A stretch of 64,000 nucleotides of DNA. It comes from Cellulophaga sp. L1A9. GTDB taxonomy: Bacteria > Bacteroidota > Bacteroidia > Flavobacteriales > Flavobacteriaceae. The stretch spans positions 434,001 to 498,000 of the forward strand of contig NZ_CP047027.1 of assembly GCF_009797025.1 (NCBI RefSeq), in the 5' to 3' direction. Below, piece after piece: positions 1-64,000 of this stretch (within the stretch, counting starts at the first letter, position 1; the number at the start of each line of letters is the position of its first letter). The translations under genes were made by a program, and so were the position numbers. The notes beneath the pieces are model-generated. The model made no database searches. It was given only the letters and a program-made list of their open reading frames with translations, and was not told the DNA's origin.

Positions 1-267
1 TTTTACTTTATTCACTTCTTTCTCATCTGAAGCTTCTTCTTTACTTTCAAATGAAACAGTTAATAAATCATTATCGATTTCAATTTTAAAATCTTCTTTT
101 TTTCTTCCTGGAGCTACTAATTCCAAAACAAAAGAAGTATCATCTTCTCTGATATTAACTGCAGGTCCTTTAGCATTTAATACTTCTGCTCCACCAAACC
201 AATCTGGCTTGAATATTTCATTCATTAATGCTGGAATTGAAACTACATTTTTGTGTGCTGTACTCAT
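1..267 (-). CDS. Hsp20/alpha-crystallin small heat-shock protein (C-terminus cut by window edge)
   Basis: The ATG is at 267 and the frame stays open to base 1, giving 89 residues of the N-terminal part. Seen: an N-terminal arm with NEIFKPDWFGG, followed by the start of the alpha-crystallin beta-sandwich (PAVNIREDD, FVLELVAPGRKKEDFKIEID, LLTVS). The A-x-P-G-x-x-K-x-D-F-x-I pattern is typical of the family. Members are ATP-independent cytosolic holdases that bind unfolding proteins as oligomers, usually about 140-150 residues long. The gene is divergent from the DUF1456 gene at 513. No recognisable heat-shock operator was seen upstream. Confidence 0.9.
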   Translation of the reverse strand, partial: MSTAHKNVVSIPALMNEIFKPDWFGGAEVLNAKGPAVNIREDDTSFVLELVAPGRKKEDFKIEIDNDLLTVSFESKEEASDEKEVNKVK

Positions 268-512
268 AACTATATATTTTTAATTAGAATTATTTGTTCT
301 TTGGTTTACAATAAACAAAATACATACCAACACACGATAAATGCCATTTTGTCCACTTTCCAACGTTTATTAATGACATAATGTCGTTTTTATGTGATTT
401 TTCTATAAATAAATTATTTGAAGCGTCTATTTCTAAGATGGATTAGCAGGAAACAAATAGAAAAAGCAAGAATTTTAGTATAAAATAGTACCTTGCAGCA
501 AAATTATAGTAT

Positions 513-881
513 ATGACTAATAATGATATTCTTAAGAAGCTAAGAGTAGCACTGATGTTGAGAGATGATGAAATTGTAGACATTTTAAAACTTGTAGATT
601 TTAAGATATCTAAAGCTGAGCTTGGTGCATTTTTCAGAAAAGAGGATCATCCGAATTATATGGAATGTGGAGACCAAATACTCCGAAACTTTTTAAATGC
701 ACTTGTAATTCACTTTAGAGGTACCAAGGAAAACCCTAAAAATCCAAAAGCTGAATTAGCTGCTATAAAAAAAGGTCCACAAGCAAAAAAAGGATACGAT
801 CCTGACTTCAAAGCAAAACAAGAAAAAAAGGTAGATAAAAACGTTATCCACGGAAATTATAAAAACAAAAAAAAATCCTGA
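513..881 (+). CDS. DUF1456 (YehS-like) family protein with one repeat and a lysine-rich tail
   Basis: 122 residues. Residues 1-70 (NNDILKKLRVALMLRDDEIV, then ILKLVDFKISKAELGAFFRK) match the DUF1456 helical unit. Its family name rests on E. coli YehS, which from memory carries two such units in about 156 residues. Here only one unit is present, followed by a very basic, probably disordered tail of about 45 residues (many Lys, ending KKKS). The family has no known function; a nucleic-acid or ribosome contact through the tail is only a guess. The gene stands alone, ends inside the A-run of a bidirectional terminator, and is convergent with the 924-1259 gene. Confidence 0.75.
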   Translation: MTNNDILKKLRVALMLRDDEIVDILKLVDFKISKAELGAFFRKEDHPNYMECGDQILRNFLNALVIHFRGTKENPKNPKAELAAIKKGPQAKKGYDPDFKAKQEKKVDKNVIHGNYKNKKKS

Positions 882-901
882 GTTGCCTCAGGATTTTTTT
901 T
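871..901. terminator. Bidirectional rho-independent terminator
   Basis: 7-bp stem (876-882 with 887-893), 4-nt loop, A-run before and T-run after. It serves both convergent genes, 513-881 and 924-1259. Confidence 0.9.
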
Positions 902-923
902 GTAATCAACATAAATGAATTAC

Positions 924-1259
924 TTACTCTGTAATTCTTACTGGTACAGTGTAGGTTCTTCCTTCTCGGTAATCTTCTAGACTTACTTTTTGATAATTTA
1001 ATTTCGCTTTTACAAACTGCTCTACTGCCTTACTATTTGTGGTTACAGATAATACAACAATTTCTCTATCCTCATTCAAGGTAAAAAGAACATTTGCGGT
1101 TAAATCGTCCTCAACAATTAAAGAACTATTACTTAACAAAGTTGCAATTTGAGTCGATAAATTATTTTTAGGCTCCTCTGATTTCTTTTTGTCATTTGCT
1201 AAAACTGATCCTGTTAATAGTAATAACGCACTTACGAATACTAGACTTAATTTTTTCAT
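924..1259 (-). CDS. Small secreted protein, TonB C-terminal-domain-like
   Basis: 111 residues. A clear Sec signal peptide (residues 1-21, MKKLSLVFVSALLLLTGSVLA) predicts export to the periplasm. The mature part has an acidic/basic linker. It then has a segment of about 70 residues (LIVEDDLTANVLFTLNEDRE, IVVLSVTTNSKAVEQFVKAK, YTVPVRITE) whose beta-alpha-beta pattern resembles the C-terminal domain of TonB-like proteins. No transmembrane anchor or Pro-rich spacer is present, so it is not a functional TonB. Similar small proteins are common and uncharacterised in flavobacteria. No catalytic motif is visible. Confidence 0.6.
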   Translation of the reverse strand: MKKLSLVFVSALLLLTGSVLANDKKKSEEPKNNLSTQIATLLSNSSLIVEDDLTANVLFTLNEDREIVVLSVTTNSKAVEQFVKAKLNYQKVSLEDYREGRTYTVPVRITE

Positions 1260-1672
1260 GATAATTTGTTTTAAGATTGATAATTGATTAATTGATGATA
1301 TTAGAAAGACGCTTCAGAAACTATAATGTTACACTCGAATTTCATTTTAACACTTCCTTAACCTCACTAAGCAATTTCTAATTTCATTTCAAAATTAGAA
1401 GTTATCACTACTTAAAACTAACTATTAGAGAAGGCTTAACGTACATTTAAACCAATTAACAATAGCTTAAAAGACAAGCTTTTTATTACTGAATTTTCTT
1501 ACATAAACATAATTCAAGAAACTAGTGATAAGTATAAACTATTGTCAATAGTTTCCTTAAAAAGGATGAATTAAATTCAATGAATATTCCAATAGTATGC
1601 AAACAAAAAAAATGGGCAATGTTAAGATAACATTGCCCATTTTAAAAATATATTTTCTGAGTTATAGCACTA
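1260..1672. other. Intergenic stretch of 413 bp
   Basis: Holds the sucC terminator (1605-1643) and the upstream region of the 924-1259 gene. A possible -7 element for that gene lies on the minus strand at 1390-1397 (TAATTTTG), but no -33 box fits it. No coding sequence, tRNA or repeat was seen. Confidence 0.5.
1605..1643 (-). terminator. Rho-independent terminator of sucC
   Basis: Perfect 16-bp stem (1609-1624 with 1628-1643), 3-nt loop, followed on the minus strand by a T-run. Confidence 0.92.
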
Positions 1673-2863
1673 CTAACCCAATACAGCTTTAACTTTATCT
1701 GCAGCTTCTTGGAATTGTACAGCAGACTGTACATCTAAACCAGAATTATCAATCAATTCTTTTGCTAAATCAGCATTTGTTCCTTGCAAACGAACAATAA
1801 TTGGAACATTTATAGTTCCCATGTTCTTATACGCATCAATCACACCTTGAGCAACACGATCACAACGAACGATACCACCAAAAATGTTAATCAAAATTGC
1901 TTTTACTGCAGGATCTTTTAAGATAATCTTAAAAGCAGCCTCAACACGAGCAGCATCCGCAGTACCACCAACATCTAAAAAGTTAGCTGGCTCACCACCT
2001 GCTTGCTTAATTAAATCCATTGTTGCCATTGCTAAACCAGCTCCGTTAACCATACACCCAACGTTACCATCAAGATCTACGTAATTTAAACCTAAAGCTC
2101 CTGCTTCAACTTCAATTGCATTTTCTTCACGAAGATCACGCATTTCTGCATATTGCTTTCTTCTGTAAAGAGCATTATCATCTATAGATACTTTAGCATC
2201 TACAGCCATAATTTTATCATCCGAAGTTTTTAAAACTGGATTGATTTCAAACATACTTGAATCACTTTCAACATATGCTTTATATAAAGATGCTACGAAC
2301 TTTGTCATTTCTTTAAAAGCGGTACCAGACAAGCCTAAATTAAAGGCAATCTTACGTGCTTGAAAAGGCAATAACCCCGTTCCAGGATCAATTTCTTCTG
2401 TAAAAATTAAATGAGGTGTTTTTTCTGCCACTTCTTCGATATCCATACCACCTTCAGTAGAATACATAATCATATTTCTACCTGTACCACGGTTAAGGAC
2501 TACAGACATATAAAACTCTTTAGTCTCACTAGCGCCTGGGTAATAAACATCTTCAGCAACTAATACTTGATGTACTTTTTTACCTTCAGCAGAAGTTTGA
2601 GGCGTAATCAAATTCATTCCAATAATTTGTCCTGCAATTTCTTCAACCTCTTTTAAGTTTTTAGCCAATTTAACACCACCACCTTTTCCGCGGCCACCAG
2701 CGTGAACTTGTGCTTTTATAACGTGCCATCCAGTTCCTGTTTCTGCTGTTAATTGCTTTGCAGCATCTACAGCTTCTTTTGCATTATGAGCTACAATTCC
2801 TCTTTGGATACGTACCCCAAAACTTGCTAAAATTTCTTTTCCTTGATATTCGTGAAGATTCAT
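1673..2863 (-). CDS. sucC: Succinyl-CoA synthetase, beta subunit (ADP-forming)
   Basis: 396 residues, close to the usual length of about 390. Catalyses the TCA-cycle step succinyl-CoA + ADP + Pi to succinate + ATP + CoA, with the alpha subunit SucD. Seen: the N-terminal start [17 protein letters not shown], the ATP-grasp region with [17 protein letters not shown], the Mg/ATP region FEINPVL, and the C-terminal ligase/CoA domain with [26 protein letters not shown] and [10 protein letters not shown]. The sucD partner is not in this window. The gene is monocistronic, with its own terminator and a -7 element at 2893-2900. It is divergent from lysA. Confidence 0.97.
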
Positions 2864-2892
2864 AAGTAAATCGTGTCTTTATTTAATGATGA

Positions 2893-2900
2893 CAAAAATA
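2893..2900 (-). promoter_or_regulatory. Probable -7 element of sucC
   Basis: Minus-strand TATTTTTG fits the Bacteroidetes TAnnTTTG and lies about 30 nt before the sucC ATG. No good -33 TTG is present at the expected distance. Confidence 0.5.
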
Positions 2901-3146
2901 GCAAACCATTGCTAATTACCCTAATGAAATTAGAAAGCTATTTCCTTAAATTTTAAATAATCAACAAAAAATATCATATTCACCCTATTATTAGCTGAAA
3001 AATAGTGTCAATTTTCTCACAGGAAGTCCTAAAAACCATGATGAATGCAAATGGTTCTATTAAAAAGGACTACATCACCCCCAAACCGATAAGCAGATGT
3101 TATAAATAAAACAATTTGTTGTATTTTGGTTTTTTGATGTTTTATT

Positions 3147-3177
3147 TTGTTCAGAACGAAGAAGAAGTATAGATTTG
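3147..3177 (+). promoter_or_regulatory. Probable lysA promoter
   Basis: TTG at 3147-3149, 20-nt spacer, TAGATTTG at 3170-3177. This fits the Bacteroidetes TTG-N19-TAnnTTTG pattern with one extra base. The lysA ATG follows 18 nt later. Confidence 0.6.
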
Positions 3178-3195
3178 CTTTAAAATTATATTGCA

Positions 3196-4434
3196 ATGAC
3201 GAATCACGATTTATTGAACATAGCAAAAACCTACGGAGATCCGGTTTATGTGTATGATTCTGAAAAAATTACAGCTCAGTTCAACAGGCTTACAAATGCC
3301 TTCAGTGGAGTTAAAAAATTGAAATTAAATTACGCCGCCAAGGCTTTATCAAATATCAGCATATTAAAACTAATGAATAGCCTTGGTAGTGGGTTAGATA
3401 CCGTTTCTATTCAAGAAGTACAATTAGGACTTTTAGCAGGTTTTAAACCTGAAAATATCATTTATACACCTAATGGCGTTTCTTTAGAAGAAATTGAAGA
3501 AGCTGCAAAATTAGGCGTACGCATTAATATTGATAATCTATCTATTTTAGAACAATTCGGAAGTAAATTCCCTAAGGTCCCGGTATGTATTCGTATTAAT
3601 CCGCATGTAATGGCTGGAGGAAATGCCAACATTTCAGTAGGACATATTGATTCTAAATTCGGAATTAGCATTCATCAAATTCCACATTTATTACGTATTG
3701 TAGAACTTACACAAATGCATATCAATGGTATTCACATGCACACAGGAAGTGATATCTTAGATATCGATGTGTTCCTTTATGCTTCTGAAATACTCTTCGA
3801 AACCGCTAAGAATTTTAAAAATTTAGATTTTATTGACTTCGGTAGCGGATTTAAAGTTCCTTATAAGGATGGTGATATCGAAACAAATGTTGAGGAATTA
3901 GGAAGTAAATTAACAGAGAAATTCAACGAATTTTGTAAAGAATACGGCAAAGAATTAACCTTAGCATTTGAGCCTGGGAAATTTTTAGTGAGTGAGGCTG
4001 GGTATTTTTTAGCAAAAGTAAATGTAGTAAAACAAACGACTTCTACTGTTTTTGCTAGCATTGATTCTGGTTTTAACCACCTGATTCGTCCAATGTTATA
4101 CGGATCATACCATCAAATAGAAAATATATCTAATCCAGAAGGCAGAGAACGCTACTACTCTGTTGTGGGCTATATTTGTGAAACCGATACTTTCGCGAGT
4201 AATCGCCGTATCAATGAAATATCTGAAGGTGATATTCTTTCTTTTAAAAATGCTGGAGCATATTGTTTTACCATGGCCAGCAACTATAATAGTAGATTTA
4301 GACCCGCAGAAGTTTTATGGCATAACGGAGAAGCTGTCTTAATTCGTGAGCGCGAAACTTTAGATGACATCATCAAAAACCAAGTAGATGTGAAAAATCT
4401 TTTTTCTAAAAAAGAAAAAGCAACTGCCAAATAA
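3196..4434 (+). CDS. lysA: Diaminopimelate decarboxylase
   Basis: 412 residues, a fold-type III PLP enzyme that converts meso-diaminopimelate to L-lysine plus CO2, the last step of lysine synthesis. Seen: the PLP lysine K49 in LKLNYAAKAL; the glycine-rich phosphate loop (DFGSGFKVPY); HMHTGSD in the barrel; EPGKFLVSEAGYF, which usually reads EPGR; and the C-terminal substrate motif CETDTFAS (CESxD in most members). AGAYCFTMASNYNSRFRPAEVL is the classic C-terminal segment (split: AGAYCFTMASNYN then SRFRPAEVL). It is a single gene between its own promoter and terminator. The substitutions at CESxD and EPGR are mild, and the neighbourhood gives no sign of another substrate. Confidence 0.93.
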   Translation: MTNHDLLNIAKTYGDPVYVYDSEKITAQFNRLTNAFSGVKKLKLNYAAKALSNISILKLMNSLGSGLDTVSIQEVQLGLLAGFKPENIIYTPNGVSLEEIEEAAKLGVRINIDNLSILEQFGSKFPKVPVCIRINPHVMAGGNANISVGHIDSKFGISIHQIPHLLRIVELTQMHINGIHMHTGSDILDIDVFLYASEILFETAKNFKNLDFIDFGSGFKVPYKDGDIETNVEELGSKLTEKFNEFCKEYGKELTLAFEPGKFLVSEAGYFLAKVNVVKQTTSTVFASIDSGFNHLIRPMLYGSYHQIENISNPEGRERYYSVVGYICETDTFASNRRINEISEGDILSFKNAGAYCFTMASNYNSRFRPAEVLWHNGEAVLIRERETLDDIIKNQVDVKNLFSKKEKATAK

Positions 4435-4456
4435 TAAAATAGTATACTACGTATTT

Positions 4457-4488
4457 AAAAAAATCCTGCAATGCAGGATTTTTTTTGT
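4457..4488 (+). terminator. Terminator of lysA
   Basis: Stem TCCTGC/GCAGGA extended by A/T runs, 3-nt loop, followed by eight T. Confidence 0.88.
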
Positions 4489-4580
4489 TTTACATTGTTT
4501 TACTATTTCCTAAAAATAAAATAGAAATTAAAACGTTATTTTTATACAAGTTTAGAGACTAAACAATCAAATAGCACAAA

Positions 4581-5096
4581 ATGAAATCATTCTTATACAC
4601 TTTCTTTATCGTTAGCATGCTAAATATATTTACCACAAATGCTCAAGAAGTTACATGGTTATCCTGGGAAGAAGCTGCTAAACTAGCCGAAACAGATAAA
4701 AATCCGAAGAAAATATTTATAGACGTATACACCGATTGGTGTGGATGGTGTAAAAAAATGGATAAAGATACTTTTCAAGATGCTACAGTAGCCGCCTATA
4801 TGGAAAAAAACTTCTATATGGTGAAACTAGATGGTGAAGGAAAAGAGCCCATAGAATTTAAAGGAAAAACTTTTAAGTTTATTCCATCCGGTAGAAATGG
4901 CTACCACGAATTTGCCGCTGCTTTAATGCAGGGTAAATTAAGCTACCCGACGACCATATTTCTTGATGAAAAAATGAATATGCTCTCTCCTATTCCAGGA
5001 TATCAAAAGGCGGAACCTTTTTTAAATATTGCGAAGTATTTTGGAGATAATATCTATAAAGAAAAAGATTGGAAAGCCTATTCCGAAGGAAAATAA
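4581..5096 (+). CDS. Secreted thioredoxin-fold protein
   Basis: 171 residues. Signal peptide of about 21 residues (MKSFLYTFFIVSMLNIFTTNA) cleaved before QEVTW, so periplasmic. The thioredoxin fold carries the redox motif DWCGWCKKMD (C54 and C57) and a cis-Pro loop SYPTTIFLD. The CGWC motif and following KKMD resemble the DUF255/thioredoxin-like Bacteroidetes family that reduces or isomerises disulfides in exported proteins. The partner is not evident from the neighbours. It has no lipobox. The next gene, a sulfurtransferase, is convergent, with its stop only 5 nt away. Confidence 0.85.
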   Translation: MKSFLYTFFIVSMLNIFTTNAQEVTWLSWEEAAKLAETDKNPKKIFIDVYTDWCGWCKKMDKDTFQDATVAAYMEKNFYMVKLDGEGKEPIEFKGKTFKFIPSGRNGYHEFAAALMQGKLSYPTTIFLDEKMNMLSPIPGYQKAEPFLNIAKYFGDNIYKEKDWKAYSEGK

Positions 5097-5101
5097 AAAT
5101 A

Positions 5102-5914
5102 TTAATTTACTTTTTGAGCCCATTCTGTCCATGATCCATCATAGACAGAATTTTTTTTATCCAACACTAAAGTGCTTGCTAGTAAAACAATACAAGCGGT
5201 AACACCTGAGCCACAACTAAAAATCAACGATCTATCCTCCTTTTTAACGGACTCAAAAATTGGTTCTAGTGCTATTTTAGATTTAAATTTTCCATGATCA
5301 ATAACGGTAGTGTATGGAATATTGACCGAATTAGGAATACTCCCACTACGTAAATCTTTTCGTGGCTCCAATTCAGTACCATTAAAGCGCCCTTGAGAAC
5401 GCGCATCAATCAATAAAGCATTACCCGTCTCAGAATTCGCGAATACAGTTTCAAAATTAACAACGCAGTCTTGTTGTAACATTGCTTTGAAATTACCAAC
5501 TACAATGGGTCTAACGAGACTCTTTTCAATAGGGTAATTGCACTCCTTCCAACTAGGTAATCCTCCATCAAGAACTGCTACATTTTCATGCCCCATTGCT
5601 TTAAACATCCACCAAACCCTTGGACTCCAATAAACCCCTAAAGTATCATAAACAACAACTTTACTAGAAGTATTAATTCCTAGTTTCTGACATTCTTTTT
5701 CAAATTGCACAGCACTGGGCAGCATATTAGGCAACGTACTTTCGCTATCCGAAAAATCGTTTTTTAAATCAAAAAGCCGCGCTCCAACAATATGATCTTG
5801 ATCTGAATCTATCTTTGAGCCAGAAGCATTCATTACGGCACTAGCCTCCAAAATAACTACATCCGTATCCTTTAAATGATTCTTTAACCAAGCACCAGTA
5901 ACTAATGAGTCCAT
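5102..5914 (-). CDS. Sulfurtransferase (3-mercaptopyruvate/thiosulfate type, tandem rhodanese)
   Basis: 270 residues, two rhodanese domains. Domain 1 (about 1-130) is the inactive structural copy. Domain 2 (about 155-270) holds C234 in the loop CGSGVTAC. The six-residue CGSGVT loop is the signature of 3-mercaptopyruvate sulfurtransferases (SseA) rather than thiosulfate rhodaneses (CRKGVT). Other family pieces: SPRVWWMFKAMGHENVAVLD followed by GGLPSW, LIDARSQGRFNG and GSIPNSVNIPY. It transfers sulfane sulfur to thiols or cyanide in the cytosol. The gene lies downstream of guaB on the same strand, but the guaB terminator separates them. Confidence 0.88.
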   Translation of the reverse strand: MDSLVTGAWLKNHLKDTDVVILEASAVMNASGSKIDSDQDHIVGARLFDLKNDFSDSESTLPNMLPSAVQFEKECQKLGINTSSKVVVYDTLGVYWSPRVWWMFKAMGHENVAVLDGGLPSWKECNYPIEKSLVRPIVVGNFKAMLQQDCVVNFETVFANSETGNALLIDARSQGRFNGTELEPRKDLRSGSIPNSVNIPYTTVIDHGKFKSKIALEPIFESVKKEDRSLIFSCGSGVTACIVLLASTLVLDKKNSVYDGSWTEWAQKVN

Positions 5915-5933
5915 AATAATTAAATTTTAGTCA

Positions 5934-5966
5934 TAAAAAAAGAGATAACTAAGTTACCTCTTTTTC
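5934..5966 (-). terminator. Terminator of guaB
   Basis: Hairpin with a 12-bp stem (AAAGAGATAACT region against AGTTACCTCTTT, one G-U pair) and a T-run on the minus strand, between guaB and the sulfurtransferase gene. Confidence 0.8.
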
Positions 5967-5988
5967 TATACATTTTTTAAAGCTTGAC

Positions 5989-7461
5989 TTACCTACTATA
6001 ATTAGGAGATTCTTTTGTGATGGTTACATCATGTGGGTGACTTTCGTTAATACCACTAGCTGTAATTTTCACAAATCGTCCAGTATCCTGGAGAGTCGCA
6101 ATATCTTTAGCGCCGCAATAGCCCATCCCTGCTTTAAGTCCACCAATAAATTGATGAATACTTTCAAACAAATCGCCTTTATACGGGACACGTCCCACAA
6201 TACCTTCTGGAACTAATTTTTTAATATCATCTTCTACATCTTGGAAATAACGGTCTTTTGAACCTTGTTTCATTGCCTCAACAGAACCCATTCCGCGATA
6301 AGATTTGAATTTTCTTCCTTCATATATGATCGTTTCTCCTGGAGATTCTTTTGTACCTGCCAAAAGCGAACCTAACATCACTGTATCTGCTCCAGCCGCA
6401 ATAGCCTTAGGAATATCACCTGTATATCGGATTCCTCCATCTGCTATCACAGGAACACCACTACCCTTAATCGCAGCAGCTACTTCTAATACTGCAGAAA
6501 ATTGAGGAAAACCAACTCCTGCAACTATTCGTGTTGTACAAATAGAGCCTGGACCAATACCTACTTTTACAGCATCTGCACCAGCTTCTACCAAATATTT
6601 AGCTGCAGCTCCCGTAGCTATATTCCCTACGATAACATCTAAATCTGGGAATTTTGCTTTTACTTGCTTTAAAACCTCAACTACCCCTCTGGTATGTCCA
6701 TGTGCAGTATCAATCACCACAGCATCAACACCCGCATTTACCAATGCTTCTGCTCTTTCTACTGCATCAGCAGTGACTCCTAAAGCAGCAGCTACTCGCA
6801 AGCGACCATATTGATCTTTGTTTGCGATAGGCTTTTGAGTAAGCTTCGTAATATCTCTAAAGGTTATTAAACCAACTAGCTTATAGTCTTTATCTACAAC
6901 AGGAAGTTTTTCAATTTTATTTTCTTGTAAAATATCTTCAGCCTGTTCTAGTGAAGTGCCTTCTGCAACTGTCACTAAGTTTTTAGTCGTCATCACCTCA
7001 GAAATAGGGCGATCATTATTTTTTTCAAATCGTAAATCACGATTGGTAACAATACCTATTAATTTACCATCACCATCAACAATAGGAATACCACCTATTC
7101 CATATTCTTTCATGTTAGCTTTAGCATCACGAACAAATGAATTTAATGGCAAGGTTACCGGATCTATAATCATTCCGCTTTCTGCCCTTTTCACTTTACG
7201 AACCTTCATTGCTTGTTGTTCGATAGTCATGTTTTTGTGCAAAACACCAATACCACCTTCTTGAGCCATAGCAATTGCCATTTTGGACTCAGTAACCGTA
7301 TCCATAGCTGCTGAAACTATTGGAACATTAATGGTTATGTTACGTGTAAATTTTGCTTGTATATTTACTTCTCTTGGAAGTACTTCAGAATAAGCTGGGA
7401 CTAAGAGTACGTCATCGTAAGTGAGACCTTCTCCAACTATTTTATCAAGATGTGCTTGCAT
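5989..7461 (-). CDS. guaB: Inosine-5'-monophosphate dehydrogenase
   Basis: 490 residues, the usual length. Oxidises IMP to XMP with NAD, the first committed step of GMP synthesis. Seen: N-terminal barrel start [20 protein letters not shown]; a pair of CBS domains (about 95-205, with [17 protein letters not shown] and [17 protein letters not shown]) that sense purine nucleotides; catalytic loop [15 protein letters not shown] with C308; [20 protein letters not shown]; and the mobile flap YRGMGS. The short C-terminal part ends [16 protein letters not shown]. It is monocistronic, with a probable -7 element at 7485-7492, and divergent from the imelysin operon. Confidence 0.97.
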
Positions 7462-7484
7462 GGCAATTAAAGATTAATTGCGTG

Positions 7485-7492
7485 CAAATATA
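7485..7492 (-). promoter_or_regulatory. Probable -7 element of guaB
   Basis: Minus-strand TATATTTG matches TAnnTTTG and lies 24 nt before the ATG. A CAAA at 7515-7518 (22-nt spacer) is a weak -33 candidate. Confidence 0.5.
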
Positions 7493-7685
7493 CGATTAAT
7501 ATTAATTAAAGGCGCAAACGGATTATAATCTTTACAGTAAGCTTTGTTTTTATAAGAAGATCAACAAACATGTTCACGAATCAAACCGACTTGTAAACAC
7601 CTATGGTAATAACAATCTGTACAATCGTTTAAATAGCTACCCTTCGCACCCCCCAACAACAGTCAGAATTAAAAATTTTAACACT

Positions 7686-7710
7686 ATTATTTAAATTTAG
7701 TCTAAATAAA
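7686..7710 (+). promoter_or_regulatory. Putative operator of the imelysin-DUF1111-imelysin operon
   Basis: Palindrome TTATTTA-N9-TAAATAA (7687-7693 and 7703-7709), with an inner perfect dyad ATTTAG-T-CTAAAT (7695-7707). It sits 25 nt upstream of the -7 element, just outside the expected -33 position. A second copy, 21 of 25 bases identical in promoter orientation, lies at 17836-17860 before the opposing operon. The regulator is unknown; an iron-responsive Fur- or DtxR-type protein is the natural guess from gene content. Confidence 0.65.
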
Positions 7711-7735
7711 CTTAGGATATAATTATTCCATGTAA

Positions 7736-7743
7736 TAAGTTTG
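7736..7743 (+). promoter_or_regulatory. Probable -7 element of the imelysin operon
   Basis: TAAGTTTG fits TAnnTTTG and lies 24 nt before the ATG at 7768. The expected -33 position (about 7713-7716) has a poor match, as in promoters that need an activator or are tightly controlled. Confidence 0.55.
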
Positions 7744-7767
7744 TGATTTAATTAACGAAAAGATTCC

Positions 7768-8973
7768 ATGAAAAAATTTCTAGTATTATTGCCTTTCTCT
7801 TTCTTCGTATTTGCATGCTCAAATGACGATGAAAACAATTCATCAAGCAACGATGAAATTACTGCTGCTTCTGTTGTTGAAAATTACGCGAACTTAGTGT
7901 ACGAATCATATTCCGACAGCTATGATGCTGCTGTACTCATGCAGACTGCTATCACCACATTTACAGAAACACCTACAGAAGACAATTTTACTGCAGCCAA
8001 AGATGCTTGGTTGAGTGCTAGAGAATATTATGGGCAAACGGAAGCCTATAGAGAAACTAACGGACCTATTGACACCGAAGGAGAATCTTGGTCTATTGGG
8101 AATGAAGGACAAATGAATGCATGGCCAATTGATGAAAGTTATATTGATTATGTCTTAACAGGAACAGAATCTTACGCTGGTGATTACAATAGTATTATTG
8201 GTGATGAAACCTATTCCATTACAGAAGAAGCTTTAGCTGGCTCAAATGAAGGTGTTGATGATAAATCTATAAGCACGGGATGGCATGCTATTGAGTTTTT
8301 ACTTTGGGGCCAAGATAATACTGCTCCTGCTGAAGATTTGCCAGGGCAACGTTCTTACACAGACTATACTATTGCTGAAAATGCTGATCGTAGAGCTCAA
8401 TATTTAACTGTTGTCACAAACCTTTTAGTAAACGACTTAAATGATTTAGTTAGCACTTGGAATGAAGGTGGCACCTATAGAACTGTATTTGAAGCACTAG
8501 ATACTGACACAGCATTACAACAAGCTATTAACGGTGCTTTTTTTATTGCTGGAGACGAATTAAGCTCTGAGCGTATGATTGCCCCAGTTGATTCAACAGA
8601 TGGTATTGATGCTTCAGGTCAAGAAGACGAGCACTCTTGTTTTTCTGATAATACACAACGCGATGTTTACGCAAACGCACAGGGTGTACTAAACGTAATT
8701 TATGGCTCTTACAGCACAATAAATGGCGCTTCATTTATTGATTTAGTAAAACAAACTGATCCGGCGCAAGCAGCTACACTTGAAGCTGCCGCAAGTCTCG
8801 TGGCCACTAGAGCCGCCCTTATTGGTGATAATGCACAACCGTTTGATTACTTAATTACTCAAGAAACATCAGATAGTACAGATGGTCCTGTAATGCAATG
8901 TGTTGTTGCTTTATTTGATTTAGCTAATGAAATTAGTGCTTCAGCATCCGTATTAGGAATAAATCTTAACTAA
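7768..8973 (+). CDS. Imelysin family (peptidase M75 / IrpA-like) lipoprotein, copy 1
   Basis: 401 residues. Lipobox FVFAC with C17, followed by an Asn/Asp/Ser-rich linker, so a lipoprotein. The helical imelysin fold is indicated by NYANLVYESYSDSY, AKDAWLSAREYYGQTEAYR and GWHAIEFLLWGQD, which contains the family GxHxxE motif (G171, H173, E176). It also has FIAGDELSSERM. Imelysin proteins (IrpA, EfeO M75 domain, algp7) are periplasmic metal-binding proteins tied to iron uptake; peptidase activity is doubtful. It is first in an operon with a di-heme cytochrome and a second imelysin, and is the only one of the three copies here with an intact motif. Confidence 0.9.
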   Translation: MKKFLVLLPFSFFVFACSNDDENNSSSNDEITAASVVENYANLVYESYSDSYDAAVLMQTAITTFTETPTEDNFTAAKDAWLSAREYYGQTEAYRETNGPIDTEGESWSIGNEGQMNAWPIDESYIDYVLTGTESYAGDYNSIIGDETYSITEEALAGSNEGVDDKSISTGWHAIEFLLWGQDNTAPAEDLPGQRSYTDYTIAENADRRAQYLTVVTNLLVNDLNDLVSTWNEGGTYRTVFEALDTDTALQQAINGAFFIAGDELSSERMIAPVDSTDGIDASGQEDEHSCFSDNTQRDVYANAQGVLNVIYGSYSTINGASFIDLVKQTDPAQAATLEAAASLVATRAALIGDNAQPFDYLITQETSDSTDGPVMQCVVALFDLANEISASASVLGINLN

Positions 8974-9002
8974 ATACACTTTAGGATTATTCTAAGGTAG
9001 TA

Positions 9003-9036
9003 AAAAGTCCCGGAATTTTTATTTCGGGACTTTTAC
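9003..9036 (+). terminator. Hairpin terminator between imelysin and DUF1111 genes
   Basis: 10-bp stem (9003-9012 with 9025-9034, GTCCCG/CGGGAC core), 12-nt loop and only a short T-run. It lies between co-directional genes 93 bp apart. It is probably a partial terminator or 3'-end stabiliser that lowers expression of the downstream genes. Confidence 0.7.
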
Positions 9037-9066
9037 CATAGTGTTATTTACTAAAAATCAATCAAT

Positions 9067-10467
9067 TTGAAAAAACATATTACATTCATTTTCCTTATAG
9101 CTTTGAGCCTTTTCTCCTGTACTACAGAAGACGATAACTACATCACCTTTGAAGACTTATATGAAGAAGGAGAAGAATTTTTAACCGGTGAATTAGGTGT
9201 AAATAGCACCAGCGCCAATGCGTTTGGATTTGAAGTAGACGGCCTCACTTTTACGGAAATTGGAGCTTTTTCTACGGGAAATTCATTATTCAATCAAAAC
9301 TGGGTATCTGCACCCGCGTCAACAACAGCCAGAGACGGATTAGGACCAACATTTAATGCGCGTTCCTGCGCCGGGTGCCACTTTAAAGATGGTAGAGGAA
9401 GCCCCTTAGTTAATGGAGAAGATTCTAGTGGTTTTTTAATGCGAATAAGTTTACCTGGTCAAGATTTATTTGGAAATGCGAATCCTGTAGCGGGTTACAA
9501 CACACAAATACAAGATAGAGCTAATAACGGTGTGGACTATGAAGCTAAGGTGAATGTCACTTATGAAATACTAAATGGCGCATATCCTGACGGGAATACC
9601 TATGAGTTACAAAAACCAATATATTCATTTTCTGATGAGAAATTTGGTAGTTTGGAGGGCATATTAACCTCACCACGAGTAGCACAACAAACCATAGGAC
9701 TTGGTTTTGTAAATGCCTTACCTGATGATCAAATATTACAATTTGTAGATGAATTTGATGCTGATGGGGATGGAATTTCAGGAAAAGCAAATTATGTTTG
9801 GAACGTCGAAGAAAACACAACCACACTTGGTAAATATGGATGGAAAGCTAATGCTCCAAGCTTAAAGCAACAAATAGCTGGTGCTTTTCACGGAGATATG
9901 GGTCTTACCAGTTCCCTATTCACCGAGCAAGAATGTCCTTCCCCACAACAAGATTGTGCTGATGCTGTAAATGGGGGTGAACCCGAAATAACAGATTCGC
10001 AATTAGAAAAAGTAGTATTCTACCAAGCAACTTTAGCAGTGCCTAATAGAAGAAACTATGAGGATTTATCGGTATTAAAAGGGAAAGCGAATTTTACTGA
10101 AATAAACTGTATTGGTTGTCACCGCATCAATCAAACCACTGGAATTTCTGAAATAGCCGCTGTTTTAAACAATATTACCATAAAACCATATTCTGACTTT
10201 CTACTGCACGATATGGGAGCGGAGTTAGCAGACAATAGACCAGATTTTTTAGCTAGTGGCAGTGAATGGCGTACGCAACCACTATGGGGTATTGGTTTAA
10301 TTTCTACTGTAAATAACCATACCTTCTTCTTACATGACGGTCGTGCAAGAACTATTGAAGAAGCTATTCTGTGGCATGGCGGTGAAGCAGAAAATAGTAA
10401 AAATGCTTTTAAAGAATTATCTCAAGAAAAAAGACAACAAATTATAGATTTTGTAAACTCACTCTAA
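9067..10467 (+). CDS. DUF1111 di-heme cytochrome c lipoprotein (thiol oxidoreductase-like, IrpB-type)
   Basis: 466 residues, starting at TTG (no ATG occurs near the signal peptide). Lipobox LFSC with C18. Two CxxCH heme-c sites: SCAGCHFKDGRGSP, near residue 103, and NCIGCHRINQ, near residue 352. Other family pieces are GLGPTFNARSC, DADGDGISGKANYVWN, GRFGWKA-like GKYGWKANAPSLKQQIAGAF, LWGIGL and FFLHDGRARTIEEAILWHGG. DUF1111 proteins resemble MauG/cytochrome c peroxidases and are repeatedly found beside imelysins, where a redox step in iron uptake is assumed, not proven. The gene is tightly coupled (3 nt) to the next imelysin gene. Confidence 0.88.
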   Translation: MKKHITFIFLIALSLFSCTTEDDNYITFEDLYEEGEEFLTGELGVNSTSANAFGFEVDGLTFTEIGAFSTGNSLFNQNWVSAPASTTARDGLGPTFNARSCAGCHFKDGRGSPLVNGEDSSGFLMRISLPGQDLFGNANPVAGYNTQIQDRANNGVDYEAKVNVTYEILNGAYPDGNTYELQKPIYSFSDEKFGSLEGILTSPRVAQQTIGLGFVNALPDDQILQFVDEFDADGDGISGKANYVWNVEENTTTLGKYGWKANAPSLKQQIAGAFHGDMGLTSSLFTEQECPSPQQDCADAVNGGEPEITDSQLEKVVFYQATLAVPNRRNYEDLSVLKGKANFTEINCIGCHRINQTTGISEIAAVLNNITIKPYSDFLLHDMGAELADNRPDFLASGSEWRTQPLWGIGLISTVNNHTFFLHDGRARTIEEAILWHGGEAENSKNAFKELSQEKRQQIIDFVNSL

Positions 10468-10470
10468 ATC

Positions 10471-11556
10471 ATGAAAAAAATAATCTTCAGCCTTATAACT
10501 CTCACTATTATCTTGATCTTAGGTTGTGACAATGATGATACTACTAGCGCGTCTGATTTTGACGTTAACCTAATGTTTAGCGATTTAGCGCACAACAATA
10601 TTCTACCAACTATTGCTAATTTTGTGACCGAAGCCAACGCCTTACAAGCAGCAGCAAGCAAGTACACTAATGCTACTACAGAAGCTAATTTGGAAAGTCT
10701 AAGACAGCAATGGAAGCTTACAGCTATTGTTTACGAGAAAACGTACACCTACAATATTGGTAGTGCCAAAGATCAGTTTGTACATAACTCTATTTATAAC
10801 TGGCCTACCGTACCAAGATCTGTGGAATATTTTATAACAGAAAATAATACTATTGACGAGGCATTAATGTTAACCATAAGTCCACAAGTAAAATCTTTAG
10901 CCGCCTTAGAATATTTATTATTTGCAGACGATTTAGTAACCACTAACGCTGCTTTTCTAGCTTCCGAAAAACGTAGAGATTATTTAAGATTATCAAGCAC
11001 CTATGTAACTTCTCGTGCAAATTTATTGTTTAGTATTTGGGATAGTAGCGGAGAAAATTACACGAGTACATTCCTTGAAAATAGTGGTAGCGGCATTTCT
11101 AGCTCTTTAAATTTATATTACAACGGCCTTTACAATACTATTGATGTTACTAAAACCACCAAAGTTGGGAAACCTGCTGGGTTAGAAAAATCAGACCTAG
11201 TAAACCCAGAACTAGCACAAGCATTTTACAGCAATACCTCTTTATCAATTATTGAAGCAAATATAAAAACTGTGGAATTGGCCTACTTTGGATCTACTAA
11301 CACTCTTGCGCTAGATGACTATGTACTCTCTATCAGCAAAAATGCCACTTTAAATACTACCATTCAAGCTAAATTTACCGAAATATACAACGCAATTGAT
11401 GCTATTCCTGTTCCGTTAGACGAGGCCGTAACTAGCAACCACACCGAAGTTGAAATCCTACATACAAAATTGAATGAGCTACAGGTTTTATTTGCCGTAG
11501 ATGTACAAAGTATTTTATCTATAATTATTACTACAACAGATACTGACGGGGACTAA
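10471..11556 (+). CDS. Imelysin family lipoprotein, copy 2 (His of GxHxxE lost)
   Basis: 361 residues. Lipobox LILGC with C19 and an acidic DNDD sorting stretch. The imelysin fold is supported by LRQQWKLTAIVYEKTYTYNI, QFVHNSIYNWPTVPRSVEYF and VKSLAALEYLLFADD. The last is the equivalent of GxHAIEFLLW, but the His is replaced by Ala (A144) while the Glu (E147) stays. KVGKPAGLEKSDLVNPELAQ then AFYSNTSLS is the C-terminal repeat region. It begins 3 nt after the DUF1111 stop, so it is in the same operon. Its 3' end overlaps the convergent TonB-receptor gene by 4 bp. Probably a partner or structural variant of copy 1 rather than an equivalent metal binder. Confidence 0.82.
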   Translation: MKKIIFSLITLTIILILGCDNDDTTSASDFDVNLMFSDLAHNNILPTIANFVTEANALQAAASKYTNATTEANLESLRQQWKLTAIVYEKTYTYNIGSAKDQFVHNSIYNWPTVPRSVEYFITENNTIDEALMLTISPQVKSLAALEYLLFADDLVTTNAAFLASEKRRDYLRLSSTYVTSRANLLFSIWDSSGENYTSTFLENSGSGISSSLNLYYNGLYNTIDVTKTTKVGKPAGLEKSDLVNPELAQAFYSNTSLSIIEANIKTVELAYFGSTNTLALDDYVLSISKNATLNTTIQAKFTEIYNAIDAIPVPLDEAVTSNHTEVEILHTKLNELQVLFAVDVQSILSIIITTTDTDGD

Positions 11557-14000
11557 AATTTAAACTGTAACGTAGTATAAAATGTTCTTGGCTGGGAAGG
11601 CAATATACCAGGCCCTGGATACCCTGTAGCTCTACGGGTAAAATAACTATTATCTAAAAGGTTATTTACCCCTGTCTCTAATTTGAAATATTTATAAGCG
11701 TAAGACAATGAAAAATCTAAGATATCATACGCCGGTATCTCACCGACGATACCACTTTGACTATCAAAATCTCTTGGAGAATTGGTGGCATCTGTAAATT
11801 GACTACCTAAATACGTATACTGTAAACTCCCCAATAGGTCTTTATATCCAAAATTCAACCCGGTTTTGATATTATAATCAGGAATAAACTCTACTTTATT
11901 TCCTTCTACGTTGTTAGCTCCAGATGAAATATACTCGCTACCTGTAAATGCCATATTTACAAATACATTCAGCTTACCATTTTTGTTACTTGATAGTACT
12001 TCCCACAGATTGAAATCTAAAAAACTTTCAAAACCATAAGTTACCGCATCTCCAATATTTCCTCTAAACTGTTCTTGCTGAATATCACTAACTTCCCGTA
12101 AAACAACCCCTATACGATTGTCATAACGCAGTAAAAAAGCCCCTACATCATAAGAAAGCACATCTCCTAACCTTCCTCTTGCTCCCAAATCAAAAGTATA
12201 GCCACTTTCATCTGAAATATTAGGATCTACAACTAAAGACGGATTATTAATACGAATATCATTGAACGTAACCGATCTAAAATTTTGGCTAAAATTACCA
12301 TACAATTCTACACCATTAAAAGGCTTATAACTTACCCCTACCCCTAGTAACACAAATTGACGTGAAAAATCTCTATTATCTGGCACCTCAATATTTAGAA
12401 TTGGGTTACCTGCATTATCCAAGTTTATTTGCTTGTATGCTCCCTGACTCTCTGTTTTTATATATTCAAAACGAGCACCTGGCGTAATGGATAGATTATC
12501 TTTTATATTAAAAATGTTTTCAGCAAAGAGTGCTAAATTAAGGTTCGGAAATTCAAAATCGCTCTGCCTAGAATAATCGGGATATTCATCATCAGCAAAA
12601 CCAAAATCGGCATCTGCTCCATTTGTCCCTGGCCCCTGACGTTCCGAATTCTTAGACTGATAGTATTTAGAACCCAATAAAAACACATGATCTCCATCTA
12701 GTAAATTGTAGCGAGTTAACACTCTTGCTTCTGCTCCCCAGTTATTAAAATTACCGACGATAAGCTCTCTTGGCGCTGTTATATCATCTTCTTGAGAAAC
12801 TCTATTTTCTCTAAAACCTACCGATTTTCTAAAAGCATCTAAGGCAAATAAGTTAAGACTGAAATCTGTTTTATTTGAAAAGGAATGATCTAATCTCACG
12901 GAATATAATTTCCAATCTACATTAAACCAATTTCTTGTTCTATTGCTAAAAGTTGGATCATCTTCAAATTGCTGATCTGTTAGACCACCAGGCTGATGCG
13001 CCAAATAATTTAAATAACTAAACTCAAAGGTTAGTTTGGTTTTATCTGAAAAATTATGATTTACATGCAAATAGCCGTTATACGAATCAAATTCTGAATT
13101 TGGCCGAAAGCCATCTCCTGTTTTAAAATTATAAAAGGCATAATACTGTGTTTTACCCACCGTTCCTCCAAGACTATTAAAGCTGGTGAATAAATTATTA
13201 GAGCCCAATGTTTGTCTCGAAATCCACTCTATTTCTTTATCAGGGTTGGGTTGCTTCATCTTAAAATTAATAAGCCCCCCAAATTGAGTTCCGTATTGTA
13301 AAGATGCTGCCCCTCTAACCACTTCTATTTGAGCTACAGCTTCTGCCGGTGGCGTATAATAACTCTCAGGATATCCCAAAACATCTGCAGAAATATCATA
13401 TCCATTTTGCCTTGTATTAAAGTTAGATGTACGGTTTGGGTCTAAGCCTCTACCTCCTATATTAAGCTGCAAACCAGCATCACTATTATCGTATATATTT
13501 AAACCAACTACCTGCGCATATAATTGCCTAGCAGTACCACTAGCAAGATTTGCTGTTAAATTTTCTACCAATACAACCTCACTTTTTTTACCTTCATAAA
13601 TTGCAGTACCTTCTACTGCTTTTAATTTATTTAAGGCGAAAATCTTTTCTTTTCTAGCCACCAAAACGACTTCTGATAATTGCTCTCCAAGCGTTTCTAA
13701 TGCGATATCTAAAGAAGTATTACCAGCAACTTCAATAGTTTGTTCTGATATGCTGTATTCAAATGAAAAAACAACAACTTTATAGGTTCCTGGCTTCACA
13801 GCACTGAATTGGAAAGTTCCGTCAGATGCACTAACAACTTTCTTTGATAACTCATAGATGTATACCTCTGCCTCTGCTACAGGTGCATTAGTTTCTGCGC
13901 TAGTGATTGTTCCTGAAATGGTAAATTGCGCCTGCGCTGAAGCGGTAAATAGTAAAAAAATTACCCCTATAATTGTTTTAAAGTCCTTTAATATCATCAT
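11553..14000 (-). CDS. TonB-dependent outer-membrane receptor, Fe-dicitrate/siderophore type
   Basis: About 815 residues from the ATG at 14000; the open frame extends to a TTG at 14030. Order: signal peptide (MMILKDFKTIIGVIFLLFTA then SAQAQ), CarboxypepD_reg-like domain (about 20-105, FTISGTITSAETNAPVAEAE), plug (VLVENLTANLASGTARQLYA, LNIGGRGLDPNRTSNFNTRQ, VAQIEVVRGAASLQYGTQFG) and a 22-strand barrel ending FYTTLQFKF. The closest named group is FecA-like ferric citrate/siderophore receptors. It is last gene of the leftward operon; its start overlaps the HTTM gene end by 23 nt, indicating translational coupling. It would import the ligand whose metal the periplasmic lipoproteins then handle. 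Confidence 0.9.
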   Translation of the reverse strand: MMILKDFKTIIGVIFLLFTASAQAQFTISGTITSAETNAPVAEAEVYIYELSKKVVSASDGTFQFSAVKPGTYKVVVFSFEYSISEQTIEVAGNTSLDIALETLGEQLSEVVLVARKEKIFALNKLKAVEGTAIYEGKKSEVVLVENLTANLASGTARQLYAQVVGLNIYDNSDAGLQLNIGGRGLDPNRTSNFNTRQNGYDISADVLGYPESYYTPPAEAVAQIEVVRGAASLQYGTQFGGLINFKMKQPNPDKEIEWISRQTLGSNNLFTSFNSLGGTVGKTQYYAFYNFKTGDGFRPNSEFDSYNGYLHVNHNFSDKTKLTFEFSYLNYLAHQPGGLTDQQFEDDPTFSNRTRNWFNVDWKLYSVRLDHSFSNKTDFSLNLFALDAFRKSVGFRENRVSQEDDITAPRELIVGNFNNWGAEARVLTRYNLLDGDHVFLLGSKYYQSKNSERQGPGTNGADADFGFADDEYPDYSRQSDFEFPNLNLALFAENIFNIKDNLSITPGARFEYIKTESQGAYKQINLDNAGNPILNIEVPDNRDFSRQFVLLGVGVSYKPFNGVELYGNFSQNFRSVTFNDIRINNPSLVVDPNISDESGYTFDLGARGRLGDVLSYDVGAFLLRYDNRIGVVLREVSDIQQEQFRGNIGDAVTYGFESFLDFNLWEVLSSNKNGKLNVFVNMAFTGSEYISSGANNVEGNKVEFIPDYNIKTGLNFGYKDLLGSLQYTYLGSQFTDATNSPRDFDSQSGIVGEIPAYDILDFSLSYAYKYFKLETGVNNLLDNSYFTRRATGYPGPGILPSQPRTFYTTLQFKF

Positions 14001-15330
14001 TAAAATTAAGTATCCATTTTTTTGGCGCAAAAGAATCTTTTTCCTTTGCTAAATCTACTTTTGGGTCTACATAAGGCTGACTCAATCTTCCGTTTATAGC
14101 CACATAGCTTTCTACATACACTTCTATACTCTTTGAACCATTCTCTGAAAAATGATCTGCCAAATAATGCGCATATTGCAACATAAAATCAGGCTGCGTA
14201 CTCATTTGCTTTTCCTGAAACGAGGTTAAAAAATCATTGTTATCAATTAAGAACGATTTTCCATTACTGCTATCAACAACCTTAAATTGTGCATAGCCTG
14301 CTTTTTCCATCAACATAACTCGCCATGAAAAACGATACCCTTCCTCTGTCCAGAAAAGCTCATTTTCATAAAGCAAATAACGCCATGGCAAAAGTAATTG
14401 TATTAAAAGAAATAGGCCTATTATTAGTAGTGGAATTTTACGGGGAGAACGTTGCGCCACTACCGAATTCTTTAACGGTTTTAATTTCAATAGCTTCGAA
14501 GCTTTATGGATTAATTTCTCATGAAAATCACTATCAAAAAAAATTAAAGCGCTTACAATCATCACAAAAGGAAATACACCTATAGGGAACAAAATTCTTG
14601 TAAGCACATGAAAAACTACCACCATAAAGAAACCAAACCAACGGGTGGGTTTGTATAGTAATAGAAATGGAATTGTCAAATCATAAAGGGCTCCTCCCCA
14701 ACTAAAGGCGTAATGAACCCATCCTTTTTGCAGTAAACTCCCTAAGATCGGAAGATCATAATTAGAAGGCAACCATATTTTAAGCGGCATAGCATCTACC
14801 AACCAATCACTATTTAATTTAGCCAAACCTGCATAAAAATATACGATAAATAACATCACCTTTATGCAATCCACATTCCATTTTGGGATATATTCTTGAT
14901 TTAATGAGTTGTCTAGATAAGCATCTAAAGAAAATCTTCTATTTGCAGGTAAAAATAACAATAGAAAACTAAGGCAACTTACAAAATAATAATGGTTAAG
15001 ATATGTGGTCTTATCCATCAATTCAATATACGTAAAGCATAAAAAAAAGATGATAATACTGTACCTGTATTTATACCCTATTGCAATAAGAAATGAACTT
15101 ATCAAACAAATGATGAATAAAGCATAGGTGTATATACCTAATGGCTTTATCCATTCAAAACCATAATAAGAAAAGAAAAATTTAGGCTGAATATATAATT
15201 TATCTACCCAACCGTAACTCAGAAACCTAAGGGTACTAAAAAACATCATTATTCCGAAAAAAACACGAAAGACCGCAAAATTAGCGGCCTTAGTTTCTTT
15301 ACGGAAATAAGTATTGAAATACGCTTCCAT
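13978..15330 (-). CDS. HTTM-domain membrane protein, vitamin K-dependent gamma-carboxylase homologue
   Basis: 450 residues with about eight to nine hydrophobic segments in the first 330, then a soluble C-terminal part. The HTTM domain is clear: RVFFGIMMFFSTLRFLSYGW, YLNHYYFVSCLSFLL, FIVYFYAGLAKLNSDWL, WVHYAFSWGG and LFPIGVFPFVMI. From memory, these align with human GGCX (NNHSYLYGLL, YFIAGVKKLDADW, FSIGMFSYVM). On that alignment H113 and K171 fall on the GGCX catalytic His160 and Lys218. Flavobacteria make menaquinone, a usable vitamin K. The protein substrate is unknown. The ATG shares one base with the stop of the upstream imelysin gene (TAATG). Confidence 0.82.
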   Translation of the reverse strand: MEAYFNTYFRKETKAANFAVFRVFFGIMMFFSTLRFLSYGWVDKLYIQPKFFFSYYGFEWIKPLGIYTYALFIICLISSFLIAIGYKYRYSIIIFFLCFTYIELMDKTTYLNHYYFVSCLSFLLLFLPANRRFSLDAYLDNSLNQEYIPKWNVDCIKVMLFIVYFYAGLAKLNSDWLVDAMPLKIWLPSNYDLPILGSLLQKGWVHYAFSWGGALYDLTIPFLLLYKPTRWFGFFMVVVFHVLTRILFPIGVFPFVMIVSALIFFDSDFHEKLIHKASKLLKLKPLKNSVVAQRSPRKIPLLIIGLFLLIQLLLPWRYLLYENELFWTEEGYRFSWRVMLMEKAGYAQFKVVDSSNGKSFLIDNNDFLTSFQEKQMSTQPDFMLQYAHYLADHFSENGSKSIEVYVESYVAINGRLSQPYVDPKVDLAKEKDSFAPKKWILNFNDDIKGL

Positions 15331-16460
15331 TAGTCTCCGTCTGCATCAATAAAATCGACATTAATACTTAAGGCTTGAAGCATATCAACCTTAAGTAAAA
15401 TTACATTACGTTGTAATTCATCATAAGTTTCCGTCATTTTAGAATTATCCGTAGTCACTTGAAGCGCTAAGTCATTCCCTAATTCCTCTGCTTTCGTTTT
15501 AGAAATCTCAAACTGATTGTTAATAAGCGTACTTAAGTCATCTCCATTCTTGATGGTATTTAAAAAATCTAAATATGCTTTTAGGCTTTCCCCTTCTGAA
15601 GCTGTTGTAAAACTTTTTCCATTAAAAAAGTCCTGAGACGCTGTGATTGCAGCAAGCAGTAATTCTTTTCCTATTTCTTTACTATATAGTGCTTCTACTT
15701 TTTCTGGTAATGGATCTACAGAGAATACACCTGCTGGAATTCCAATCTTACCTGCTCTCAACGATTTTTCATAGTAGAATAGAAAATCATTGACCAACTT
15801 ATCTACAGAACCAGTTGCCGAAGAACTCGTACCCGCCACAAAAGTAGCTCTATAACTACCTTGCCAATCATTTAAAACTGTAGTTGACAGCTCTAAAACA
15901 GTATTAGTAAGTTCATTTAAATAGCCGTTATATCCTGTAGCAGTAGATTCTGAATTATAAAAAGCTACTATTTCTGCATCTGTAGCTGCCAAACCATTAA
16001 TTAGGTAATCAATTGCTGGAAAACCTTGTATCGCTATATTTGAAGGCAATGAAAAATTATACGTATTATTACTTATATTTTCCTCAATGCTTGTTACATC
16101 CGTTGGATACACATTTAAACGATTTCTAAAGTTTAACTCCTCTGCTTTCCCAATCTCAAACATGGAAACACTTTGAAAAGATACATAAGCATCTTTCCAT
16201 GCGCTACGTAAATTTTCTAGATTTTCTTCTGATGGAGTTTCCGTAAATACAGAAGAAGCTTGTACCATTACAGAAACGTCTGTATTAAAAGCGGTATATG
16301 CCGGAATAATAATATTATCTGCCCAATTTATAAGCATTGCACTGCGGTTGAAATTATCATCGCTCTCTTCCGAAGTACCTCCTCCATTATCACTTGTTGA
16401 ACAAGCAAAAACAATTAAACTCAAAAGGATAATAAATCCCCAAACCTTTGTTCTTTTCAT
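15330..16460 (-). CDS. Imelysin family lipoprotein, copy 3 (motif degenerate)
   Basis: 376 residues from the ATG at 16460; a TTG at 16478 would add six residues before the signal peptide and is less likely. Lipobox VFAC followed by STSDNGGG. Imelysin features: LRSAWKDAYVSFQSVSMFEI, LNVYPTDVTSIEENI and IQGFPAIDYLIN at the GxHxxE position, where His is Pro and Glu is Asp. KIGIPAGVFSVDPLPEKVEA is the second-half signature. It is second in the leftward operon, after the DUF4856 gene, and its stop overlaps the HTTM start. It is likely a surface or periplasmic component of the same uptake system; the loss of motif residues argues against the same metal-site chemistry as copy 1. Confidence 0.82.
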   Translation of the reverse strand: MKRTKVWGFIILLSLIVFACSTSDNGGGTSEESDDNFNRSAMLINWADNIIIPAYTAFNTDVSVMVQASSVFTETPSEENLENLRSAWKDAYVSFQSVSMFEIGKAEELNFRNRLNVYPTDVTSIEENISNNTYNFSLPSNIAIQGFPAIDYLINGLAATDAEIVAFYNSESTATGYNGYLNELTNTVLELSTTVLNDWQGSYRATFVAGTSSSATGSVDKLVNDFLFYYEKSLRAGKIGIPAGVFSVDPLPEKVEALYSKEIGKELLLAAITASQDFFNGKSFTTASEGESLKAYLDFLNTIKNGDDLSTLINNQFEISKTKAEELGNDLALQVTTDNSKMTETYDELQRNVILLKVDMLQALSINVDFIDADGD

Positions 16461-16477
16461 ACTAACTTTTTTCAACA

Positions 16478-16509
16478 ACCAAGCCTTATCGTATTAAATA
16501 AGGCTTGGT
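16478..16509 (-). other. Intercistronic hairpin between DUF4856 and imelysin genes
   Basis: Perfect 11-bp inverted repeat (ACCAAGCCTTA at 16478-16488, its complement at 16499-16509) with a 10-nt loop and no T-run. It may act as an mRNA-processing or stabilising element after the first gene of the operon. Confidence 0.55.
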
Positions 16510-16533
16510 AATTTATATATTTTCTAATAAAAT

Positions 16534-17760
16534 TTATTCAATACTAGCTGCTTGAGCTACTGTAAAATCAAACTCCGCAGCAATAGCTTCTGAAATATTT
16601 TCTATAGTATCAGCTTCTAAATCCCAAAGACCATTCTCACCATCTCCAGTAAGTTGCGAAAGTAACCCGTCTACTTCTGTCTTAATAAAGTAAGCATCGT
16701 TTGTTCCTGGCTTTCTTGTAAATCTAAGGCTATAAATAAATCCATAAGCTTCAGATAATGCGTGGAAAGAACCTGTTACTTCTTCATTCTCAATTTTAGT
16801 TTTTGCTTGCTGTAGGTAATAAATTCCTCTAACAGCAATTACTTTAGAAATATTCTCACGGATTATTTCTGCTTGTTCATCACGAACATCATAATCTTTA
16901 GCCACAATAGCTGCTCTACCTAATTTAAAAGCTTCAAAAATATCTGCTGCAATGGTTGAGAAATCTGTATCATCATTAACACGACCTGTATATTCGTTTA
17001 AAAACTTATCATCCTCACCAATTGTTAAGTTAGGATTTTCTGTGTTCTCAGAAGTACCATAAATGTACCCATAAGCTTCATCCCACTTATGCTCCATAGA
17101 GGTATATGTCTTTCCTTCTTCTAAAACATCATTATCATTATTAGCACGGTTACTCTCTGCGTCTAAAACAGAAGTACTTAAGTAATTATTTAAGATTTGA
17201 TCTACCATTAATGCTCCTAATAATGATTTTGCAAACATTTGATTGTATTCCAATCCTTGAGCATTGACATATCTTGTAGAAGTACCATCTGCTATTTGAC
17301 CTGCAACACCTGCAGCAGCAAGAACATTTTCATTAGGGAATACTTCATTGATTTGGCCCTCTATATACCCTGCAAATTCTCCTTTAATAATTGCAGCTTC
17401 TGTAGTATTTGCCGCAAAAAAGTCTGAAGAAGCAGCCACTTTACTCTCAATACTTTTATCAGAACTGTTCAAATCATCCTCTGAAAAATCAACTGCACCT
17501 TCTACATGAGCAAACATAGCTTTTATAGAAGCCTCTGTTGCGGTCTCAAAAGCTTTAAAGGCATCCGTAGTTTCTCCCGCCATTAAGATCCTTGTTGTCT
17601 GTCCGTCAAAACTCACTGTAGAAACGCCATCTCTTTCAAAGGTGTACAAAGTAGGGTTTGTAATATCCGCACCGTTATCTACAGAATCATTGTCATCATC
17701 ATTATTACAAGAAACGAATAACATAGTTGCACAAAGTGGCAATAAAAATAATTTTTTCAT
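16534..17760 (-). CDS. DUF4856 family lipoprotein
   Basis: 408 residues from the ATG at 17760 (the open frame begins two codons earlier at TTG). Lipobox LFVSC with an acidic NNDDDNDS sorting stretch. The domain starts YTFERDGVSTVSFDGQTTRI (split: YTFERDGVSTVSF then DGQTTRI) and is mostly helical. It contains EHKWDEAYGYIYG, EAFKLGRAAI and FHALSEAYGFIYSLRF. DUF4856 proteins are Bacteroidetes lipoproteins of unknown function that, to my knowledge, often sit next to imelysin genes. The repeated EAYG(Y/F)IY segments (around residues 230 and 340) suggest an internal duplication. It is first gene of the leftward operon, behind a near-consensus promoter and the shared operator. Confidence 0.78.
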   Translation of the reverse strand: MKKLFLLPLCATMLFVSCNNDDDNDSVDNGADITNPTLYTFERDGVSTVSFDGQTTRILMAGETTDAFKAFETATEASIKAMFAHVEGAVDFSEDDLNSSDKSIESKVAASSDFFAANTTEAAIIKGEFAGYIEGQINEVFPNENVLAAAGVAGQIADGTSTRYVNAQGLEYNQMFAKSLLGALMVDQILNNYLSTSVLDAESNRANNDNDVLEEGKTYTSMEHKWDEAYGYIYGTSENTENPNLTIGEDDKFLNEYTGRVNDDTDFSTIAADIFEAFKLGRAAIVAKDYDVRDEQAEIIRENISKVIAVRGIYYLQQAKTKIENEEVTGSFHALSEAYGFIYSLRFTRKPGTNDAYFIKTEVDGLLSQLTGDGENGLWDLEADTIENISEAIAAEFDFTVAQAASIE

Positions 17761-17803
17761 AGTCAATGTTTATTAAGATTTAATATAAATAAACTTTCGG
17801 CTG

Positions 17804-17834
17804 CAAATATATTATCAAAAATGGACTTGACAAA
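17804..17834 (-). promoter_or_regulatory. Promoter of the DUF4856-imelysin-HTTM-receptor operon
   Basis: On the minus strand TTTG (17834-17831), exactly 19 nt, then TATATTTG (17811-17804). This is a full match to the Bacteroidetes housekeeping promoter. The ATG lies 43 nt downstream. Confidence 0.75.
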
Positions 17835-17835
17835 T

Positions 17836-17860
17836 TTTATTTATATTAAATCTAAATAAA
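17836..17860 (-). promoter_or_regulatory. Putative operator of the leftward lipoprotein operon
   Basis: TTTATTTA-N9-TAAATAAA palindrome (8-bp arms, 17836-17843 and 17853-17860), one base away from the -33 box. It matches the 7686-7710 element at 21 of 25 positions in promoter orientation, with 24 nt to the -7 element against 25 nt there. Confidence 0.65.
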
Positions 17861-17898
17861 TGTAAAATTTAACATTTAGGCGGTATGTAAAGAGTAGC

Positions 17899-18765
17899 TT
17901 AATGATACTTAGAAAATAATTCAGTGGCCTTATTATAAGCTGCTTCAAAGACCATCCAATTAACATTACTATCTGCTTTAGCAGATGTGAAATAGGAAAG
18001 CATTTTTTCTGTAGGCATATTACCTGTTAACTCATCTTTTGCCATTGGACAACCACCGAAACCTTGTATTGCTCCATCAAACCTACGGCACCCTGCATTG
18101 TAAGCGGCATCTATCTTTTCATGCCATTTGGTAGGTGTCGTATGCAGGTGTGCTCCAAATTCTATATGAGGATATTTCGGTATTAGATTAGAGAAAAGGT
18201 ATGTGATTTGTTCTGGAGTAGAGGTACCCACAGTATCTGAGAGTGATAGAATCTTAACGCCCATAGCTGATAATTTTTCCGTCCACTCCCCTACTATTTC
18301 CACATTCCATGGGTCACCATATGGATTTCCAAAACCCATAGAAATATAGGTAACCACTTCTTTATTGGAACTGTTCGCTACCTCCAGGATTTCTTTTAAT
18401 ATTTCAACAGACTCTGCAATGGTTTTATGCGTATTTCGCATTTGAAAATTTTCTGAAATAGAAAAAGGGTACCCTAAGAAATCAATACTCTCCTCTTTTG
18501 AAGCATCCTGGGCTCCTCTGACATTTGCAACTATAGACAATAACTTACTTTGTGTTTTAGATAAATCTAACAATGAGAGTACTTCTGAGGTATCAATCAT
18601 TTGTGGAATAGCTTTAGGAGAGACAAAACTACCCACATCAATAGTATCAAAACCACAGCCTAACAAAGATTGAATATACTTCACCTTTTCTAGCGTTGGA
18701 ATAAAAGTCTTTATTCCTTGCATAGCATCACGGGGACACTCTATTATTTTTACTTTGTTAGTCAT
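17899..18765 (-). CDS. Hydroxymethylglutaryl-CoA lyase family enzyme
   Basis: 288 residues, close to the usual length of about 300. HMGL-like TIM barrel of the DRE-TIM superfamily. Seen: ECPRDAMQG near the N-terminus (R12, D13: metal/substrate), DTIDVGSFVSPKAIPQM, GDPWNVEIV, LSLSDTVGTSTPEQI, the metal-binding HxH in GAHLHTT (H206, H208), and the lyase loop GGCPMAKDELTGNMPTE with C239. The cysteine loop separates lyases from isopropylmalate synthases. It would split HMG-CoA into acetoacetate and acetyl-CoA in leucine catabolism. No leucine-degradation neighbours are visible. It lies upstream, on the same strand, of the imelysin operon but separated by its promoter. Confidence 0.85.
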   Translation of the reverse strand: MTNKVKIIECPRDAMQGIKTFIPTLEKVKYIQSLLGCGFDTIDVGSFVSPKAIPQMIDTSEVLSLLDLSKTQSKLLSIVANVRGAQDASKEESIDFLGYPFSISENFQMRNTHKTIAESVEILKEILEVANSSNKEVVTYISMGFGNPYGDPWNVEIVGEWTEKLSAMGVKILSLSDTVGTSTPEQITYLFSNLIPKYPHIEFGAHLHTTPTKWHEKIDAAYNAGCRRFDGAIQGFGGCPMAKDELTGNMPTEKMLSYFTSAKADSNVNWMVFEAAYNKATELFSKYH

Positions 18766-18797
18766 AAAATCAATTGTAATCTATTTCAAAATTACTA

Positions 18798-19424
18798 TTA
18801 TTTATTTGAAAATAAGAGGTAGACACCAATCCCGATAAAAACAATAATCTGTAGCCACTTTAAAATAAAGCCTATTTTTTTATTAGATTTTATATATTTT
18901 GATACCATTCCTGATAATATAGCAACAAGAACAAATATACTTAATGAGACAAGAATAAAAATAAAGCCCAAAACATAAAATTGAACAACAGTACTCATAG
19001 CATCACTAAATAAGAAACCAGGAAAAAATGCTAAGAAAAATATAGTCACCTTAGGATTTAATACATTCATTATAAATCCCTGTTTAAAAAGTGCTGTTGC
19101 ACTTTTTTTAGGAATGGTATTGGATTTCAAATCAATTTGCCCAGAACTTTTAAAAACTTTAAACGCCAAATAAAAGAGATATAAGGCCCCAAACACCTTA
19201 ATGCCCGTTAAGATTAAAATATTCTCTTTTATTAAAGCAGAAACACCAAAAGCCAATAAAGTAGTATGGATTAAGCAACCAGTAACCAAACCAAAAGCCG
19301 TGGCTATTCCATCTTTTCTTCCATTTATTACACTTTGCATTAGCACATAAATGATATCTGGACCTGGTGTTATTGCCAGAGCCGCTGTTGCTATAATAAA
19401 TGTATATAGGAGGTCGTAATTCAA
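18798..19424 (-). CDS. LysE/RhtB family amino-acid exporter
   Basis: 208 residues with about six membrane segments. The N-terminal signature TPGPDIIYVLMQSVINGRKD (AITPGPD) is typical of LysE/RhtB translocators. Further family pieces: GIATAFGLVTGCLIHTTLLA, KVFGALYLFYLAFKVF and NVLNPKVTIFFLAFFPGF. Members export amino acids or homoserine lactones by proton antiport; the substrate cannot be told. It is co-directional with the HMGL gene (gap 32 bp), possibly the same transcript. Confidence 0.9.
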   Translation of the reverse strand: MNYDLLYTFIIATAALAITPGPDIIYVLMQSVINGRKDGIATAFGLVTGCLIHTTLLAFGVSALIKENILILTGIKVFGALYLFYLAFKVFKSSGQIDLKSNTIPKKSATALFKQGFIMNVLNPKVTIFFLAFFPGFLFSDAMSTVVQFYVLGFIFILVSLSIFVLVAILSGMVSKYIKSNKKIGFILKWLQIIVFIGIGVYLLFSNK

Positions 19425-19510
19425 GCCTAAAATTTAAAATAATGCTAAATATACCCTAAAAAGGCAAAACATTTAAGTCATATTATCCTATCTTACCTAA
19501 AAGATTTTTT

Positions 19511-19924
19511 ATGAAGAAAGTAGCTTTTGCTTTAATCTTGCTTACGATCACCTCAATTTATGCGCAAGACAAACCGGTAACAAAAGAAAAAATGACCAAC
19601 ACTACAAACAACAATGAAGCGAAACTATTAAGACATGTCGTTTTATTTCAATTTAAAAAAAGCACAACTGCTGAAAAAATTAAAGAAATAGAAGTAGCTT
19701 TTCATCAACTACCTTCCAAGATTAAAGAAATTAATGGGTATGAATGGGGACTAAACAATAGTCCTGAAAATTTAAGTAAAGGCTTTACGCATTGTTTTTT
19801 TCTGACGTTTAAAAATGAAGAAGATCGTGCTAAATACTTACCACACCCCGATCACAAAGCTTTTGGAACACTATTAACACCGCACTTAGAAGATGTTCTA
19901 GTACTAGATTACTGGACCAACTAA
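19511..19924 (+). CDS. Secreted Dabb (stress-responsive A/B barrel) domain protein
   Basis: 137 residues. Signal peptide [18 protein letters not shown] with cleavage before QDKPV. A short linker leads to the Dabb domain (about 42-137): [60 protein letters not shown] (each a continuous 20-residue piece) and PDHKAFG. Dabb domains are dimeric ferredoxin-like barrels seen in plant stress proteins and in some bacterial enzymes. An exported version is common in Bacteroidetes and has no assigned reaction. The end overlaps the convergent pyrD stop by 4 bp. Confidence 0.85.
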
Positions 19925-20958
19925 CTTCTTTTTAAAATAGCCTTATTAATTCTCTTTACTAAAGCGGGTCCTTCATAGATAAAGCCTGTCCATAGCTGAA
20001 TTAAGTCTGCACCAGCATCTAGTTTCTCTAGCGCTTCTTCTGCAGAGGTAATTCCGCCTACCCCAATAATAGGAAATGCTTTATTACTTTTCTCTGACAA
20101 GAACCTAATGACCTCCGTACTTCTTTGCGCTAAAGGTTTTCCGCTTAAACCTCCTGCTTCCTCCAACAGCAATTGATGTGATTTTAAACCTTCTCTATTT
20201 ATGGTGGTATTTGTAGCTATAATTCCATCAATTTTAGTAGTTGCTACAATATCAATAATATCCAACAATTGGCTATCTGTTAAGTCTGGAGCAATTTTAA
20301 GTAAGATTGGTTTTTCTTTTACCTCTTTTTCTGTAGCTATTTTTGTATTCTCTGCCTTTAATTGATTTAGTAATTTAGTCAAAGGCTCTTTATCCTGTAG
20401 CTCCCGAAGCCCTGGAGTATTTGGCGAACTAACGTTTACGACAAAATAGTCTACATGATCAAAAAGAGCTTCAAAGCAAATAAGATAATCTGAAGTTGCT
20501 TTTTCGTTAGGGGTAATTTTATTTTTACCAATATTACCACCTACAATAACGCGATGTTCTTTTTTTAGCTCAGCTACAGCTTCTAAAACTCCTAAATTAT
20601 TAAACCCCATTCTGTTAATAATCGCCTGATCTGCCTTAAGTCTAAAAAGTCGCTTTTTAGGATTTCCCTCTTGTGGTTTTGGCGTAAGGGTACCTATTTC
20701 TATAAATCCGAATCCGAAATCCGATAACTCGTTATATAGCTTTGCATTTTTATCGAATCCCGCTCCTAATCCTACTGGATTTTTAAAAGTAAGACCAAAC
20801 AATTCACGTTCCAACTTCTTATCCTCTATAACATAGATTGCTCTAAAGATTTTTGAAAAACCAATTTTACCCAGAAGATTAATCATAAAAAAAGAAAAAT
20901 GATGAATTTTCTCTGGATCAAACAAGAAAAATATAGGGCGTAGAATAAGTTTGTACAT
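19921..20958 (-). CDS. pyrD: Dihydroorotate dehydrogenase (quinone), class 2
   Basis: 345 residues. Oxidises dihydroorotate to orotate in pyrimidine synthesis, passing electrons through FMN to menaquinone at the inner membrane. The N-terminal extension (residues 1-40, [20 protein letters not shown]) is the membrane-associating quinone-binding helix pair of class 2 enzymes. Other motifs: [62 protein letters not shown] (catalytic Ser of class 2), [30 protein letters not shown] and [20 protein letters not shown]. Single gene. Confidence 0.96.
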
Positions 20959-21043
20959 GAAAGGCTAAAATTTTCACAAAAATACAAACATCAACAAAGA
21001 ACTTCACCAGTTACTCTTAATTTTATTAACACAACAATACACC

Positions 21044-21457
21044 TTATTCTATAAGTTTCTCAATTGGTGTTCTTTTTGCAGATTCACACAGTAATTGATA
21101 GCGTTCATATTGTTTTTCGTTGAATAATGAAATCAATTTTTGATCATAACTCACTGTAATTGCAAACATTTTATCTTCTAATTCCTTATGCTTCTTAGCA
21201 AGAATTAAAAGTTCATCTGGTGTACTTTGCGGGTGGGTTTCAAAAAGTTTTTTTACTTCCAATTCCTGATCATCCATCTCCGCCTTCAGATCTTTCCGCA
21301 ACACCTCTAAAACCGTTGTTTGCTCTTCATTTAATTGAAAAATAGTCTTTATAGTATCCGCATTTTTACTGCCAATATCTAAAATACAAGCTTGCGCATT
21401 TGTTTTGACTACACTTAAAAAAAGGACTATCACTGAAAATAAAAGTTTAAGCTTCAT
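21044..21457 (-). CDS. Small secreted helical protein, Spy/CpxP-like
   Basis: 137 residues. Signal peptide MKLKLLFSVIVLFLSVVKT then NAQA. The mature part is almost entirely charged helix: FQLNEEQTTVLEVLRKDLKA, LEVKKLFETHPQSTPDELLI, KKHKELEDKMFAITVSYDQK and LISLFNEKQYERYQLLCESA. The L-N-E-E-Q start and the repeated F-x-x-L-x-x-E-Q-x-x-x-Y pattern recall the LTxxQ-type Spy/CpxP periplasmic chaperones, but similarity is weak and no family assignment is certain. It has two cysteines, one near the mature N-terminus. Stands alone upstream of pyrD. Confidence 0.5.
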   Translation of the reverse strand: MKLKLLFSVIVLFLSVVKTNAQACILDIGSKNADTIKTIFQLNEEQTTVLEVLRKDLKAEMDDQELEVKKLFETHPQSTPDELLILAKKHKELEDKMFAITVSYDQKLISLFNEKQYERYQLLCESAKRTPIEKLIE

Positions 21458-21584
21458 TTGTTTGATTTGAATAACGTAACTAAATTATAACAACTTAAAC
21501 GTATCCTACGCTAAAAAAGTATAAAGAATTAAATAATTACAATGCAAAAAACCTAATTCGTATTTTTATAAAAAATTATAATAA

Positions 21585-22826
21585 ATGAACCCTATTCTTA
21601 ATAGATTTTTGAGTTACGTAACTATTGACACTCAAAGCGACCCAAACTCATCAACAACACCGAGTACCAAGAAGCAATGGAATTTAGCCAATAAATTAGC
21701 CGAAGAATTAAAATTAATTGGACTAAGCGATGTTACCATCGATAAGAATGCTTACATCATGGCAACCCTTCCAAGCAATAGCACCTACGCCAACATTCCT
21801 GTAATAGGTTTTATAGCCCATTTTGATACTTCACCAGATTTTTCAGGAACGAACGTAAATCCACAAATTATTGAAAATTACGATGGAAAAGACATCGTTT
21901 TGAATAAGGAAAAAAATATTATTCTTTCTCCAAATTATTTTGATGATTTACTTCAATACAAAGGACAAACTATTATAACTACAGATGGCACAACTCTTCT
22001 TGGTGCCGACGATAAAGCAGGAATTACAGAAATAGTTTCGGCGATGGAATATTTAATACATCATCCTGAAATAAAACATGGTACTATAAAAATAGGTTTT
22101 ACTCCTGATGAGGAAATTGGTCGTGGAGCGCATAAATTTGATGTGGAAAAATTTGGTGCAGATTGGGCGTACACTATGGATGGAAGTCAGGTTGGAGAAT
22201 TAGAATACGAAAATTTCAATGCTGCTTCTGCTAAAATTTCAATTACAGGTAAAAGTGTCCACCCGGGTTATGCCAAAGGAAAAATGATCAATGCGATAAG
22301 TATAGCTAATGAATTTATGACTTTGTTACCCGAAAATGAAGTTCCTCAAAAAACAACAGGTCGCGAAGGCTTTTTTCATGTTCATCATATTTCTGGTGAA
22401 ATAGAAAACGCAACGATTGAGCTCATCATAAGAGATCACGACAAAGAATTATTTGAAGAACGCAAGAGGCTTATAACTACTATAAAAGATAAATTATCAA
22501 CCCTTCATGGCGATTGTATATCCATTGAGGTAAAAGACCAATATTTTAATATGAAGGAAAAGGTAGCCCCTGTTTATCATATTGTTACTACCGCTAAAGA
22601 AGCAATGGAGTCGCTAGGCATCACACCACTTATAAAACCCATTAGAGGGGGCACAGACGGGTCTCAATTAAGCTTTATGGGATTACCCTGTCCGAATATT
22701 TTTGCGGGAGGACATAATTTCCATGGTAAATATGAATATGTCCCTTTAGAAAGTATGGAGAGTGCTGTAAAAGTAATTGTAAAAATTTGTGAGCTTACTG
22801 CCTTAAACAACGCTAAAAACCTCTAA
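21585..22826 (+). CDS. pepT: Peptidase T (tripeptide aminopeptidase)
   Basis: 413 residues, M20B family, di-zinc, cytosolic; removes N-terminal residues from tripeptides. Seen in order: FLSYVTIDTQSDPNSSTTPS, the metal motif IAHFDTSPDFSG (first His and Asp), LLGADDKAGITEIVSAMEYL (bridging Asp), the catalytic Glu motif TPDEEIGRGAHKFD, YTMDGSQVGELEYENFNAAS, the dimerisation lid domain (about 210-320), and the C-terminal ligand region RGGTDGSQLSFMGLPCPNIF and GGHNFHGKYEYVP. Length and motifs match the family throughout. Monocistronic. Confidence 0.95.
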   Translation: MNPILNRFLSYVTIDTQSDPNSSTTPSTKKQWNLANKLAEELKLIGLSDVTIDKNAYIMATLPSNSTYANIPVIGFIAHFDTSPDFSGTNVNPQIIENYDGKDIVLNKEKNIILSPNYFDDLLQYKGQTIITTDGTTLLGADDKAGITEIVSAMEYLIHHPEIKHGTIKIGFTPDEEIGRGAHKFDVEKFGADWAYTMDGSQVGELEYENFNAASAKISITGKSVHPGYAKGKMINAISIANEFMTLLPENEVPQKTTGREGFFHVHHISGEIENATIELIIRDHDKELFEERKRLITTIKDKLSTLHGDCISIEVKDQYFNMKEKVAPVYHIVTTAKEAMESLGITPLIKPIRGGTDGSQLSFMGLPCPNIFAGGHNFHGKYEYVPLESMESAVKVIVKICELTALNNAKNL

Positions 22827-22846
22827 AGTAAATCAGCATTAAGCAT

Positions 22847-22876
22847 AAAAAAAGCACCTTATAAAGGTGCTTTTTT
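22847..22876. terminator. Bidirectional terminator between pepT and yajC
   Basis: 11-bp stem (22850-22860 with 22864-22874, AAGCACCTT core) with A-run and T-run on either side. Confidence 0.9.
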
Positions 22877-22894
22877 AACTTATAAAAGTTGTAA

Positions 22895-23191
22895 TTATTT
22901 TTTCTCTATTACTGCAGGAGCATTAAGCTTTGAACTCATCTCTAAAGAAAGCGCTGAACGCTCAAACTTTATTTTACCCGCTAAAGTTTCAATTACACAA
23001 GAATTATCTTTATCATTTAATTCTACAATCTTACCGTGCATTCCGCTTTTAGTAACTACTTTATCACCTTTTTTAAGTTCAGCAGAAAATTTCTTTTCTT
23101 GCTTTTGCTTTTTTCTCTGAGGTGCAATCATAAAGAAGTAAAATACTACGAAAATTGCAATCAGTGGTATAAATGGATATTTTTCTAACAT
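22895..23191 (-). CDS. yajC: Preprotein translocase subunit YajC
   Basis: 98 residues. A single N-terminal transmembrane helix (FIPLIAIFVVFYFFMIAPQR) is followed by the characteristic RKKQKQEKKF stretch and a small cytosolic beta-domain with LKKGDKVVTKSGMHGKIVEL. YajC associates with SecDF at the Sec translocase. It is last gene of a nusB-DUF1573-yajC operon, 4 nt after the DUF1573 stop; this order is conserved in flavobacteria. Confidence 0.93.
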   Translation of the reverse strand: MLEKYPFIPLIAIFVVFYFFMIAPQRKKQKQEKKFSAELKKGDKVVTKSGMHGKIVELNDKDNSCVIETLAGKIKFERSALSLEMSSKLNAPAVIEKK

Positions 23192-23195
23192 GTAA

Positions 23196-23672
23196 TTATG
23201 ACTGTTTTAATGGTCCTACTGGAGCACCATCTTTAGGGGTTATAAATGCTTTTATTCTTAATTGTTCCGTTCCCTTTTCTGTATTTGCAGATACGGTAAC
23301 TACTTTAGTAACCACATTACTTCCTGAACCATTAAATTGTACTAATAATTCTCCTGATTCTCCTGGTGCAATTGCTCCTTTTGAATATTTCGGTATCGTA
23401 CAACCACAAGTACTTTTTGCATCTGTAATAATAAGTGGTGCATCGCCAGTATTTGTAAATTTAAAAACTGTTTCTTGGGGTGTATTCTGAATAATTGATC
23501 CAAAATCATGCTCTACTTTCTCAAAAGCCATTACAGGCAACAACTTTGCTGCTTCATCTCTCTGACCTGCTGCTTCAAGGTTTGAATTATTGATTTTACT
23601 AGTTGCATCTTCCTTACAGGACATTAAAACAACTACCAACAGTGCATTTAATGCGATAACTATTTTTCTCAT
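23196..23672 (-). CDS. DUF1573 lipoprotein
   Basis: 158 residues. Lipobox VVLMSC with C19. The DUF1573 domain (about 50-150) is an immunoglobulin-like fold: FEKVEHDFGSIIQNTPQETV, FKFTNTGDAPLIITDAKSTC, GCTIPKYSKGAIAPGESGEL. The TCGCT motif is the family hallmark. The function is unknown; a periplasmic or surface protein-protein role is assumed. It sits in the middle of the nusB-yajC operon. Confidence 0.88.
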   Translation of the reverse strand: MRKIVIALNALLVVVLMSCKEDATSKINNSNLEAAGQRDEAAKLLPVMAFEKVEHDFGSIIQNTPQETVFKFTNTGDAPLIITDAKSTCGCTIPKYSKGAIAPGESGELLVQFNGSGSNVVTKVVTVSANTEKGTEQLRIKAFITPKDGAPVGPLKQS

Positions 23673-23714
23673 AACCGTCTAAATATTTATAATTTTAATC
23701 AAAAATAAACAATA

Positions 23715-24662
23715 TTATAATAAACCTCTGCCTATTTTGTTTAGTTTTCCATCTTGTTGATACTCCTTAATTAGTTTATCTAAAATACCATTAATAAAAG
23801 TACTACTCTTTGGCGTACTATATTCTTTAGCTAATTCTAAATATTCATTTATCGTAACTCGTTCTGGTATTGATGGGAAGTTTAACAATTCGGCAATGGC
23901 CATTTTCAATAGAATAGCATCTATATCTGCAATTCTATCTTTATCCCAATTAGGGGTTTTTCCTTCAATTTCCTTAACTAATTTCTCGTTTTGAAGTAAT
24001 GTTTTGGATAAGAGCTTTTTTGAAAATTCTATATCTTCCTGATCCTTAATTAGAGGAGGTAAGAAATAAGATTCCACCGCACCTTCTTTAGTCTTCTTTA
24101 AAAGCTTTAGAATAAAGGTGTTCACCAAAGGAATATCATCTACCCAAGTAAGTTTATCGTCTTCAAAATATTCGTAGATTTTTTCATTAGGAGCAATGAT
24201 ATTCTTAAACAAATCTACAATTAGCTGTTTATCGTCTTCAAATGTAGCCGATTTTGTATGCATGTATTTTTGGTAAGAATCACTTGCTATAATCTCCTTA
24301 TAAAGTAATTTTACGTATTCATCATTCAAATACCAATTCTGAAGTTTTCTAATCTCAAGTTCTTCATCAAGAACTTTATTATCAGAAATCATTTTTAGAA
24401 ATTTGTTGTTCACAAACTTCCTCTTATCATCAAAAGTATTGGATGAATCTGACAAATAAGTATTCGCAGAAAGCTCAACTTGCTCTTTTGCAAAATGATG
24501 AATTTCTTTCATTAAACTCAACATCAATAAATACAAAGAATATGTATTTTCAATACTGAATTTTAAAAACTTCTGTTGTTTTTCTAAAGAATCGTCATTG
24601 GAACGTGTTAATGCATAAATACACTGCATTACTTTTACTCGCACATGCCTTCTTGTAAGCAT
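23715..24662 (-). CDS. nusB: Transcription antitermination factor NusB (long Bacteroidetes form)
   Basis: 315 residues, about twice the E. coli length. It begins MLTRRHVRVKVMQCIYALTR, the arginine-rich N-terminus of NusB. An extra helical insertion (about 25-200) precedes the conserved C-terminal part: DRIADIDAILLKMAIAELLN, FPSIPERVTINEYLELAKEY and STPKSSTFINGILDKLIKEY. NusB with S10/NusE binds boxA RNA for rRNA antitermination. The elongated form is usual in Flavobacteriia. First gene of the nusB-DUF1573-yajC operon. Confidence 0.92.
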   Translation of the reverse strand: MLTRRHVRVKVMQCIYALTRSNDDSLEKQQKFLKFSIENTYSLYLLMLSLMKEIHHFAKEQVELSANTYLSDSSNTFDDKRKFVNNKFLKMISDNKVLDEELEIRKLQNWYLNDEYVKLLYKEIIASDSYQKYMHTKSATFEDDKQLIVDLFKNIIAPNEKIYEYFEDDKLTWVDDIPLVNTFILKLLKKTKEGAVESYFLPPLIKDQEDIEFSKKLLSKTLLQNEKLVKEIEGKTPNWDKDRIADIDAILLKMAIAELLNFPSIPERVTINEYLELAKEYSTPKSSTFINGILDKLIKEYQQDGKLNKIGRGLL

Positions 24663-24783
24663 TTTTAAAGAACTTAAATGGGTTAAACTTCGAGCGGCAA
24701 AAATAGGACTATATTTTTAATACTAGGTTATGGTTTGATTATATCTTATCAGTTTTATAACATTTCATTTTACTTTAATCCCA

Positions 24784-24791
24784 TATCTTTG
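24784..24791 (+). promoter_or_regulatory. Probable -7 element of the ABC exporter gene
   Basis: TATCTTTG matches TAnnTTTG and lies 45 nt before the ATG at 24837. No clear -33 box. Confidence 0.45.
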
Positions 24792-24836
24792 CTTCCTAGA
24801 TTAGAAAAACCAACACTTTACAGCAACTAAAGCTTC

Positions 24837-26591
24837 ATGAAGGAATTAAAATACATCAATAAATATTTAAAAAAGTATGGCATACAGCTACTTTTAGGGT
24901 TGTTTATCACAATAATAGCTAGAGTATTCTCTTTGGTAACCCCATCTTATGTAAAAAAATCTATTGAAGTCGTAGAAAAATACGGCAATAATGTCATTGA
25001 CAAATCTGAAGCTAAAGAATTGTTATTGGAAAACATTCTCATCATTCTAGGTACAGCATTGCTCGCTGCTCTGTTTACTTTCTTAATGAGACAAACAATT
25101 ATTAAAGTATCTCGTTATATTGAATACGATTTAAAGAATGAAGTTTTTGATCACTATCAATTACTAAATCTTAATTTTTACAAAAAAAATAGAACGGGTG
25201 ATTTAATGAACCGGATCAGTGAAGATGTAGGTGAAGTTAGAAATTACGCAGGTCCTGCACTTATGTACGGCATCAATACCATTACACTATTTGCCTGTAT
25301 CATACCCTTAATGTTTATGACGGCTCCAAAATTAGCCGTGTACACCTTAATCCCACTTCCTATTTTATCCGTGTTAATTTATAACATTAGTAAAGTTATC
25401 CATAAACGCAGCACTATCGTACAACAATACCTTTCAAAACTTTCTACTTTCACGCAAGAATCTTTTTCAGGAATTTCTGTAATTAAGGCCTATGGATTAG
25501 AAGGTAAAATTAATACAGAACTTACAGAACTCGCTATAGAAGGTAAAAATAAGAGTATGAATTTGGCCAAAGTAAACGCTTGGTTCTTTCCTTTAATGGT
25601 TCTCTTAATAGGTATAAGTACCATTTTTGTTATTTATATTGGTGGTACACAGTATATAAACGGGGAAATAGAATCTGTAGGTGTGATTGCCGAATTTGTT
25701 ATTTACGTAAACATGCTTACTTGGCCTGTGGCTGTAATTGGATGGCTAACTTCTATTGTTCAGCGTGCTGAAGCATCACAAAAGCGTATCAATGAGTTTC
25801 TTCATATTACTCCTACTATTATAAACGAAGTTTCAGAACCAACGCCTTTACATGGTAAAATTGAATTCAAAAATGTAACATTCACCTACGAAGACACGAA
25901 TATAACGGCGCTTAATAATATTTCATTCACCATCGCGTCTGGACAAACGGTAGCTATTATTGGAAAAACCGGGTCTGGAAAATCTACAATATTAGACTTA
26001 GTGGCTCGACTTTATGATGTTAGCTCTGGAGAAATACTTCTAGATGATATTCCTATAAAAAAGCTAAATTTAAATTCCATTCGTCAAGACATTGGAGCGG
26101 TACCGCAAGATGCTTTTCTTTTTTCTGATTCTATAAAGAATAATATCAAATTTGGAAAAGAAAACGCTACTGACGAAGAAATCATAAATGTGGCTAAAAA
26201 AGCGGTAGTTCATAAAAACATTATGGATTTCACTAAAAAGTATGATACTATTTTAGGAGAAAGAGGAATCACCTTAAGTGGAGGTCAAAAACAGCGTGTA
26301 TCTATTGCCCGAGCGTTATTAAAAAACCCTCAAATTTACTTATTTGATGACTGCTTGTCTGCTGTAGATACCGAGACAGAAGAAAAAATACTTAAAAATT
26401 TAAAGAATGCTGCTAAGAGTAAGACCACTTTAATAGTAAGCCATAGAGTATCCTCAGCAAAAAATGCTGACAAAATTATCATTTTAAAAGAAGGAAAAAT
26501 ATTACAAGAAGGAACGCATGAGTCTCTTATTGAGGTAGATGGATACTATAAAGAACTTTACCACACACAATTGATTGATAAAGAAAGCTGA
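24837..26591 (+). CDS. ABC transporter, fused permease-ATPase (MdlB/multidrug exporter type)
   Basis: 584 residues. The six-helix exporter membrane domain (about 1-310) is followed by an ATPase domain: Walker A GKTGSGKST (about 376-384), Q-loop VPQDAFLFSDS, signature LSGGQKQR (about 480), Walker B IYLFDDCLSAVD and switch His SHR. Half-transporter that works as a dimer, probably exporting lipids or hydrophobic compounds; the substrate is unknown. The coupling-helix region LNFYKKNRTGDLMNRISEDV is typical. It stands alone, with DUF3276 75 bp downstream. Confidence 0.92.
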   Translation: MKELKYINKYLKKYGIQLLLGLFITIIARVFSLVTPSYVKKSIEVVEKYGNNVIDKSEAKELLLENILIILGTALLAALFTFLMRQTIIKVSRYIEYDLKNEVFDHYQLLNLNFYKKNRTGDLMNRISEDVGEVRNYAGPALMYGINTITLFACIIPLMFMTAPKLAVYTLIPLPILSVLIYNISKVIHKRSTIVQQYLSKLSTFTQESFSGISVIKAYGLEGKINTELTELAIEGKNKSMNLAKVNAWFFPLMVLLIGISTIFVIYIGGTQYINGEIESVGVIAEFVIYVNMLTWPVAVIGWLTSIVQRAEASQKRINEFLHITPTIINEVSEPTPLHGKIEFKNVTFTYEDTNITALNNISFTIASGQTVAIIGKTGSGKSTILDLVARLYDVSSGEILLDDIPIKKLNLNSIRQDIGAVPQDAFLFSDSIKNNIKFGKENATDEEIINVAKKAVVHKNIMDFTKKYDTILGERGITLSGGQKQRVSIARALLKNPQIYLFDDCLSAVDTETEEKILKNLKNAAKSKTTLIVSHRVSSAKNADKIIILKEGKILQEGTHESLIEVDGYYKELYHTQLIDKES

Positions 26592-26665
26592 AAAAAGTTG
26601 TTAGATTAGCATTTTTTTTTCATTTTTGAAGGTACACTAATAATTAACTATAGATTTTTTTAGCA

Positions 26666-27046
26666 ATGGGGGAAAAAGAATTGATGGATCAGGAGGAAAT
26701 ATTCTCCAAGGTTTTAAGAGCAGGAAGAAGGACTTATTTTTTTGACGTAAGAAGCACAAAAGCAGGTGATTATTACCTTACTGTTACTGAGAGTAAAAAA
26801 TTTACTCATGACGATGGATCATTCCACTACAAAAAGCATAAAATTTATCTTTACAAAGAAGATTTTTCAGCTTTTAAGAACAATCTAGATGAAATGATGA
26901 GTTATATTATTGAAGAGAAAGGCTCTGAAGTAATTTCTGAGCGTCATCAAAAAGATTTCAAGAGAGAGGAAGATGTTTTGGTTGAAAATAATGTAACAGA
27001 CACAGCTAAAGATAGCTTTACTGACATTAGCTTTGATGATATCTAA
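26666..27046 (+). CDS. DUF3276 (PUR-domain) nucleic-acid-binding protein
   Basis: 126 residues. The PUR-alpha-like fold occupies about 10-92: EIFSKVLRAGRRTYFFDVRS, TKAGDYYLTVTESKKF, YKKHKIYLYKEDFSAFKNNL. An acidic tail follows. PUR-domain proteins bind single-stranded DNA or RNA; the Bacteroidetes and spirochaete versions (Borrelia BpuR) are RNA/DNA binders with regulatory roles. The ATG at 26666 is preferred. Monocistronic with its own terminator. Confidence 0.88.
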   Translation: MGEKELMDQEEIFSKVLRAGRRTYFFDVRSTKAGDYYLTVTESKKFTHDDGSFHYKKHKIYLYKEDFSAFKNNLDEMMSYIIEEKGSEVISERHQKDFKREEDVLVENNVTDTAKDSFTDISFDDI

Positions 27047-27073
27047 AAATTTAATTGTAAAAAATTAATGGAC

Positions 27074-27101
27074 AACGGCTCTTTTTAAGAGCCGTTTTTC
27101 T
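27074..27101 (+). terminator. Terminator of the DUF3276 gene
   Basis: Perfect 10-bp stem (27074-27083 with 27087-27096), 3-nt loop, then T-run. Confidence 0.9.
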
Positions 27102-27131
27102 ATTTTTATAGGGACTAATTTAAACTACTCT

Positions 27132-29651
27132 ATGAAAAAATTCATCTTCCTTACCCTTATCCTTTTATCCGTTACGTTAAAATCTCAAGAAAAAGTTACC
27201 CTCGACTATTACCTACCTGCCAACATCACCTATAATGAAAACATACCTACTCCCCAATCTATTATTGGTCATGAAGTAGGAGAATGGCATATCACACATG
27301 ACAAGCTGGTGTATTATATGCAAGCCTTAGCGGCTTCTAGTGATCGCATAACTATTGAAAATCGCGGAGAAACATTTGAAGGCAGACCTATACTCCTACT
27401 CACCATTACTTCTCCTAAAAACCACCTGAATATAACACAAATTCAGAAAGACCATTTAGCGCTTACAAACAACAGCGGTTCAAATCAAACTATAACTGAG
27501 CTTCCTGTTGTAGTATACCAAGGTTTTTCTATTCATGGTAATGAACCCAGCGGTTCTAATGCAGCACTGGCCTATGCGTATTATTTGGCTGCTGCTGAAG
27601 GTGAAGAAATTGAAAAGTTATTAGACCACACCGTTGTACTATTGGATCCATCTTTTAATCCAGATGGCCTGCAACGTTTTGCTTATTGGGCCAATACCAA
27701 TAAGAGCGCTAATTTAAATCCAGACAGTAATGATCGTGAATATCATGAAATTTGGCCTGGAGGAAGAACGAACCATTATTGGTTTGACATGAATCGTGAC
27801 TGGCTGCCTGTACAATTGCCTGAAAGCAGAGCAAGAATAGCAAGCTTTCATAAATGGATGCCCAATATTTTAACAGACCATCATGAAATGGGCACGAACT
27901 CTACATTCTTTTTTCAACCAGGAGAACCTAATAGAGTGCATCCATTAACGCCAAAAATTAATCAAGAATTGACGACTGAAATTGCTACTTTTCATAGCAA
28001 AGCCTTAGACAATATTGGTTCTCTATACTATTCTGAAGAAGATTATGACGATTATTATTATGGTAAAGGCTCTACTTTTCCTGATGTTAATGGAGGTATA
28101 GGAATTTTATTTGAACAAGCTAGTTCTCGTGGCCATATTCAAGAAAGTGATAATGGTATTCTAACCTTCCCTTTCACTATTCGCAACCAGTTTACAACGG
28201 CACTTTCTACGGTTGAAGCTGCACAGAACATGCGTGTTAAATTATTACAATACCAGCAGCAATTTTTTAAAGATGCCTTGGCTGAAAGCGCAAAAAACAA
28301 AACAAAAACTATTGTTTTCGGAGATAGTAAAGATGCTGCTAAATCTTGGCATTTGGCAGAAATTTTACAGCGTCAAAAAATTAAATTCCATCAATTGAAT
28401 ACTGATGCCGTTATTGGCGGAAAATCATTTAAAAAAGAAAATAGCTACGTTGTTCCCATAAATCAAAGAAATAGCCGCTTAATACAAGCTATGTTCGAAA
28501 AGCGAACTACATTTACAGATAGTCTTTTTTACGACATTTCTGCATGGACATTCCCACTTGCATTCAATTTAGATTATTCAGAAGTAAATTCCTCTAATTA
28601 TTTAGGCGAAGAAATAACAGCATTACCCCCTTTAAAAGGTAGTATCGGCAATCAGTCTAATTATGCCTATGTTTTTGAATGGAATGAATACTACACGCCT
28701 AAAGCTTTAAATAAAATTTTAAATAAAGGGATTCGTGCTAAAGTAGGAGAAAACCCATTTACCGTAGAAGGCAAGAATTATGACTATGGCACTATTTTAA
28801 TTCCGGTACAAAATCAGAAATTAAATCCTAAAGAATTACATGTTTTTTTAGCTGAAGTAGCTCAAGAGAGCGCTATAAACATTGTTTCTGTAGGAACTGG
28901 TCATACCACTGGTATTGACTTAGGAAGTGGCGCATTTCAAGCCCTAGAAAAACAAGAAGTTGCTATTATTGTTGGTAACGGAATTACTTCCTATGACGCC
29001 GGAGAGATTTGGCATTTATTTGATCAGCGCTACGATATTAAACTTACCAAGCTAGACACTGATTATTTTAGTAGAGCAGACTTAAGTCGTTATACGGCTA
29101 TAATAATGCCTAATTCATACAGAGGTCTAGATAAATCTTCCACTGAAAAATTAAAAACTTGGGTCAGAAACGGCGGAACAGTAATTGGCTATAGAGGCAC
29201 TACAGAATGGTTGGCTAAAAATGAGTTTATCGACTTAAAATTTAAGAAAGACACCTTAGTCGCTAAAGATATTACCTATGAGCAAAAGCAGCGATTTTCT
29301 GGCGCTCAAGTAACTGGAGGTGCAATTTTCGAAACTAAGATAGACCGGTCTCACCCAATAACTTTTGGATATAAAAATGATAAATTGCCGATTTTTAGAA
29401 ATACCAATATCTACATTAAGCCTAATAAAAGCAGTTACAATAACCCTATTCAATACACCAACGCTCCTTTATTAAGTGGTTACATTTCTGAGGAGAAGTT
29501 AAAACTACTTAAAAATAGTGTGCCATTTCAAGCACAGCGTTTAGGTCGTGGAAAGGTAATTGTATTTACAGATAACACCAATTTTAGAGCCTTCTGGTAC
29601 GGAACCAATAAGCTACTAATGAACGCTATTTTCTTTAGCGAAATGTTATAA
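27132..29651 (+). CDS. Secreted M14 zinc carboxypeptidase
   Basis: 839 residues. Signal peptide MKKFIFLTLILLSVTLKS. The M14 domain (about 55-400) holds the zinc ligands H135 and E138 in SIHGNEPSGSNAA. Further pieces are LDPSFNPDGLQRF, YWFDMNRDWLPVQLPESRAR and the third-His region TDHHEMGTNSTFFFQPGEPN. VNGGIGILFEQASSRG carries the catalytic Glu region. The C-terminal 400 residues form a class I glutamine-amidotransferase-like or accessory fold (EVAIIVGNGITSYDAGEIWH, LKTWVRNGGTVIGYRGTTEW), as in the long Bacteroidetes M14 proteins. It would degrade extracellular or periplasmic peptides. No C-terminal sorting domain is visible. Flanked by terminators. Confidence 0.9.
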   Translation: MKKFIFLTLILLSVTLKSQEKVTLDYYLPANITYNENIPTPQSIIGHEVGEWHITHDKLVYYMQALAASSDRITIENRGETFEGRPILLLTITSPKNHLNITQIQKDHLALTNNSGSNQTITELPVVVYQGFSIHGNEPSGSNAALAYAYYLAAAEGEEIEKLLDHTVVLLDPSFNPDGLQRFAYWANTNKSANLNPDSNDREYHEIWPGGRTNHYWFDMNRDWLPVQLPESRARIASFHKWMPNILTDHHEMGTNSTFFFQPGEPNRVHPLTPKINQELTTEIATFHSKALDNIGSLYYSEEDYDDYYYGKGSTFPDVNGGIGILFEQASSRGHIQESDNGILTFPFTIRNQFTTALSTVEAAQNMRVKLLQYQQQFFKDALAESAKNKTKTIVFGDSKDAAKSWHLAEILQRQKIKFHQLNTDAVIGGKSFKKENSYVVPINQRNSRLIQAMFEKRTTFTDSLFYDISAWTFPLAFNLDYSEVNSSNYLGEEITALPPLKGSIGNQSNYAYVFEWNEYYTPKALNKILNKGIRAKVGENPFTVEGKNYDYGTILIPVQNQKLNPKELHVFLAEVAQESAINIVSVGTGHTTGIDLGSGAFQALEKQEVAIIVGNGITSYDAGEIWHLFDQRYDIKLTKLDTDYFSRADLSRYTAIIMPNSYRGLDKSSTEKLKTWVRNGGTVIGYRGTTEWLAKNEFIDLKFKKDTLVAKDITYEQKQRFSGAQVTGGAIFETKIDRSHPITFGYKNDKLPIFRNTNIYIKPNKSSYNNPIQYTNAPLLSGYISEEKLKLLKNSVPFQAQRLGRGKVIVFTDNTNFRAFWYGTNKLLMNAIFFSEML

Positions 29652-29659
29652 ATTATAAG

Positions 29660-29694
29660 AAAGCATTCCCTAAGGTAAAGGGGAATGCTTTTTA
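29660..29694. terminator. Terminator between M14 peptidase and plsC genes
   Basis: 10-bp stem (29661-29670 with 29681-29690, AAGCATTCCC) with a 10-nt loop. It lies between convergent genes and overlaps the last base pairs of the plsC end. Confidence 0.8.
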
Positions 29695-30738
29695 AATTGT
29701 TTTCGTATAAATTAGATTATAAATAAACGCTCCTAAAGCCACCAAAAGCGCAGCAGTAATCTCCTGAGTAAAAAGGTAAACTCCAAAAATTATTAATCCA
29801 TAATATATAGGAAAAATAATTACGGAATATGCAAATCTGAAGGTGCTCAAAAACTCTATTTCCTTTATTTTAGTTTTTAGAAAAAGATTCCACAAAATAA
29901 GAACAGGAAAATTAACGCCCATAAACACCCACTTCTTTAGCACATCAAAACTATTCGCTTCCGTAATTGTTTCTGGTAATTTTGAAATTGAAGATAGGTA
30001 TGCTATTTTTTCATTTATCTCTTTAGGCTTGGTGTAATCTGCACCAAAGGCATCTAATTTCTGAATTGTAAACTTATATCTAACATCATCATCTATATGC
30101 GTAGTGAGCGTTGTTAAAGATTTAAATACTTGCCTTTTAATTTCTTGTATTGAAGCCGTCTTATCTTGTGGATTAAAAAATTGATTTACAGAAATGGGAA
30201 CCCCATAATATACAGATGCACTATCCGGAAAGTCTTCTGCTGATTGATAGTTTAGCCCCACAGGCACTAATTGAATATCCATTTCAGGGTAAGCTTCTAA
30301 GGCATTTAAAATGATACGTATAAACCCTTTACTTAAGGGCCTAACACGGCGTTGTAAATTATGATTTGCTTCCGGAAAAATAACCAAAGCTTCATTCCTC
30401 GATAGTAAGTTGGCACAAAAATCGAACGTTTTTTGATTATTAGCTAAAGACGAAATTCCATCCCGCATCCTATAAATAGGGATCATTTTAAAAAAAGAAA
30501 AAATACTTTTTAACACGACATTTTTAAAAACATCAGCTCTAGTTAAAAAATAAGGACTACGTCTACACTGTGTACCAATTAAAATAGTATCTAAAAAAGC
30601 ATTCTGATGGTTTGGAAGAAAAATAACAGGCTTATTCTTTGGAATATTACCCAAGCCTTGATGCGTGATCTTTTTAAAATAAAACCATAAAAGAATTCTT
30701 ATAAAGAATCGAACAAATGCGTAACCTATTTTTTTCAA
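29692..30738 (-). CDS. 1-acyl-glycerol-3-phosphate acyltransferase family protein
   Basis: 348 residues. The PlsC domain (about 1-240) carries the catalytic HxxxxD in NHQNAFLDTILIG, the glycerol-phosphate pocket VFPEANHNLQRRVRPLSKGF (as VIFPEANHN then RPLSKGF), and LVPVGLNYQ. The C-terminus has two to three membrane helices (VNFPVLILWNLFLKT; FAYSVIIFPIYYGLIIFGVY; AALLVALGAFIYNLIY). The family acylates lysophosphatidate or related lipids on the inner membrane. The extended C-terminus is typical of a second, non-essential Bacteroidetes PlsC paralogue. It overlaps the upstream symporter gene by 4 nt; operon csaA-symporter-plsC. Confidence 0.88.
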   Translation of the reverse strand: MKKIGYAFVRFFIRILLWFYFKKITHQGLGNIPKNKPVIFLPNHQNAFLDTILIGTQCRRSPYFLTRADVFKNVVLKSIFSFFKMIPIYRMRDGISSLANNQKTFDFCANLLSRNEALVIFPEANHNLQRRVRPLSKGFIRIILNALEAYPEMDIQLVPVGLNYQSAEDFPDSASVYYGVPISVNQFFNPQDKTASIQEIKRQVFKSLTTLTTHIDDDVRYKFTIQKLDAFGADYTKPKEINEKIAYLSSISKLPETITEANSFDVLKKWVFMGVNFPVLILWNLFLKTKIKEIEFLSTFRFAYSVIIFPIYYGLIIFGVYLFTQEITAALLVALGAFIYNLIYTKTI

Positions 30739-31658
30739 GCTATTTCCTTTTTACTTGTTATTTTTTTTGAGCTCCAGTAACTAGCAAGGAGTAATCCTGA
30801 TATTAAATGCCAAATTCCCCAGAAAGCTGCTAGTAAAGCCATACCCCCTAAGCCATCAAAAAAAGTAAATATTAACAACAATGCTAAACCAGAATTCTGT
30901 ATACCCGTTTCTATAGTAATCGTTCTTGTATTTTCTTTAGATAATTTAAAAATTTTAGCTACTGAAAATCCGGTGATGAATGCCAATACATTATGAAGTA
31001 TCACAAGCCAAAAAACATAAAAAATATAGTCCAAAAATATGGTTTGGTTTTTATACAGTGCCAAGAAGATTAAAATTATAAAAAACAAAAGTGATACTAT
31101 TTTTAAGACTTTAGCTATTCTTTTTGCTATTTTAGGCTTAAAATAGGTTAAAAGCATTCCTAAGATTAATGGCACTCCTAATAATAAAAAAACCAATTTC
31201 ATCATAGCTAGTGGAGCTATAGCGACATCTTTTAAAAGTACTTCGGTAGGAGCATACAATGAACCCCAAATTTCGAGATTTAAAGGGGTCATAAAAACAG
31301 CTAGCAATGTGGCTATTGCTGTCAAACAAACCGATAAAGCCGAATTACCTCTGGCTACATGTGTAATAAAATTAGAAATATTACCTCCAGGGCATGCTGC
31401 TACCATAAACATTCCTAAGGCTATACTTGGGTAAGGTTTTAAGAGTACTACTAAGATAAATGTAACTAGCGGCAAGAGAATAAATTGACTTAAGACGCCC
31501 ACAAGAACTGCTTTTGGCTTTTTAAATATGTCTTTAAAATCTGCTATTGATATCTCAAGAGAAATACCAAACATCACCAAGGCTAGGGCAACATTTAAAA
31601 TCCAAAGCGCATGTTCGTCAAAATTTACATGAACGTTATCTACTATATTTTTTGTCAA
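30735..31658 (-). CDS. Bile acid:sodium symporter family (BASS/SBF) transporter
   Basis: 307 residues with eight to ten membrane helices. SBF-domain motifs: VNVALALVMFGISLEISIAD (N-terminal), FMVAACPGGNISNFITHVAR (the family A-x-x-P-G-G-x-x-S-N motif) and ETGIQNSGLALLLIFTFF (second ExGxQN motif). These crossed-helix motifs bind two Na ions. The substrate may be an organic acid, not necessarily bile acid. It starts 4 nt after csaA stops and overlaps plsC. Confidence 0.9.
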   Translation of the reverse strand: MTKNIVDNVHVNFDEHALWILNVALALVMFGISLEISIADFKDIFKKPKAVLVGVLSQFILLPLVTFILVVLLKPYPSIALGMFMVAACPGGNISNFITHVARGNSALSVCLTAIATLLAVFMTPLNLEIWGSLYAPTEVLLKDVAIAPLAMMKLVFLLLGVPLILGMLLTYFKPKIAKRIAKVLKIVSLLFFIILIFLALYKNQTIFLDYIFYVFWLVILHNVLAFITGFSVAKIFKLSKENTRTITIETGIQNSGLALLLIFTFFDGLGGMALLAAFWGIWHLISGLLLASYWSSKKITSKKEIA

Positions 31659-31662
31659 ACGC

Positions 31663-31998
31663 TTATGATATCTTAAGTCCGTTTTCTACTTTCAATCCTG
31701 GGTGCAGTAAGGTAACATCTTTATTATCAACAGCACCAAGAACAAGACATTCACTCATAAAATTAGCAATTTGTTTCTTAGGGAAATTAACAACTGCTAC
31801 GATTTGTCTCCCTAAAAGTTCTTCTTTCTGATATACCGTAGTAATTTGGGCAGATGTTTTTTTGACACCTATTTCAGTACCAAAATCAATTTCTAATTTA
31901 TACGCTGGGTTTCTAACTTCCGGAAAGTCATTTACCGAAATGATTGTACCTACTCGCATATCAATCTTAGAAAAATCGGACCAACTAATAGTTTCCAT
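31663..31998 (-). CDS. csaA: CsaA-type tRNA-binding protein (export-related chaperone)
   Basis: 111 residues, a single OB-fold tRNA-binding domain: FSKIDMRVGTIISVNDFPEV, YKLEIDFGTEIGVKKTSAQI, LLGRQIVAVVNFPKKQI and SECLVLGAVD. Length and pattern match CsaA, a dimeric protein related to the C-terminal domain of methionyl-tRNA synthetase, with chaperone-like activity in Bacillus. First gene of the csaA-BASS-plsC operon. Confidence 0.9.
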   Translation of the reverse strand: METISWSDFSKIDMRVGTIISVNDFPEVRNPAYKLEIDFGTEIGVKKTSAQITTVYQKEELLGRQIVAVVNFPKKQIANFMSECLVLGAVDNKDVTLLHPGLKVENGLKIS

Positions 31999-32107
31999 AT
32001 TGGCTCATAAATTTATTAGGTTAGCCTACCAAATTAACATTATCTACTAGACAAAACAATAAATTATTGAAAAAGAAATTGGCAGCAGTTTCCTTTCCTA
32101 TAGGATA

Positions 32108-32650
32108 CTACCAATTCATTCGGGTCAGTAAACCATTAATATGTGCCAAGTGATGATTGCCATGCCAAGCGTACTTACCAATATTTTCGGCAACAGAAAC
32201 GCGAGTCTCACCCTCTGGATGCAAATACACTTTCTTAAGATCAGATGCAGATAACCCTTTAAGCATATAAACTAGTTTAGCATGTAAGGCCACCAGATAA
32301 TTAACAGACAACACTATAGGCGCCGTTCGCGCATCAAAAAGGGCACTCCACTCTTTTTCCTCGTAGACCTTTATTAAGGGCTCGTCTTCCGTTAAAGCCC
32401 ATTTAAAACGGATATAACTATTATGATGGCTATCCGCAATATGATGTATTAATTGTCTTAAAGTCCAACCTCCAGGTCTGTAAGGCGTCTCTAGTTCTTC
32501 TGAAGAAAGATTATTCACCAAAGATTTAACCCGTTCTGGCAAAAGCTCTAAATCTAAAATCCATAAATTTAACTGCTCTTCTGTAATTATATCTGGGCAC
32601 ACAAATTTCCCAATAGGGTACCTAAGCAGTTCTAATTGTTGTTCTGTCAT
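32108..32650 (-). CDS. YfiT/DinB-type metal-dependent hydrolase (bacillithiol-transferase fold)
   Basis: 180 residues, four-helix DinB fold. It closely resembles B. subtilis YfiT: GGWTLRQLIHHIADSHHNSY, FKWALTEDEPLIKVYEEKEW and AWHGNHHLAHI. The three metal-binding histidines are in HH (69/70) and at H163 and H167. In YfiT-type proteins the metal site supports thiol transfer or hydrolysis; the substrate here is unknown. Stands alone. Confidence 0.85.
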   Translation of the reverse strand: MTEQQLELLRYPIGKFVCPDIITEEQLNLWILDLELLPERVKSLVNNLSSEELETPYRPGGWTLRQLIHHIADSHHNSYIRFKWALTEDEPLIKVYEEKEWSALFDARTAPIVLSVNYLVALHAKLVYMLKGLSASDLKKVYLHPEGETRVSVAENIGKYAWHGNHHLAHINGLLTRMNW

Positions 32651-32759
32651 CCCTTAAAAGTAATAATTTTAATAGATTTTTAACCTGATTTTCTGTTTTT
32701 TAAACCTTTAATCCACTAATTTTATAGGATAATAATTTACAAACTAAATAAAACAGAAT

Positions 32760-33398
32760 ATGGCAACAATACGATTAGGAGATGTAGCTCCAGATTTTAC
32801 AGTAGATAGCTCAATGGGGATGATTAATCTTTATGATTATTTAGGTGATTCTTGGGGTATACTTTTTTCACATCCTGCAGATTTTACTCCTGTGTGTACT
32901 ACAGAATTGGGTACGGCTGCAAAATTTAAAGATGAATTTGACAAGCGGAATGTAAAAATGCTCGCTTTAAGTGTGGATAGTGCCGCTTCACATGCAGAAT
33001 GGATAAAAGACATTAATGAAGTAGAAAATACGGAAGTAAACTTTCCGATTTTAGCAGATGTAGATCATAAAGTATCCGATTTATATGATATGATTCATCC
33101 AAACGCAAATGATACGCTAACCGTACGTTCTGTTTTTATTATTTCACCAGATAAGACGATTAAACTTATTCTAACGTACCCTGCATCAACAGGGCGTAAT
33201 TTTTATGAATTAGTGCGCGTAATAGATTCTTTACAATTAACAGCATACCATAAAGTAGCTACACCTGCGAATTGGAAAAATGGCGATGATGTTGTGGTTA
33301 GTCCTGCTATCAAAACAGAGGATGCAAAAAAAATATTCACTAAGGGCGTAGAAGAAATTAAGCCTTATTTGAGAATGACTCCGCAGCCTAACCTCTAA
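32760..33398 (+). CDS. 1-Cys peroxiredoxin (Prx6 family)
   Basis: 212 residues. The peroxidatic cysteine is C46 in FSHPADFTPVCTTE, the Prx6/AhpC-TSA core motif. Further family segments: KMLALSVDSAASHAEWIKDI, FPILADVDHKVSDLYDMIHP and the C-terminal Prx6 domain with YPASTGRNFYELVRVIDSLQ and KVATPANWKNGDDVVV. No resolving cysteine is apparent, consistent with the 1-Cys type. Reduces H2O2 and alkyl hydroperoxides in the cytosol. Confidence 0.94.
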   Translation: MATIRLGDVAPDFTVDSSMGMINLYDYLGDSWGILFSHPADFTPVCTTELGTAAKFKDEFDKRNVKMLALSVDSAASHAEWIKDINEVENTEVNFPILADVDHKVSDLYDMIHPNANDTLTVRSVFIISPDKTIKLILTYPASTGRNFYELVRVIDSLQLTAYHKVATPANWKNGDDVVVSPAIKTEDAKKIFTKGVEEIKPYLRMTPQPNL

Positions 33399-33478
33399 GA
33401 AATAAAAAATTAGTGTAAAAAAATGGTTATTAAAAAAATATAAGTGTCGAAAAATCACTCTGTTAATTTTTTATGTAT

Positions 33479-33486
33479 TACATTTG
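33479..33486 (+). promoter_or_regulatory. Probable -7 element of the cold-shock gene
   Basis: TACATTTG matches TAnnTTTG, 31 nt before the ATG. No good -33 box is at the expected place. The resulting 5' leader would be short, unlike the long E. coli cspA leader. Confidence 0.5.
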
Positions 33487-33516
33487 TAGCATAATTAATT
33501 TTTTTAATATTTTATA

Positions 33517-33708
33517 ATGAATAAAGGAACAGTAAAATTTTTCAATGATTCTAAAGGTTTTGGATTTATCACTGAAGAAGGCTCAAGCGAAGACCATTTT
33601 GTACACATCTCTGGTTTAGTAGATGAAATTCGCGAAGGTGATGTTGTAGAATTTGAATTACAACAAGGAAAAAAAGGATTGAACGCAGTAAACGTAAGAG
33701 TACTATAA
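33517..33708 (+). CDS. Cold-shock domain protein (CspA family)
   Basis: 63 residues, one OB-fold: MNKGTVKFFNDSKGFGFITE contains RNP1 (KGFGFI), and DHFVHISGL contains RNP2 (FVHIS). It binds single-stranded RNA and keeps it unfolded. Single gene with strong terminator. Confidence 0.95.
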   Translation: MNKGTVKFFNDSKGFGFITEEGSSEDHFVHISGLVDEIREGDVVEFELQQGKKGLNAVNVRVL

Positions 33709-33733
33709 TACATACGTAAATTTTTTTTTAGTA

Positions 33734-33763
33734 GAAGCCCGACCTTATGGTTGGGCTTTTTTA
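33734..33763 (+). terminator. Terminator of the cold-shock gene
   Basis: 10-bp stem (AAGCCCGACC at 33735-33744 with 33749-33758, one G-U pair), 4-nt loop, six T. Confidence 0.92.
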
Positions 33764-33928
33764 TTGCCCTAAAGTCAAGAAATACATGCCATATTAGCTC
33801 CAAATAAAAATAACTTCCATTTTATTGAAATTATTTGCTAATTAGACGCAACTATTTCACTGGTCAAGTATCTAGCAGTTATAAAAGAGTTCTCCCAAAA
33901 CGTTTTTAGTTAAAATAAACCTGACCAT

Positions 33929-34084
33929 ATGAATACATTTTTTGGAATTTTATCGCTTTTAATACTTGTAAATATTGTTTTGCTTCTCCTTAGTGTAAAC
34001 AATTCTAAGACTAAACATAAAATAATAGTAGGGTTTAAGCGTTTGAAGGTGTTACACAGACATACGAACATACTTAAACAATAA
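33929..34084 (+). CDS. Tiny single-pass membrane protein of the TFF-N-SVN family, copy 1
   Basis: 51 residues. One transmembrane helix (residues 4-22, FFGILSLLILVNIVLLLLSV) is followed by a basic tail (NNSKTKHKII then VGFKRLKVLHRH). It shares MxTFF(G/S)(I/V)L...N...SVN with the next ORF, which begins 3 nt after its stop, and with 51176-51355. Three independent matches of the same residue pattern support a real gene. No function or known family is recognised. Confidence 0.6.
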   Translation: MNTFFGILSLLILVNIVLLLLSVNNSKTKHKIIVGFKRLKVLHRHTNILKQ

Positions 34085-34087
34085 ACT

Positions 34088-34180
34088 ATGGGCACATTCT
34101 TTAGTATCTTAATGATTTTAGTAGTGATTAACACACTGTTACTTATAATTAGTGTAAATAGAAAATCTAACAAAATATAA
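34088..34180 (+). CDS. Tiny single-pass membrane protein of the TFF-N-SVN family, copy 2
   Basis: 30 residues: MGTFFSILMILVVINTLLLI followed by ISVNRKSNKI. It is all one transmembrane helix plus a short basic tail. Tandem with copy 1 (3-nt gap) and followed directly by a terminator, so a two-gene unit. The start ATG is fixed by alignment with the other copies. Confidence 0.6.
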   Translation: MGTFFSILMILVVINTLLLIISVNRKSNKI

Positions 34181-34208
34181 AAAGGGCTCCAATTTGGAGC
34201 CCTTTTAC
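34179..34208. terminator. Terminator after the tiny membrane protein pair / PPIase gene
   Basis: 11-bp stem (AAAAGGGCTCC at 34180-34190 with 34196-34206), 5-nt loop and A/T runs on both sides; serves both convergent units. Confidence 0.88.
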
Positions 34209-34234
34209 TTTTTATTATTAAAGTATTTAAATAC

Positions 34235-35167
34235 TTAACTAACTTTCATTAATTCTACATCAAATATCAATGTAGCATCTGGTGGAATAACTCCTCCAGC
34301 TCCTGCACTACCGTATCCTAAATCTGAAGGAATAACGAATCTCGCTTTATCACCTACTTGTAATAAACAAATACCTTCATCCCATCCTGCGATTACTTGA
34401 CCAACTCCAACTTGAAAATCTATTGGCTCTTTTCTTTTATAAGAAGAATCAAAAACAGTTCCGTCAATTAAAGAACCTTCATAATGAACAGAAACTTGCA
34501 TTCCTGCTTCCGCTTTTTTACCATTCCCCTTTTGAATGATCTTATAACGTAAACCACTTTTTGTTTCTTCAAAACCAGCAGAAACCTCATCTAATTCAGA
34601 AGATTTTTTTGCTCTTTCTTCTTCTATTCTTTTTGCTCTAGATCCTTCAAATGTTCTAAAAGCTTCAACTGCATTAAATGCTTCTGCTTCTGCCCCTACT
34701 CTAACAATCTCTAAAGAATCAATTTTATCGCCTTGTTTTATAGCATCAACAATATCTTGACCCTCTACAACATTACCAAAAACAGTATGCTTGTTATCTA
34801 ACCATGGTGTAGCAATGTGAGTAATAAAAAACTGACTCCCGTTTGTTCCAGGGCCTGCATTTGCCATAGATAAAACGCCTGGACCATCATGCTTTAAATC
34901 TACATGAAATTCATCATCAAATTTATATCCAGCATCACCTGTTCCTGTTCCTTGTGGACAACCACCTTGAACCATAAAATCAGGAATTACTCTATGAAAT
35001 TTAAGTCCGTCATAATATGGTGTTCCTTGAGGCTTTACTTTATTCTCTAAATTACCTTCTGCTAAGGCAACAAAATTACCTACCGTTCCAGGTGTTTTAT
35101 CGTGAGTCAATTTTACTAAAATCTCCCCTTTTGAAGTATTGAATTTTGCGTAGATTCCGTCTTTCAT
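34235..35167 (-). CDS. Cyclophilin-FKBP fusion peptidyl-prolyl isomerase
   Basis: 310 residues from the ATG at 35167; a GTG at 35239 would add 24 residues without a signal peptide. N-terminal cyclophilin domain (about 1-150): [40 protein letters not shown] and [13 protein letters not shown] charged helical linker (about 155-200) leads to the C-terminal FKBP domain (about 205-310): [60 protein letters not shown] then [11 protein letters not shown]. With no signal it should be cytosolic. Two isomerase families in one chain gives broad prolyl-folding activity. Confidence 0.92.
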
Positions 35168-35248
35168 TTTACTTTTTTTTGTGAATAACAAAGGTAGTAT
35201 TTTGTTTTGGGTTAAAAAACTCTTTACATTTTTTACCACAGCTATATT

Positions 35249-35286
35249 AATTAAAAAAGGAGCCTTGTAAGGCTCCTTTTTTAATT
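35249..35286 (-). terminator. Terminator of the M13 peptidase gene
   Basis: Perfect 18-bp stem (35249-35266 with 35269-35286, GGAGCCTT core) with a 2-nt nominal loop and T-run on both strands. Confidence 0.92.
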
Positions 35287-35307
35287 AACTATTTTCTTAC
35301 CTATTTT

Positions 35308-36933
35308 CTACCAAATTACCACTCTATTTTCAGGTGCGAGATACATGGAATCTCCTGGTTTAATACTGAATGCTTCATAAAAAGCATCAATATTTTGAAG
35401 CGGTTGAGTAGCTCTATATTTTCCTGGTGAATGCGGATCTGTTTTAACCTGTGTACGCAAAGCATCTTCCCTTGACAAGGTACGCCATACAGTTGCCCAA
35501 GACATAAAGAAACGTTGCTCTGCTGTATATCCATCAATTGGATCTGGTTTACCGTGCTCTTTAAAATATTGCTGCAAACCATCATAAGCTCCAAGAACCC
35601 CTCCAAGATCCCCAATGTTTTCTCCTAAAGTAAATTTACCATTAATGAATACACTATCCAACACTTCTATTTTATCATATTGATCTGCTAATGCACCACT
35701 GCGCTCCGTAAATTTTGATAAATCTTCATCAGTCCACCAATTTGAAAGATTACCATTGGCGTCAAAACGAGCACCACTATCATCAAAAGCATGAGAAATT
35801 TCATGTCCGATCACCGCACCAATTCCTCCATAATTAACAGCATCATCTGCTAAGTAATCATAAAATGGAGGTTGCAAAATTGCTGCAGGAAAAACAATTT
35901 CATTATTTAAAGGATTAAAATAAGCATTTACTGTTTGTGGAGACATACCCCATTCTGTACGATCTACAGGTTCTCCTATCTTACTTAGGTTTTTGGCTTT
36001 TTCCCATTGTTGTATAGCCAACATATTATCAAAATACCCATTTTGTTCATTAACGGCCATTGTAGAATAGTCTTCCCACTTATCAGGATATCCAATTTTT
36101 ACAGTGAATTTATCTAATTTTTCTATCGCTTTAATTTTTGTTGAATCACTCATCCAATCCAAGACTTTAATACGGGCTTGGAAAGCAGCAATAATATTGT
36201 GAATCATTGTTTCTGCTTTGGCTTTTGCTTCGGGTGGAAACATTTCATCAACATATAACTTCCCTAAAGCCTCTCCGACAGTATTATTAACTGTAGCTAA
36301 CGCCCTTTCATCTGCAGGACGTTGTTTTTTATCACCACTCAGGTATTGGCTATAAAACTCCCAATCTGCAGTTTCTATATCTGTTGTTAATTTTCCTGCT
36401 GCACTATTAAAGGTATCCCAAATTACGAGTTCTTTTATATCGTCTAATGGTGTTTTCGTTAAAAAGGTATTTAAAAACTCAATATATTTAGGCTGAGTAA
36501 CAATAAGTGTATCTACCTGTTTTTTAATCCCCATATCACCCATCAGTTTTTCAAGGTTTATAGCAGAAATAATATTTTGTGCTTCTTGAAGAGTTTTAGG
36601 GTTATTAAAATTACGCGCATCACGACTTGCCACTTTATCTAATCTTGGTTCCGCTAACTCCTTTTCCATTGCCAAAATCTTAATTGCTGATGCTTTAGAT
36701 TCTTCAACATCTTCTCCCAATATTTGAAGCATTCTGGCAATATGCTCAACATATTTTTTTCGAATTTCTTTAGATTTTGAATCTTGATCTAAATAATAAT
36801 CGCGATCGGGTAATCCTAAACCGTTCTCTCCTAAATAAACAGCATTCATTTTACTATTTGCTAAATTAGCAAATATGTTAATGCCCATAAATGGAGAATT
36901 AGCAGCAGGGTTTGTTGCTAATAAGGTCTGCAA
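35308..36933 (-). CDS. M13 peptidase C-terminal fragment
   Basis: 541 codons from a TTG, in the frame one base offset from the N-terminal fragment. Contains the whole catalytic domain, including the HExxH site. Without the N-terminal lipoprotein part it has no export signal, so it is unlikely to act alone. Confidence 0.6.
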   Translation of the reverse strand: MQTLLATNPAANSPFMGINIFANLANSKMNAVYLGENGLGLPDRDYYLDQDSKSKEIRKKYVEHIARMLQILGEDVEESKASAIKILAMEKELAEPRLDKVASRDARNFNNPKTLQEAQNIISAINLEKLMGDMGIKKQVDTLIVTQPKYIEFLNTFLTKTPLDDIKELVIWDTFNSAAGKLTTDIETADWEFYSQYLSGDKKQRPADERALATVNNTVGEALGKLYVDEMFPPEAKAKAETMIHNIIAAFQARIKVLDWMSDSTKIKAIEKLDKFTVKIGYPDKWEDYSTMAVNEQNGYFDNMLAIQQWEKAKNLSKIGEPVDRTEWGMSPQTVNAYFNPLNNEIVFPAAILQPPFYDYLADDAVNYGGIGAVIGHEISHAFDDSGARFDANGNLSNWWTDEDLSKFTERSGALADQYDKIEVLDSVFINGKFTLGENIGDLGGVLGAYDGLQQYFKEHGKPDPIDGYTAEQRFFMSWATVWRTLSREDALRTQVKTDPHSPGKYRATQPLQNIDAFYEAFSIKPGDSMYLAPENRVVIW

Positions 36934-37396
36934 TACTTTTTACATTTCTTATAGCATCAATAGTCGGTTGTAAAGGCGCAATACTTAACTCATTTCTTGA
37001 AACCGTATCTAATTTAGAATCAAAAATAAACAGAGCTTTAGCTTGATCAGTTGTTGGCTCGTAGGTATTACTATCTTTAGCTTTCGCTATAAGCTTAAGC
37101 ACATCAGCATCTGTAGATTTTCTCAAAACACTAAAACCACCCCAACTAGACCTATCATCAGGAATCTCTGTATTTTTTAACCAATTACCATTTACAAACT
37201 CATAGAAATTTGTTTTTGGACTTACCGTGGTGTCCATATTTGCTAAAATAATCCCTCTTGCCGGTTCTTTAGCTGCAACTTCAGTTTTTTCATTCTTACA
37301 GGAAGAAATTAAACAAATTCCAAAAAGTGCAATAATAATTTTATTGTTTATACGATGCGTTTTAAAAATTAGATGAAAGCTGATTCGAAATTGCAC
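36899..37396 (-). CDS. M13 peptidase N-terminal fragment
   Basis: 165 codons from GTG, with lipoprotein signal (CLISSC) and the first M13 segment; it ends in frame-shifted residues NKPCC just after the A-run. Confidence 0.55.
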   Translation of the reverse strand: MQFRISFHLIFKTHRINNKIIIALFGICLISSCKNEKTEVAAKEPARGIILANMDTTVSPKTNFYEFVNGNWLKNTEIPDDRSSWGGFSVLRKSTDADVLKLIAKAKDSNTYEPTTDQAKALFIFDSKLDTVSRNELSIAPLQPTIDAIRNVKSIADLISNKPCC

Positions 37397-37452
37397 CCCA
37401 AGTCAGCCCTTAGGCAATATACTCCAAATATTTTATATGCTCTAGCCCTCAA

Positions 37453-38838
37453 TTATTTAGTGGGTGCTATTCCATATTTGTCAAATAGATAAATTAAGCT
37501 TGTCATTGATGCTGCGCCTAATTCAAGCTCTCTTTTATTTACATGCTCAAAAGTATCATTGGCAGCATGGTGATGATCAAAATAGCGTTGAGAATCTGGA
37601 CGTAATCCGGCTAAAACCATATCTCCATCTTTTAGTGGGCCAATATCTGCCCCACTATGTCCTTTAACAAACATATGTATCAAGTAGGGTTCAAACAGAG
37701 GTTTCCATGAGTTTACTTGCGCAAAATTCGCATCGGAACAATCAAAAGAAAAACCTCTTGGCGTAAACCCTCCTGAATCACTCTCTAATGCAAATACGTG
37801 TTGCTCTTTCTTTGTTTTAGCAACTTCAGCATATTTATTTCCACCACGTAATCCATTCTCCTCATTCATAAATAAAACAACCCGAATAGTTCTTTTAGGT
37901 TTGTAACCCGACTCTTTAAGCAAATGAAGCACTTCCATACTCTGCACACAACCAGCGCCATCATCATGAGAACCATCACCCAAATCCCAAGAATCTAAAT
38001 GCCCACCAACAACCATAATTTCATCAGGGTACATTGTTCCTTTAATTTCGCCAATTACATTGTAAGACTGCACATCATCAAACTGCTCACAATTTTGTTT
38101 AAAATAAAAGGTGATATCAGGATTTAGTCGTAATGATATACTCAATAAATCTGCGGCATTAGTACTTATTGCAGCAGCAGGGATACGCTTGTCTACAGCG
38201 ACATCGCCATAACTCATAGCGCCTGTATGTGGAAAATCGTCTAATCGAAGATTCATTGACCTAACGATTATACCCACAGCTCCGTATTTTGAAGCTTCTG
38301 CAGCACCAGCATAACGTTGATCTACACAACCTGAATACGACTCAAACGTACTAATATTTGCAGGATCCATTGGGCGATTGAAAAATACTATTCTACCCTC
38401 TAGACGTTGTTTACCTAAAATAGCTAAGTCATCTAAACTTTTTACCTCTACGACATTTGCTTTAAGTCCGCCTAGTGGTGTTGCTACAGAACCACCTAAA
38501 GCACAAATAGGTACATTGGTGGTTACCCCGGGGTCTGACTCAAAATAAGCGAATTCAGGCAAACCACGATTCCATTTTGGCACCATAACAGGTTGCAACC
38601 ACACCTTATCTAATCCTAATTCCTCTAGCTGTGCTTTTGTATAATCTACTGCCTGTTGCGCTTGTACAGACCCAGATAGCCTACCTCCTACTTGATTAGA
38701 TAAGTAGTTTAACCAATCATAAGCTTTGCTTTTAGTAAGCGCAGTAGTATAAATAGTTTTTAATTGTTCTTCATCTGTCTTCTGAGCAGACACCGCTGTA
38801 ATGATAAATAAACTTAACAAATAGATCGCCTTCTTCAT
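37453..38838 (-). CDS. Secreted M28 family aminopeptidase/carboxypeptidase (carboxypeptidase Q-like)
   Basis: 461 residues. Signal peptide MKKAIYLLSLFIITAVSA. Protease-associated (PA) insertion at about 120-235 (LEGRIVFFNRPMD, GAVGIIVRSMN). The catalytic di-zinc site includes GGHLDSWDLGDGSHDDGAG, with ligands His and bridging Asp. The Glu pair is in FMNEENGLRGGNKYAEVA, with further ligands in ALESDSGGFTPRGF and near the C-terminal YFDHHHAANDTFEHV. Probably a periplasmic or outer-membrane exopeptidase. The stop lies 56 nt upstream of the M13 pseudogene on the same strand; the two peptidase genes may have formed an operon. Confidence 0.92.
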   Translation of the reverse strand: MKKAIYLLSLFIITAVSAQKTDEEQLKTIYTTALTKSKAYDWLNYLSNQVGGRLSGSVQAQQAVDYTKAQLEELGLDKVWLQPVMVPKWNRGLPEFAYFESDPGVTTNVPICALGGSVATPLGGLKANVVEVKSLDDLAILGKQRLEGRIVFFNRPMDPANISTFESYSGCVDQRYAGAAEASKYGAVGIIVRSMNLRLDDFPHTGAMSYGDVAVDKRIPAAAISTNAADLLSISLRLNPDITFYFKQNCEQFDDVQSYNVIGEIKGTMYPDEIMVVGGHLDSWDLGDGSHDDGAGCVQSMEVLHLLKESGYKPKRTIRVVLFMNEENGLRGGNKYAEVAKTKKEQHVFALESDSGGFTPRGFSFDCSDANFAQVNSWKPLFEPYLIHMFVKGHSGADIGPLKDGDMVLAGLRPDSQRYFDHHHAANDTFEHVNKRELELGAASMTSLIYLFDKYGIAPTK

Positions 38839-38840
38839 TC

Positions 38841-39719
38841 TTATTCCTTTTCCAATTGATTTTTATAATCCTCTAAATTAGCCTTAATTTTATCATCTAA
38901 TTCTGGTTCTTTAATATCTTTGTATTTTTTTAACTCTTTTAGCAGGGTTTCAGCAACTATTAAGCGCGCAGCCTTTTTATTATCTGCAGGAATAACAAAC
39001 CAAGGTGCATGTGTTTTAGACGTCTTATTTATAGCATCTTCGTAACATTTCTGATAAGAATCCCACAGTTTTCTTTCTTTCAAATCACCCGGTGAAAATT
39101 TCCAATTTTTTCTTTTTAATTCTAGTCTACGCAATAAACGTTGGCGTTGCTCTTCTTTAGATAAGTGCAAGAAAAATTTAAATATGATTGTACCGTTTGC
39201 GGCAATATGCTTTTCGAAATTATTGATTTGCTCAAAGCGTTTTTCCCAAAAATCTTCGTTTAAATCTTCTACTTTATGAATTCCTGGGATATGCTCTCCC
39301 ATGACATATTCTGGGTGAACTCTGGTCACCAACACATTTTCATAATGCGTACGGTTAAATACACCTACCTTACCTTTTGCAGGAAGGGCAATATAATGAC
39401 GCCACAAATAATCGTGTTTTAATTCTAGTTCAGTAGGCACCTTAAAACTATGAACCACGACACCTCGAGCATTAAAATCTTTAAAAACCTCACGAATAAG
39501 ACTATCTTTTCCAGAAGTATCCATCCCCTGTAAGCACATTAATACACTGTACTTCCCATGGGCGTATAATATATCTTGAAAATCACCTAACTCTCTCCTA
39601 ACTTTTTCCAGTGTCTTTTTGAGCTTGTTATCATCTGCATCAAAATTTTCAAAAGTTGCAGCTGTACTCAATGTAATGGATTCTTTTACGCGATAAGAAT
39701 CAATATCAATTTTATTCAT
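38841..39719 (-). CDS. Polyphosphate kinase 2 family (PPK2)
   Basis: 292 residues. P-loop kinase of the polyphosphate-dependent PPK2 group: Walker A QGMDTSGKDSLIREVF; FKVPTELELKHDYLWRHYIA; VFNRTHYENVLVTRVHPEYV; RRLELKRKNWKFSPGDLKER; PWFVIPADNKKAARLIV. These match the short one-domain PPK2 proteins, which use polyphosphate to phosphorylate AMP or ADP (and reverse). Class III, acting on AMP/ADP, is likely but not certain. The stop is 2 nt before the M28 gene, so the two may be cotranscribed. It is divergent from the 39905 gene. Confidence 0.9.
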   Translation of the reverse strand: MNKIDIDSYRVKESITLSTAATFENFDADDNKLKKTLEKVRRELGDFQDILYAHGKYSVLMCLQGMDTSGKDSLIREVFKDFNARGVVVHSFKVPTELELKHDYLWRHYIALPAKGKVGVFNRTHYENVLVTRVHPEYVMGEHIPGIHKVEDLNEDFWEKRFEQINNFEKHIAANGTIIFKFFLHLSKEEQRQRLLRRLELKRKNWKFSPGDLKERKLWDSYQKCYEDAINKTSKTHAPWFVIPADNKKAARLIVAETLLKELKKYKDIKEPELDDKIKANLEDYKNQLEKE

Positions 39720-39856
39720 ACTATGAATATAAAATATTTTTTTCAGACGAGCATGGAACCCCCTTTTAAAGCACTAGAAAAAACATTCTAACACAAATTA
39801 TAGCCAAAAAAAATGGTTTATAACGAATAAATAAGCCTCTTTTCACAACTTAACCT

Positions 39857-39864
39857 TAAATTTG
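39857..39864 (+). promoter_or_regulatory. Probable -7 element of the 39905 gene
   Basis: TAAATTTG matches TAnnTTTG, 41 nt before the ATG; no -33 TTG at the expected spacing. Confidence 0.45.
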
Positions 39865-39904
39865 TATTCACATTCCCAAATGTTATTATTAAAAGTCTTA
39901 ACCT

Positions 39905-40591
39905 ATGAAAAGTAAATACAATTTACTTTATGCTATATTAATTGTAGTTAGTTTTTCTTTCACTACGAATAGAGATTGTGAATATGTTGGTTCTAATATA
40001 GAGTACATCACATCACAAACTAAAAAAGCACTGGTAGAAACCGATTTAAACAAAACCAAATACCAGATCTATAAAGCAATAAATGCTATAGAAAAAACAA
40101 GAACAAAACTTAATGATTGTGGCTGTAATTATGCTTCAAAAAATCTGTTTGACGGTTTAGATAATTTAATCCTAGCGACAAAGACATCTTCACTAAACGG
40201 TGCAAAAGTGCTCATCAATAGAGCCCTAAAAAACACGTCTTTAAGCTTAGAGTCTTTAAAAGAACATCATACACACCAAAGCAAATATCAACCAGATGTT
40301 TTAACACTCAATACAACAGATTCTGAAAAAAATAAATTTGTTTCGGAAGAAACACTGGAACGCGAATTGCGCCAAATAATAGACCACTCTCTAATTAAAT
40401 TTGAAAAATCATTAGAGGATGTTATCACTACTGTAGATTGTGAAGAAGCAAAAAACTTTATTCTAGAAATTAGAAATAAATGTGACCAAGCACTTTTAAA
40501 TGATAAATTATCTGAAGGTAAAAAATATTATAATCTAAGGACAAAAGTAATCGCTACTCATGCCCTTGATAAATTAAGTGGTTGCAACTAG
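39905..40591 (+). CDS. Secreted helical protein of unknown function
   Basis: 228 residues. Signal peptide of about 21 residues (MKSKYNLLYAILIVVSFSFT). The mature protein is mostly helix with two cysteine clusters (RDCEYVGS, NDCGCNYASKN) in the first half and two more single-Cys sites (TVDCEEAK, NKCDQAL) plus a C-terminal GC. The two halves resemble one another loosely (D-C-E-x-x-x-x-x-I start, then a helical stretch), suggesting duplication. No known domain recognised. Divergent from ppk2 and convergent with the response regulator; it gives no functional context. Confidence 0.55.
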   Translation: MKSKYNLLYAILIVVSFSFTTNRDCEYVGSNIEYITSQTKKALVETDLNKTKYQIYKAINAIEKTRTKLNDCGCNYASKNLFDGLDNLILATKTSSLNGAKVLINRALKNTSLSLESLKEHHTHQSKYQPDVLTLNTTDSEKNKFVSEETLERELRQIIDHSLIKFEKSLEDVITTVDCEEAKNFILEIRNKCDQALLNDKLSEGKKYYNLRTKVIATHALDKLSGCN

Positions 40592-40594
40592 GAA

Positions 40595-41758
40595 TTATTT
40601 ACTTGCAAAAAGTTTTACATCAGAAGCATCAACTTCTGTATTTCCTAATATAATTAGTCTTTCAACAACATTTCTCAATTCACGGATATTACCCGTCCAA
40701 TCATACTCTTGAAGTAATGCTATTGCTTTATCTGAAAATGTTTTGACAGCGGTTCCATGTTCTGAAGCAATCTTAGAAGCAAAATGATTGATCAATAAAG
40801 GAATATCATCCCTTCTGTCATTTAACGCAGGTACTTTTATTAAAATTACCGCCAAACGGTGGTACAAATCTTCTCTAAAGTTACCGTCTTCAATTTCTTT
40901 CTTCAAGTTCTTGTTGGTAGCTGCAACTACACGAACATTCACTTTAATATCTTTATCTGAGCCCACTCTTGATATTTTACTCTCTTGCAAGGCTCTAAGA
41001 ACTTTTGCTTGCGCAGAAAGGCTCATGTCTCCAATTTCATCTAAAAATATAGTTCCATTATTGGCCGCTTCAAATTTACCTGCCCTGTCTTTAACCGCAG
41101 ATGTAAAAGCACCTTTAACATGACCAAATAACTCACTCTCTATAAGTTCTGAAGGTATTGCTGCACAGTTAACTTCTATAAAAGCCCCACTACTTCTTTG
41201 GCTTTTCTCATGAACCCAATGTGCCACCAATTCTTTACCTGTACCATTTGGACCTGTAATCAATACACGTGCATCTGTAGGTGCAACTTTTTCTATGATA
41301 TCCTTAATTACATCAATAGCCTCGCTTTCGCCCACCATTTCATAATTCTTAGATACTTTTTTCTTTAAAATTTTATTTTCTACGACAAGCTCTTTCCTAT
41401 CTAAAGCATTACGAACTGTAGTTAACAATCTATTTAAATCTGGCGGTTTAGAAATATAATCAAAAGCACCTAAACGCATTGTATTCACCGCAGTGTCTAG
41501 ATCTCCATGACCAGAAATCATGATGAAAGGAATTTCAGGCTTAATCTTCTTTGCTGCTTCTAGTACTTCTACACCATCCATTTTTGGCATTTTGATATCA
41601 CAAAGCACTAAGTCATAATCTTCTTTTTTTACGGCTTCTATTCCCTTTAAACCATCTTCTGCTTCCTCTACTATATAAGTGTCACTCTCCTCAGATAAGA
41701 TTTTAACTAAAACTCTTCTAATGGCCGCTTCATCTTCTATAACTAATATTCTAGACAT
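40595..41758 (-). CDS. Sigma-54-dependent response regulator without a DNA-binding domain
   Basis: 387 residues. Receiver domain 1-125 with phospho-acceptor D54 (LVLCDIKMPKMDG) and K104 (YISKPPD). AAA+ activator domain follows: Walker A GPNGTGKE (169-176), sigma-54 loop GAFTSA (216-221, second Gly of GAFTGA replaced by Ser), Walker B TIFLDEIGD (236-244), and arginine-finger region FREDLYHRL. It ends ELRNVVERLIILGNTEVDAS then DVKLFASK, so the Fis helix-turn-helix seen in NtrC-type proteins (about 440-470 residues) is absent. It should activate sigma-54 promoters from solution or through a partner. The paired kinase is not in the window. Confidence 0.9.
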   Translation of the reverse strand: MSRILVIEDEAAIRRVLVKILSEESDTYIVEEAEDGLKGIEAVKKEDYDLVLCDIKMPKMDGVEVLEAAKKIKPEIPFIMISGHGDLDTAVNTMRLGAFDYISKPPDLNRLLTTVRNALDRKELVVENKILKKKVSKNYEMVGESEAIDVIKDIIEKVAPTDARVLITGPNGTGKELVAHWVHEKSQRSSGAFIEVNCAAIPSELIESELFGHVKGAFTSAVKDRAGKFEAANNGTIFLDEIGDMSLSAQAKVLRALQESKISRVGSDKDIKVNVRVVAATNKNLKKEIEDGNFREDLYHRLAVILIKVPALNDRRDDIPLLINHFASKIASEHGTAVKTFSDKAIALLQEYDWTGNIRELRNVVERLIILGNTEVDASDVKLFASK

Positions 41759-41797
41759 GTATTATTTTTTAGTAATAGGTTGTAAAAACCAATTTAT

Positions 41798-42682
41798 TTA
41801 ATTGTTTTTAATATGAACATCTCGCTGTGGAAATGGAATGCTAATATTATGTTCTCTAAATTTAGCATCTATCTTATAACGTATTGCACTCTTTATTCTT
41901 GGATCTGAAAAACTATCACCGATATAAAAATTAACAGCAAATAATAATGCAGAATCTCCAAAATCCTCAAACAACACAAAAGGCTTGGGGTTTTTTAATA
42001 TTCCTTTCTGACCAACCACAGATTCTTCCAATAATCTGGTCACCAGAGTCACATCGCTTCCATAAGCCACACCCACCTTCACTGTTTCACGAGTTGTTTT
42101 ATGATTTTGTGTATAATTATAGATGGTTTCACTTATAAATTTGTGATTGGGTATTATCACTACCTTATCATCTCTAGTGACACATCTGGTGGTTCTTAGT
42201 TTAATTTCAAAAACCTTACCAACTTTATCATCAACCTCTATAATATCTCCAACACTTAAGGATTTATCAACTATTATAAAAATACCTCCAATAACATCTT
42301 GAAATAATTCTTGTAGCGCTAAACCCAACCCAACAAATAATGCCGCAGACGCGGTTAAAAGAATGGTTATATTTATTCCTGCTGCACTCATGGTTAGTAC
42401 AATAACCACTAAAAAAGCTACATAACGTATAAACTTAAAGACACTAATAAACTTATGTTTATCATCTACCTCCATATTTCTAGTAAAGAGGTAGCGCAAC
42501 CATTTTAAAATAAAACTGGTAACCACAAATGTCAATACTAATAATAGCAAAAGTCCAATAGTAATATGAATTTCATTTTCTCCTTTACCAAAATGAACTC
42601 CAAGGTTTAGAACATCTTTAATGGCACCCCAAACATCTTCCTCTAAAATCTCTTTTACTTTCTCAGTATGATCTTGAATCAT
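41798..42682 (-). CDS. Mechanosensitive ion channel protein, MscS family
   Basis: 294 residues. Two or three N-terminal membrane helices precede the pore helix TM3 (NITILLTASAALFVGLGLAL, QELFQDVIGG), then the beta-domain (IFIIVDKSLSVGDIIEVDDK, VFEIKLRTTRCVTRDDKVVI, IPNHKFISETIYNYTQNHKT) and C-terminal alpha/beta domain. It releases solutes on osmotic downshift. Starts 3 nt downstream of the ABC permease stop; likely cotranscribed with it. Confidence 0.92.
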   Translation of the reverse strand: MIQDHTEKVKEILEEDVWGAIKDVLNLGVHFGKGENEIHITIGLLLLLVLTFVVTSFILKWLRYLFTRNMEVDDKHKFISVFKFIRYVAFLVVIVLTMSAAGINITILLTASAALFVGLGLALQELFQDVIGGIFIIVDKSLSVGDIIEVDDKVGKVFEIKLRTTRCVTRDDKVVIIPNHKFISETIYNYTQNHKTTRETVKVGVAYGSDVTLVTRLLEESVVGQKGILKNPKPFVLFEDFGDSALLFAVNFYIGDSFSDPRIKSAIRYKIDAKFREHNISIPFPQRDVHIKNN

Positions 42683-42685
42683 GAA

Positions 42686-44020
42686 TTAATATTTTAACCA
42701 CTTATAGAGCTCTTTGTAGCTTGGTTTCTTGCCATACATTAAAATTCCGATCCGGTAAATTTTTGCTGCAACCCAAACAATTCCCATAAATGTAATAATT
42801 AATAACAAAATAGAAACTACTACTTGCCAAATAGGAACTCCACCTTCCCCTAAACCACTTGATAATCGCATAAGCATTACAATTGGTGAGGTTAGCGGAA
42901 ATAAAGAAAAGGCTACTGCAATGGGGCCATGCGGGTTATTAAATACCGAGAAAAACCCAACATAGATGGCCAGCATTAACGGTGTAATAACTGGTAGAAT
43001 AAACTGTTGCGTATCTGTTTCATTATCTACTGCCGCTCCAATTGCCGCGTAAATAGAACTGTAAATTAAATACCCCAATAAGAAATAAACCAAAAAGAAG
43101 CTTATTAACATCAGCCATGGTATTTTATAAATTTCAACTCCCAACGCTAAAATCTTTTCATTCATCATAGAAACATTAGGCACGGATGACATTGCCTCCA
43201 TAGAAGGATTAGCGCCACTAAATGCAGCCGGATCTATATCGAAGACAAAAATTACCACTAACATTAACAAGGAGGCCGAAAAAATCCAAATAGCAAATTG
43301 CGTTAGTCCCGCTAAGGATGTACCGATAATTTTACCCATCATTAATTGAAAGGGTTTTACAGATGAAATGATTACCTCTATAATTCTACTGGTTTTTTCT
43401 TCTATAACACTTCGCATAACGAAGCCTCCGTATATAATGATAAACATCATAATTAAATACCCAAAACCGCCTCCAATAAATGCTCTAATTTCATTAAAAC
43501 CTTTAATATTAATATCACCAGAAAAGGTAGACAAATTAATATCATACGCCTTATCTACTGCTAAAAAATCTTGGTTTGAAACACCTAATTCCTGCAATCT
43601 ATTTTGTTGAAGTCTGGTCTTGAATACGTCTTCTATTTTATCTAGGATAGAAGTGCTCGGCGCTTCTTTTGTATAGAAAAATGATTTATTGGTAATTTCT
43701 TCTAAATTATTTGCATCTGGAATATACAAAAGACCATAGTATCCTAAATTAGAAGTAGAATCTATGGCACTTTTTAAAGATACATTCCTAAATTCTATAA
43801 ATGATGTGCTTTCTGTGGTGACAAATTCATTATGAAAAAAATCGCTTTCATTTAAAATTGAGATCACTTGCTTTTCACTATCATTTAATTGAGTCAAAAA
43901 AGCAATCAAAACAACCATTGCTACCATAAGTATAGGACTCAAGAAAGTCATAATAACAAAAGACTTGTTCCTAACTTTTGCCAAGTACTCACGTTTAATA
44001 ATAAGCAGTAATTTATTCAT
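42686..44020 (-). CDS. ABC transporter permease (NatB/ABC-2 type)
   Basis: 444 residues. N-terminal helix with the ABC-2 motif (LAKVRNKSFVIMTFLSPILM), a long extracellular loop (about 50-180), then five or six helices; VIEEKTSRIIEVIISSVKPF followed by QLMMGKIIG is the NatB/ABC-2 signature. It pairs with the ATPase whose gene overlaps by 8 nt. The family exports Na+ or antimicrobial compounds in other bacteria; the actual substrate is unknown. Confidence 0.9.
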   Translation of the reverse strand: MNKLLLIIKREYLAKVRNKSFVIMTFLSPILMVAMVVLIAFLTQLNDSEKQVISILNESDFFHNEFVTTESTSFIEFRNVSLKSAIDSTSNLGYYGLLYIPDANNLEEITNKSFFYTKEAPSTSILDKIEDVFKTRLQQNRLQELGVSNQDFLAVDKAYDINLSTFSGDINIKGFNEIRAFIGGGFGYLIMMFIIIYGGFVMRSVIEEKTSRIIEVIISSVKPFQLMMGKIIGTSLAGLTQFAIWIFSASLLMLVVIFVFDIDPAAFSGANPSMEAMSSVPNVSMMNEKILALGVEIYKIPWLMLISFFLVYFLLGYLIYSSIYAAIGAAVDNETDTQQFILPVITPLMLAIYVGFFSVFNNPHGPIAVAFSLFPLTSPIVMLMRLSSGLGEGGVPIWQVVVSILLLIITFMGIVWVAAKIYRIGILMYGKKPSYKELYKWLKY

Positions 44021-44948
44021 TAGAATTTTTACTAGATATGGTTTGTATAAATATATCGTTTGCCGAAGGAATTTTTTCTAAAAAGTGATTGATTGGCGCT
44101 TTAGTGGCCAAGTAAGTGAGGATTTCTTGAGTGGACTTCCCTTTTAACTGTAACTTAAAATTTAATTGGTTTTCAATCTGATCATAAAAATCATCAAAAA
44201 TGCCAAGTTTATCGCGTAGTTCTGGTAAAATCTCCGAAGGATTAAAAACCTGCATGCCTACTTCAAAAATATTCTTCTTATAGGCTTTTTTTATATCGGT
44301 AAGCTTGCCATCTAATATTTTTTCCGATTTATGTATTAGCGCAATATACTCGCAGAGTTCTTCTACAGATTCCATTCTGTGTGTAGAAAAAATAATAGAA
44401 GTTCCATTATTTTTGAGTTCTAATATTTCGTCCTTAATAACATTTGCATTTATAGGATCAAAACCACTAAACGGTTCATCAAAAATCAAAAGTTTTGGTT
44501 CATGTAAAACGGTGACAATAAATTGCACTTTTTGAGCCATCCCTTTAGAGAGCTCCTGTACTTTTTTATTCCACCAATCTCCAATCTCAAATTTATCAAA
44601 CCAGTATTTTAATTTTTTCTTAGCTTCCGCTTTTCCCATTCCTTTGAGTTGCGCCAAGTACAAAGCCTGTTCTCCAACTTTCATACTCTTATACAAGCCT
44701 CTTTCTTCCGGAAGGTATCCTATCATAGCTACATGCTTAGGACTTAAAGGTTCCCCGTTGAATAAAACAGTACCCGAGTCTGGGTATGTAATTTGATTGA
44801 TTATTCTAATTAAAGATGTTTTACCTGCTCCGTTAGGACCTAGTAATCCGTAAATGCTATTCTCAGGAATTTCTAAAGAAATATTGTTTAGCGCAGTATA
44901 TGCGCCATATTTCTTGTTTACCTCTTTAGCTACCAAAACATGGTTCAT
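44013..44948 (-). CDS. ABC transporter ATP-binding protein (NatA type)
   Basis: 311 residues. Walker A GLLGPNGAGKTSLIRI, Q-loop YLPEERGLYKSM, signature ELSKGMAQKVQ (LSGGQ variant, LSKGM), Walker B LLIFDEPFSGFDP and switch FSTHRMESVEELC. A C-terminal extension of about 90 residues is usual in this group. Its start is upstream of, and its end overlaps, the permease gene, the normal order for such pairs. Confidence 0.93.
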   Translation of the reverse strand: MNHVLVAKEVNKKYGAYTALNNISLEIPENSIYGLLGPNGAGKTSLIRIINQITYPDSGTVLFNGEPLSPKHVAMIGYLPEERGLYKSMKVGEQALYLAQLKGMGKAEAKKKLKYWFDKFEIGDWWNKKVQELSKGMAQKVQFIVTVLHEPKLLIFDEPFSGFDPINANVIKDEILELKNNGTSIIFSTHRMESVEELCEYIALIHKSEKILDGKLTDIKKAYKKNIFEVGMQVFNPSEILPELRDKLGIFDDFYDQIENQLNFKLQLKGKSTQEILTYLATKAPINHFLEKIPSANDIFIQTISSKNSNE

Positions 44949-45089
44949 GCAAACAATTTTACCAAAGATATTGAAATGCTTTAAAACACCGTATTTCCTG
45001 TATTAAATAATATCAAAAAAACATAAAATAGTATGGCATACATACCTTAAATCTTTTATTTAGGTATTAAAAAAGGGTATAAAAACAAA

Positions 45090-45118
45090 ACCCACCCTTA
45101 ATAAAATTAAGGATGGGA
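45090..45118 (-). terminator. Distal hairpin terminator downstream of dnaJ
   Basis: 12-bp stem (CCCACCCTTAAT against ATTAAGGATGGG, one mismatch), 3-nt loop, followed on the minus strand by TTTTG TTTTT. Confidence 0.65.
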
Positions 45119-45142
45119 AAAAAATTGCTATGAAAAAGAAAA

Positions 45143-45166
45143 TTAACATTGGAAGTCCAATGTTAT
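45143..45166 (-). terminator. Proximal hairpin downstream of dnaJ
   Basis: 8-bp stem AACATTGG (45145-45152) with CCAATGTT (45157-45164), followed on the minus strand by a T-rich stretch. A second possible end site of the grpE-dnaJ transcript. Confidence 0.5.
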
Positions 45167-45208
45167 TTCAAATATACGTTTTTATTTTAAAAATAAATTA
45201 TTATGCCC

Positions 45209-46336
45209 TTAAGAAAACATATCTTTTACTTTTTCAAAGAACGATTTATCAGATTTTTCTGGGCTTGGAATGAAATTTTCATTGTCCTGCATTTTCTCAA
45301 AAAATTCTTTTTGTTCTTTATTGATTGTTTTTGGGGTCCAAACATTTACATGTACTAGTAAATCTCCCGCACCATATCCATTAAGACCTGTAATACCTTT
45401 ACCTCTAAGACGCAAAATTTTACCAGATTGTATTCCCGGCTCTAGTTTAATACGTACTTTTCCCGTAACAGAATCTATCTCTTTAGAAGTCCCTAAGACT
45501 GCTTCAGAAAGGCTAACATATAGGTCATAATGTAAATTATCTCCTTCACGCTTTAGCGTTTCATGTTCCAAAGTTTCAATCGCTACGATTAAATCTCCAG
45601 GAACACCATTACCAGGAGCGTCATTACCTTTACCGGTAACTTTTAACTGCATCCCGTCTTCTACTCCACCAGGTATTTTTACCGCTACAGTCTCCTCCTT
45701 AACGATCATACCTTGAGAATCTGCATCATGAGGTTTATGGTCTAAAATTTGACCGCTACCACCACAAGAGCTACACGTAGCTGCTGTTTGCATTCTACCT
45801 AAAATAGTGTTGGTAATTTTAGTCACCTGACCTCTACCACCACAAGTGCTACACGTTTTATACGTTACACCACTTGCCTGAATTTTACGTTTAACTTTTA
45901 TTTTTTTCTCTACACCGTTGGCAACTTCTTCGAGAGTAAGCGCTACTCTAATCTTTAAGCTGCTTCCTTTTACTCTTCTTTGACCACCGCCGCCGCCGCC
46001 AAAACCACTAAAGCCTCCGCCGCCGCCGCCAAAGCCACCAAAAATATCACCAAACTGGTTGAATATGTCATCCATATTCATACCACCTCCGCCACCGCCG
46101 AAACCGCCGGAACCATCAAAAGCTCCATGGCCGTACTGATCGTAACGTGCTTTTTTATTATCGTCGCTTAATACTTCATAGGCTTCAGCTGCTTTTTTAA
46201 ACATCTCCTCTGCCTTTGCATCTCCAGGGTTTTTATCTGGATGATATTGCACGGCTTTTTTCCGATATGCCTTTTTTATTTCTGCCGCGCTTGCACCTTT
46301 AGTTATCCCTAAAATGTCGTAATAATCTTCCTTCAT
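45209..46336 (-). CDS. dnaJ: Chaperone protein DnaJ with two of four zinc motifs
   Basis: 375 residues. J domain 1-70 with HPD (YHPDKNPGD), Gly-rich region 75-125, zinc region and C-terminal substrate-binding domains. Co-chaperone that delivers unfolded proteins to DnaK and stimulates its ATPase. Of the four CxxCxGxG repeats only two remain: CSTCGGRGQV and CSSCGGSGQI, corresponding to repeats II and III of E. coli DnaJ. Repeats I and IV are replaced by IQASGVTYKT and DHKPHDADSQGM. So one zinc centre is kept and the other lost. Operon with grpE (9-bp gap). Confidence 0.94.
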   Translation of the reverse strand: MKEDYYDILGITKGASAAEIKKAYRKKAVQYHPDKNPGDAKAEEMFKKAAEAYEVLSDDNKKARYDQYGHGAFDGSGGFGGGGGGMNMDDIFNQFGDIFGGFGGGGGGFSGFGGGGGGQRRVKGSSLKIRVALTLEEVANGVEKKIKVKRKIQASGVTYKTCSTCGGRGQVTKITNTILGRMQTAATCSSCGGSGQILDHKPHDADSQGMIVKEETVAVKIPGGVEDGMQLKVTGKGNDAPGNGVPGDLIVAIETLEHETLKREGDNLHYDLYVSLSEAVLGTSKEIDSVTGKVRIKLEPGIQSGKILRLRGKGITGLNGYGAGDLLVHVNVWTPKTINKEQKEFFEKMQDNENFIPSPEKSDKSFFEKVKDMFS

Positions 46337-46345
46337 ACTTTATGT

Positions 46346-46897
46346 TTAATTACCAACAACCACTTTTGGATGACGGATAATTTTATCGCCTAACTTAAAT
46401 CCTTTTTCAATAACGTCTATAATCTTACCCTTCATCTTCTTGTCTGGAGCAGGAATTTGGGTAATAGCTTCATGGATGTCTGCATTAAAAACATCACCTG
46501 CTTTAGCTTCTACCTCTTCTAAACCTTTAGATTTTAGTACTTGTTCGAATTTGATTTTAATTAACTCTACACCTTTGAATGTTTCTTTATCATCTGATTT
46601 AGCTAATTCTTGCATCGCCCGATCAAAATCATCAGAAACAGGCAACAAAGCAACAATCACTTCTTGCCCTGCAGTTTTAAACAAATCCATTCGTTCTTTC
46701 GAAGTTCTTTTTTTGTAGTTTTCAAACTCAGCAAACAACCTCAGAAACTTATCTTTTTCTTTTGCTAAATCTTCTCTTAACTGTTCTTCAACAGAAAGCT
46801 CTTCAGCATGCTCAGATGAGTTATTTTGTTGCCCTGATCCGTCTTGTTGATCTAAGTTTTCTTCCTGTATATCTTCTGTGTTATTTATATCGCTCAT
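46346..46897 (-). CDS. grpE: Nucleotide exchange factor GrpE
   Basis: 183 residues. Acidic, Gln/Asn-rich N-terminal tail, long coiled coil (about 35-90, LREDLAKEKDKFLRLFAEFE then NYKKRTSKERMDLFKTAGQE), then the beta-domain with LEEVEAKAGDVFNADIHEAI and IDVIEKGFKLGDKIIRHPKV. It releases ADP from DnaK. First gene of the grpE-dnaJ operon; dnaK is not nearby. Confidence 0.95.
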   Translation of the reverse strand: MSDINNTEDIQEENLDQQDGSGQQNNSSEHAEELSVEEQLREDLAKEKDKFLRLFAEFENYKKRTSKERMDLFKTAGQEVIVALLPVSDDFDRAMQELAKSDDKETFKGVELIKIKFEQVLKSKGLEEVEAKAGDVFNADIHEAITQIPAPDKKMKGKIIDVIEKGFKLGDKIIRHPKVVVGN

Positions 46898-46930
46898 TTT
46901 TGACTCAATTTTTCATTCTGCTCTTAACAG

Positions 46931-46949
46931 TTGGCAAAAGTACTGCCAA
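46931..46949 (-). promoter_or_regulatory. Palindrome overlapping the grpE-dnaJ -7 element
   Basis: TTGGCA-N7-TGCCAA (46931-46936, 46944-46949). The minus-strand -7 element TACTTTTG (46942-46935) lies within it. CAAA at 46964-46967, 21 nt away, is a possible -33 box. The N7 spacing resembles HspR-type sites, but the sequence differs. Possibly a heat-shock repressor site. Confidence 0.4.
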
Positions 46950-47065
46950 TTCTTTAAAAATGTCAAAATGTCATCAAACTTTATAGAAAACATGCCGAAA
47001 GGCATTAAAAAAACGACTCTTCTAGGGATCAATTGTAAGGGAGCACTAAAATATGGCAGACAAAA

Positions 47066-47980
47066 TTACTTTTTAGCATATAGAGAATCCAATGCAGGGC
47101 AGACATTTAAGTATTTAAAAACAAAGCCTTCTTCTAAAATCTTCTTATTACTAACCCGTTGGCTGTCCAATAATAGCGCAGACATTTCTCCTAAAATTAA
47201 TTTTAAAACTGATGCCGGAATTTTTGGAAGTATTAATGGTTTATCCAAAACGCTGGCTATTTTTATAACTAGCTTTTCATTGGTTACAGGGTTTGAAGCC
47301 ACACCATTGTATACGCCATTCAATTCATTATTGATTGCAAATACGAATAGTTTAGCTAAATCTTTAATATGAATCCAAGATTGCCATTGTTTTCCCGAAC
47401 CAAATGCAGAACCTACAAAAAACTTAATAGGCTTAACCATTTCAGGCAAAGCACCGCCTACATTAGACATTACAAGTCCTATTCTAATTTTTGAAAGACT
47501 AAAATTGAAACGTTCAAAAGTATCTATCTCATTCTCCCAAGCTTTGACAACTTCAGAAAGAAAACCCTCTGTCTTAAACTCGTCATCTTCTGAATAGAAT
47601 TTTTTAATTGAATCCGGATAGATACCTATAGCAGAAGCAGATACAAATGAAGTTATAGAAGCGCAATCTACTTTAGATAAACCAGCATTTAGCGTTCTTA
47701 AAGAATTAATTCTACTCGATAAAATTTCTTTCTTATAGGAAGATGTCCATCTTTTAGAAATGGAAGCTCCTGCCAAATTTATGATTGCCGTTACTCCTGT
47801 AAAGCAGTTTACATCTATTTCGCCTTTATCTGGGTTCCAAAAAAAACCTGAATAATTTTCGTTATCAACTATTTTGCTTTTACGTGTAGTAAGATAATTT
47901 ACTGCAATTTTATTTTTATGACACTCGGTTACTATAGCATTGCCAACCAATCCTGTAGCACCTGTTATTAAGACCTTCAT
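47066..47980 (-). CDS. TIGR01777 family SDR epimerase (YfcH-like)
   Basis: 304 residues. N-terminal NAD(P)-binding GATGLVGNAI, GFFWNPDKGEIDVNCFTGVT, NLAGASISKRWTSSYKKEIL, SASAIGIYP and the C-terminal DUF1731 region (LPKIPASVLKLILGEMSALL, then LDSQRVSNKKILEEGFVF). The active-site SxxxxxYxxxK is not standard, as usual for this family. Function is uncertain (YfcH-like sugar or lipid epimerase). Stands alone between promoter gaps. Confidence 0.88.
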   Translation of the reverse strand: MKVLITGATGLVGNAIVTECHKNKIAVNYLTTRKSKIVDNENYSGFFWNPDKGEIDVNCFTGVTAIINLAGASISKRWTSSYKKEILSSRINSLRTLNAGLSKVDCASITSFVSASAIGIYPDSIKKFYSEDDEFKTEGFLSEVVKAWENEIDTFERFNFSLSKIRIGLVMSNVGGALPEMVKPIKFFVGSAFGSGKQWQSWIHIKDLAKLFVFAINNELNGVYNGVASNPVTNEKLVIKIASVLDKPLILPKIPASVLKLILGEMSALLLDSQRVSNKKILEEGFVFKYLNVCPALDSLYAKK

Positions 47981-48072
47981 AGCAATTTTTTATAAAGGTA
48001 ATTTTTTTATAAAGTATAGCGTTATCATTTAATTTAGGTTTAACATAAAACCCACTTAATAAGGAGATTATC

Positions 48073-48735
48073 TTACTTTTTAACAGCCCTTAGCATTTCT
48101 CTCTTTCCTGGAGGGCCTTCTAAGCGCTCCACTTCAAAACCTACCGCTAACATTGCCCTACGAACACTCCCTTTTGCCGCATAAGTCACCAATACACCAT
48201 TTTTCTTTAGTGCCCTATACATGATATTGAAAATATCTTCTGTCCATAATTCTGGTTGAACACGGGCTCCAAAGGCATCAAAATAAATTAAATCAAAAGC
48301 AGCTTCATCTTTTATATGCATAAAGTCCTTCTGCTGCTTTACCAGCTCAAAAGTTGATGATAATTTACAAGATTTTTCCCAGTCAGATTCATGCATTTTC
48401 AAAAATATTTTTTCATATTCTTGCGCCTTAAGCTGCTCTACATAATTCAGCTGTTTAATTTCTAATGGATTTACAGGATAAGCTTCTACACCCGTATATT
48501 GTATATTTAAATTTATTTTTTGTGCTTCTATAAACGTTATCAAAGCGTTTAAGCCTGTACCAAAGCCAATTTCCAAAATAGAAACATCTCTATCCTTATA
48601 TAAGGATAAGCCATTTTTAATGAAGACATGATATGCTTCTTGAATTGCACCGTGTATAGAATGGTATTGTTCATTCCAATCTACAATCTGAATAGTCGTA
48701 GACCCGTCAGACGTTGTTATAATTTTACGTTCCAA
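48073..48735 (-). CDS. mnmD: tRNA (mnm5s2U34) methyltransferase, MnmD domain only
   Basis: 220 residues, starting at TTG one base after the stop of the DUF4920 gene; no suitable ATG lies near. Family start ERKIITTSDGSTTIQIVDWN, SAM-binding ISILEIGFGTGLNALITFIE, FDLIYFDAFGARVQPELWTE and GVLVTYAAKGSVRRAMLAVG (then FEVERLEGPPGKREM). It methylates the wobble uridine intermediate in the mnm5s2U pathway. In E. coli this is the N-terminal half of MnmC; the FAD oxidoreductase half (MnmC1) is absent here. Confidence 0.9.
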   Translation of the reverse strand: MERKIITTSDGSTTIQIVDWNEQYHSIHGAIQEAYHVFIKNGLSLYKDRDVSILEIGFGTGLNALITFIEAQKINLNIQYTGVEAYPVNPLEIKQLNYVEQLKAQEYEKIFLKMHESDWEKSCKLSSTFELVKQQKDFMHIKDEAAFDLIYFDAFGARVQPELWTEDIFNIMYRALKKNGVLVTYAAKGSVRRAMLAVGFEVERLEGPPGKREMLRAVKK

Positions 48736-48736
48736 A

Positions 48737-49246
48737 TTATTGTTTTAAAAGTACGCCATCTGCTTCAAACCTCAAGGTCTTTTTAGGAGACACAATTGCA
48801 GCGATTGCTTCTTCCGACTCACCCCCATCTTCAGCATAATGTCGCTGCTCTTCCACGGACATTTCTTCTACAAATGCCAAGCCGTTAACTACAACTTGTT
48901 TACCTGCTATATCTTTTGGCATAAAAAAGCCATAATCTTTAAATTTCACCATTGCTTGCGCACCATTCTCCAACTCAACATTCATCCAGCATCCTTTAGC
49001 CTGACAAACATCTATTACGGTTCCTGTAAATTTAGTCGTAATGGTATCAGCAACCTTCAAATTTTGATATTTCAAAGTCATATCACTAACATTTAAAGCG
49101 TTATCTACTCCAATTTCAGCTCCAAAAGAAGAAAATCCAGTTGTAACCTCAGTTGTTGGCTCCGATTCCGTTTGTTTATCTTGCCCCTTGCAACTAAAAA
49201 AGCATACAATTATCACAAGTAAAATGTTAATTCTTTTCATATCCAT
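48737..49246 (-). CDS. DUF4920 lipoprotein
   Basis: 169 residues (ATG at 49246, or at 49240 starting MKRINILL). Lipobox VCFFSC. The DUF4920 domain (about 50-165) has VCQAKGCWMNVELENGAQAM, VKFKDYGFFMPKDIAGKQVV and FVEEMSVEEQRHYAEDGGES. The conserved CxxxGCWM pattern suggests a metal or redox site, unproven. Directly upstream of mnmD (1-nt gap). Confidence 0.85.
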   Translation of the reverse strand: MDMKRINILLVIIVCFFSCKGQDKQTESEPTTEVTTGFSSFGAEIGVDNALNVSDMTLKYQNLKVADTITTKFTGTVIDVCQAKGCWMNVELENGAQAMVKFKDYGFFMPKDIAGKQVVVNGLAFVEEMSVEEQRHYAEDGGESEEAIAAIVSPKKTLRFEADGVLLKQ

Positions 49247-49346
49247 TAGTATTTATTGAATTGTTACAAAGTTGGTTATTTTTAGATAAAAAAAGAAGCT
49301 CTACTAATTATTATTCATTAATTTTATTGCATTAAACATATAATAA

Positions 49347-50414
49347 ATGGAAACTACCGCAAATAGCTTAGTTACGGTTGAAAAAAGTAAAACATCTAAA
49401 ATTGATCAAGTAGATTTTGATAATTTATCCTTTGGAAGCATCTTCTCTGACCATATGTTGGTCTGTGATTACAAAAATGGCGCTTGGGAGAACCCAAAAG
49501 TTGTACCTTATGGTCCAGTATCATTAGATCCCTCTGCAAAAATTTTCCATTATGGGCAGTCCATTTTTGAAGGAATGAAAGCCTATAAGGATTCCGAGGA
49601 TTCCGCTTGGCTGTTCAGACCATTAGACAATCATAAACGACTTAACATATCTGCTAAAAGATTAGCTATTCCTGAAATTCCTGAAGACTATTTTATGGAA
49701 GGGCTTAAAACCCTTTTAAAGGTTGATGAGAAATGGATCCCTAAGAACGAAGGAAGCTCCATGTATATACGTCCTTTTATTTTTGCTTCTGGTAACGGAT
49801 TCCATGCATCTCCAGCAAACGAGTACAAATTCATGATTTGCCTAGCACCTTCAGGATCATACTTCTCTGGAAAAGTAAAGGTATTGATTGAAGAAAAATA
49901 TTCCAGATCTGCAAATGGTGGTGTTGGATTTGCTAAAGCTGGTGGAAATTATGCAGGTCAATTCTATCCTACACAATTAGCAGTAGCAAAAGGATACAAC
50001 CAAGTAATTTGGACAGACGATAATACACATGAATATATTGAAGAAGCTGGTGCAATGAACATTTTTGTTCGCATAAATGATACTTTAATTACAGGTCCTA
50101 CAAGTGATAGAATCCTAGATGGTATTACCAGAAAAAGTATTATTGAAATAGCTAAAGACGAAAATATTAATGTTGAAGTTAGAAAACTAACAGTGGCTGA
50201 AGTTGTTTCTGCTGCTAAAGAAGGATCTTTAAAAGAGATGTTCGGCGCAGGAACCGCTGCCGTTATCTCTCCTATCTCAGCGTTTGGATACAAAGAAACT
50301 GATTACGATTTACCAGAAATAAAAGATAGTTACGCTTCTTTATTAAAGAAAAGAATTACCGATATTCAGTACAATAAAGCTGAAGACAAATTTGGATGGC
50401 GTTATAAATTATAG
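49347..50414 (+). CDS. ilvE: Branched-chain amino-acid aminotransferase
   Basis: 355 residues, PLP fold type IV. Transfers amino groups between branched-chain keto acids and glutamate. Seen: PYGPVSLDPSAKIFHYGQSI then FEGMKAYK; RPFIFASGNGFH; the PLP-lysine segment VGFAKAGGNYAGQFYPTQLA; EYIEEAGAMNIFVRIND; RILDGITRKSIIEIAKDEN; EMFGAGTAAVISPISAFGY. Long (BCAT-type, IlvE/BAT1-like) form. Monocistronic. Confidence 0.95.
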   Translation: METTANSLVTVEKSKTSKIDQVDFDNLSFGSIFSDHMLVCDYKNGAWENPKVVPYGPVSLDPSAKIFHYGQSIFEGMKAYKDSEDSAWLFRPLDNHKRLNISAKRLAIPEIPEDYFMEGLKTLLKVDEKWIPKNEGSSMYIRPFIFASGNGFHASPANEYKFMICLAPSGSYFSGKVKVLIEEKYSRSANGGVGFAKAGGNYAGQFYPTQLAVAKGYNQVIWTDDNTHEYIEEAGAMNIFVRINDTLITGPTSDRILDGITRKSIIEIAKDENINVEVRKLTVAEVVSAAKEGSLKEMFGAGTAAVISPISAFGYKETDYDLPEIKDSYASLLKKRITDIQYNKAEDKFGWRYKL

Positions 50415-50427
50415 CAAGATTTCAAAT

Positions 50428-50457
50428 AAAAAAACCGCCTATTGGCGGTTTTTTTAT
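50428..50457. terminator. Bidirectional terminator between ilvE and the MazG-like gene
   Basis: 9-bp stem (50431-50439 AAAACCGCC with 50444-50452), 4-nt loop, T-runs on both sides. The last base pairs touch the stop codon of the 50454 gene. Confidence 0.9.
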
Positions 50458-50840
50458 TTATTTAATATTTTGTCAATGTTCGGGACAAAATAATTTGGTC
50501 CTTTTAACACCTTACCATCTTCTCTATAAATAGGTTTCCCATCTGCCCCCAACTTACTCATATTACTTCGCTGAATTTCATTAAACACTTCTTCTATTTT
50601 ATGTTGCATGCCATGTTCCAAAATTGTACCACATAAAATATATAACATATCCCCTAAAGCATCAGCCACTTCAATTAAATCGTTATTTTCCGCAGCTTCC
50701 AGATATTCTTTATTTTCTTCATCCATCAAATTAAAACGCAATAAATTTTTACGCGATCCTAAATTTGCTTGCATAGATTTAGAAACACCCATTCCGAATG
50801 TTTCATGAAAAAGCGCCACTGCTTTAAGTTTATTTTCCAT
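50454..50840 (-). CDS. Nucleoside triphosphate pyrophosphohydrolase (MazG-like)
   Basis: 128 residues. All-alpha NTP-PPase fold: LFHETFGMGVSKSMQANLGS, then the ExxE metal motif in MDEENKEYLEAAENNDLIEV, and ADALGDMLYILCGTILEHGM (ExxD). C-terminal KPIYREDGKVLKGPNYFVP is typical of the phosphoribosyl-ATP-diphosphatase-like subgroup. It would hydrolyse NTPs to NMP and PPi (house-cleaning). Confidence 0.85.
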   Translation of the reverse strand: MENKLKAVALFHETFGMGVSKSMQANLGSRKNLLRFNLMDEENKEYLEAAENNDLIEVADALGDMLYILCGTILEHGMQHKIEEVFNEIQRSNMSKLGADGKPIYREDGKVLKGPNYFVPNIDKILNK

Positions 50841-50881
50841 CTGTTCTATTATTAGGTTATTTTTGCATAAAAATAAAAAAT

Positions 50882-51070
50882 ATGTTCAGTACAGGACAAT
50901 TAATATTCGCCGGCATTTTTTTTGTGTCTTTTGTAATAATTACTTTTTTCGCTTACAAGAGAGACAAAAAGCTCCATTTAAAAAACTATAAAGGCGTTAA
51001 ATGGATAGGCTTAACATTCCTAATCTTTATACTTTTATTATTTGTTATTAAATATTCACTTAAAAATTAA
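50882..51070 (+). CDS. Small double-pass membrane protein of unknown function
   Basis: 62 residues. Two transmembrane helices (8-24 LIFAGIFFVSFVIITFFAY; 42-58 WIGLTFLIFILLLFVIKYSL) are separated by a basic loop (KRDKKLHLKNYKGVK). The topology with a positive loop is that of many small inner-membrane proteins. Orientation: divergent from the MazG-like gene. No family recognised. Confidence 0.6.
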   Translation: MFSTGQLIFAGIFFVSFVIITFFAYKRDKKLHLKNYKGVKWIGLTFLIFILLLFVIKYSLKN

Positions 51071-51140
51071 CGTTAAAGTTGCATACACCACAAAAATCAT
51101 GGAGATCACAACAATTTTAAGATTTTTGTAAGAAAAGACG

Positions 51141-51148
51141 TATTTTTG
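51141..51148 (+). promoter_or_regulatory. Probable -7 element of the 51176 gene
   Basis: TATTTTTG matches TAnnTTTG. It overlaps a frame-start ATG at 51146, which helps to choose the ATG at 51176 as the true start. Confidence 0.5.
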
Positions 51149-51175
51149 CGTTGTAATACTATAAAACAAAGTTCT

Positions 51176-51355
51176 ATGGTCACCTTTTTTAGCGTGTTAT
51201 CTATTTTAGTCGGTTTAAATGCATTTCTATTACTTTTTAGCGTAAATAGTAATAAGAAAAGAATCGAAAAAAAAGATACCAATACTACACAAATACCTAC
51301 AGAGAATATTTATCCTTTAAATATTCTTGAGACAAAGTACAAAAAAGCAGTTTAG
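51176..51355 (+). CDS. Tiny single-pass membrane protein of the TFF-N-SVN family, copy 3
   Basis: 59 residues from the ATG at 51176: MVTFFSVLSILVGLNAFLLL then FSVNSNKKRIEKKDTNTTQI. Transmembrane helix 4-24 followed by a longer polar tail than the two copies at 33929-34180. An in-frame ATG at 51146 falls within the -7 element. Followed by crcB 17 nt downstream, possibly the same transcript. Confidence 0.6.
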   Translation: MVTFFSVLSILVGLNAFLLLFSVNSNKKRIEKKDTNTTQIPTENIYPLNILETKYKKAV

Positions 51356-51372
51356 TTTTATACTTTTAAAGT

Positions 51373-51744
51373 ATGAAACAAATTCTACTTGTTTTTTTGG
51401 GTGGCGGTCTAGGCAGTGTATTAAGGTATTTAATAAGCAAGCCGCTTAATTTCTATTTCACCAATTTTTACTTAGGTACTTTTATTGTAAATATAATAGG
51501 TTGTCTTATTATTGGATTTATTCTAGGAATCTCTTTAAAGAACAGCTATTTCAACGAAAATCAAATATTATTTTTAGCTACTGGTTTTTGTGGTGGCTTT
51601 ACAACGTTCTCTACTTTTGCATTAGAAAACAACTCTCTTTTAAAAAATGGAGATCTACTTGCCTTTGCTCTATATACTACACTTAGTATTACAGTAGGTA
51701 TTTTTGCAGTCTCCCTTGGCATATGGCTTACAAAGCTTAGCTAA
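51373..51744 (+). CDS. crcB: Fluoride ion channel CrcB (Fluc)
   Basis: 123 residues, four membrane helices. Family motifs GGGLGSVLRYLISK (GxxGxxxRY), FIVNIIGCLIIGFILG (N and pore glycines), and GFCGGFTTFSTFALE with the Phe box and TFST. Fluc forms an antiparallel dimer that exports fluoride. No fluoride riboswitch was recognised upstream. Confidence 0.93.
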   Translation: MKQILLVFLGGGLGSVLRYLISKPLNFYFTNFYLGTFIVNIIGCLIIGFILGISLKNSYFNENQILFLATGFCGGFTTFSTFALENNSLLKNGDLLAFALYTTLSITVGIFAVSLGIWLTKLS

Positions 51745-51972
51745 ACTTACAGTACACTTCCACACCCTTATTGGTTGTTATAATTTAAACAATAATGAAT
51801 CTTTTTTTAGATTTTGTAAAGTTTACAGCTTTTCTTGTTGGTTTTTAAACATATGACAAAAAAATCTATAAAAAATTCTACTTCTCCTATGTTTTGCCAG
51901 AAATAAGCAACGCAATTAAATCAAATTTTTATTTATTTCGACTAAAATTAATGATACCCATAAATTTTAGGG

Positions 51973-52004
51973 GTATATATTACAATTATCAAAAAAATAT
52001 ATAC
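51973..52004 (+). promoter_or_regulatory. Inverted repeat upstream of glnB-1 (possible operator)
   Basis: GTATATATT (51973-51981) and AATATATAC (51996-52004), 14 nt apart, flanked by GGG/CCC (GGGGTATATATT against AATATATACACCCC with one inserted pair). About 40 nt upstream of the -7 element; a site for a nitrogen regulator is plausible. Confidence 0.45.
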
Positions 52005-52043
52005 ACCCCCCCTTCATTTTAATGGGTGTTAAAGATTTTAACA

Positions 52044-52051
52044 TACATTTG
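52044..52051 (+). promoter_or_regulatory. -7 element of glnB-1
   Basis: TACATTTG, identical to the glnB-2 element at 55142-55149. ATG at 52022-52024 stands where TTG is expected for -33 (one mismatch, 19-nt spacing). Confidence 0.55.
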
Positions 52052-52074
52052 CTTCATCAACAAACAAATCAAAT

Positions 52075-52413
52075 ATGAAAAAAATCGAGGCAATTATTCG
52101 AAAATCAAAATTTGACGAAGTGAAAAAAGCACTCCATCAAATTGAAGTTAATTTTTTTAGTTACTGGGATGTAACCGGAGTCGGTAATGAGAAACAGGGA
52201 CATGTTTACCGCGGAATCTCCTATAGCACTTCAGACATTCAGAGAAGATACTTAACTATTGTTGTATCAGATGAGTTTTTAGAAAAAACCGTAAGTACCA
52301 TATTAGAAGCTTCTAGTACTGGAAATGTAGGTGACGGCAAAATATTTGTTTCAGATGTTTCTGAAGCTTACAGAATAAGAACCAAAGAAAGTGGACAAGC
52401 TGGAATTAACTAA
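52075..52413 (+). CDS. glnB: P-II nitrogen regulatory protein, copy 1
   Basis: 112 residues. Trimeric signal protein that senses ATP/ADP and 2-oxoglutarate and gates ammonium transporters. Seen: start MKKIEAIIRKSKFDEVKKAL; T-loop region VGNEKQGHVYRGISYSTSDI with Y50 at the position of the uridylylated Tyr51; SSTGNVGDGKIFVSDVSEAY (B-loop) and RIRTKESGQAGIN. The T-loop sequence departs from E. coli GlnB. Linked to the amt gene 26 bp downstream, the usual pairing. Confidence 0.93.
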   Translation: MKKIEAIIRKSKFDEVKKALHQIEVNFFSYWDVTGVGNEKQGHVYRGISYSTSDIQRRYLTIVVSDEFLEKTVSTILEASSTGNVGDGKIFVSDVSEAYRIRTKESGQAGIN

Positions 52414-52439
52414 CTAAGATTTTCAAAAAAACTAATATT

Positions 52440-53756
52440 ATGAGTGAAGTACAACAAGAAGCTATAAGTAAAGTAGCGGAAGGTGTTAGCCAAGAAACAC
52501 TAGACCAAGCTATTCAAAGCATCAACGGCGATATGGGCGCACTATGGATTATAGTTGCAGCCATTTTAGTATTCTTTATGCAAGCAGGATTTACGCTTGT
52601 GGAAGTAGGTTTTACTAGAAGTAAAAATTCTGGAAACATTATCATGAAGAACATTATGGACTTATGTATCGGTTCATTATTATTCTGGGCTGTAGGTTAT
52701 GGTATAATGTACGGTAGTGATACCGTTTTAGGTGGTTTTTTCAGAACAAGCCCTTCTGATCAAGGGTATTTCTTCTTTTCAGCCACGGACTGGTACAATT
52801 TACTTTTCCAAACGGTATTCTGTGCAACGGCTGCAACAATCGTATCTGGAGCAATTGCCGAAAGAACAAAATTTTCTACTTATTTAATATTCTCTGCAGT
52901 TTTAACTACAATCATCTATCCTATTTCAGGTAGCTGGTACTGGCCATTTGACGATAGCGCATGGTTAAATGTTGCTGGATTTGTAGATTTTGCCGGATCT
53001 TCAGTAGTACATGCTGTAGGTGGTGCAGCTGCATTAGTCGCTGCAATTTTAGTTGGACCTAGAATTGGAAAATATAAAGACGGTAAAGTTAATGCAATAC
53101 CGGGTCACAATATGACGTATGGCGCATTGGGTGTTTTAATACTTTGGTTAGGATGGTTCGGATTTAACGGAGGATCACAATTAGCATTTGGTGGTGATGA
53201 TACTATTGCTGTAGGTAGCGTGATTATAAATACCAATATTGCTGCAGCAATGGGTGCAGTAGCCGCTATGGTATTGACCTGGATTAGATACGGAAAACCA
53301 GATATCTCAATGACGTTAAACGGAGCATTAGCCGGACTTGTAGGAATTACTGCAGGATGTGGTGCCGTGAATGTATGGGGTGCTCTAGCTATTGGTTTAA
53401 TATGCGGAATTGTAGTAGTACTATCAATTGAAATCATTGACAAAAAATTAAAAATTGATGATCCCGTTGGAGCCATTTCCGTTCACGGGGTATGTGGTTT
53501 CTTAGGAACCGTTTTAGTAGGCGTATTCGCTTTAGACGGTGGTCTTCTTTCTGGTGGAGGAGCTGGACTTTTATGGGTTCAATTTTACGGATCTCTAGCT
53601 TATATTGTTTGGGCTGCAGTTGCTTCTTTCATCGTATTATTCATCTTAAAGAAAACTATAGGTTTAAGAGTTACACAAGAAGAAGAAATGGATGGATTAG
53701 ATATTCACGAACATGATTCTAGTGCTTATCCTGAATTTACAATCAACGATAAATAG
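52440..53756 (+). CDS. amt: Ammonium transporter Amt, copy 1
   Basis: 438 residues, eleven membrane helices, trimeric ammonium channel. Signature: FVDFAGSSVVHAVGGAAALV; also GAIAERTKFSTYLIFSAVLT, FFMQAGFTLVEVGFTRSKNS and LGWFGFNGGSQLAFGG. The C-terminus is RVTQEEEMDGLDIHEHDSSA, the cytosolic tail that docks the P-II T-loop. Operon with glnB-1. An outer-membrane protein gene follows, separated by a hairpin. Confidence 0.95.
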   Translation: MSEVQQEAISKVAEGVSQETLDQAIQSINGDMGALWIIVAAILVFFMQAGFTLVEVGFTRSKNSGNIIMKNIMDLCIGSLLFWAVGYGIMYGSDTVLGGFFRTSPSDQGYFFFSATDWYNLLFQTVFCATAATIVSGAIAERTKFSTYLIFSAVLTTIIYPISGSWYWPFDDSAWLNVAGFVDFAGSSVVHAVGGAAALVAAILVGPRIGKYKDGKVNAIPGHNMTYGALGVLILWLGWFGFNGGSQLAFGGDDTIAVGSVIINTNIAAAMGAVAAMVLTWIRYGKPDISMTLNGALAGLVGITAGCGAVNVWGALAIGLICGIVVVLSIEIIDKKLKIDDPVGAISVHGVCGFLGTVLVGVFALDGGLLSGGGAGLLWVQFYGSLAYIVWAAVASFIVLFILKKTIGLRVTQEEEMDGLDIHEHDSSAYPEFTINDK

Positions 53757-53762
53757 ACATCA

Positions 53763-53794
53763 ACAATGGAACGTTCGCCTGAACGTTCCATTAC
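53763..53794 (+). other. Hairpin between amt-1 and the outer-membrane barrel gene
   Basis: Perfect 12-bp stem AATGGAACGTTC (53765-53776) with GAACGTTCCATT (53781-53792), 4-nt loop, no T-run. May be a processing/stability element or a terminator without a U-tract. Confidence 0.55.
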
Positions 53795-53877
53795 AATAAT
53801 ACTTAGTATTTCAACAAACAACACTTAATCTTAAACACTTCCTTTAATAGAGAAAGGAACATTTAAAACATCATTTT

Positions 53878-54909
53878 ATGAAAGCGATTACAAAAACAAA
53901 TTACGTAAAAAATATATTTTTACTAGGGTTACTTTTTGCTGGAACAAGCTTAATAGCGCAAGAAGAAATGGAAGAAAAAAGTAAAGTTAAAATCAGCGGT
54001 AGCGCTGATGCTTATTTCCGAACTAATTTGAGCGCTACGGACGAAGCGGATGGTGACGGAGCCTTTATTAATCCAGGATCTTCTTTCGCTGAAGAGACAG
54101 GATTTGCATTAGGAATGGCAAATCTTATAGCTAGTTACGATATGGGAAAAACAGGTGTTGTTGCCGATCTTGTTTTTGGTCCTAGAGGAGAAGCTGCTAC
54201 GTTTAACCAAAATGTTATTAATCAACTTTATGCATACTGGAATGTTTCTGAAGGAACAACAATAACTGCAGGTCGCTTCAATACTTTCTTAGGATATGAA
54301 GTAATTTCTCCTGTTGCAAATATGAACTACAGTACTTCTTATTTATTTTCTAGCGGACCATTTTCACATGTAGGTGTAAAAGCTGATTTTGCGTTATCTG
54401 AAGATTTTAGCTTAATGTTAGCTGTTACAAATGTAGCTGATGTAAATAACAACTTTACAGGAGTTTACGCTTTGGGAGCGCAATTAGGGTATTCAGGACA
54501 ATTTTTAAACTTTTATTATGACGGTGGTGAATTCCTAGGTCTAGAAGTAGATTATACTGGTGGTTTTGATTTATCAGAAGATTTTTTCTTAGGTATAAAT
54601 GCCGCTTATGCTGATAGTGATGGAGCTGGTTTCGCAGGAGCTGCTTTATACCCACAATTAGCTACTTCTGATAGTTTTAAATTAGGATTAAGAGGTGAAT
54701 ACTTCTCAACTTTTGATGGTGTAGATGGTACGGATGATCCAAGTGTATTTGCCGCTACATTAACAGGTAGCTATTCAATTGAAAACTTAACAATCAAACC
54801 AGAAGTAAGATTAGATTCTTGGAGCGATAATGAGCCATATTTTGATAATGATGGTGCCGCTTCTAAAAGCTTATCATCTTTCTTAGTTGCTGCGATCTAT
54901 TCGTTCTAA
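53878..54909 (+). CDS. Outer-membrane beta-barrel protein (putative porin, BBP2-type)
   Basis: 343 residues. Signal peptide (residues 1-27, KNIFLLGLLFAGTSLIA) then EEMEEKSKVKISGSADAYFR. Alternating-hydrophobic beta strands cover the rest, with LGMANLIASYDMGKTGVVAD, LYAYWNVSEGTTITAGRFNT, FLGYEVISPVANMNYSTSYL, FSHVGVKADFALSEDFSLML and the terminal Phe (AAIYSF). It matches the putative beta-barrel porin-2/OmpL-like group often placed after ammonium transporter genes in Bacteroidetes. It could admit ammonium or small amines through the outer membrane; that link is inferred from position only. Confidence 0.8.
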   Translation: MKAITKTNYVKNIFLLGLLFAGTSLIAQEEMEEKSKVKISGSADAYFRTNLSATDEADGDGAFINPGSSFAEETGFALGMANLIASYDMGKTGVVADLVFGPRGEAATFNQNVINQLYAYWNVSEGTTITAGRFNTFLGYEVISPVANMNYSTSYLFSSGPFSHVGVKADFALSEDFSLMLAVTNVADVNNNFTGVYALGAQLGYSGQFLNFYYDGGEFLGLEVDYTGGFDLSEDFFLGINAAYADSDGAGFAGAALYPQLATSDSFKLGLRGEYFSTFDGVDGTDDPSVFAATLTGSYSIENLTIKPEVRLDSWSDNEPYFDNDGAASKSLSSFLVAAIYSF

Positions 54910-54935
54910 GTTAAAATTTGTTTATTGTTTATATT

Positions 54936-54975
54936 TAAAAAGAGTGTGTCTCTCAAAAGACACACTCTTTTTTTA
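54936..54975 (+). terminator. Terminator of the first ammonium module
   Basis: 15-bp stem (54937-54951 with 54958-54972, AGAGTGTGTCT core), 6-nt loop, T-run. Confidence 0.93.
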
Positions 54976-55055
54976 TGCCTAAAGGTCAGATTTCTCACAA
55001 ATTAGATTAGAAATGCCTGATTTCCTAACACCATAAAAAATACAGTGCAAACTGC

Positions 55056-55092
55056 TGAAAAACAGATAATTATAAAGATTAGCTGTTTTTCA
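55056..55092 (+). promoter_or_regulatory. Inverted repeat upstream of glnB-2 (possible operator)
   Basis: TGAAAAACAG (55056-55065) and CTGTTTTTCA (55083-55092), perfect 10-bp arms with a 17-nt spacer, 27 nt before the -33 TTG. It is not related in sequence to the dyad of glnB-1. Confidence 0.45.
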
Positions 55093-55119
55093 CTATCCAC
55101 TAATTAGCTTGTTAATGAA

Positions 55120-55149
55120 TTGTTAAAAATAATAATTGATTTACATTTG
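55120..55149 (+). promoter_or_regulatory. Promoter of glnB-2
   Basis: TTG (55120-55122), exactly 19 nt, TACATTTG (55142-55149): full match to the Bacteroidetes consensus. Places the start site downstream of 55150 and supports the ATG at 55172. Confidence 0.72.
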
Positions 55150-55171
55150 CAGGAAATCAAACAAATCAATC

Positions 55172-55510
55172 ATGAAAAAAATCGAAGCAATTATTCGAAA
55201 GTCAAAATTCGACGAAGTAAAAAAAGCACTTCATAAAATTGAAGTAAACTTTTTTAGCTACTGGGATGTAACGGGAGTTGGCAATGAAAAACAAGGGCAT
55301 GTTTATCGCGGAATATCTTACAGCACTACTGATATACAACGCAGACACTTGAGCATTGTCATTTCTGATGAATTTTTAGAAAAAACGATTGAGACCATAC
55401 TAGAGGCCGCAAGTACTGGCAATGTTGGAGACGGAAAAATATTTGTATCAGAAATTACAGAAGCTTATAGAATAAGGACAAAAGAAAGCGGGAACGCAGG
55501 AATCAACTAA
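55172..55510 (+). CDS. glnB: P-II nitrogen regulatory protein, copy 2
   Basis: 112 residues from the ATG at 55172. A longer frame from 55136 would include the promoter and is rejected. About 12 of 112 residues differ from copy 1 (for example S52T, Y59H, T61S, V64I, S74E, S80A, D94E, Q108N), so roughly 89% identical. The T-loop and B-loop are the same, with Y50 kept. It pairs with amt-2 11 bp downstream. The close similarity suggests a recent tandem duplication of the glnB part or gene conversion. Confidence 0.93.
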   Translation: MKKIEAIIRKSKFDEVKKALHKIEVNFFSYWDVTGVGNEKQGHVYRGISYSTTDIQRRHLSIVISDEFLEKTIETILEAASTGNVGDGKIFVSEITEAYRIRTKESGNAGIN

Positions 55511-55521
55511 CAGAAAACATT

Positions 55522-56796
55522 ATGAACGACGGATTATTTACTGCCAATAATGTTTGGATGATGATATGCACAGCACTCGTGTTTTTCATGCACTTAGGCT
55601 TTTCATTTTTAGAGATTGGATTAACCAGACAAAAAAACACTATCAATATATTATTTAAAAACCTTTTTATTATTTGCGCTGGGCTTTTATTGTATTACAT
55701 CGGCGGATTTAACTTAATGTACCCTGGCGATTTTAATGGATTTTTAGGATTTGCAGGGTTTGGTATTGAAGCACCCGCCAATGGTATGACGGCAGCGTAC
55801 GCCCCTAGTGGAGGCTACACCTATTGGACTGATTTTCTATTTCAAGGAATGTTCGCTGCTACGGCAGCAACTATAGTTTCTGGCGCCGTTGCTGAACGTA
55901 TAAAAATTGGAGGCTTTATGATTTTCACGGTCATCTATGTAGGTTTAATTTACCCAATTGTAGGTTCATGGCAATGGGGTGGCGGATTCTTATCAACCCT
56001 AGGTAACGAAGTAAATGCCGCAGGAGAACTCATAAAAGAAGCTGGATTTCATGATTTTGCCGGCTCTACTTTAGTACATTCTGTAGGGGGTTGGGCAGCG
56101 CTTATAGCGGTGTATTTGCTTGGACCGAGAATCGGTAAATTCGACGAAAACGGAGAAACCTTCGCTATTCCCGGACATAATATACCTATCGCTACTGCTG
56201 GGGTATTAATTCTTTGGCTTGGATGGTTTGGTTTTAACGGAGGCTCTGTACTTTCTGCAGATCCAGGAGGTACTTCATTAGTACTCGTTACCACTTCATT
56301 AGCTGCAGCTGCAGGAGGAATTGCCGCCTTTATGTTTTCATATCTTCTTTATAAAAACCTGGATTTAACCATGTTTCTAAATGGTATTTTAGGAGGTTTG
56401 GTTGGTATTACTGCAGGCGCCGATTTAATGTCACCAAATGAAGCTATAATTATTGGAGCATTAGCAGGAATCCTAGTGGTAGGTGCCGTTGCATTAATTG
56501 ACAAAGTAAAATTAGACGATCCCGTAGGAGCCATTGCTGTACATTTAATTTGCGGCGTGTGGGGCACATTGGCCGTCGGTTTTTTAGGAACCAAAGCAGG
56601 AGGATCACAAATTTTATATCAATTAGCAGGTATTGTTATCATTGGTCTTTTTTGCTCTTTAACTACCTTTATAATACTTTTTACGTTAAAGAAAACAATT
56701 GGCATTAGAGTATCCAAAGAAGAAGAACTGGAAGGATTAGATCTTCATGAACATGGAATGGATGCTTATCCGGACTTTAGACTGAATCAACATTAA
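55522..56796 (+). CDS. amt: Ammonium transporter Amt, copy 2
   Basis: 424 residues, eleven membrane helices. Motifs DFAGSTLVHSVGGWAALIAV, FFMHLGFSFLEIGLTRQKNT, GAVAERIKIGGFMIFTVIY and FGFNGGSVLS. C-terminal tail RVSKEEELEGLDLHEHGMDA is nearly the same as in copy 1. The membrane part is far more divergent from copy 1 than the two P-II proteins are from each other. It includes an extra insert around residues 80-100 (FGIEAPANGMTAAYAPSGGY). So the two channels may differ in affinity or kinetics. Confidence 0.93.
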   Translation: MNDGLFTANNVWMMICTALVFFMHLGFSFLEIGLTRQKNTINILFKNLFIICAGLLLYYIGGFNLMYPGDFNGFLGFAGFGIEAPANGMTAAYAPSGGYTYWTDFLFQGMFAATAATIVSGAVAERIKIGGFMIFTVIYVGLIYPIVGSWQWGGGFLSTLGNEVNAAGELIKEAGFHDFAGSTLVHSVGGWAALIAVYLLGPRIGKFDENGETFAIPGHNIPIATAGVLILWLGWFGFNGGSVLSADPGGTSLVLVTTSLAAAAGGIAAFMFSYLLYKNLDLTMFLNGILGGLVGITAGADLMSPNEAIIIGALAGILVVGAVALIDKVKLDDPVGAIAVHLICGVWGTLAVGFLGTKAGGSQILYQLAGIVIIGLFCSLTTFIILFTLKKTIGIRVSKEEELEGLDLHEHGMDAYPDFRLNQH

Positions 56797-56814
56797 TAAA
56801 AACTACTGTTTCAT

Positions 56815-56855
56815 AAAAAAAGGCTGAACTAAATTTAATTTAGTTCAGCCTTTCT
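56815..56855. terminator. Terminator after amt-2
   Basis: Perfect 16-bp stem (56819-56834 with 56838-56853, AGGCTGAACTAAAT core), 3-nt loop, A-run before and T-rich after; also faces the convergent DUF1684 gene. Confidence 0.92.
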
Positions 56856-56858
56856 TAT

Positions 56859-57503
56859 TTACTTTTTTTTAAATGCCTTAACCCCCGCATTAATTTTTAC
56901 AGGAAGATGATTCACCTTAGGTACTATTGGACAAGAATACTTTTTATTATAGGCACAATAGGGATTATACGCTTTATTAAAATCGATCATTAAAGTATCT
57001 CCTTTTGGAATAGATAAATCTACATACCTACCGCCGGTATACGTTAAACCACCATTGGTTTCATCTGAAAATGGAAGAAACAAATACTCTCTATATTTCG
57101 CTTGCGCCATTAACGTAGGGCTTTGATACACTTCTAACTGATAATCCTTTCCATTAATCTTAAAATACACAATACCATACACTACTTCTTCTGATTTTCT
57201 ATCGGTTGTTGTTGCCATTAAAAAAGGCAAAGCATCTGGAGTTCTTACAAATTTAGCGACTATCCTTAATGTAGTATCTGGTTTGAAAAAATCTAAGGTT
57301 TCAAAATTCTTTCTGTCCTTATTATATAGAGGAGAGGTTTCAGGATCTTTATATTCCTTATTTAGTTCCTGTTGAAATTTTAAGATATCTGCCATAGCAT
57401 TAGAAATATCTTGTGGAATTTCATTTGCAACAACATCGTGATATTTTTTTTCTTGCTTACAACTCATCAATAGAATTACAGCTAAAAAAAGTAATTTTCG
57501 CAT
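56859..57503 (-). CDS. DUF1684 lipoprotein
   Basis: 214 residues. Lipobox ILLMSC. DUF1684 domain about 60-210, with SPLYNKDRKNFETLDFF, YGIVYFKINGKDYQLEVYQS, EYLFLPFSDETNGGLTYTGG and FNKAYNPYCAYNKKYSCPIV then PKVNHL. The NPYCAY...CPxxPxxN pattern is the family hallmark. Function unknown. Convergent with amt-2. Confidence 0.85.
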   Translation of the reverse strand: MRKLLFLAVILLMSCKQEKKYHDVVANEIPQDISNAMADILKFQQELNKEYKDPETSPLYNKDRKNFETLDFFKPDTTLRIVAKFVRTPDALPFLMATTTDRKSEEVVYGIVYFKINGKDYQLEVYQSPTLMAQAKYREYLFLPFSDETNGGLTYTGGRYVDLSIPKGDTLMIDFNKAYNPYCAYNKKYSCPIVPKVNHLPVKINAGVKAFKKK

Positions 57504-57670
57504 AGGTAATATTTAATAATTCAACATGAAATAAAATCTGTTTTAGCCACAAATAAATTGAAGAAAAAAAAGAATAAACTCCCAGGTACAAACTTATAAA
57601 TAAAATAGTTACAATTCATATCTTGCACATCTAGGTTTTGTTTGTAAATTCGATTTAAATTAAAACATCT

Positions 57671-58396
57671 ATGAAAGCTGCAATTATTTTACTCCTTTCT
57701 ATGTTCATGCTGGTCTCCTGTAGCGAAATTAATTCTACTCACAGTAATAAAAAAGCTTTAGAAAAAATACAACCCGATCGTTATAATGTTGCATTCTTAA
57801 TCATGGACGGCACTTATAATACTGAGTTCACCGCGCCTTACGATATTTTCCAACATACTCAATTTCGAAAAAATATTAAGGCAATGAATGTCTTTACGGT
57901 TGCCAATACACTGCAACCTATTACCACTTTTGAAGGCGTTCGCATTCTTCCTGATTTTGATTACACTAAAAAAAATCTTCCCAATATTGACATCTTAGTT
58001 ATCCCCAGCGCAGAACATCATCTAGATACTGACTTAGAAGATGTTGTAATGCTTAGTTTTGTAAAAAAGGTTGATGAAAAGGCTCTTTTTATGACTAGTC
58101 ATTGCGATGGCGCTTTCGTACTTGCCAAAACAGGATTGCTAGATACTGTGGCTTCCACCACGTTCCCTGGTGATTTAATTAAATACCAAGAAAGGTTTCC
58201 GCAATTAAATGTAAAGAAAAATTCTTTATTCGTGCATGACGGAAAATACATTACCTCCGCTGGTGGTGCAAAAAGTTTTGAAGCAGCACTTTATTTATGT
58301 GAATATTTATACGGAAAAGAGGTTGCTCAATCCTTAGCTAAAGGTCTTGTTATTGATTGGGATGTAAATAAAACGCCCCATTTTATTGTTCCTTAA
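57671..58396 (+). CDS. Exported DJ-1/PfpI-family lipoprotein
   Basis: 241 residues. Lipobox MLVSC with C17, so outside the cytosol. The class I glutamine-amidotransferase-like fold starts YNVAFLIMDGTYNTEFTAPY. LVIPSAEHHLD precedes the nucleophile elbow TSHCDGAFVLAKTGLLD with C145. SAGGAKSFEAALYLCEYLYG (then KEVAQSLAKGLVID) follows. This arrangement is closest to the GATase1-like domain of AraC regulators (GlxA type), but the AraC part is missing and an export signal is present. Substrate unknown. Overlaps the convergent hydrolase gene by 14 bp. Confidence 0.82.
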   Translation: MKAAIILLLSMFMLVSCSEINSTHSNKKALEKIQPDRYNVAFLIMDGTYNTEFTAPYDIFQHTQFRKNIKAMNVFTVANTLQPITTFEGVRILPDFDYTKKNLPNIDILVIPSAEHHLDTDLEDVVMLSFVKKVDEKALFMTSHCDGAFVLAKTGLLDTVASTTFPGDLIKYQERFPQLNVKKNSLFVHDGKYITSAGGAKSFEAALYLCEYLYGKEVAQSLAKGLVIDWDVNKTPHFIVP

Positions 58397-59801
58397 TATC
58401 ATACCTAGCTTCCTTAAGGTATTTTAACATTAATGCATTGTACTCTGGCGAAATTCTTAAAAGTGCTGTATTTGGTATATCGTAAAGTTTTTGTTTATCC
58501 GTAAATCCTGCTTTTAACAACTCTTCTAAATAAAATAAAGCGGTACTGTAATCTTCCTCCTTTGAACTCAATGATATTACCTCTAAATACGCCTCAAAAT
58601 CATCAGGATCTGTAATAGTATTAAGCATATACAGAAAGCTAAGGCCTTCTTCATCTACTACTTTCTCTTCTTCTAATTCATTTATATTTTTATCTACTAT
58701 ATAATCTAAAAAATCTTTTAACCTATTGCCCATCTGGCGCTCATAAGGGTTTTCACTATTCTTGAATTTTTCAATTTCCTGCATTTGATAATTCCACCAC
58801 CCCAAATTATTAAAATTATAAGTAGCAACATCTTCATAAACAGCATAATCATAATCTTCTTGTAACAATTGTTCTTGAAATCTGTAATTAGATTCCATAC
58901 GTTTTGCGACCTTGTATTCTTTATTTTTTCTAAGACTTTTTTGCACCTCTTTAAGCTCTGAAACATCTAAATGAACGCGAAAAATTTCGATGATCTCTTT
59001 AGAAAAACTATAAGCCCGCAACAGCTTTTTATCTTTTATAAGACTATGTACTACCATTAAATTCTTGCGATAAGCGGCATGAATAAACTCTTCATTTTTT
59101 TCTACTTCACCCTTAGCCATGGAATTTAAAGTAAATACCTGTAATGCTAAATCAACAAAATACATAGCATTAGGATTTGTATTTTCTTCATAGGTAAACA
59201 ATTGATTTGGAAATTTCAGGTTGTTTAATAGACGTTCCGAAACCTCCATTTGAATACTTTTATACTCATTGACTGATGCTATACCTATAAATTGAAATGG
59301 GTTACTAGAAGTTAAAACATCTGCATTTGCAAGACCTCCTCCTATAGAAACAATTCCTTTAATATTCTTACTTACAATAGGCATTATTGATGCAAATGTT
59401 CCTCCTAAATCAATCCCTCCTGTATAAATCCGTCTAGCATCTATTGGCAAAATACTAATTACCCTATCAATCATCCTACTAGTTATTAAAACATTCTGAG
59501 TAATCGAAAGCGAATCGTTTACTTCATTTGAAGCCACAAGAATATAATCCTGATTTTCTCCAGCCTGCAAAAAGGGCTGAATTGCAGCTTTGCCTTTACC
59601 CTCCATATTGAACAAAAACAATACAGGCCAACGCTTATTTACATCAAATTTCTTAGGAATGTACAAAGCGAAATTTTCAGAAATAGTATCGTGCACACGA
59701 ACTGAATCAATAATAACCCCTTTCCTTAGAGTTAATTGTTGCGCTGAAGTATTTAAAACAAAACAAAAGGCAAAAGCTAGGAAGAATACTGTTTTTTTCA
59801 T
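58383..59801 (-). CDS. Secreted alpha/beta-hydrolase-like protein with Asp at the nucleophile position
   Basis: 472 residues from the ATG at 59801; a longer frame to 59927 lacks a signal at its start. Signal peptide MKKTVFFLAFAFCFVLNTSA. The hydrolase region (about 30-240) resembles PHB-depolymerase/esterase-like proteins: FALYIPKKFDVNKRWPVLFL, FNMEGKGKAA, then the elbow YTGGIDLGGTFASIMP. There D131 stands where Ser is expected (G-x-S-x-G-G). The C-terminal half is helical and charged (RKNKEYKVAKRMESNYRFQE, YEDVATYNFNNLGWWNYQMQ), likely TPR-like. Catalytic fate uncertain. Confidence 0.7.
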   Translation of the reverse strand: MKKTVFFLAFAFCFVLNTSAQQLTLRKGVIIDSVRVHDTISENFALYIPKKFDVNKRWPVLFLFNMEGKGKAAIQPFLQAGENQDYILVASNEVNDSLSITQNVLITSRMIDRVISILPIDARRIYTGGIDLGGTFASIMPIVSKNIKGIVSIGGGLANADVLTSSNPFQFIGIASVNEYKSIQMEVSERLLNNLKFPNQLFTYEENTNPNAMYFVDLALQVFTLNSMAKGEVEKNEEFIHAAYRKNLMVVHSLIKDKKLLRAYSFSKEIIEIFRVHLDVSELKEVQKSLRKNKEYKVAKRMESNYRFQEQLLQEDYDYAVYEDVATYNFNNLGWWNYQMQEIEKFKNSENPYERQMGNRLKDFLDYIVDKNINELEEEKVVDEEGLSFLYMLNTITDPDDFEAYLEVISLSSKEEDYSTALFYLEELLKAGFTDKQKLYDIPNTALLRISPEYNALMLKYLKEARYDIKEQ

Positions 59802-59895
59802 ATCAATTTGATGCATCAAAAATCTCGCCAAATTATAGTTAAATTTACAAATTAAAATAGTGTTTTTACAGAGAACCCATAAAAAGTTAGCAGAA

Positions 59896-60351
59896 TTATG
59901 ATTTGGCTTTTCTCCCAACAGGTGCATCAGAAACCACTTCTGAGAGAATTATATGTGTTCTTGTCTCCCCATATTGAATTAACATATCAATAAATTTCTC
60001 TAAATGAAATTGATCTTTAAAAACTACCTCCATGATAATATTCTCATTACCTGTTATTCGGTAACAGTTTACCACTTCTTCATACGTTTTAACCGCTTCT
60101 AAAAAGGGCTTCAATTTCCCCATAAAAGCGCGCAACGTAATCATGGCTTTCAACTGATACCCTGTTTCTGTATGAGAGATAATAGCTTTATAACCATTAA
60201 TAATTCCCATGTCTTCCATTTTCTTAATTCGTTCTGCAACAGCAGGAGGCGTAAGGCCTACTTTACGACCTATATTTGCAAAAGAATCTCTTGCATTTTT
60301 CTGAAGGCTTTGAAGAATACCCCAATTTAAATCATCAATCTTTGGATTCAA
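59896..60351 (-). CDS. Lrp/AsnC family transcriptional regulator
   Basis: 151 residues, starting at TTG. Winged-helix DNA-binding domain 1-60 (LNWGILQSLQKNARDSFANI then GRKVGLTPPAVAERIKKMED) and a RAM/ligand-sensing ferredoxin-like domain (TGYQLKAMITLRAFMGKLKP, YRITGNENIIMEVVFKDQFH). The Ser/Pro pattern in the recognition helix is typical. It likely senses an amino acid; the target is unknown. Divergent from the 60462 gene. Confidence 0.92.
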   Translation of the reverse strand: MNPKIDDLNWGILQSLQKNARDSFANIGRKVGLTPPAVAERIKKMEDMGIINGYKAIISHTETGYQLKAMITLRAFMGKLKPFLEAVKTYEEVVNCYRITGNENIIMEVVFKDQFHLEKFIDMLIQYGETRTHIILSEVVSDAPVGRKAKS

Positions 60352-60461
60352 TAGTAAAACAGTTTAAAATATTTGTATTCGATAGTAAAACTTAGTATCT
60401 GCTTTATAAAAGTAAGATAATTTTTGTAATCTCGTCGTAATTTTATAGAAAATTGCTTAAG

Positions 60462-60848
60462 ATGCCAAATCGAAATTTGAATACGTTACCAGTTTATAGA
60501 AAAGCCTTAGACTTATGCTCTATAAGCAGAGAGATTGTATCTTACATCACTTACAATAAGGATTTGTTGCATTTGTACAAATCTCAAAGCCACAGAGATA
60601 TCATTGCAGATTCTTTATTAACAGATACTATTTTAATTCCTCAAAAAATTGAACTAGCTGAACGCTCTGAATCTTACTTAATTAGAGTATCAACAATACA
60701 TCATATCAATATCATCAGTAAAAACATTCTATCTTATTGTAGAGGTTTAGAAATGGATGGTTTGAAAGAAAAAGAATATTTAAATCTTTTACGCGAAGAA
60801 CTAAAAATCTTTAGAAAAACATACAGAATATGGAAACGCTCTTTATAA
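60462..60848 (+). CDS. Small helical protein of unknown function
   Basis: 128 residues from the ATG at 60462; a TTG three codons earlier is less likely. Sequence is mostly amphipathic helix: LPVYRKALDLCSISREIVSY, LHLYKSQSHRDIIADSLLTD, PQKIELAERSESYLIRVSTI and LLREELKIFRKTYRIWKRSL. It recalls four-helix-bundle proteins of the S23/bAvd type, without firm family match. Divergent from the Lrp gene. Confidence 0.5.
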   Translation: MPNRNLNTLPVYRKALDLCSISREIVSYITYNKDLLHLYKSQSHRDIIADSLLTDTILIPQKIELAERSESYLIRVSTIHHINIISKNILSYCRGLEMDGLKEKEYLNLLREELKIFRKTYRIWKRSL

Positions 60849-60864
60849 AAGAGCGTTTTTTTTA
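60833..60864 (+). terminator. Terminator of the 60462 gene
   Basis: 11-bp stem AAACGCTCTTT (60834-60844) with AAAGAGCGTTT (60848-60858), 3-nt loop, eight or more T. The hairpin overlaps the stop codon (60846-60848). Confidence 0.9.
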
Positions 60865-60885
60865 TTCCTAGATTTAATTTATCCT

Positions 60886-63800
60886 TTACATATTTCTTCG
60901 GTATTGCCCTCCTACTTTAAATAGCGCATTAGTAATCTGACCCAAAGAACTTACCTTTGAAATCTCCATAAGCTTCTCGAATATATTTTCATTATTCATT
61001 GCTGCTTGTTGAATTTCACTCAGTGCCAGTTTGGATTCTTCTTTATTCATTTCTTTCAGATTTTCCAAAGTCACAATCTGAGCTTTTTTCTCTTCATCTG
61101 TCGCACGGATTACTTCCGCAGGCAGTACTGTTGGTGATCCTTTTGAACTTAAAAATGTATTGACTCCAATAATAGGAAATTTGCCATTGTGCTTTAATGT
61201 CTCATAATACAAGCTTTCTTCTTGTATTTTAGAACGTTGATACATGGTTTCCATAGCACCTAATACTCCCCCACGTTCTGTAATCCTATCAAATTCTATT
61301 AAAACTGCCTCTTCTACTAAATCCGTTAGTTCTTCAATAATAAAAGAGCCTTGTAACGGATTTTCATTTTTAGCTAAACCTAACTCCTTATTAATAATTA
61401 ACTGAATTGCCATTGCTCTACGAACAGACTCTTCTGTAGGCGTAGTAATAGCCTCATCATAAGCATTGGTATGCAATGAATTGCAATTGTCATAAATTGC
61501 ATATAACGCCTGAAGCGTTGTACGGATATCATTAAAATCTATTTCTTGCGCGTGCAAACTACGGCCAGAAGTCTGTATATGATATTTTAACATTTGAGCT
61601 CTTGGCCCTGCTCCATATTTATGTTTTAATGCTTTTGCCCAAATTTTACGTGCTACACGCCCAATTACAGCATATTCTGGATCTATTCCGTTTGAAAAGA
61701 AGAACGATAAATTAGGTCCGAAGGCATTAATATCCATTCCCCTACTTAAATAATACTCTACATAAGTAAACCCATTTGATAAGGTAAATGCTAATTGTGT
61801 AATAGGATTTGCCCCAGCTTCTGCAATATGGTATCCAGATATAGAAACTGAATAAAAATTACGCACTTGATTCTGAATAAAGTACTCTTGCACATCTCCC
61901 ATTAATCGCAATGCAAATTCAGTAGAAAAAATACACGTATTTTGTGCTTGATCTTCTTTTAGAATATCTGCCTGCACCGTACCTCTAACTTCATGTAAGG
62001 TGTTAACCTTTATTGTAGTATATACATCTAAAGGCAAAACTTGATCTCCAGTAACTCCTAAAAGCATTAAACCTAAACCGTTATTACCTTCTGGTAGGGC
62101 GCCATTGTACTTAGGTTTTTTATCTTCCCTACCTTTAAATAGTGCTGCTATTTTAGCAGCAACCTCTTTTTCTAAGTTATGTTCTTTTATATATTTCTCA
62201 CAATTTTGATCAATTGCCGCATTTAAGAAAAAGCCCAATAACATAGGTGCCGGACCATTAATGGTCATACTCACAGAAGTCATAGCATTAGATAAATCGA
62301 AACCTGAATACAGTTTTTTAGCATCGTCTAAACAACAAACAGAAACTCCTGCATTTCCTATTTTACCATAAATATCTGGCCTAATATCTGGGTCGTTGCC
62401 GTATAAGGTTACCGAATCAAAGGCCGTAGAAAGTCTTTTTGCAGGCAAGCCTAAACTTACATAATGAAAACGGCGGTTGGTACGCTCTGGCCCACCTTCA
62501 CCCGCAAACATTCTAGTAGGATCTTCTCCTGTACGTTTAAACGGATACAAACCAGCGGTATATGGGAATTCTCCTGGTACGTTTTCCTGAATCATCCAAC
62601 GCAGCAAATCGCCCCATGCTTTATATTTAGGGAGTGCTACTTTCGGAATTTGAGTCTGAGAAAGAGATGTTGTATGTGTGTCTAATTTCAATTCTTTGTC
62701 ACGCACTTTAAACGTGTAAATAGGATCTTTATACTTCTGTACTTTTTCCTCCCAGTTAAGAATAGCCTCCCAATGATAGGGATCTAAATCTAACTTTATA
62801 CGATCAAATTCTTTGATTAATAAGTTTAGAAATGTTTTATGCTCTTCTAATATGCCAACCGCTGCAATCGCATCTTCATCCAATCCATTTTTTGAAAGGT
62901 ACAACTGCTCAGGTGCACTAGGCTTCACATTTAAAATGGACAAGATAGCTTGAAACACACCATAAAGTCGCTGTGCAACTTGTACTTGCCCAATTCCTTT
63001 ATCGTCATAGCTTCTATTATTCTCTGCAATTTCAGAGAGGTATCTTATGCGCGAAGGAGGAATCACAAAAGCGTGTGCTTTATCATCCGTATTAAATTTT
63101 AAAGAAGATTTTAAATTGGCCTTTGCCTTTTCTACTAATTTATCCATTAAGGTGCGGTACAATCTATTGGTACCTGGATCATTAAATTGACTCGCCATAG
63201 TTCCGAAAATTGGCAAATCGCTTTGGTCCATATCCCAAAGGTTATGGTTGCGCATGTATTGTTTTTTAACATCACGCAAAGCATCCAGAGAACCTCTTTT
63301 ATCAAATTTATTTATAGCTACAACATCAGCAAAATCAAGCATATCAATCTTCTCCAATTGTGTAGCAGCACCAAACTCTGGAGTCATTACGTACAATGAA
63401 ACATCTGAATGTTGAATAATTTCCGTGTCTGACTGACCAATTCCTGAGGTTTCTAATACTATTAAATCAAATTCAGCTGCTTTTAATACTTGAACTGCCT
63501 CCTCTACATATTTTGACAATGCCAAGTTAGACTGCCTTGTGGCTAAAGAACGCATGTAAACACGATTATTATTTATCGCATTCATACGTATACGATCCCC
63601 CAATAAAGCACCTCCTGTTTTTCTTTTAGAAGGATCTACAGAAATTAATCCGATTCTTTTTTCTGGAAAATCTGCCAAAAACCTACGCACCAACTCATCT
63701 ACTAAACTAGATTTACCAGAACCACCAGTACCTGTAATTCCTAACACAGGAATAGTATTAGGTACGGTAACAGCTCCAAAATGTTTCTGAAATTCATCAG

Positions 63801-64000
63801 GTCTATTTTCAGCCAAAGAAATTAGTCTGGAAATAGTATTAATATCTTTCGTCTTCAAAGCCTCAGTAACTGAAGTATTTTTAATTTTATTTAAATCCGG
63901 CACAGGAAAATCACTCCGTGCAACTAAATCATTGATCATTCCTTGCAAGCCCATTGTCCTACCATCATCTGGAGAATAAATACGAGCAATACCATACTCC
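60886..64000 (-). CDS. icmF: Fused isobutyryl-CoA mutase (IcmF); N-terminus cut by window edge
   Basis: The frame is open from the stop at 60886 to base 64000. Upstream of an internal Met it still reads [20 protein letters not shown], the end of the B12-binding domain, so the true start lies outside. Then the MeaI-type GTPase: Walker [59 protein letters not shown]. The mutase large domain follows: [20 protein letters not shown] then [11 protein letters not shown], and [60 protein letters not shown]. It interconverts isobutyryl-CoA and n-butyryl-CoA (or related acyl-CoAs) with adenosylcobalamin; the fused GTPase guards cofactor loading. Confidence 0.92.

Follow-up and report, generated by a model that had tools for sequence, protein, structure and literature searches.

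Seven genes in two convergent operons make up the locus, which is contained in a 64-kb window (the whole stretch of DNA analysed). ORF calling in this window verified all seven genes as well as the operon overlap of 4 bp: CTAA at 11553-11556 is the common 3' end and holds the stop codons of ImB (TAA) and the receptor (TAG). The genes and the operator-like palindromes are as follows.

7686-7710, no strand: palindrome upstream of ImA, 25 bp, ATTATTTAAATTTAGTCTAAATAAA; 57 bp before ImA; score 25.2
7768-8973, plus strand: ImA, lipoprotein imelysin of the ICMP/LruB type; the GxHxxE motif is GWHAIE at residue 171
9067-10467, plus strand: DHOR, di-haem oxidoreductase lipoprotein (PF06537); TTG start; two CxxCH at residues 101 and 348
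10471-11556, plus strand: ImB, the second imelysin of this arm; lacks the GxHxxE His; C-terminal tail DTDGD
11553-14030, minus strand: TonB-dependent receptor (TBDR), siderophore-type
13978-15330, minus strand: HTTM/VKGC membrane protein of the GGCX family (PF05090 and PF22777)
15330-16478, minus strand: ImC, imelysin similar to IPPA-family members; GFPAID replaces GxHxxE; C-terminal tail DADGD
16534-17766, minus strand: DUF4856 lipoprotein (PF16148)
17769-17793, no strand: second of the two palindromes upstream of the minus-strand arm; the called DUF4856 start is 2 bp away; score 23.0
17836-17860, no strand: first of the two palindromes upstream of the minus-strand arm; 69 bp from DUF4856; score 28.0, the best in the window; one mismatch to the consensus

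Gene assignments and operator-like palindromes

In Pfam searches, three of the seven proteins matched PF09375, and the matches reached 206 bits for the M75 domain of ImA, 318 bits for PF06537 in DHOR and 489 bits for PF16148 in the DUF4856 protein. The receptor has TonB barrel and plug domains (Pfam), and its match to the siderophore model TIGR01783 (NCBIfam) is 145 bits, under the cut-off of 223.5; ImA matches the LruB model at 174.7 bits, below the cut-off of 850.

Both arms begin under the same 25-bp palindrome, and the bounds of the locus, 7686 and 17860, coincide exactly with the outer edges of two palindromes. The three palindromes have the top motif scores of the window (28.0, 25.2 and 23.0), followed by 11.9 and 2.5. 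Five 25-bp sites with at most three mismatches are present in the 5.07-Mb genome, three of them at this locus and one before a myxochelin-type receptor, and the reversed pattern gave none. When the palindrome before DUF4856 was derived de novo, its log-likelihood was 658 at width 21 compared with 46-63 in three shuffled sets, and 1140 at width 25, the shuffled comparison being made at width 21 only. A score of at least 12 was obtained in 106 of 113 regions before DUF4856, which formed the motif training set, and in all nine regions before ImA, which lay outside it. For ImA-DHOR loci elsewhere, an operator-like site precedes ImA in four of five, the exception being L268.

The palindrome core differs from the published 19-bp Fur box of Riemerella by three mismatches. 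When the window was scanned with the Riemerella box, none of 100 shuffles reached the observed count; for a degenerate 19-bp pattern the figure was 4 of 100. The 17-bp core was also tried as a genome-wide regulon finder and was rejected, as it gave 71 matches at one mismatch versus 99 for the control (no enrichment); the operator evidence stands on the 25-bp motif. A family search of the genome gave two FUR-family matches (92.5 and 28.7 bits), and a putative Fur, encoded at C1:3209600, is our candidate for the protein binding the palindromes.

Conservation of the two modules and iron response in relatives

We compared 116 loci, retrieved with DUF4856 or HTTM as the anchor; those with names include loci of Zobellia or Aquimarina relatives. 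The DUF4856-imelysin-HTTM/VKGC-TonB receptor module was complete in 107 of them (32 of 36 DUF4856-chosen loci and 75 of 80 HTTM-chosen named loci). From 53 matches in the phylum sample, 40 HTTM contexts were fetched; 27 contained imelysin-HTTM-receptor, and 12 of the remaining 13 were a diverged HTTM paralogue. At two loci (L097 and L102), DUF4856 and HTTM were present with neither imelysin nor receptor adjoining. The imelysin-DHOR-imelysin arm was convergent with the DUF4856 module in 7 of the 116 loci, and a family search gave no DHOR match in 27 of the 37 DUF4856 genomes. Among relatives with both DUF4856 and DHOR, the two were together in 6 of 10. Each arm was also found without the other, and one locus (L266) carried ImA-DHOR-DGD-tailed imelysin followed by HTTM. 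The single convergent locus described in the earlier note is real in its genes and overlap, but judged by gene content it is two separable modules, not one unit; likewise, the neighbourhood conservation that the note proposed to check holds for the minus-strand arm, and the convergent pairing is uncommon. Because the gene order is conserved among loci, the arrangement is, on this comparison, not due to chance.

The iron response of such genes was demonstrated by others, in relatives. In Riemerella anatipestifer, the locus tags RAYM_09779-09794 run through a TonB receptor, a VKGC, an imelysin lipoprotein and a hypothetical protein, matching the module here in gene names and order, and excerpts of the published study give ratios of 2.11, 2.64, 3.07 and 2.41 under iron limitation (PMC5609570, Table 4) and include these genes among the putative Fur-regulated ones. 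They appear in the excerpts as table rows without a mechanism; the comparison is by name and order, and the hypothetical gene would be DUF4856 from its position. According to the same excerpts, fur deletion in the presence of iron raised the receptor-VKGC-imelysin-hypothetical genes just 1.36-1.93-fold, and in the absence of fur they still responded to iron limitation with a 2.70-3.07-fold induction, so that regulation may not be by Fur alone (PMC5609570). The Fur-box list in that excerpted material does not include them, and a paper on another Riemerella strain contains neither the word carboxylase nor vitamin K.

The plus-strand arm is of an already known type: Pseudomonas PA4370-4372 and the Leptospira lruB-di-haem-imelysin operon have the same kinds of gene in the same order (PMC3143127, PMC7567364, PMC13066512). 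In the available parts of these papers, ICMP-DUF1111-imelysin operons are iron-regulated, in Leptospira with a receptor gene nearby; the Leptospira LruB-di-haem-imelysin genes are iron-responsive (PMC7567364, PMC13066512), and LruB-type genes respond to dipyridyl. Unlike PA4370-4372/lruB, the arm examined here is convergent with a DUF4856-imelysin-HTTM-receptor operon, and an operator-like site is common to both. Iron acquisition, as suggested earlier, is well supported as the role of the locus by the Fur-box-like operator core and the iron response in Riemerella, and the response in Leptospira adds to this; we infer that iron is also the cargo. Joint control of both arms gains support from their common operator-like site and from the published iron response of each gene type in relatives. 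In thermofluor tests, IPPA and PIBO showed no specific binding of ferric ion or haem, as far as the excerpt of that paper goes (PMC3143127).

The HTTM protein and the locus lipoproteins

The HTTM protein matches PF05090 (269 bits) and the VKGC lumenal domain PF22777 (204 bits, covering 3-151 of 152), and shares 31% identity with human GGCX in an alignment of 427 residues (E 1.9e-46). The catalytic lysine is kept (K171 for human K218), as are N112 and H113 of the Glu pocket (human N159 and H160) and the equivalents of human W223, F286, F294, F299, S398 and M402 (W176, F240, F248, F253, S335 and M339); the residue roles in human GGCX are taken from excerpts of PMC12589487. The K218, N159 and H160 equivalents are present in 32 of 33 HTTM sequences; the remaining one is a frame truncated at its N terminus. 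By these residues, the protein belongs to the GGCX family, having kept the catalytic lysine and most of the quinone pocket; its reaction and substrate we only infer. It resembles human GGCX (PDB 9wfn and others; PMC12589487, in excerpt) in the HTTM and lumenal domains, the catalytic lysine, the larger part of the quinone pocket and some of the Glu pocket. In contrast to the human enzyme, it has 450 residues with nothing past the lumenal core, the alignment stopping at human residue 502 and the later GGCX domains lacking; human K217, N158, M401, H404 and Y425 are unmatched (A170 at K217, L361 at Y425, a residue that binds the propeptide in the human enzyme), as is the C99-C450 disulfide pair (F53 and Y389), and a PF07884 family search found no VKOR in this genome.

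The genome has a second HTTM paralogue, near which the best motif score is 8.8, at the 3' end of the paralogue, with no site upstream. Its neighbours are presumably housekeeping genes (ribF-like and serS-like), and with no operator-like site before it, the paralogue was discarded as a substrate clue.

ImB is a full-length homologue of ImC (hhalign probability 100). The His of GxHxxE is replaced in both (SLAALE at 142 in ImB, GFPAID at 152 in ImC), and compared with the IPPA-type GxxxxE, ImB has Ser for Gly and ImC has Asp for Glu. In a fold search with ImC, 3pf0 (IPPA) was the third match (E 6.0e-8), behind 4ecg and 7xrx. The module imelysin ends in a near-invariant and apparently flexible C-terminal DxDGD tail. 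Since this tail is also kept where HTTM is absent (loci L057 and L065; genomes G019 and G033, which have no VKGC match), it is no marker of HTTM substrates, and its presence in Psychrobacter 3pf0 led to the same rejection. Imelysins adjoining other DHOR genes (L267, L269 and L270) have no DGD tail.

The predicted structure of the DUF4856 protein is mainly helical (mean pLDDT 91) with weak fold matches only, and no solved relative was found by sequence. We do not claim that it is a hidden imelysin, as the profile comparison matched only in the signal-peptide region; nor do we call it a FEA1-related lipoprotein, since that NCBIfam match reached 23.4 bits where the cut-off is 250.

Four of the five lipoproteins of the locus have at least two acidic residues directly after the lipid cysteine, and ImC has one; the lipoproteins are thus most likely at the cell surface. 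As these residues resemble surface-export signals, capture is more likely to take place outside, before the receptor, which speaks against the order in the earlier note, namely receptor import followed by lipoprotein capture.

Proposed mechanism, alternatives and related systems

Gene content, conserved order, the common operator-like site, the conserved active-site residues and the tail are established by sequence, and we propose that the locus is probably an iron-starvation-induced outer-membrane iron-acquisition system, in which two modules under one Fur-type operator take the following roles. The core module would comprise the DUF4856 lipoprotein, the DGD-tailed imelysin, the GGCX-family inner-membrane enzyme and the siderophore-type TonB receptor. 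The surface lipoproteins would grab ferric iron or a ferric chelate and may hand the cargo to the receptor, and the second module (ICMP/LruB-type imelysin, di-haem protein and DGD-tailed imelysin) would most likely be the redox side of capture. The HTTM enzyme would use menaquinol and O2 for modification of carboxylate side chains on a locus lipoprotein, with the imelysin as the first choice, and this modification, made during lipoprotein passage across the inner membrane, would give a better iron ligand. A more specific version is speculative and in our view rather unlikely: the GGCX-family enzyme would add carboxylates to an iron-uptake lipoprotein for gripping ferric iron, perhaps at the DxDGD tail or a conserved Glu, and in a few lineages a fatty-acid-hydroxylase-family substitute would provide an alternative ligand, e.g., a hydroxylated side chain.

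A serious competitor, to which we give somewhat less than an even chance, keeps the iron-uptake locus and assigns the HTTM protein a role without carboxylation, as a quinol-dependent redox or O2-consuming enzyme, or as a structural partner, serving the receptor or the di-haem protein. The missing VKOR, which would be needed for epoxide recycling, and the incomplete match to the human substrate exosite are in line with this role. In addition, a particular fatty-acid-hydroxylase relative, presumably another O2-using membrane enzyme, occurs among the 37 DUF4856 genomes in exactly the three whose locus lacks HTTM; as it is found only where the operon HTTM is absent, carboxylation as such may be dispensable. 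However, operon-type sequences and diverged paralogues alike retain the quinone-pocket residues, together with N159 and H160 of the Glu pocket; all 41 sequences compared have the N, H, K and W.

That the two operons are unrelated and lie tail to tail by accident is improbable: the rarity of the pairing and the occurrence of each arm alone would fit an accident, but the operator-like site common to both arms, the joint occurrence of DUF4856 and DHOR in relatives having both, and the joining of HTTM to the ImA-DHOR arm at L266 argue against it. It is likewise improbable that another metal or cofactor (copper, zinc, manganese or haem) is handled and that the iron response is indirect. The M75 protein EfeM has an in vitro preference for copper, iron and zinc, according to an excerpt (PMC9174327), and the siderophore-model match of the receptor is under the cut-off; against this stand the iron-responsive Riemerella counterparts (PMC5609570, in excerpt), the dipyridyl response of LruB-type genes, and the operator, with its core near the published Fur box and a further copy preceding the myxochelin-type receptor.

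The iron-acquisition reading ties a bacterial GGCX relative to this function by gene order, an operator-like site and the published iron response of the same gene set. It defines partner proteins as candidate enzyme substrates, which makes a use for the bacterial GGCX family testable, and places DUF4856 and DGD-tailed imelysins within one physiological system. New are the GGCX-type active-site conservation in HTTM, the hydroxylase/HTTM distribution and the DxDGD imelysin tail; the active site, the tail and the operator-like palindromes had gone unnoticed in the earlier note. We know of no settled function for bacterial vitamin K carboxylase relatives; if true, the proposal would mean a protein-carboxylation step in nutrient uptake and, to the best of our knowledge, the first physiological role of any bacterial vitamin K carboxylase homologue. 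In the open-access papers searched, where absence is weak evidence, none was found that joins imelysin with HTTM or with sterol desaturase, or that deals with DUF4856.

As described in the available part of one paper, the XusAB-type system of Bacteroides works alike, with a surface lipoprotein passing a ferric chelate to a TonB transporter under iron starvation (PMC13142918). Compared with XusAB, the lipoproteins here belong to other families, set apart by annotation, and the GGCX-family enzyme is extra; membership is not claimed. The locus is also similar to EfeUOB in having an imelysin-fold protein with a haem protein partner (PMC3143127, PMC9174327, both in excerpt). Unlike EfeUOB, it has no FTR1/EfeU permease match among the seven proteins (Pfam), and an outer-membrane receptor is present instead.

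Conservation and pairing of the two modules

The seven genes that the earlier note had placed in two convergent arms were all recovered as open reading frames at those positions, and family-model searches agreed with every family name it had given: an imelysin (ImA), a di-haem DUF1111 protein (DHOR) and a further imelysin (ImB) on the plus strand, and a DUF4856 lipoprotein, an imelysin (ImC), the membrane protein HTTM, which is a homologue of vitamin K carboxylase (VKGC; GGCX in human), and a TonB receptor on the minus strand. The proposed 3'-end overlap at 11553-11556 is also real, with CTAA common to the ImB stop codon TAA and the receptor stop codon TAG. On the minus strand, HTTM shares one base with ImC and 53 with the longest receptor frame, and such overlaps are usual for genes of a single transcript. 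The DUF4856 gene (16534-17766) weakly matches a model for FEA1-related lipoproteins, at 23.4 bits where the cut-off is 250.

DUF4856 is present in 37 of 100 genomes, the window genome counted in. Leaving aside the window's own match and a partial one in genome G094, all listed matches were compared, and the order DUF4856–imelysin–HTTM–receptor was complete in 32 of the 36 loci; L040, L057 and L065 had no HTTM, and L069 is a second DUF4856 copy standing alone. Named genomes were also scanned with the HTTM alignment, and all four genes were found in 75 of the best 80 loci among the matches listed, the exceptions being L090 and L128 from short contigs, L124 without a DUF4856 match, and L097 and L102 of Roseivirga with DUF4856 and HTTM only. 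In a phylum sample, the VKGC lumenal domain was found in 46 of 198 genomes, with 53 places listed. Among 40 of these, picked so that diverged ones were covered, 27 showed imelysin–HTTM–receptor, some of them with a weak DUF4856 match or none, 12 held a diverged HTTM paralogue, and one (L207) had an operon-type HTTM with neither partner beside it.

In 7 of 116 loci (L042, L045, L049, L058, L059, L104 and L124) the ImA–DHOR–ImB arm and the receptor gene converge. The Flavobacterium loci L137 and L147 have ImA, alone or together with DHOR, on the opposite side of the locus. DHOR occurs in 10 of the 37 DUF4856 genomes, and in 6 of these 10 the two stand together. The pairing is therefore best described as two modules that come together repeatedly, but not often.

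Several loci showed individual peculiarities. The HTTM gene of L064 (9797-10645) and the gene for a DGD-tailed imelysin in L268 (9746-10838) are each apparently split over two frames, and in L057 of genome G019 a haem-binding domain protein (PF14376; 7495-7935) lies directly 3' of the receptor. Bizionia argentinensis JUB59 (L145) has the four-gene arm; two genes, one imelysin-like and one for a TonB receptor, are reported to be lower in its mliR mutant (PMC9478572), and these may or may not be the genes of L145.

The shared operator-like site and the iron response in relatives

Of the 113 regions upstream of DUF4856, 106 non-redundant ones were searched under a palindrome constraint, which gave the width-25 motif TTTATTTAgAtTaAaTcTAAATAAA (log-likelihood 1140). 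In a control at width 21, the real set reached 658 (60 starts) versus 46 to 63 for three shuffled sets (40 starts each). A score of at least 12 was found in 106 of the 113 DUF4856-upstream regions, which served for training, and in all nine regions before ImA, which did not, compared with 3.4% of random 220-bp stretches from the same loci, true sites among them. This score was also reached before ImC in 34 of 113 regions, and never before HTTM (0/113), the receptor (0/113) or DHOR (0/8). Where ImA–DHOR loci lie away from DUF4856, the site precedes ImA in four of five (L263-L266), with none in L268. The three highest scores in the window come from the sites at the two ends of the locus (7686-7710, 17769-17793 and 17836-17860); the fourth-highest (34138-34162, 11.9) precedes no reading frame of at least 120 residues.

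The whole window genome holds five matches to the 25-bp consensus with at most three mismatches, and none to the reversed pattern. Three belong to the locus, and one inside a long reading frame is likely a chance match. The only other intergenic one (L224, about 1501-1525; G000:C1:3032544) lies about 40 bp before a TonB receptor gene, whose product, compared as a partial sequence, resembles the myxochelin receptor MxcH (231.7 bits; cut-off 925).

Both arms are of kinds already met in iron regulation, and the minus-strand arm itself stands in a Riemerella table, where RAYM_09779-09794 are listed as receptor, VKGC, imelysin and hypothetical protein (PMC5609570). In this order, the iron-limitation ratios are 2.11, 2.64, 3.07 and 2.41, those for iron limitation in the fur mutant 2.70, 2.77, 2.92 and 3.07, and those for fur deletion with iron 1.90, 1.39, 1.93 and 1.36 (PMC5609570). 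The Leptospira LruB–di-haem–imelysin genes respond to iron limitation and dipyridyl (PMC7567364, PMC13066512), and Pseudomonas PA4370-4373 are called Fur-regulated (PMC3143127). The consulted portion of an RNA-seq paper on another Riemerella strain mentions neither carboxylase nor vitamin K, and neither confirms nor denies the response. The iron response has been shown by others in relatives. We consider it very probable that the locus serves iron acquisition.

Fur would be the regulator acting at the shared site, and the motif core is similar to a 19-bp Fur box published for Riemerella anatipestifer, a species in which four other promoters were examined by gel shift (PMC5609570). However, the short core is not enriched across the window genome (71 matches versus 99 for the control), and iron still regulates the Riemerella genes without fur, which together weaken a simple Fur reading. 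A match to the Riemerella Fur box with two mismatches lies at 19432-19450, with a LysE-like gene on one side and a Dabb-domain gene on the other.

Probable surface lipoproteins and the imelysin tail

Lipoprotein signals were judged by eye to be present in ImA, DHOR, ImB, ImC and DUF4856. Among proteins of the loci matching a loose lipobox rule, at least two acidic residues between +2 and +6 were found in 97 of 101 DUF4856, 55 of 75 ImC, 9 of 9 ImA, 7 of 7 DHOR and 4 of 4 ImB proteins, and in 38 of 135 other matching frames; the rule wrongly took in 43 HMGL, LysE and receptor frames, none of which was acidic. The window's ImC has one acidic residue there. Since acidic signals of this kind direct lipoproteins to the cell surface in Bacteroidetes (PMC5080379), a surface location is likely.

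GxHxxE is retained in ImA and not in ImB or ImC, which are homologous over their full length by profile comparison. The C-terminal D-x-DGD is found in 111 of 113 ImC (L109 ends in DGDND; L062 is a frame ending early), 7 of 7 ImB and 0 of 8 ImA proteins. It also ends all 120 listed database relatives of ImC, of 3674 found. Each of the 27 ImC proteins from the phylum sample finishes with DGD and has D or S at the second position ahead of it. In the ImC model the tail is of low confidence (mean pLDDT 67 for residues 371-380 and 44 for the last two). The Psychrobacter IPPA sequence (3pf0) ends in TDGD, and the corresponding end is disordered in the crystal; the term DGD is absent from the text of the crystal paper. 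An end that is acidic, near-invariant and flexible suggests a docking or metal-handling element, and the tail is independent of HTTM presence.

The carboxylase homologue and its possible role

HTTM aligns to residues 53-502 of human GGCX (E 1.9e-46) with 31% identity over 427 aligned positions. The residues looked up, whose roles in the human enzyme are described in PMC12589487, are compared below.

Human GGCX positions looked up in HTTM
Kept: K154, N159, H160, V210, A214, K218, D222, W223, V255, G258, G259, F286, H287, F294, F299, T391, Y395, S398, W399, M402, D442, Q446, R476
Changed: C99 to F, N158 to L, K217 to A, D220 to N, V254 to W, N290 to T, Y379 to W, M401 to V, H404 to M, Y425 to L, C450 to Y
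Changed, alignment uncertain: R436 to Q

At least 32 of 33 operon-type proteins keep the window's N112, H113, K171, W176, G213, F240, F248, F253, S335 and M339, while Y332 is F in six and G212 varies. N, H, K and W are also kept in the diverged paralogue type. With these residues retained, HTTM has probably kept its quinone and lysine chemistry. A family search found no VKOR, the enzyme recycling quinone epoxide, in the window genome, and any epoxide would need another fate.

Gene content and order, the shared site, the active-site residues and the tail are established at the level of sequence. From there we infer that the lipoproteins would capture at the cell surface and hand their cargo over to the TonB receptor, with a redox role for the di-haem protein and Fur as regulator. 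In the most speculative step, HTTM would carboxylate a lipoprotein to create an iron ligand; carboxylation of any protein of the locus seems rather unlikely to us, and the explanation as a whole, as stated, is probable. None of the sources consulted explains why an iron operon should carry a vitamin K carboxylase homologue; this part is unusual and testable.

In the DISPLACEMENT lead, HTTM beside DUF4856 is missing in three of the 37 DUF4856 genomes; G019 and G033 are without any VKGC match, and G050 has one on another contig. In L065, a fatty-acid-hydroxylase family protein (PF04116), weakly resembling an ornithine lipid hydroxylase model, takes the place of HTTM between imelysin and receptor. 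In the three genomes the genes of this family are:

L065, 9749-10699, minus strand: fatty-acid-hydroxylase family gene
L278, 3943-4890, minus strand: fatty-acid-hydroxylase family gene
L276, 7897-8865, minus strand: fatty-acid-hydroxylase family gene

Relatives of the L065 protein (E 1e-20 or better) occur in exactly G019, G033 and G050 among the 37 genomes, and outside these 37 in G083 and, weakly, G049, both of which lack DUF4856. The random-label chance of this exclusion is 1 in 7770, a post hoc figure uncorrected for kinship. The gene lies inside the operon only in L065; in G019 it is nearby on the opposite strand, and in G050 on another contig. An operator-like site precedes it in L278 (21.6), L276 (13.0) and, weakly, L277 of G083 (8.7); a ferritin-like gene lies on the opposite side of the L278 site.

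Genome G035, which has no DUF4856, carries ImA–DHOR–DGD-tailed imelysin–HTTM in one row (L266, 4290-9474), and HTTM is thus associated with DGD-tailed imelysins both in this row and in the four-gene operon. The called ImA frame of L266 has an operator-like site immediately upstream and another a short way inside; the real start of this frame is probably further downstream.

The window genome also has a second HTTM/VKGC paralogue (L180, 8264-9574; G000:C1 around 2322766), which keeps the active-site residues. No operator-like site was found before it. It sits between what we take to be ribF-like and serS-like genes, and similar neighbours flank the paralogue in several relatives.
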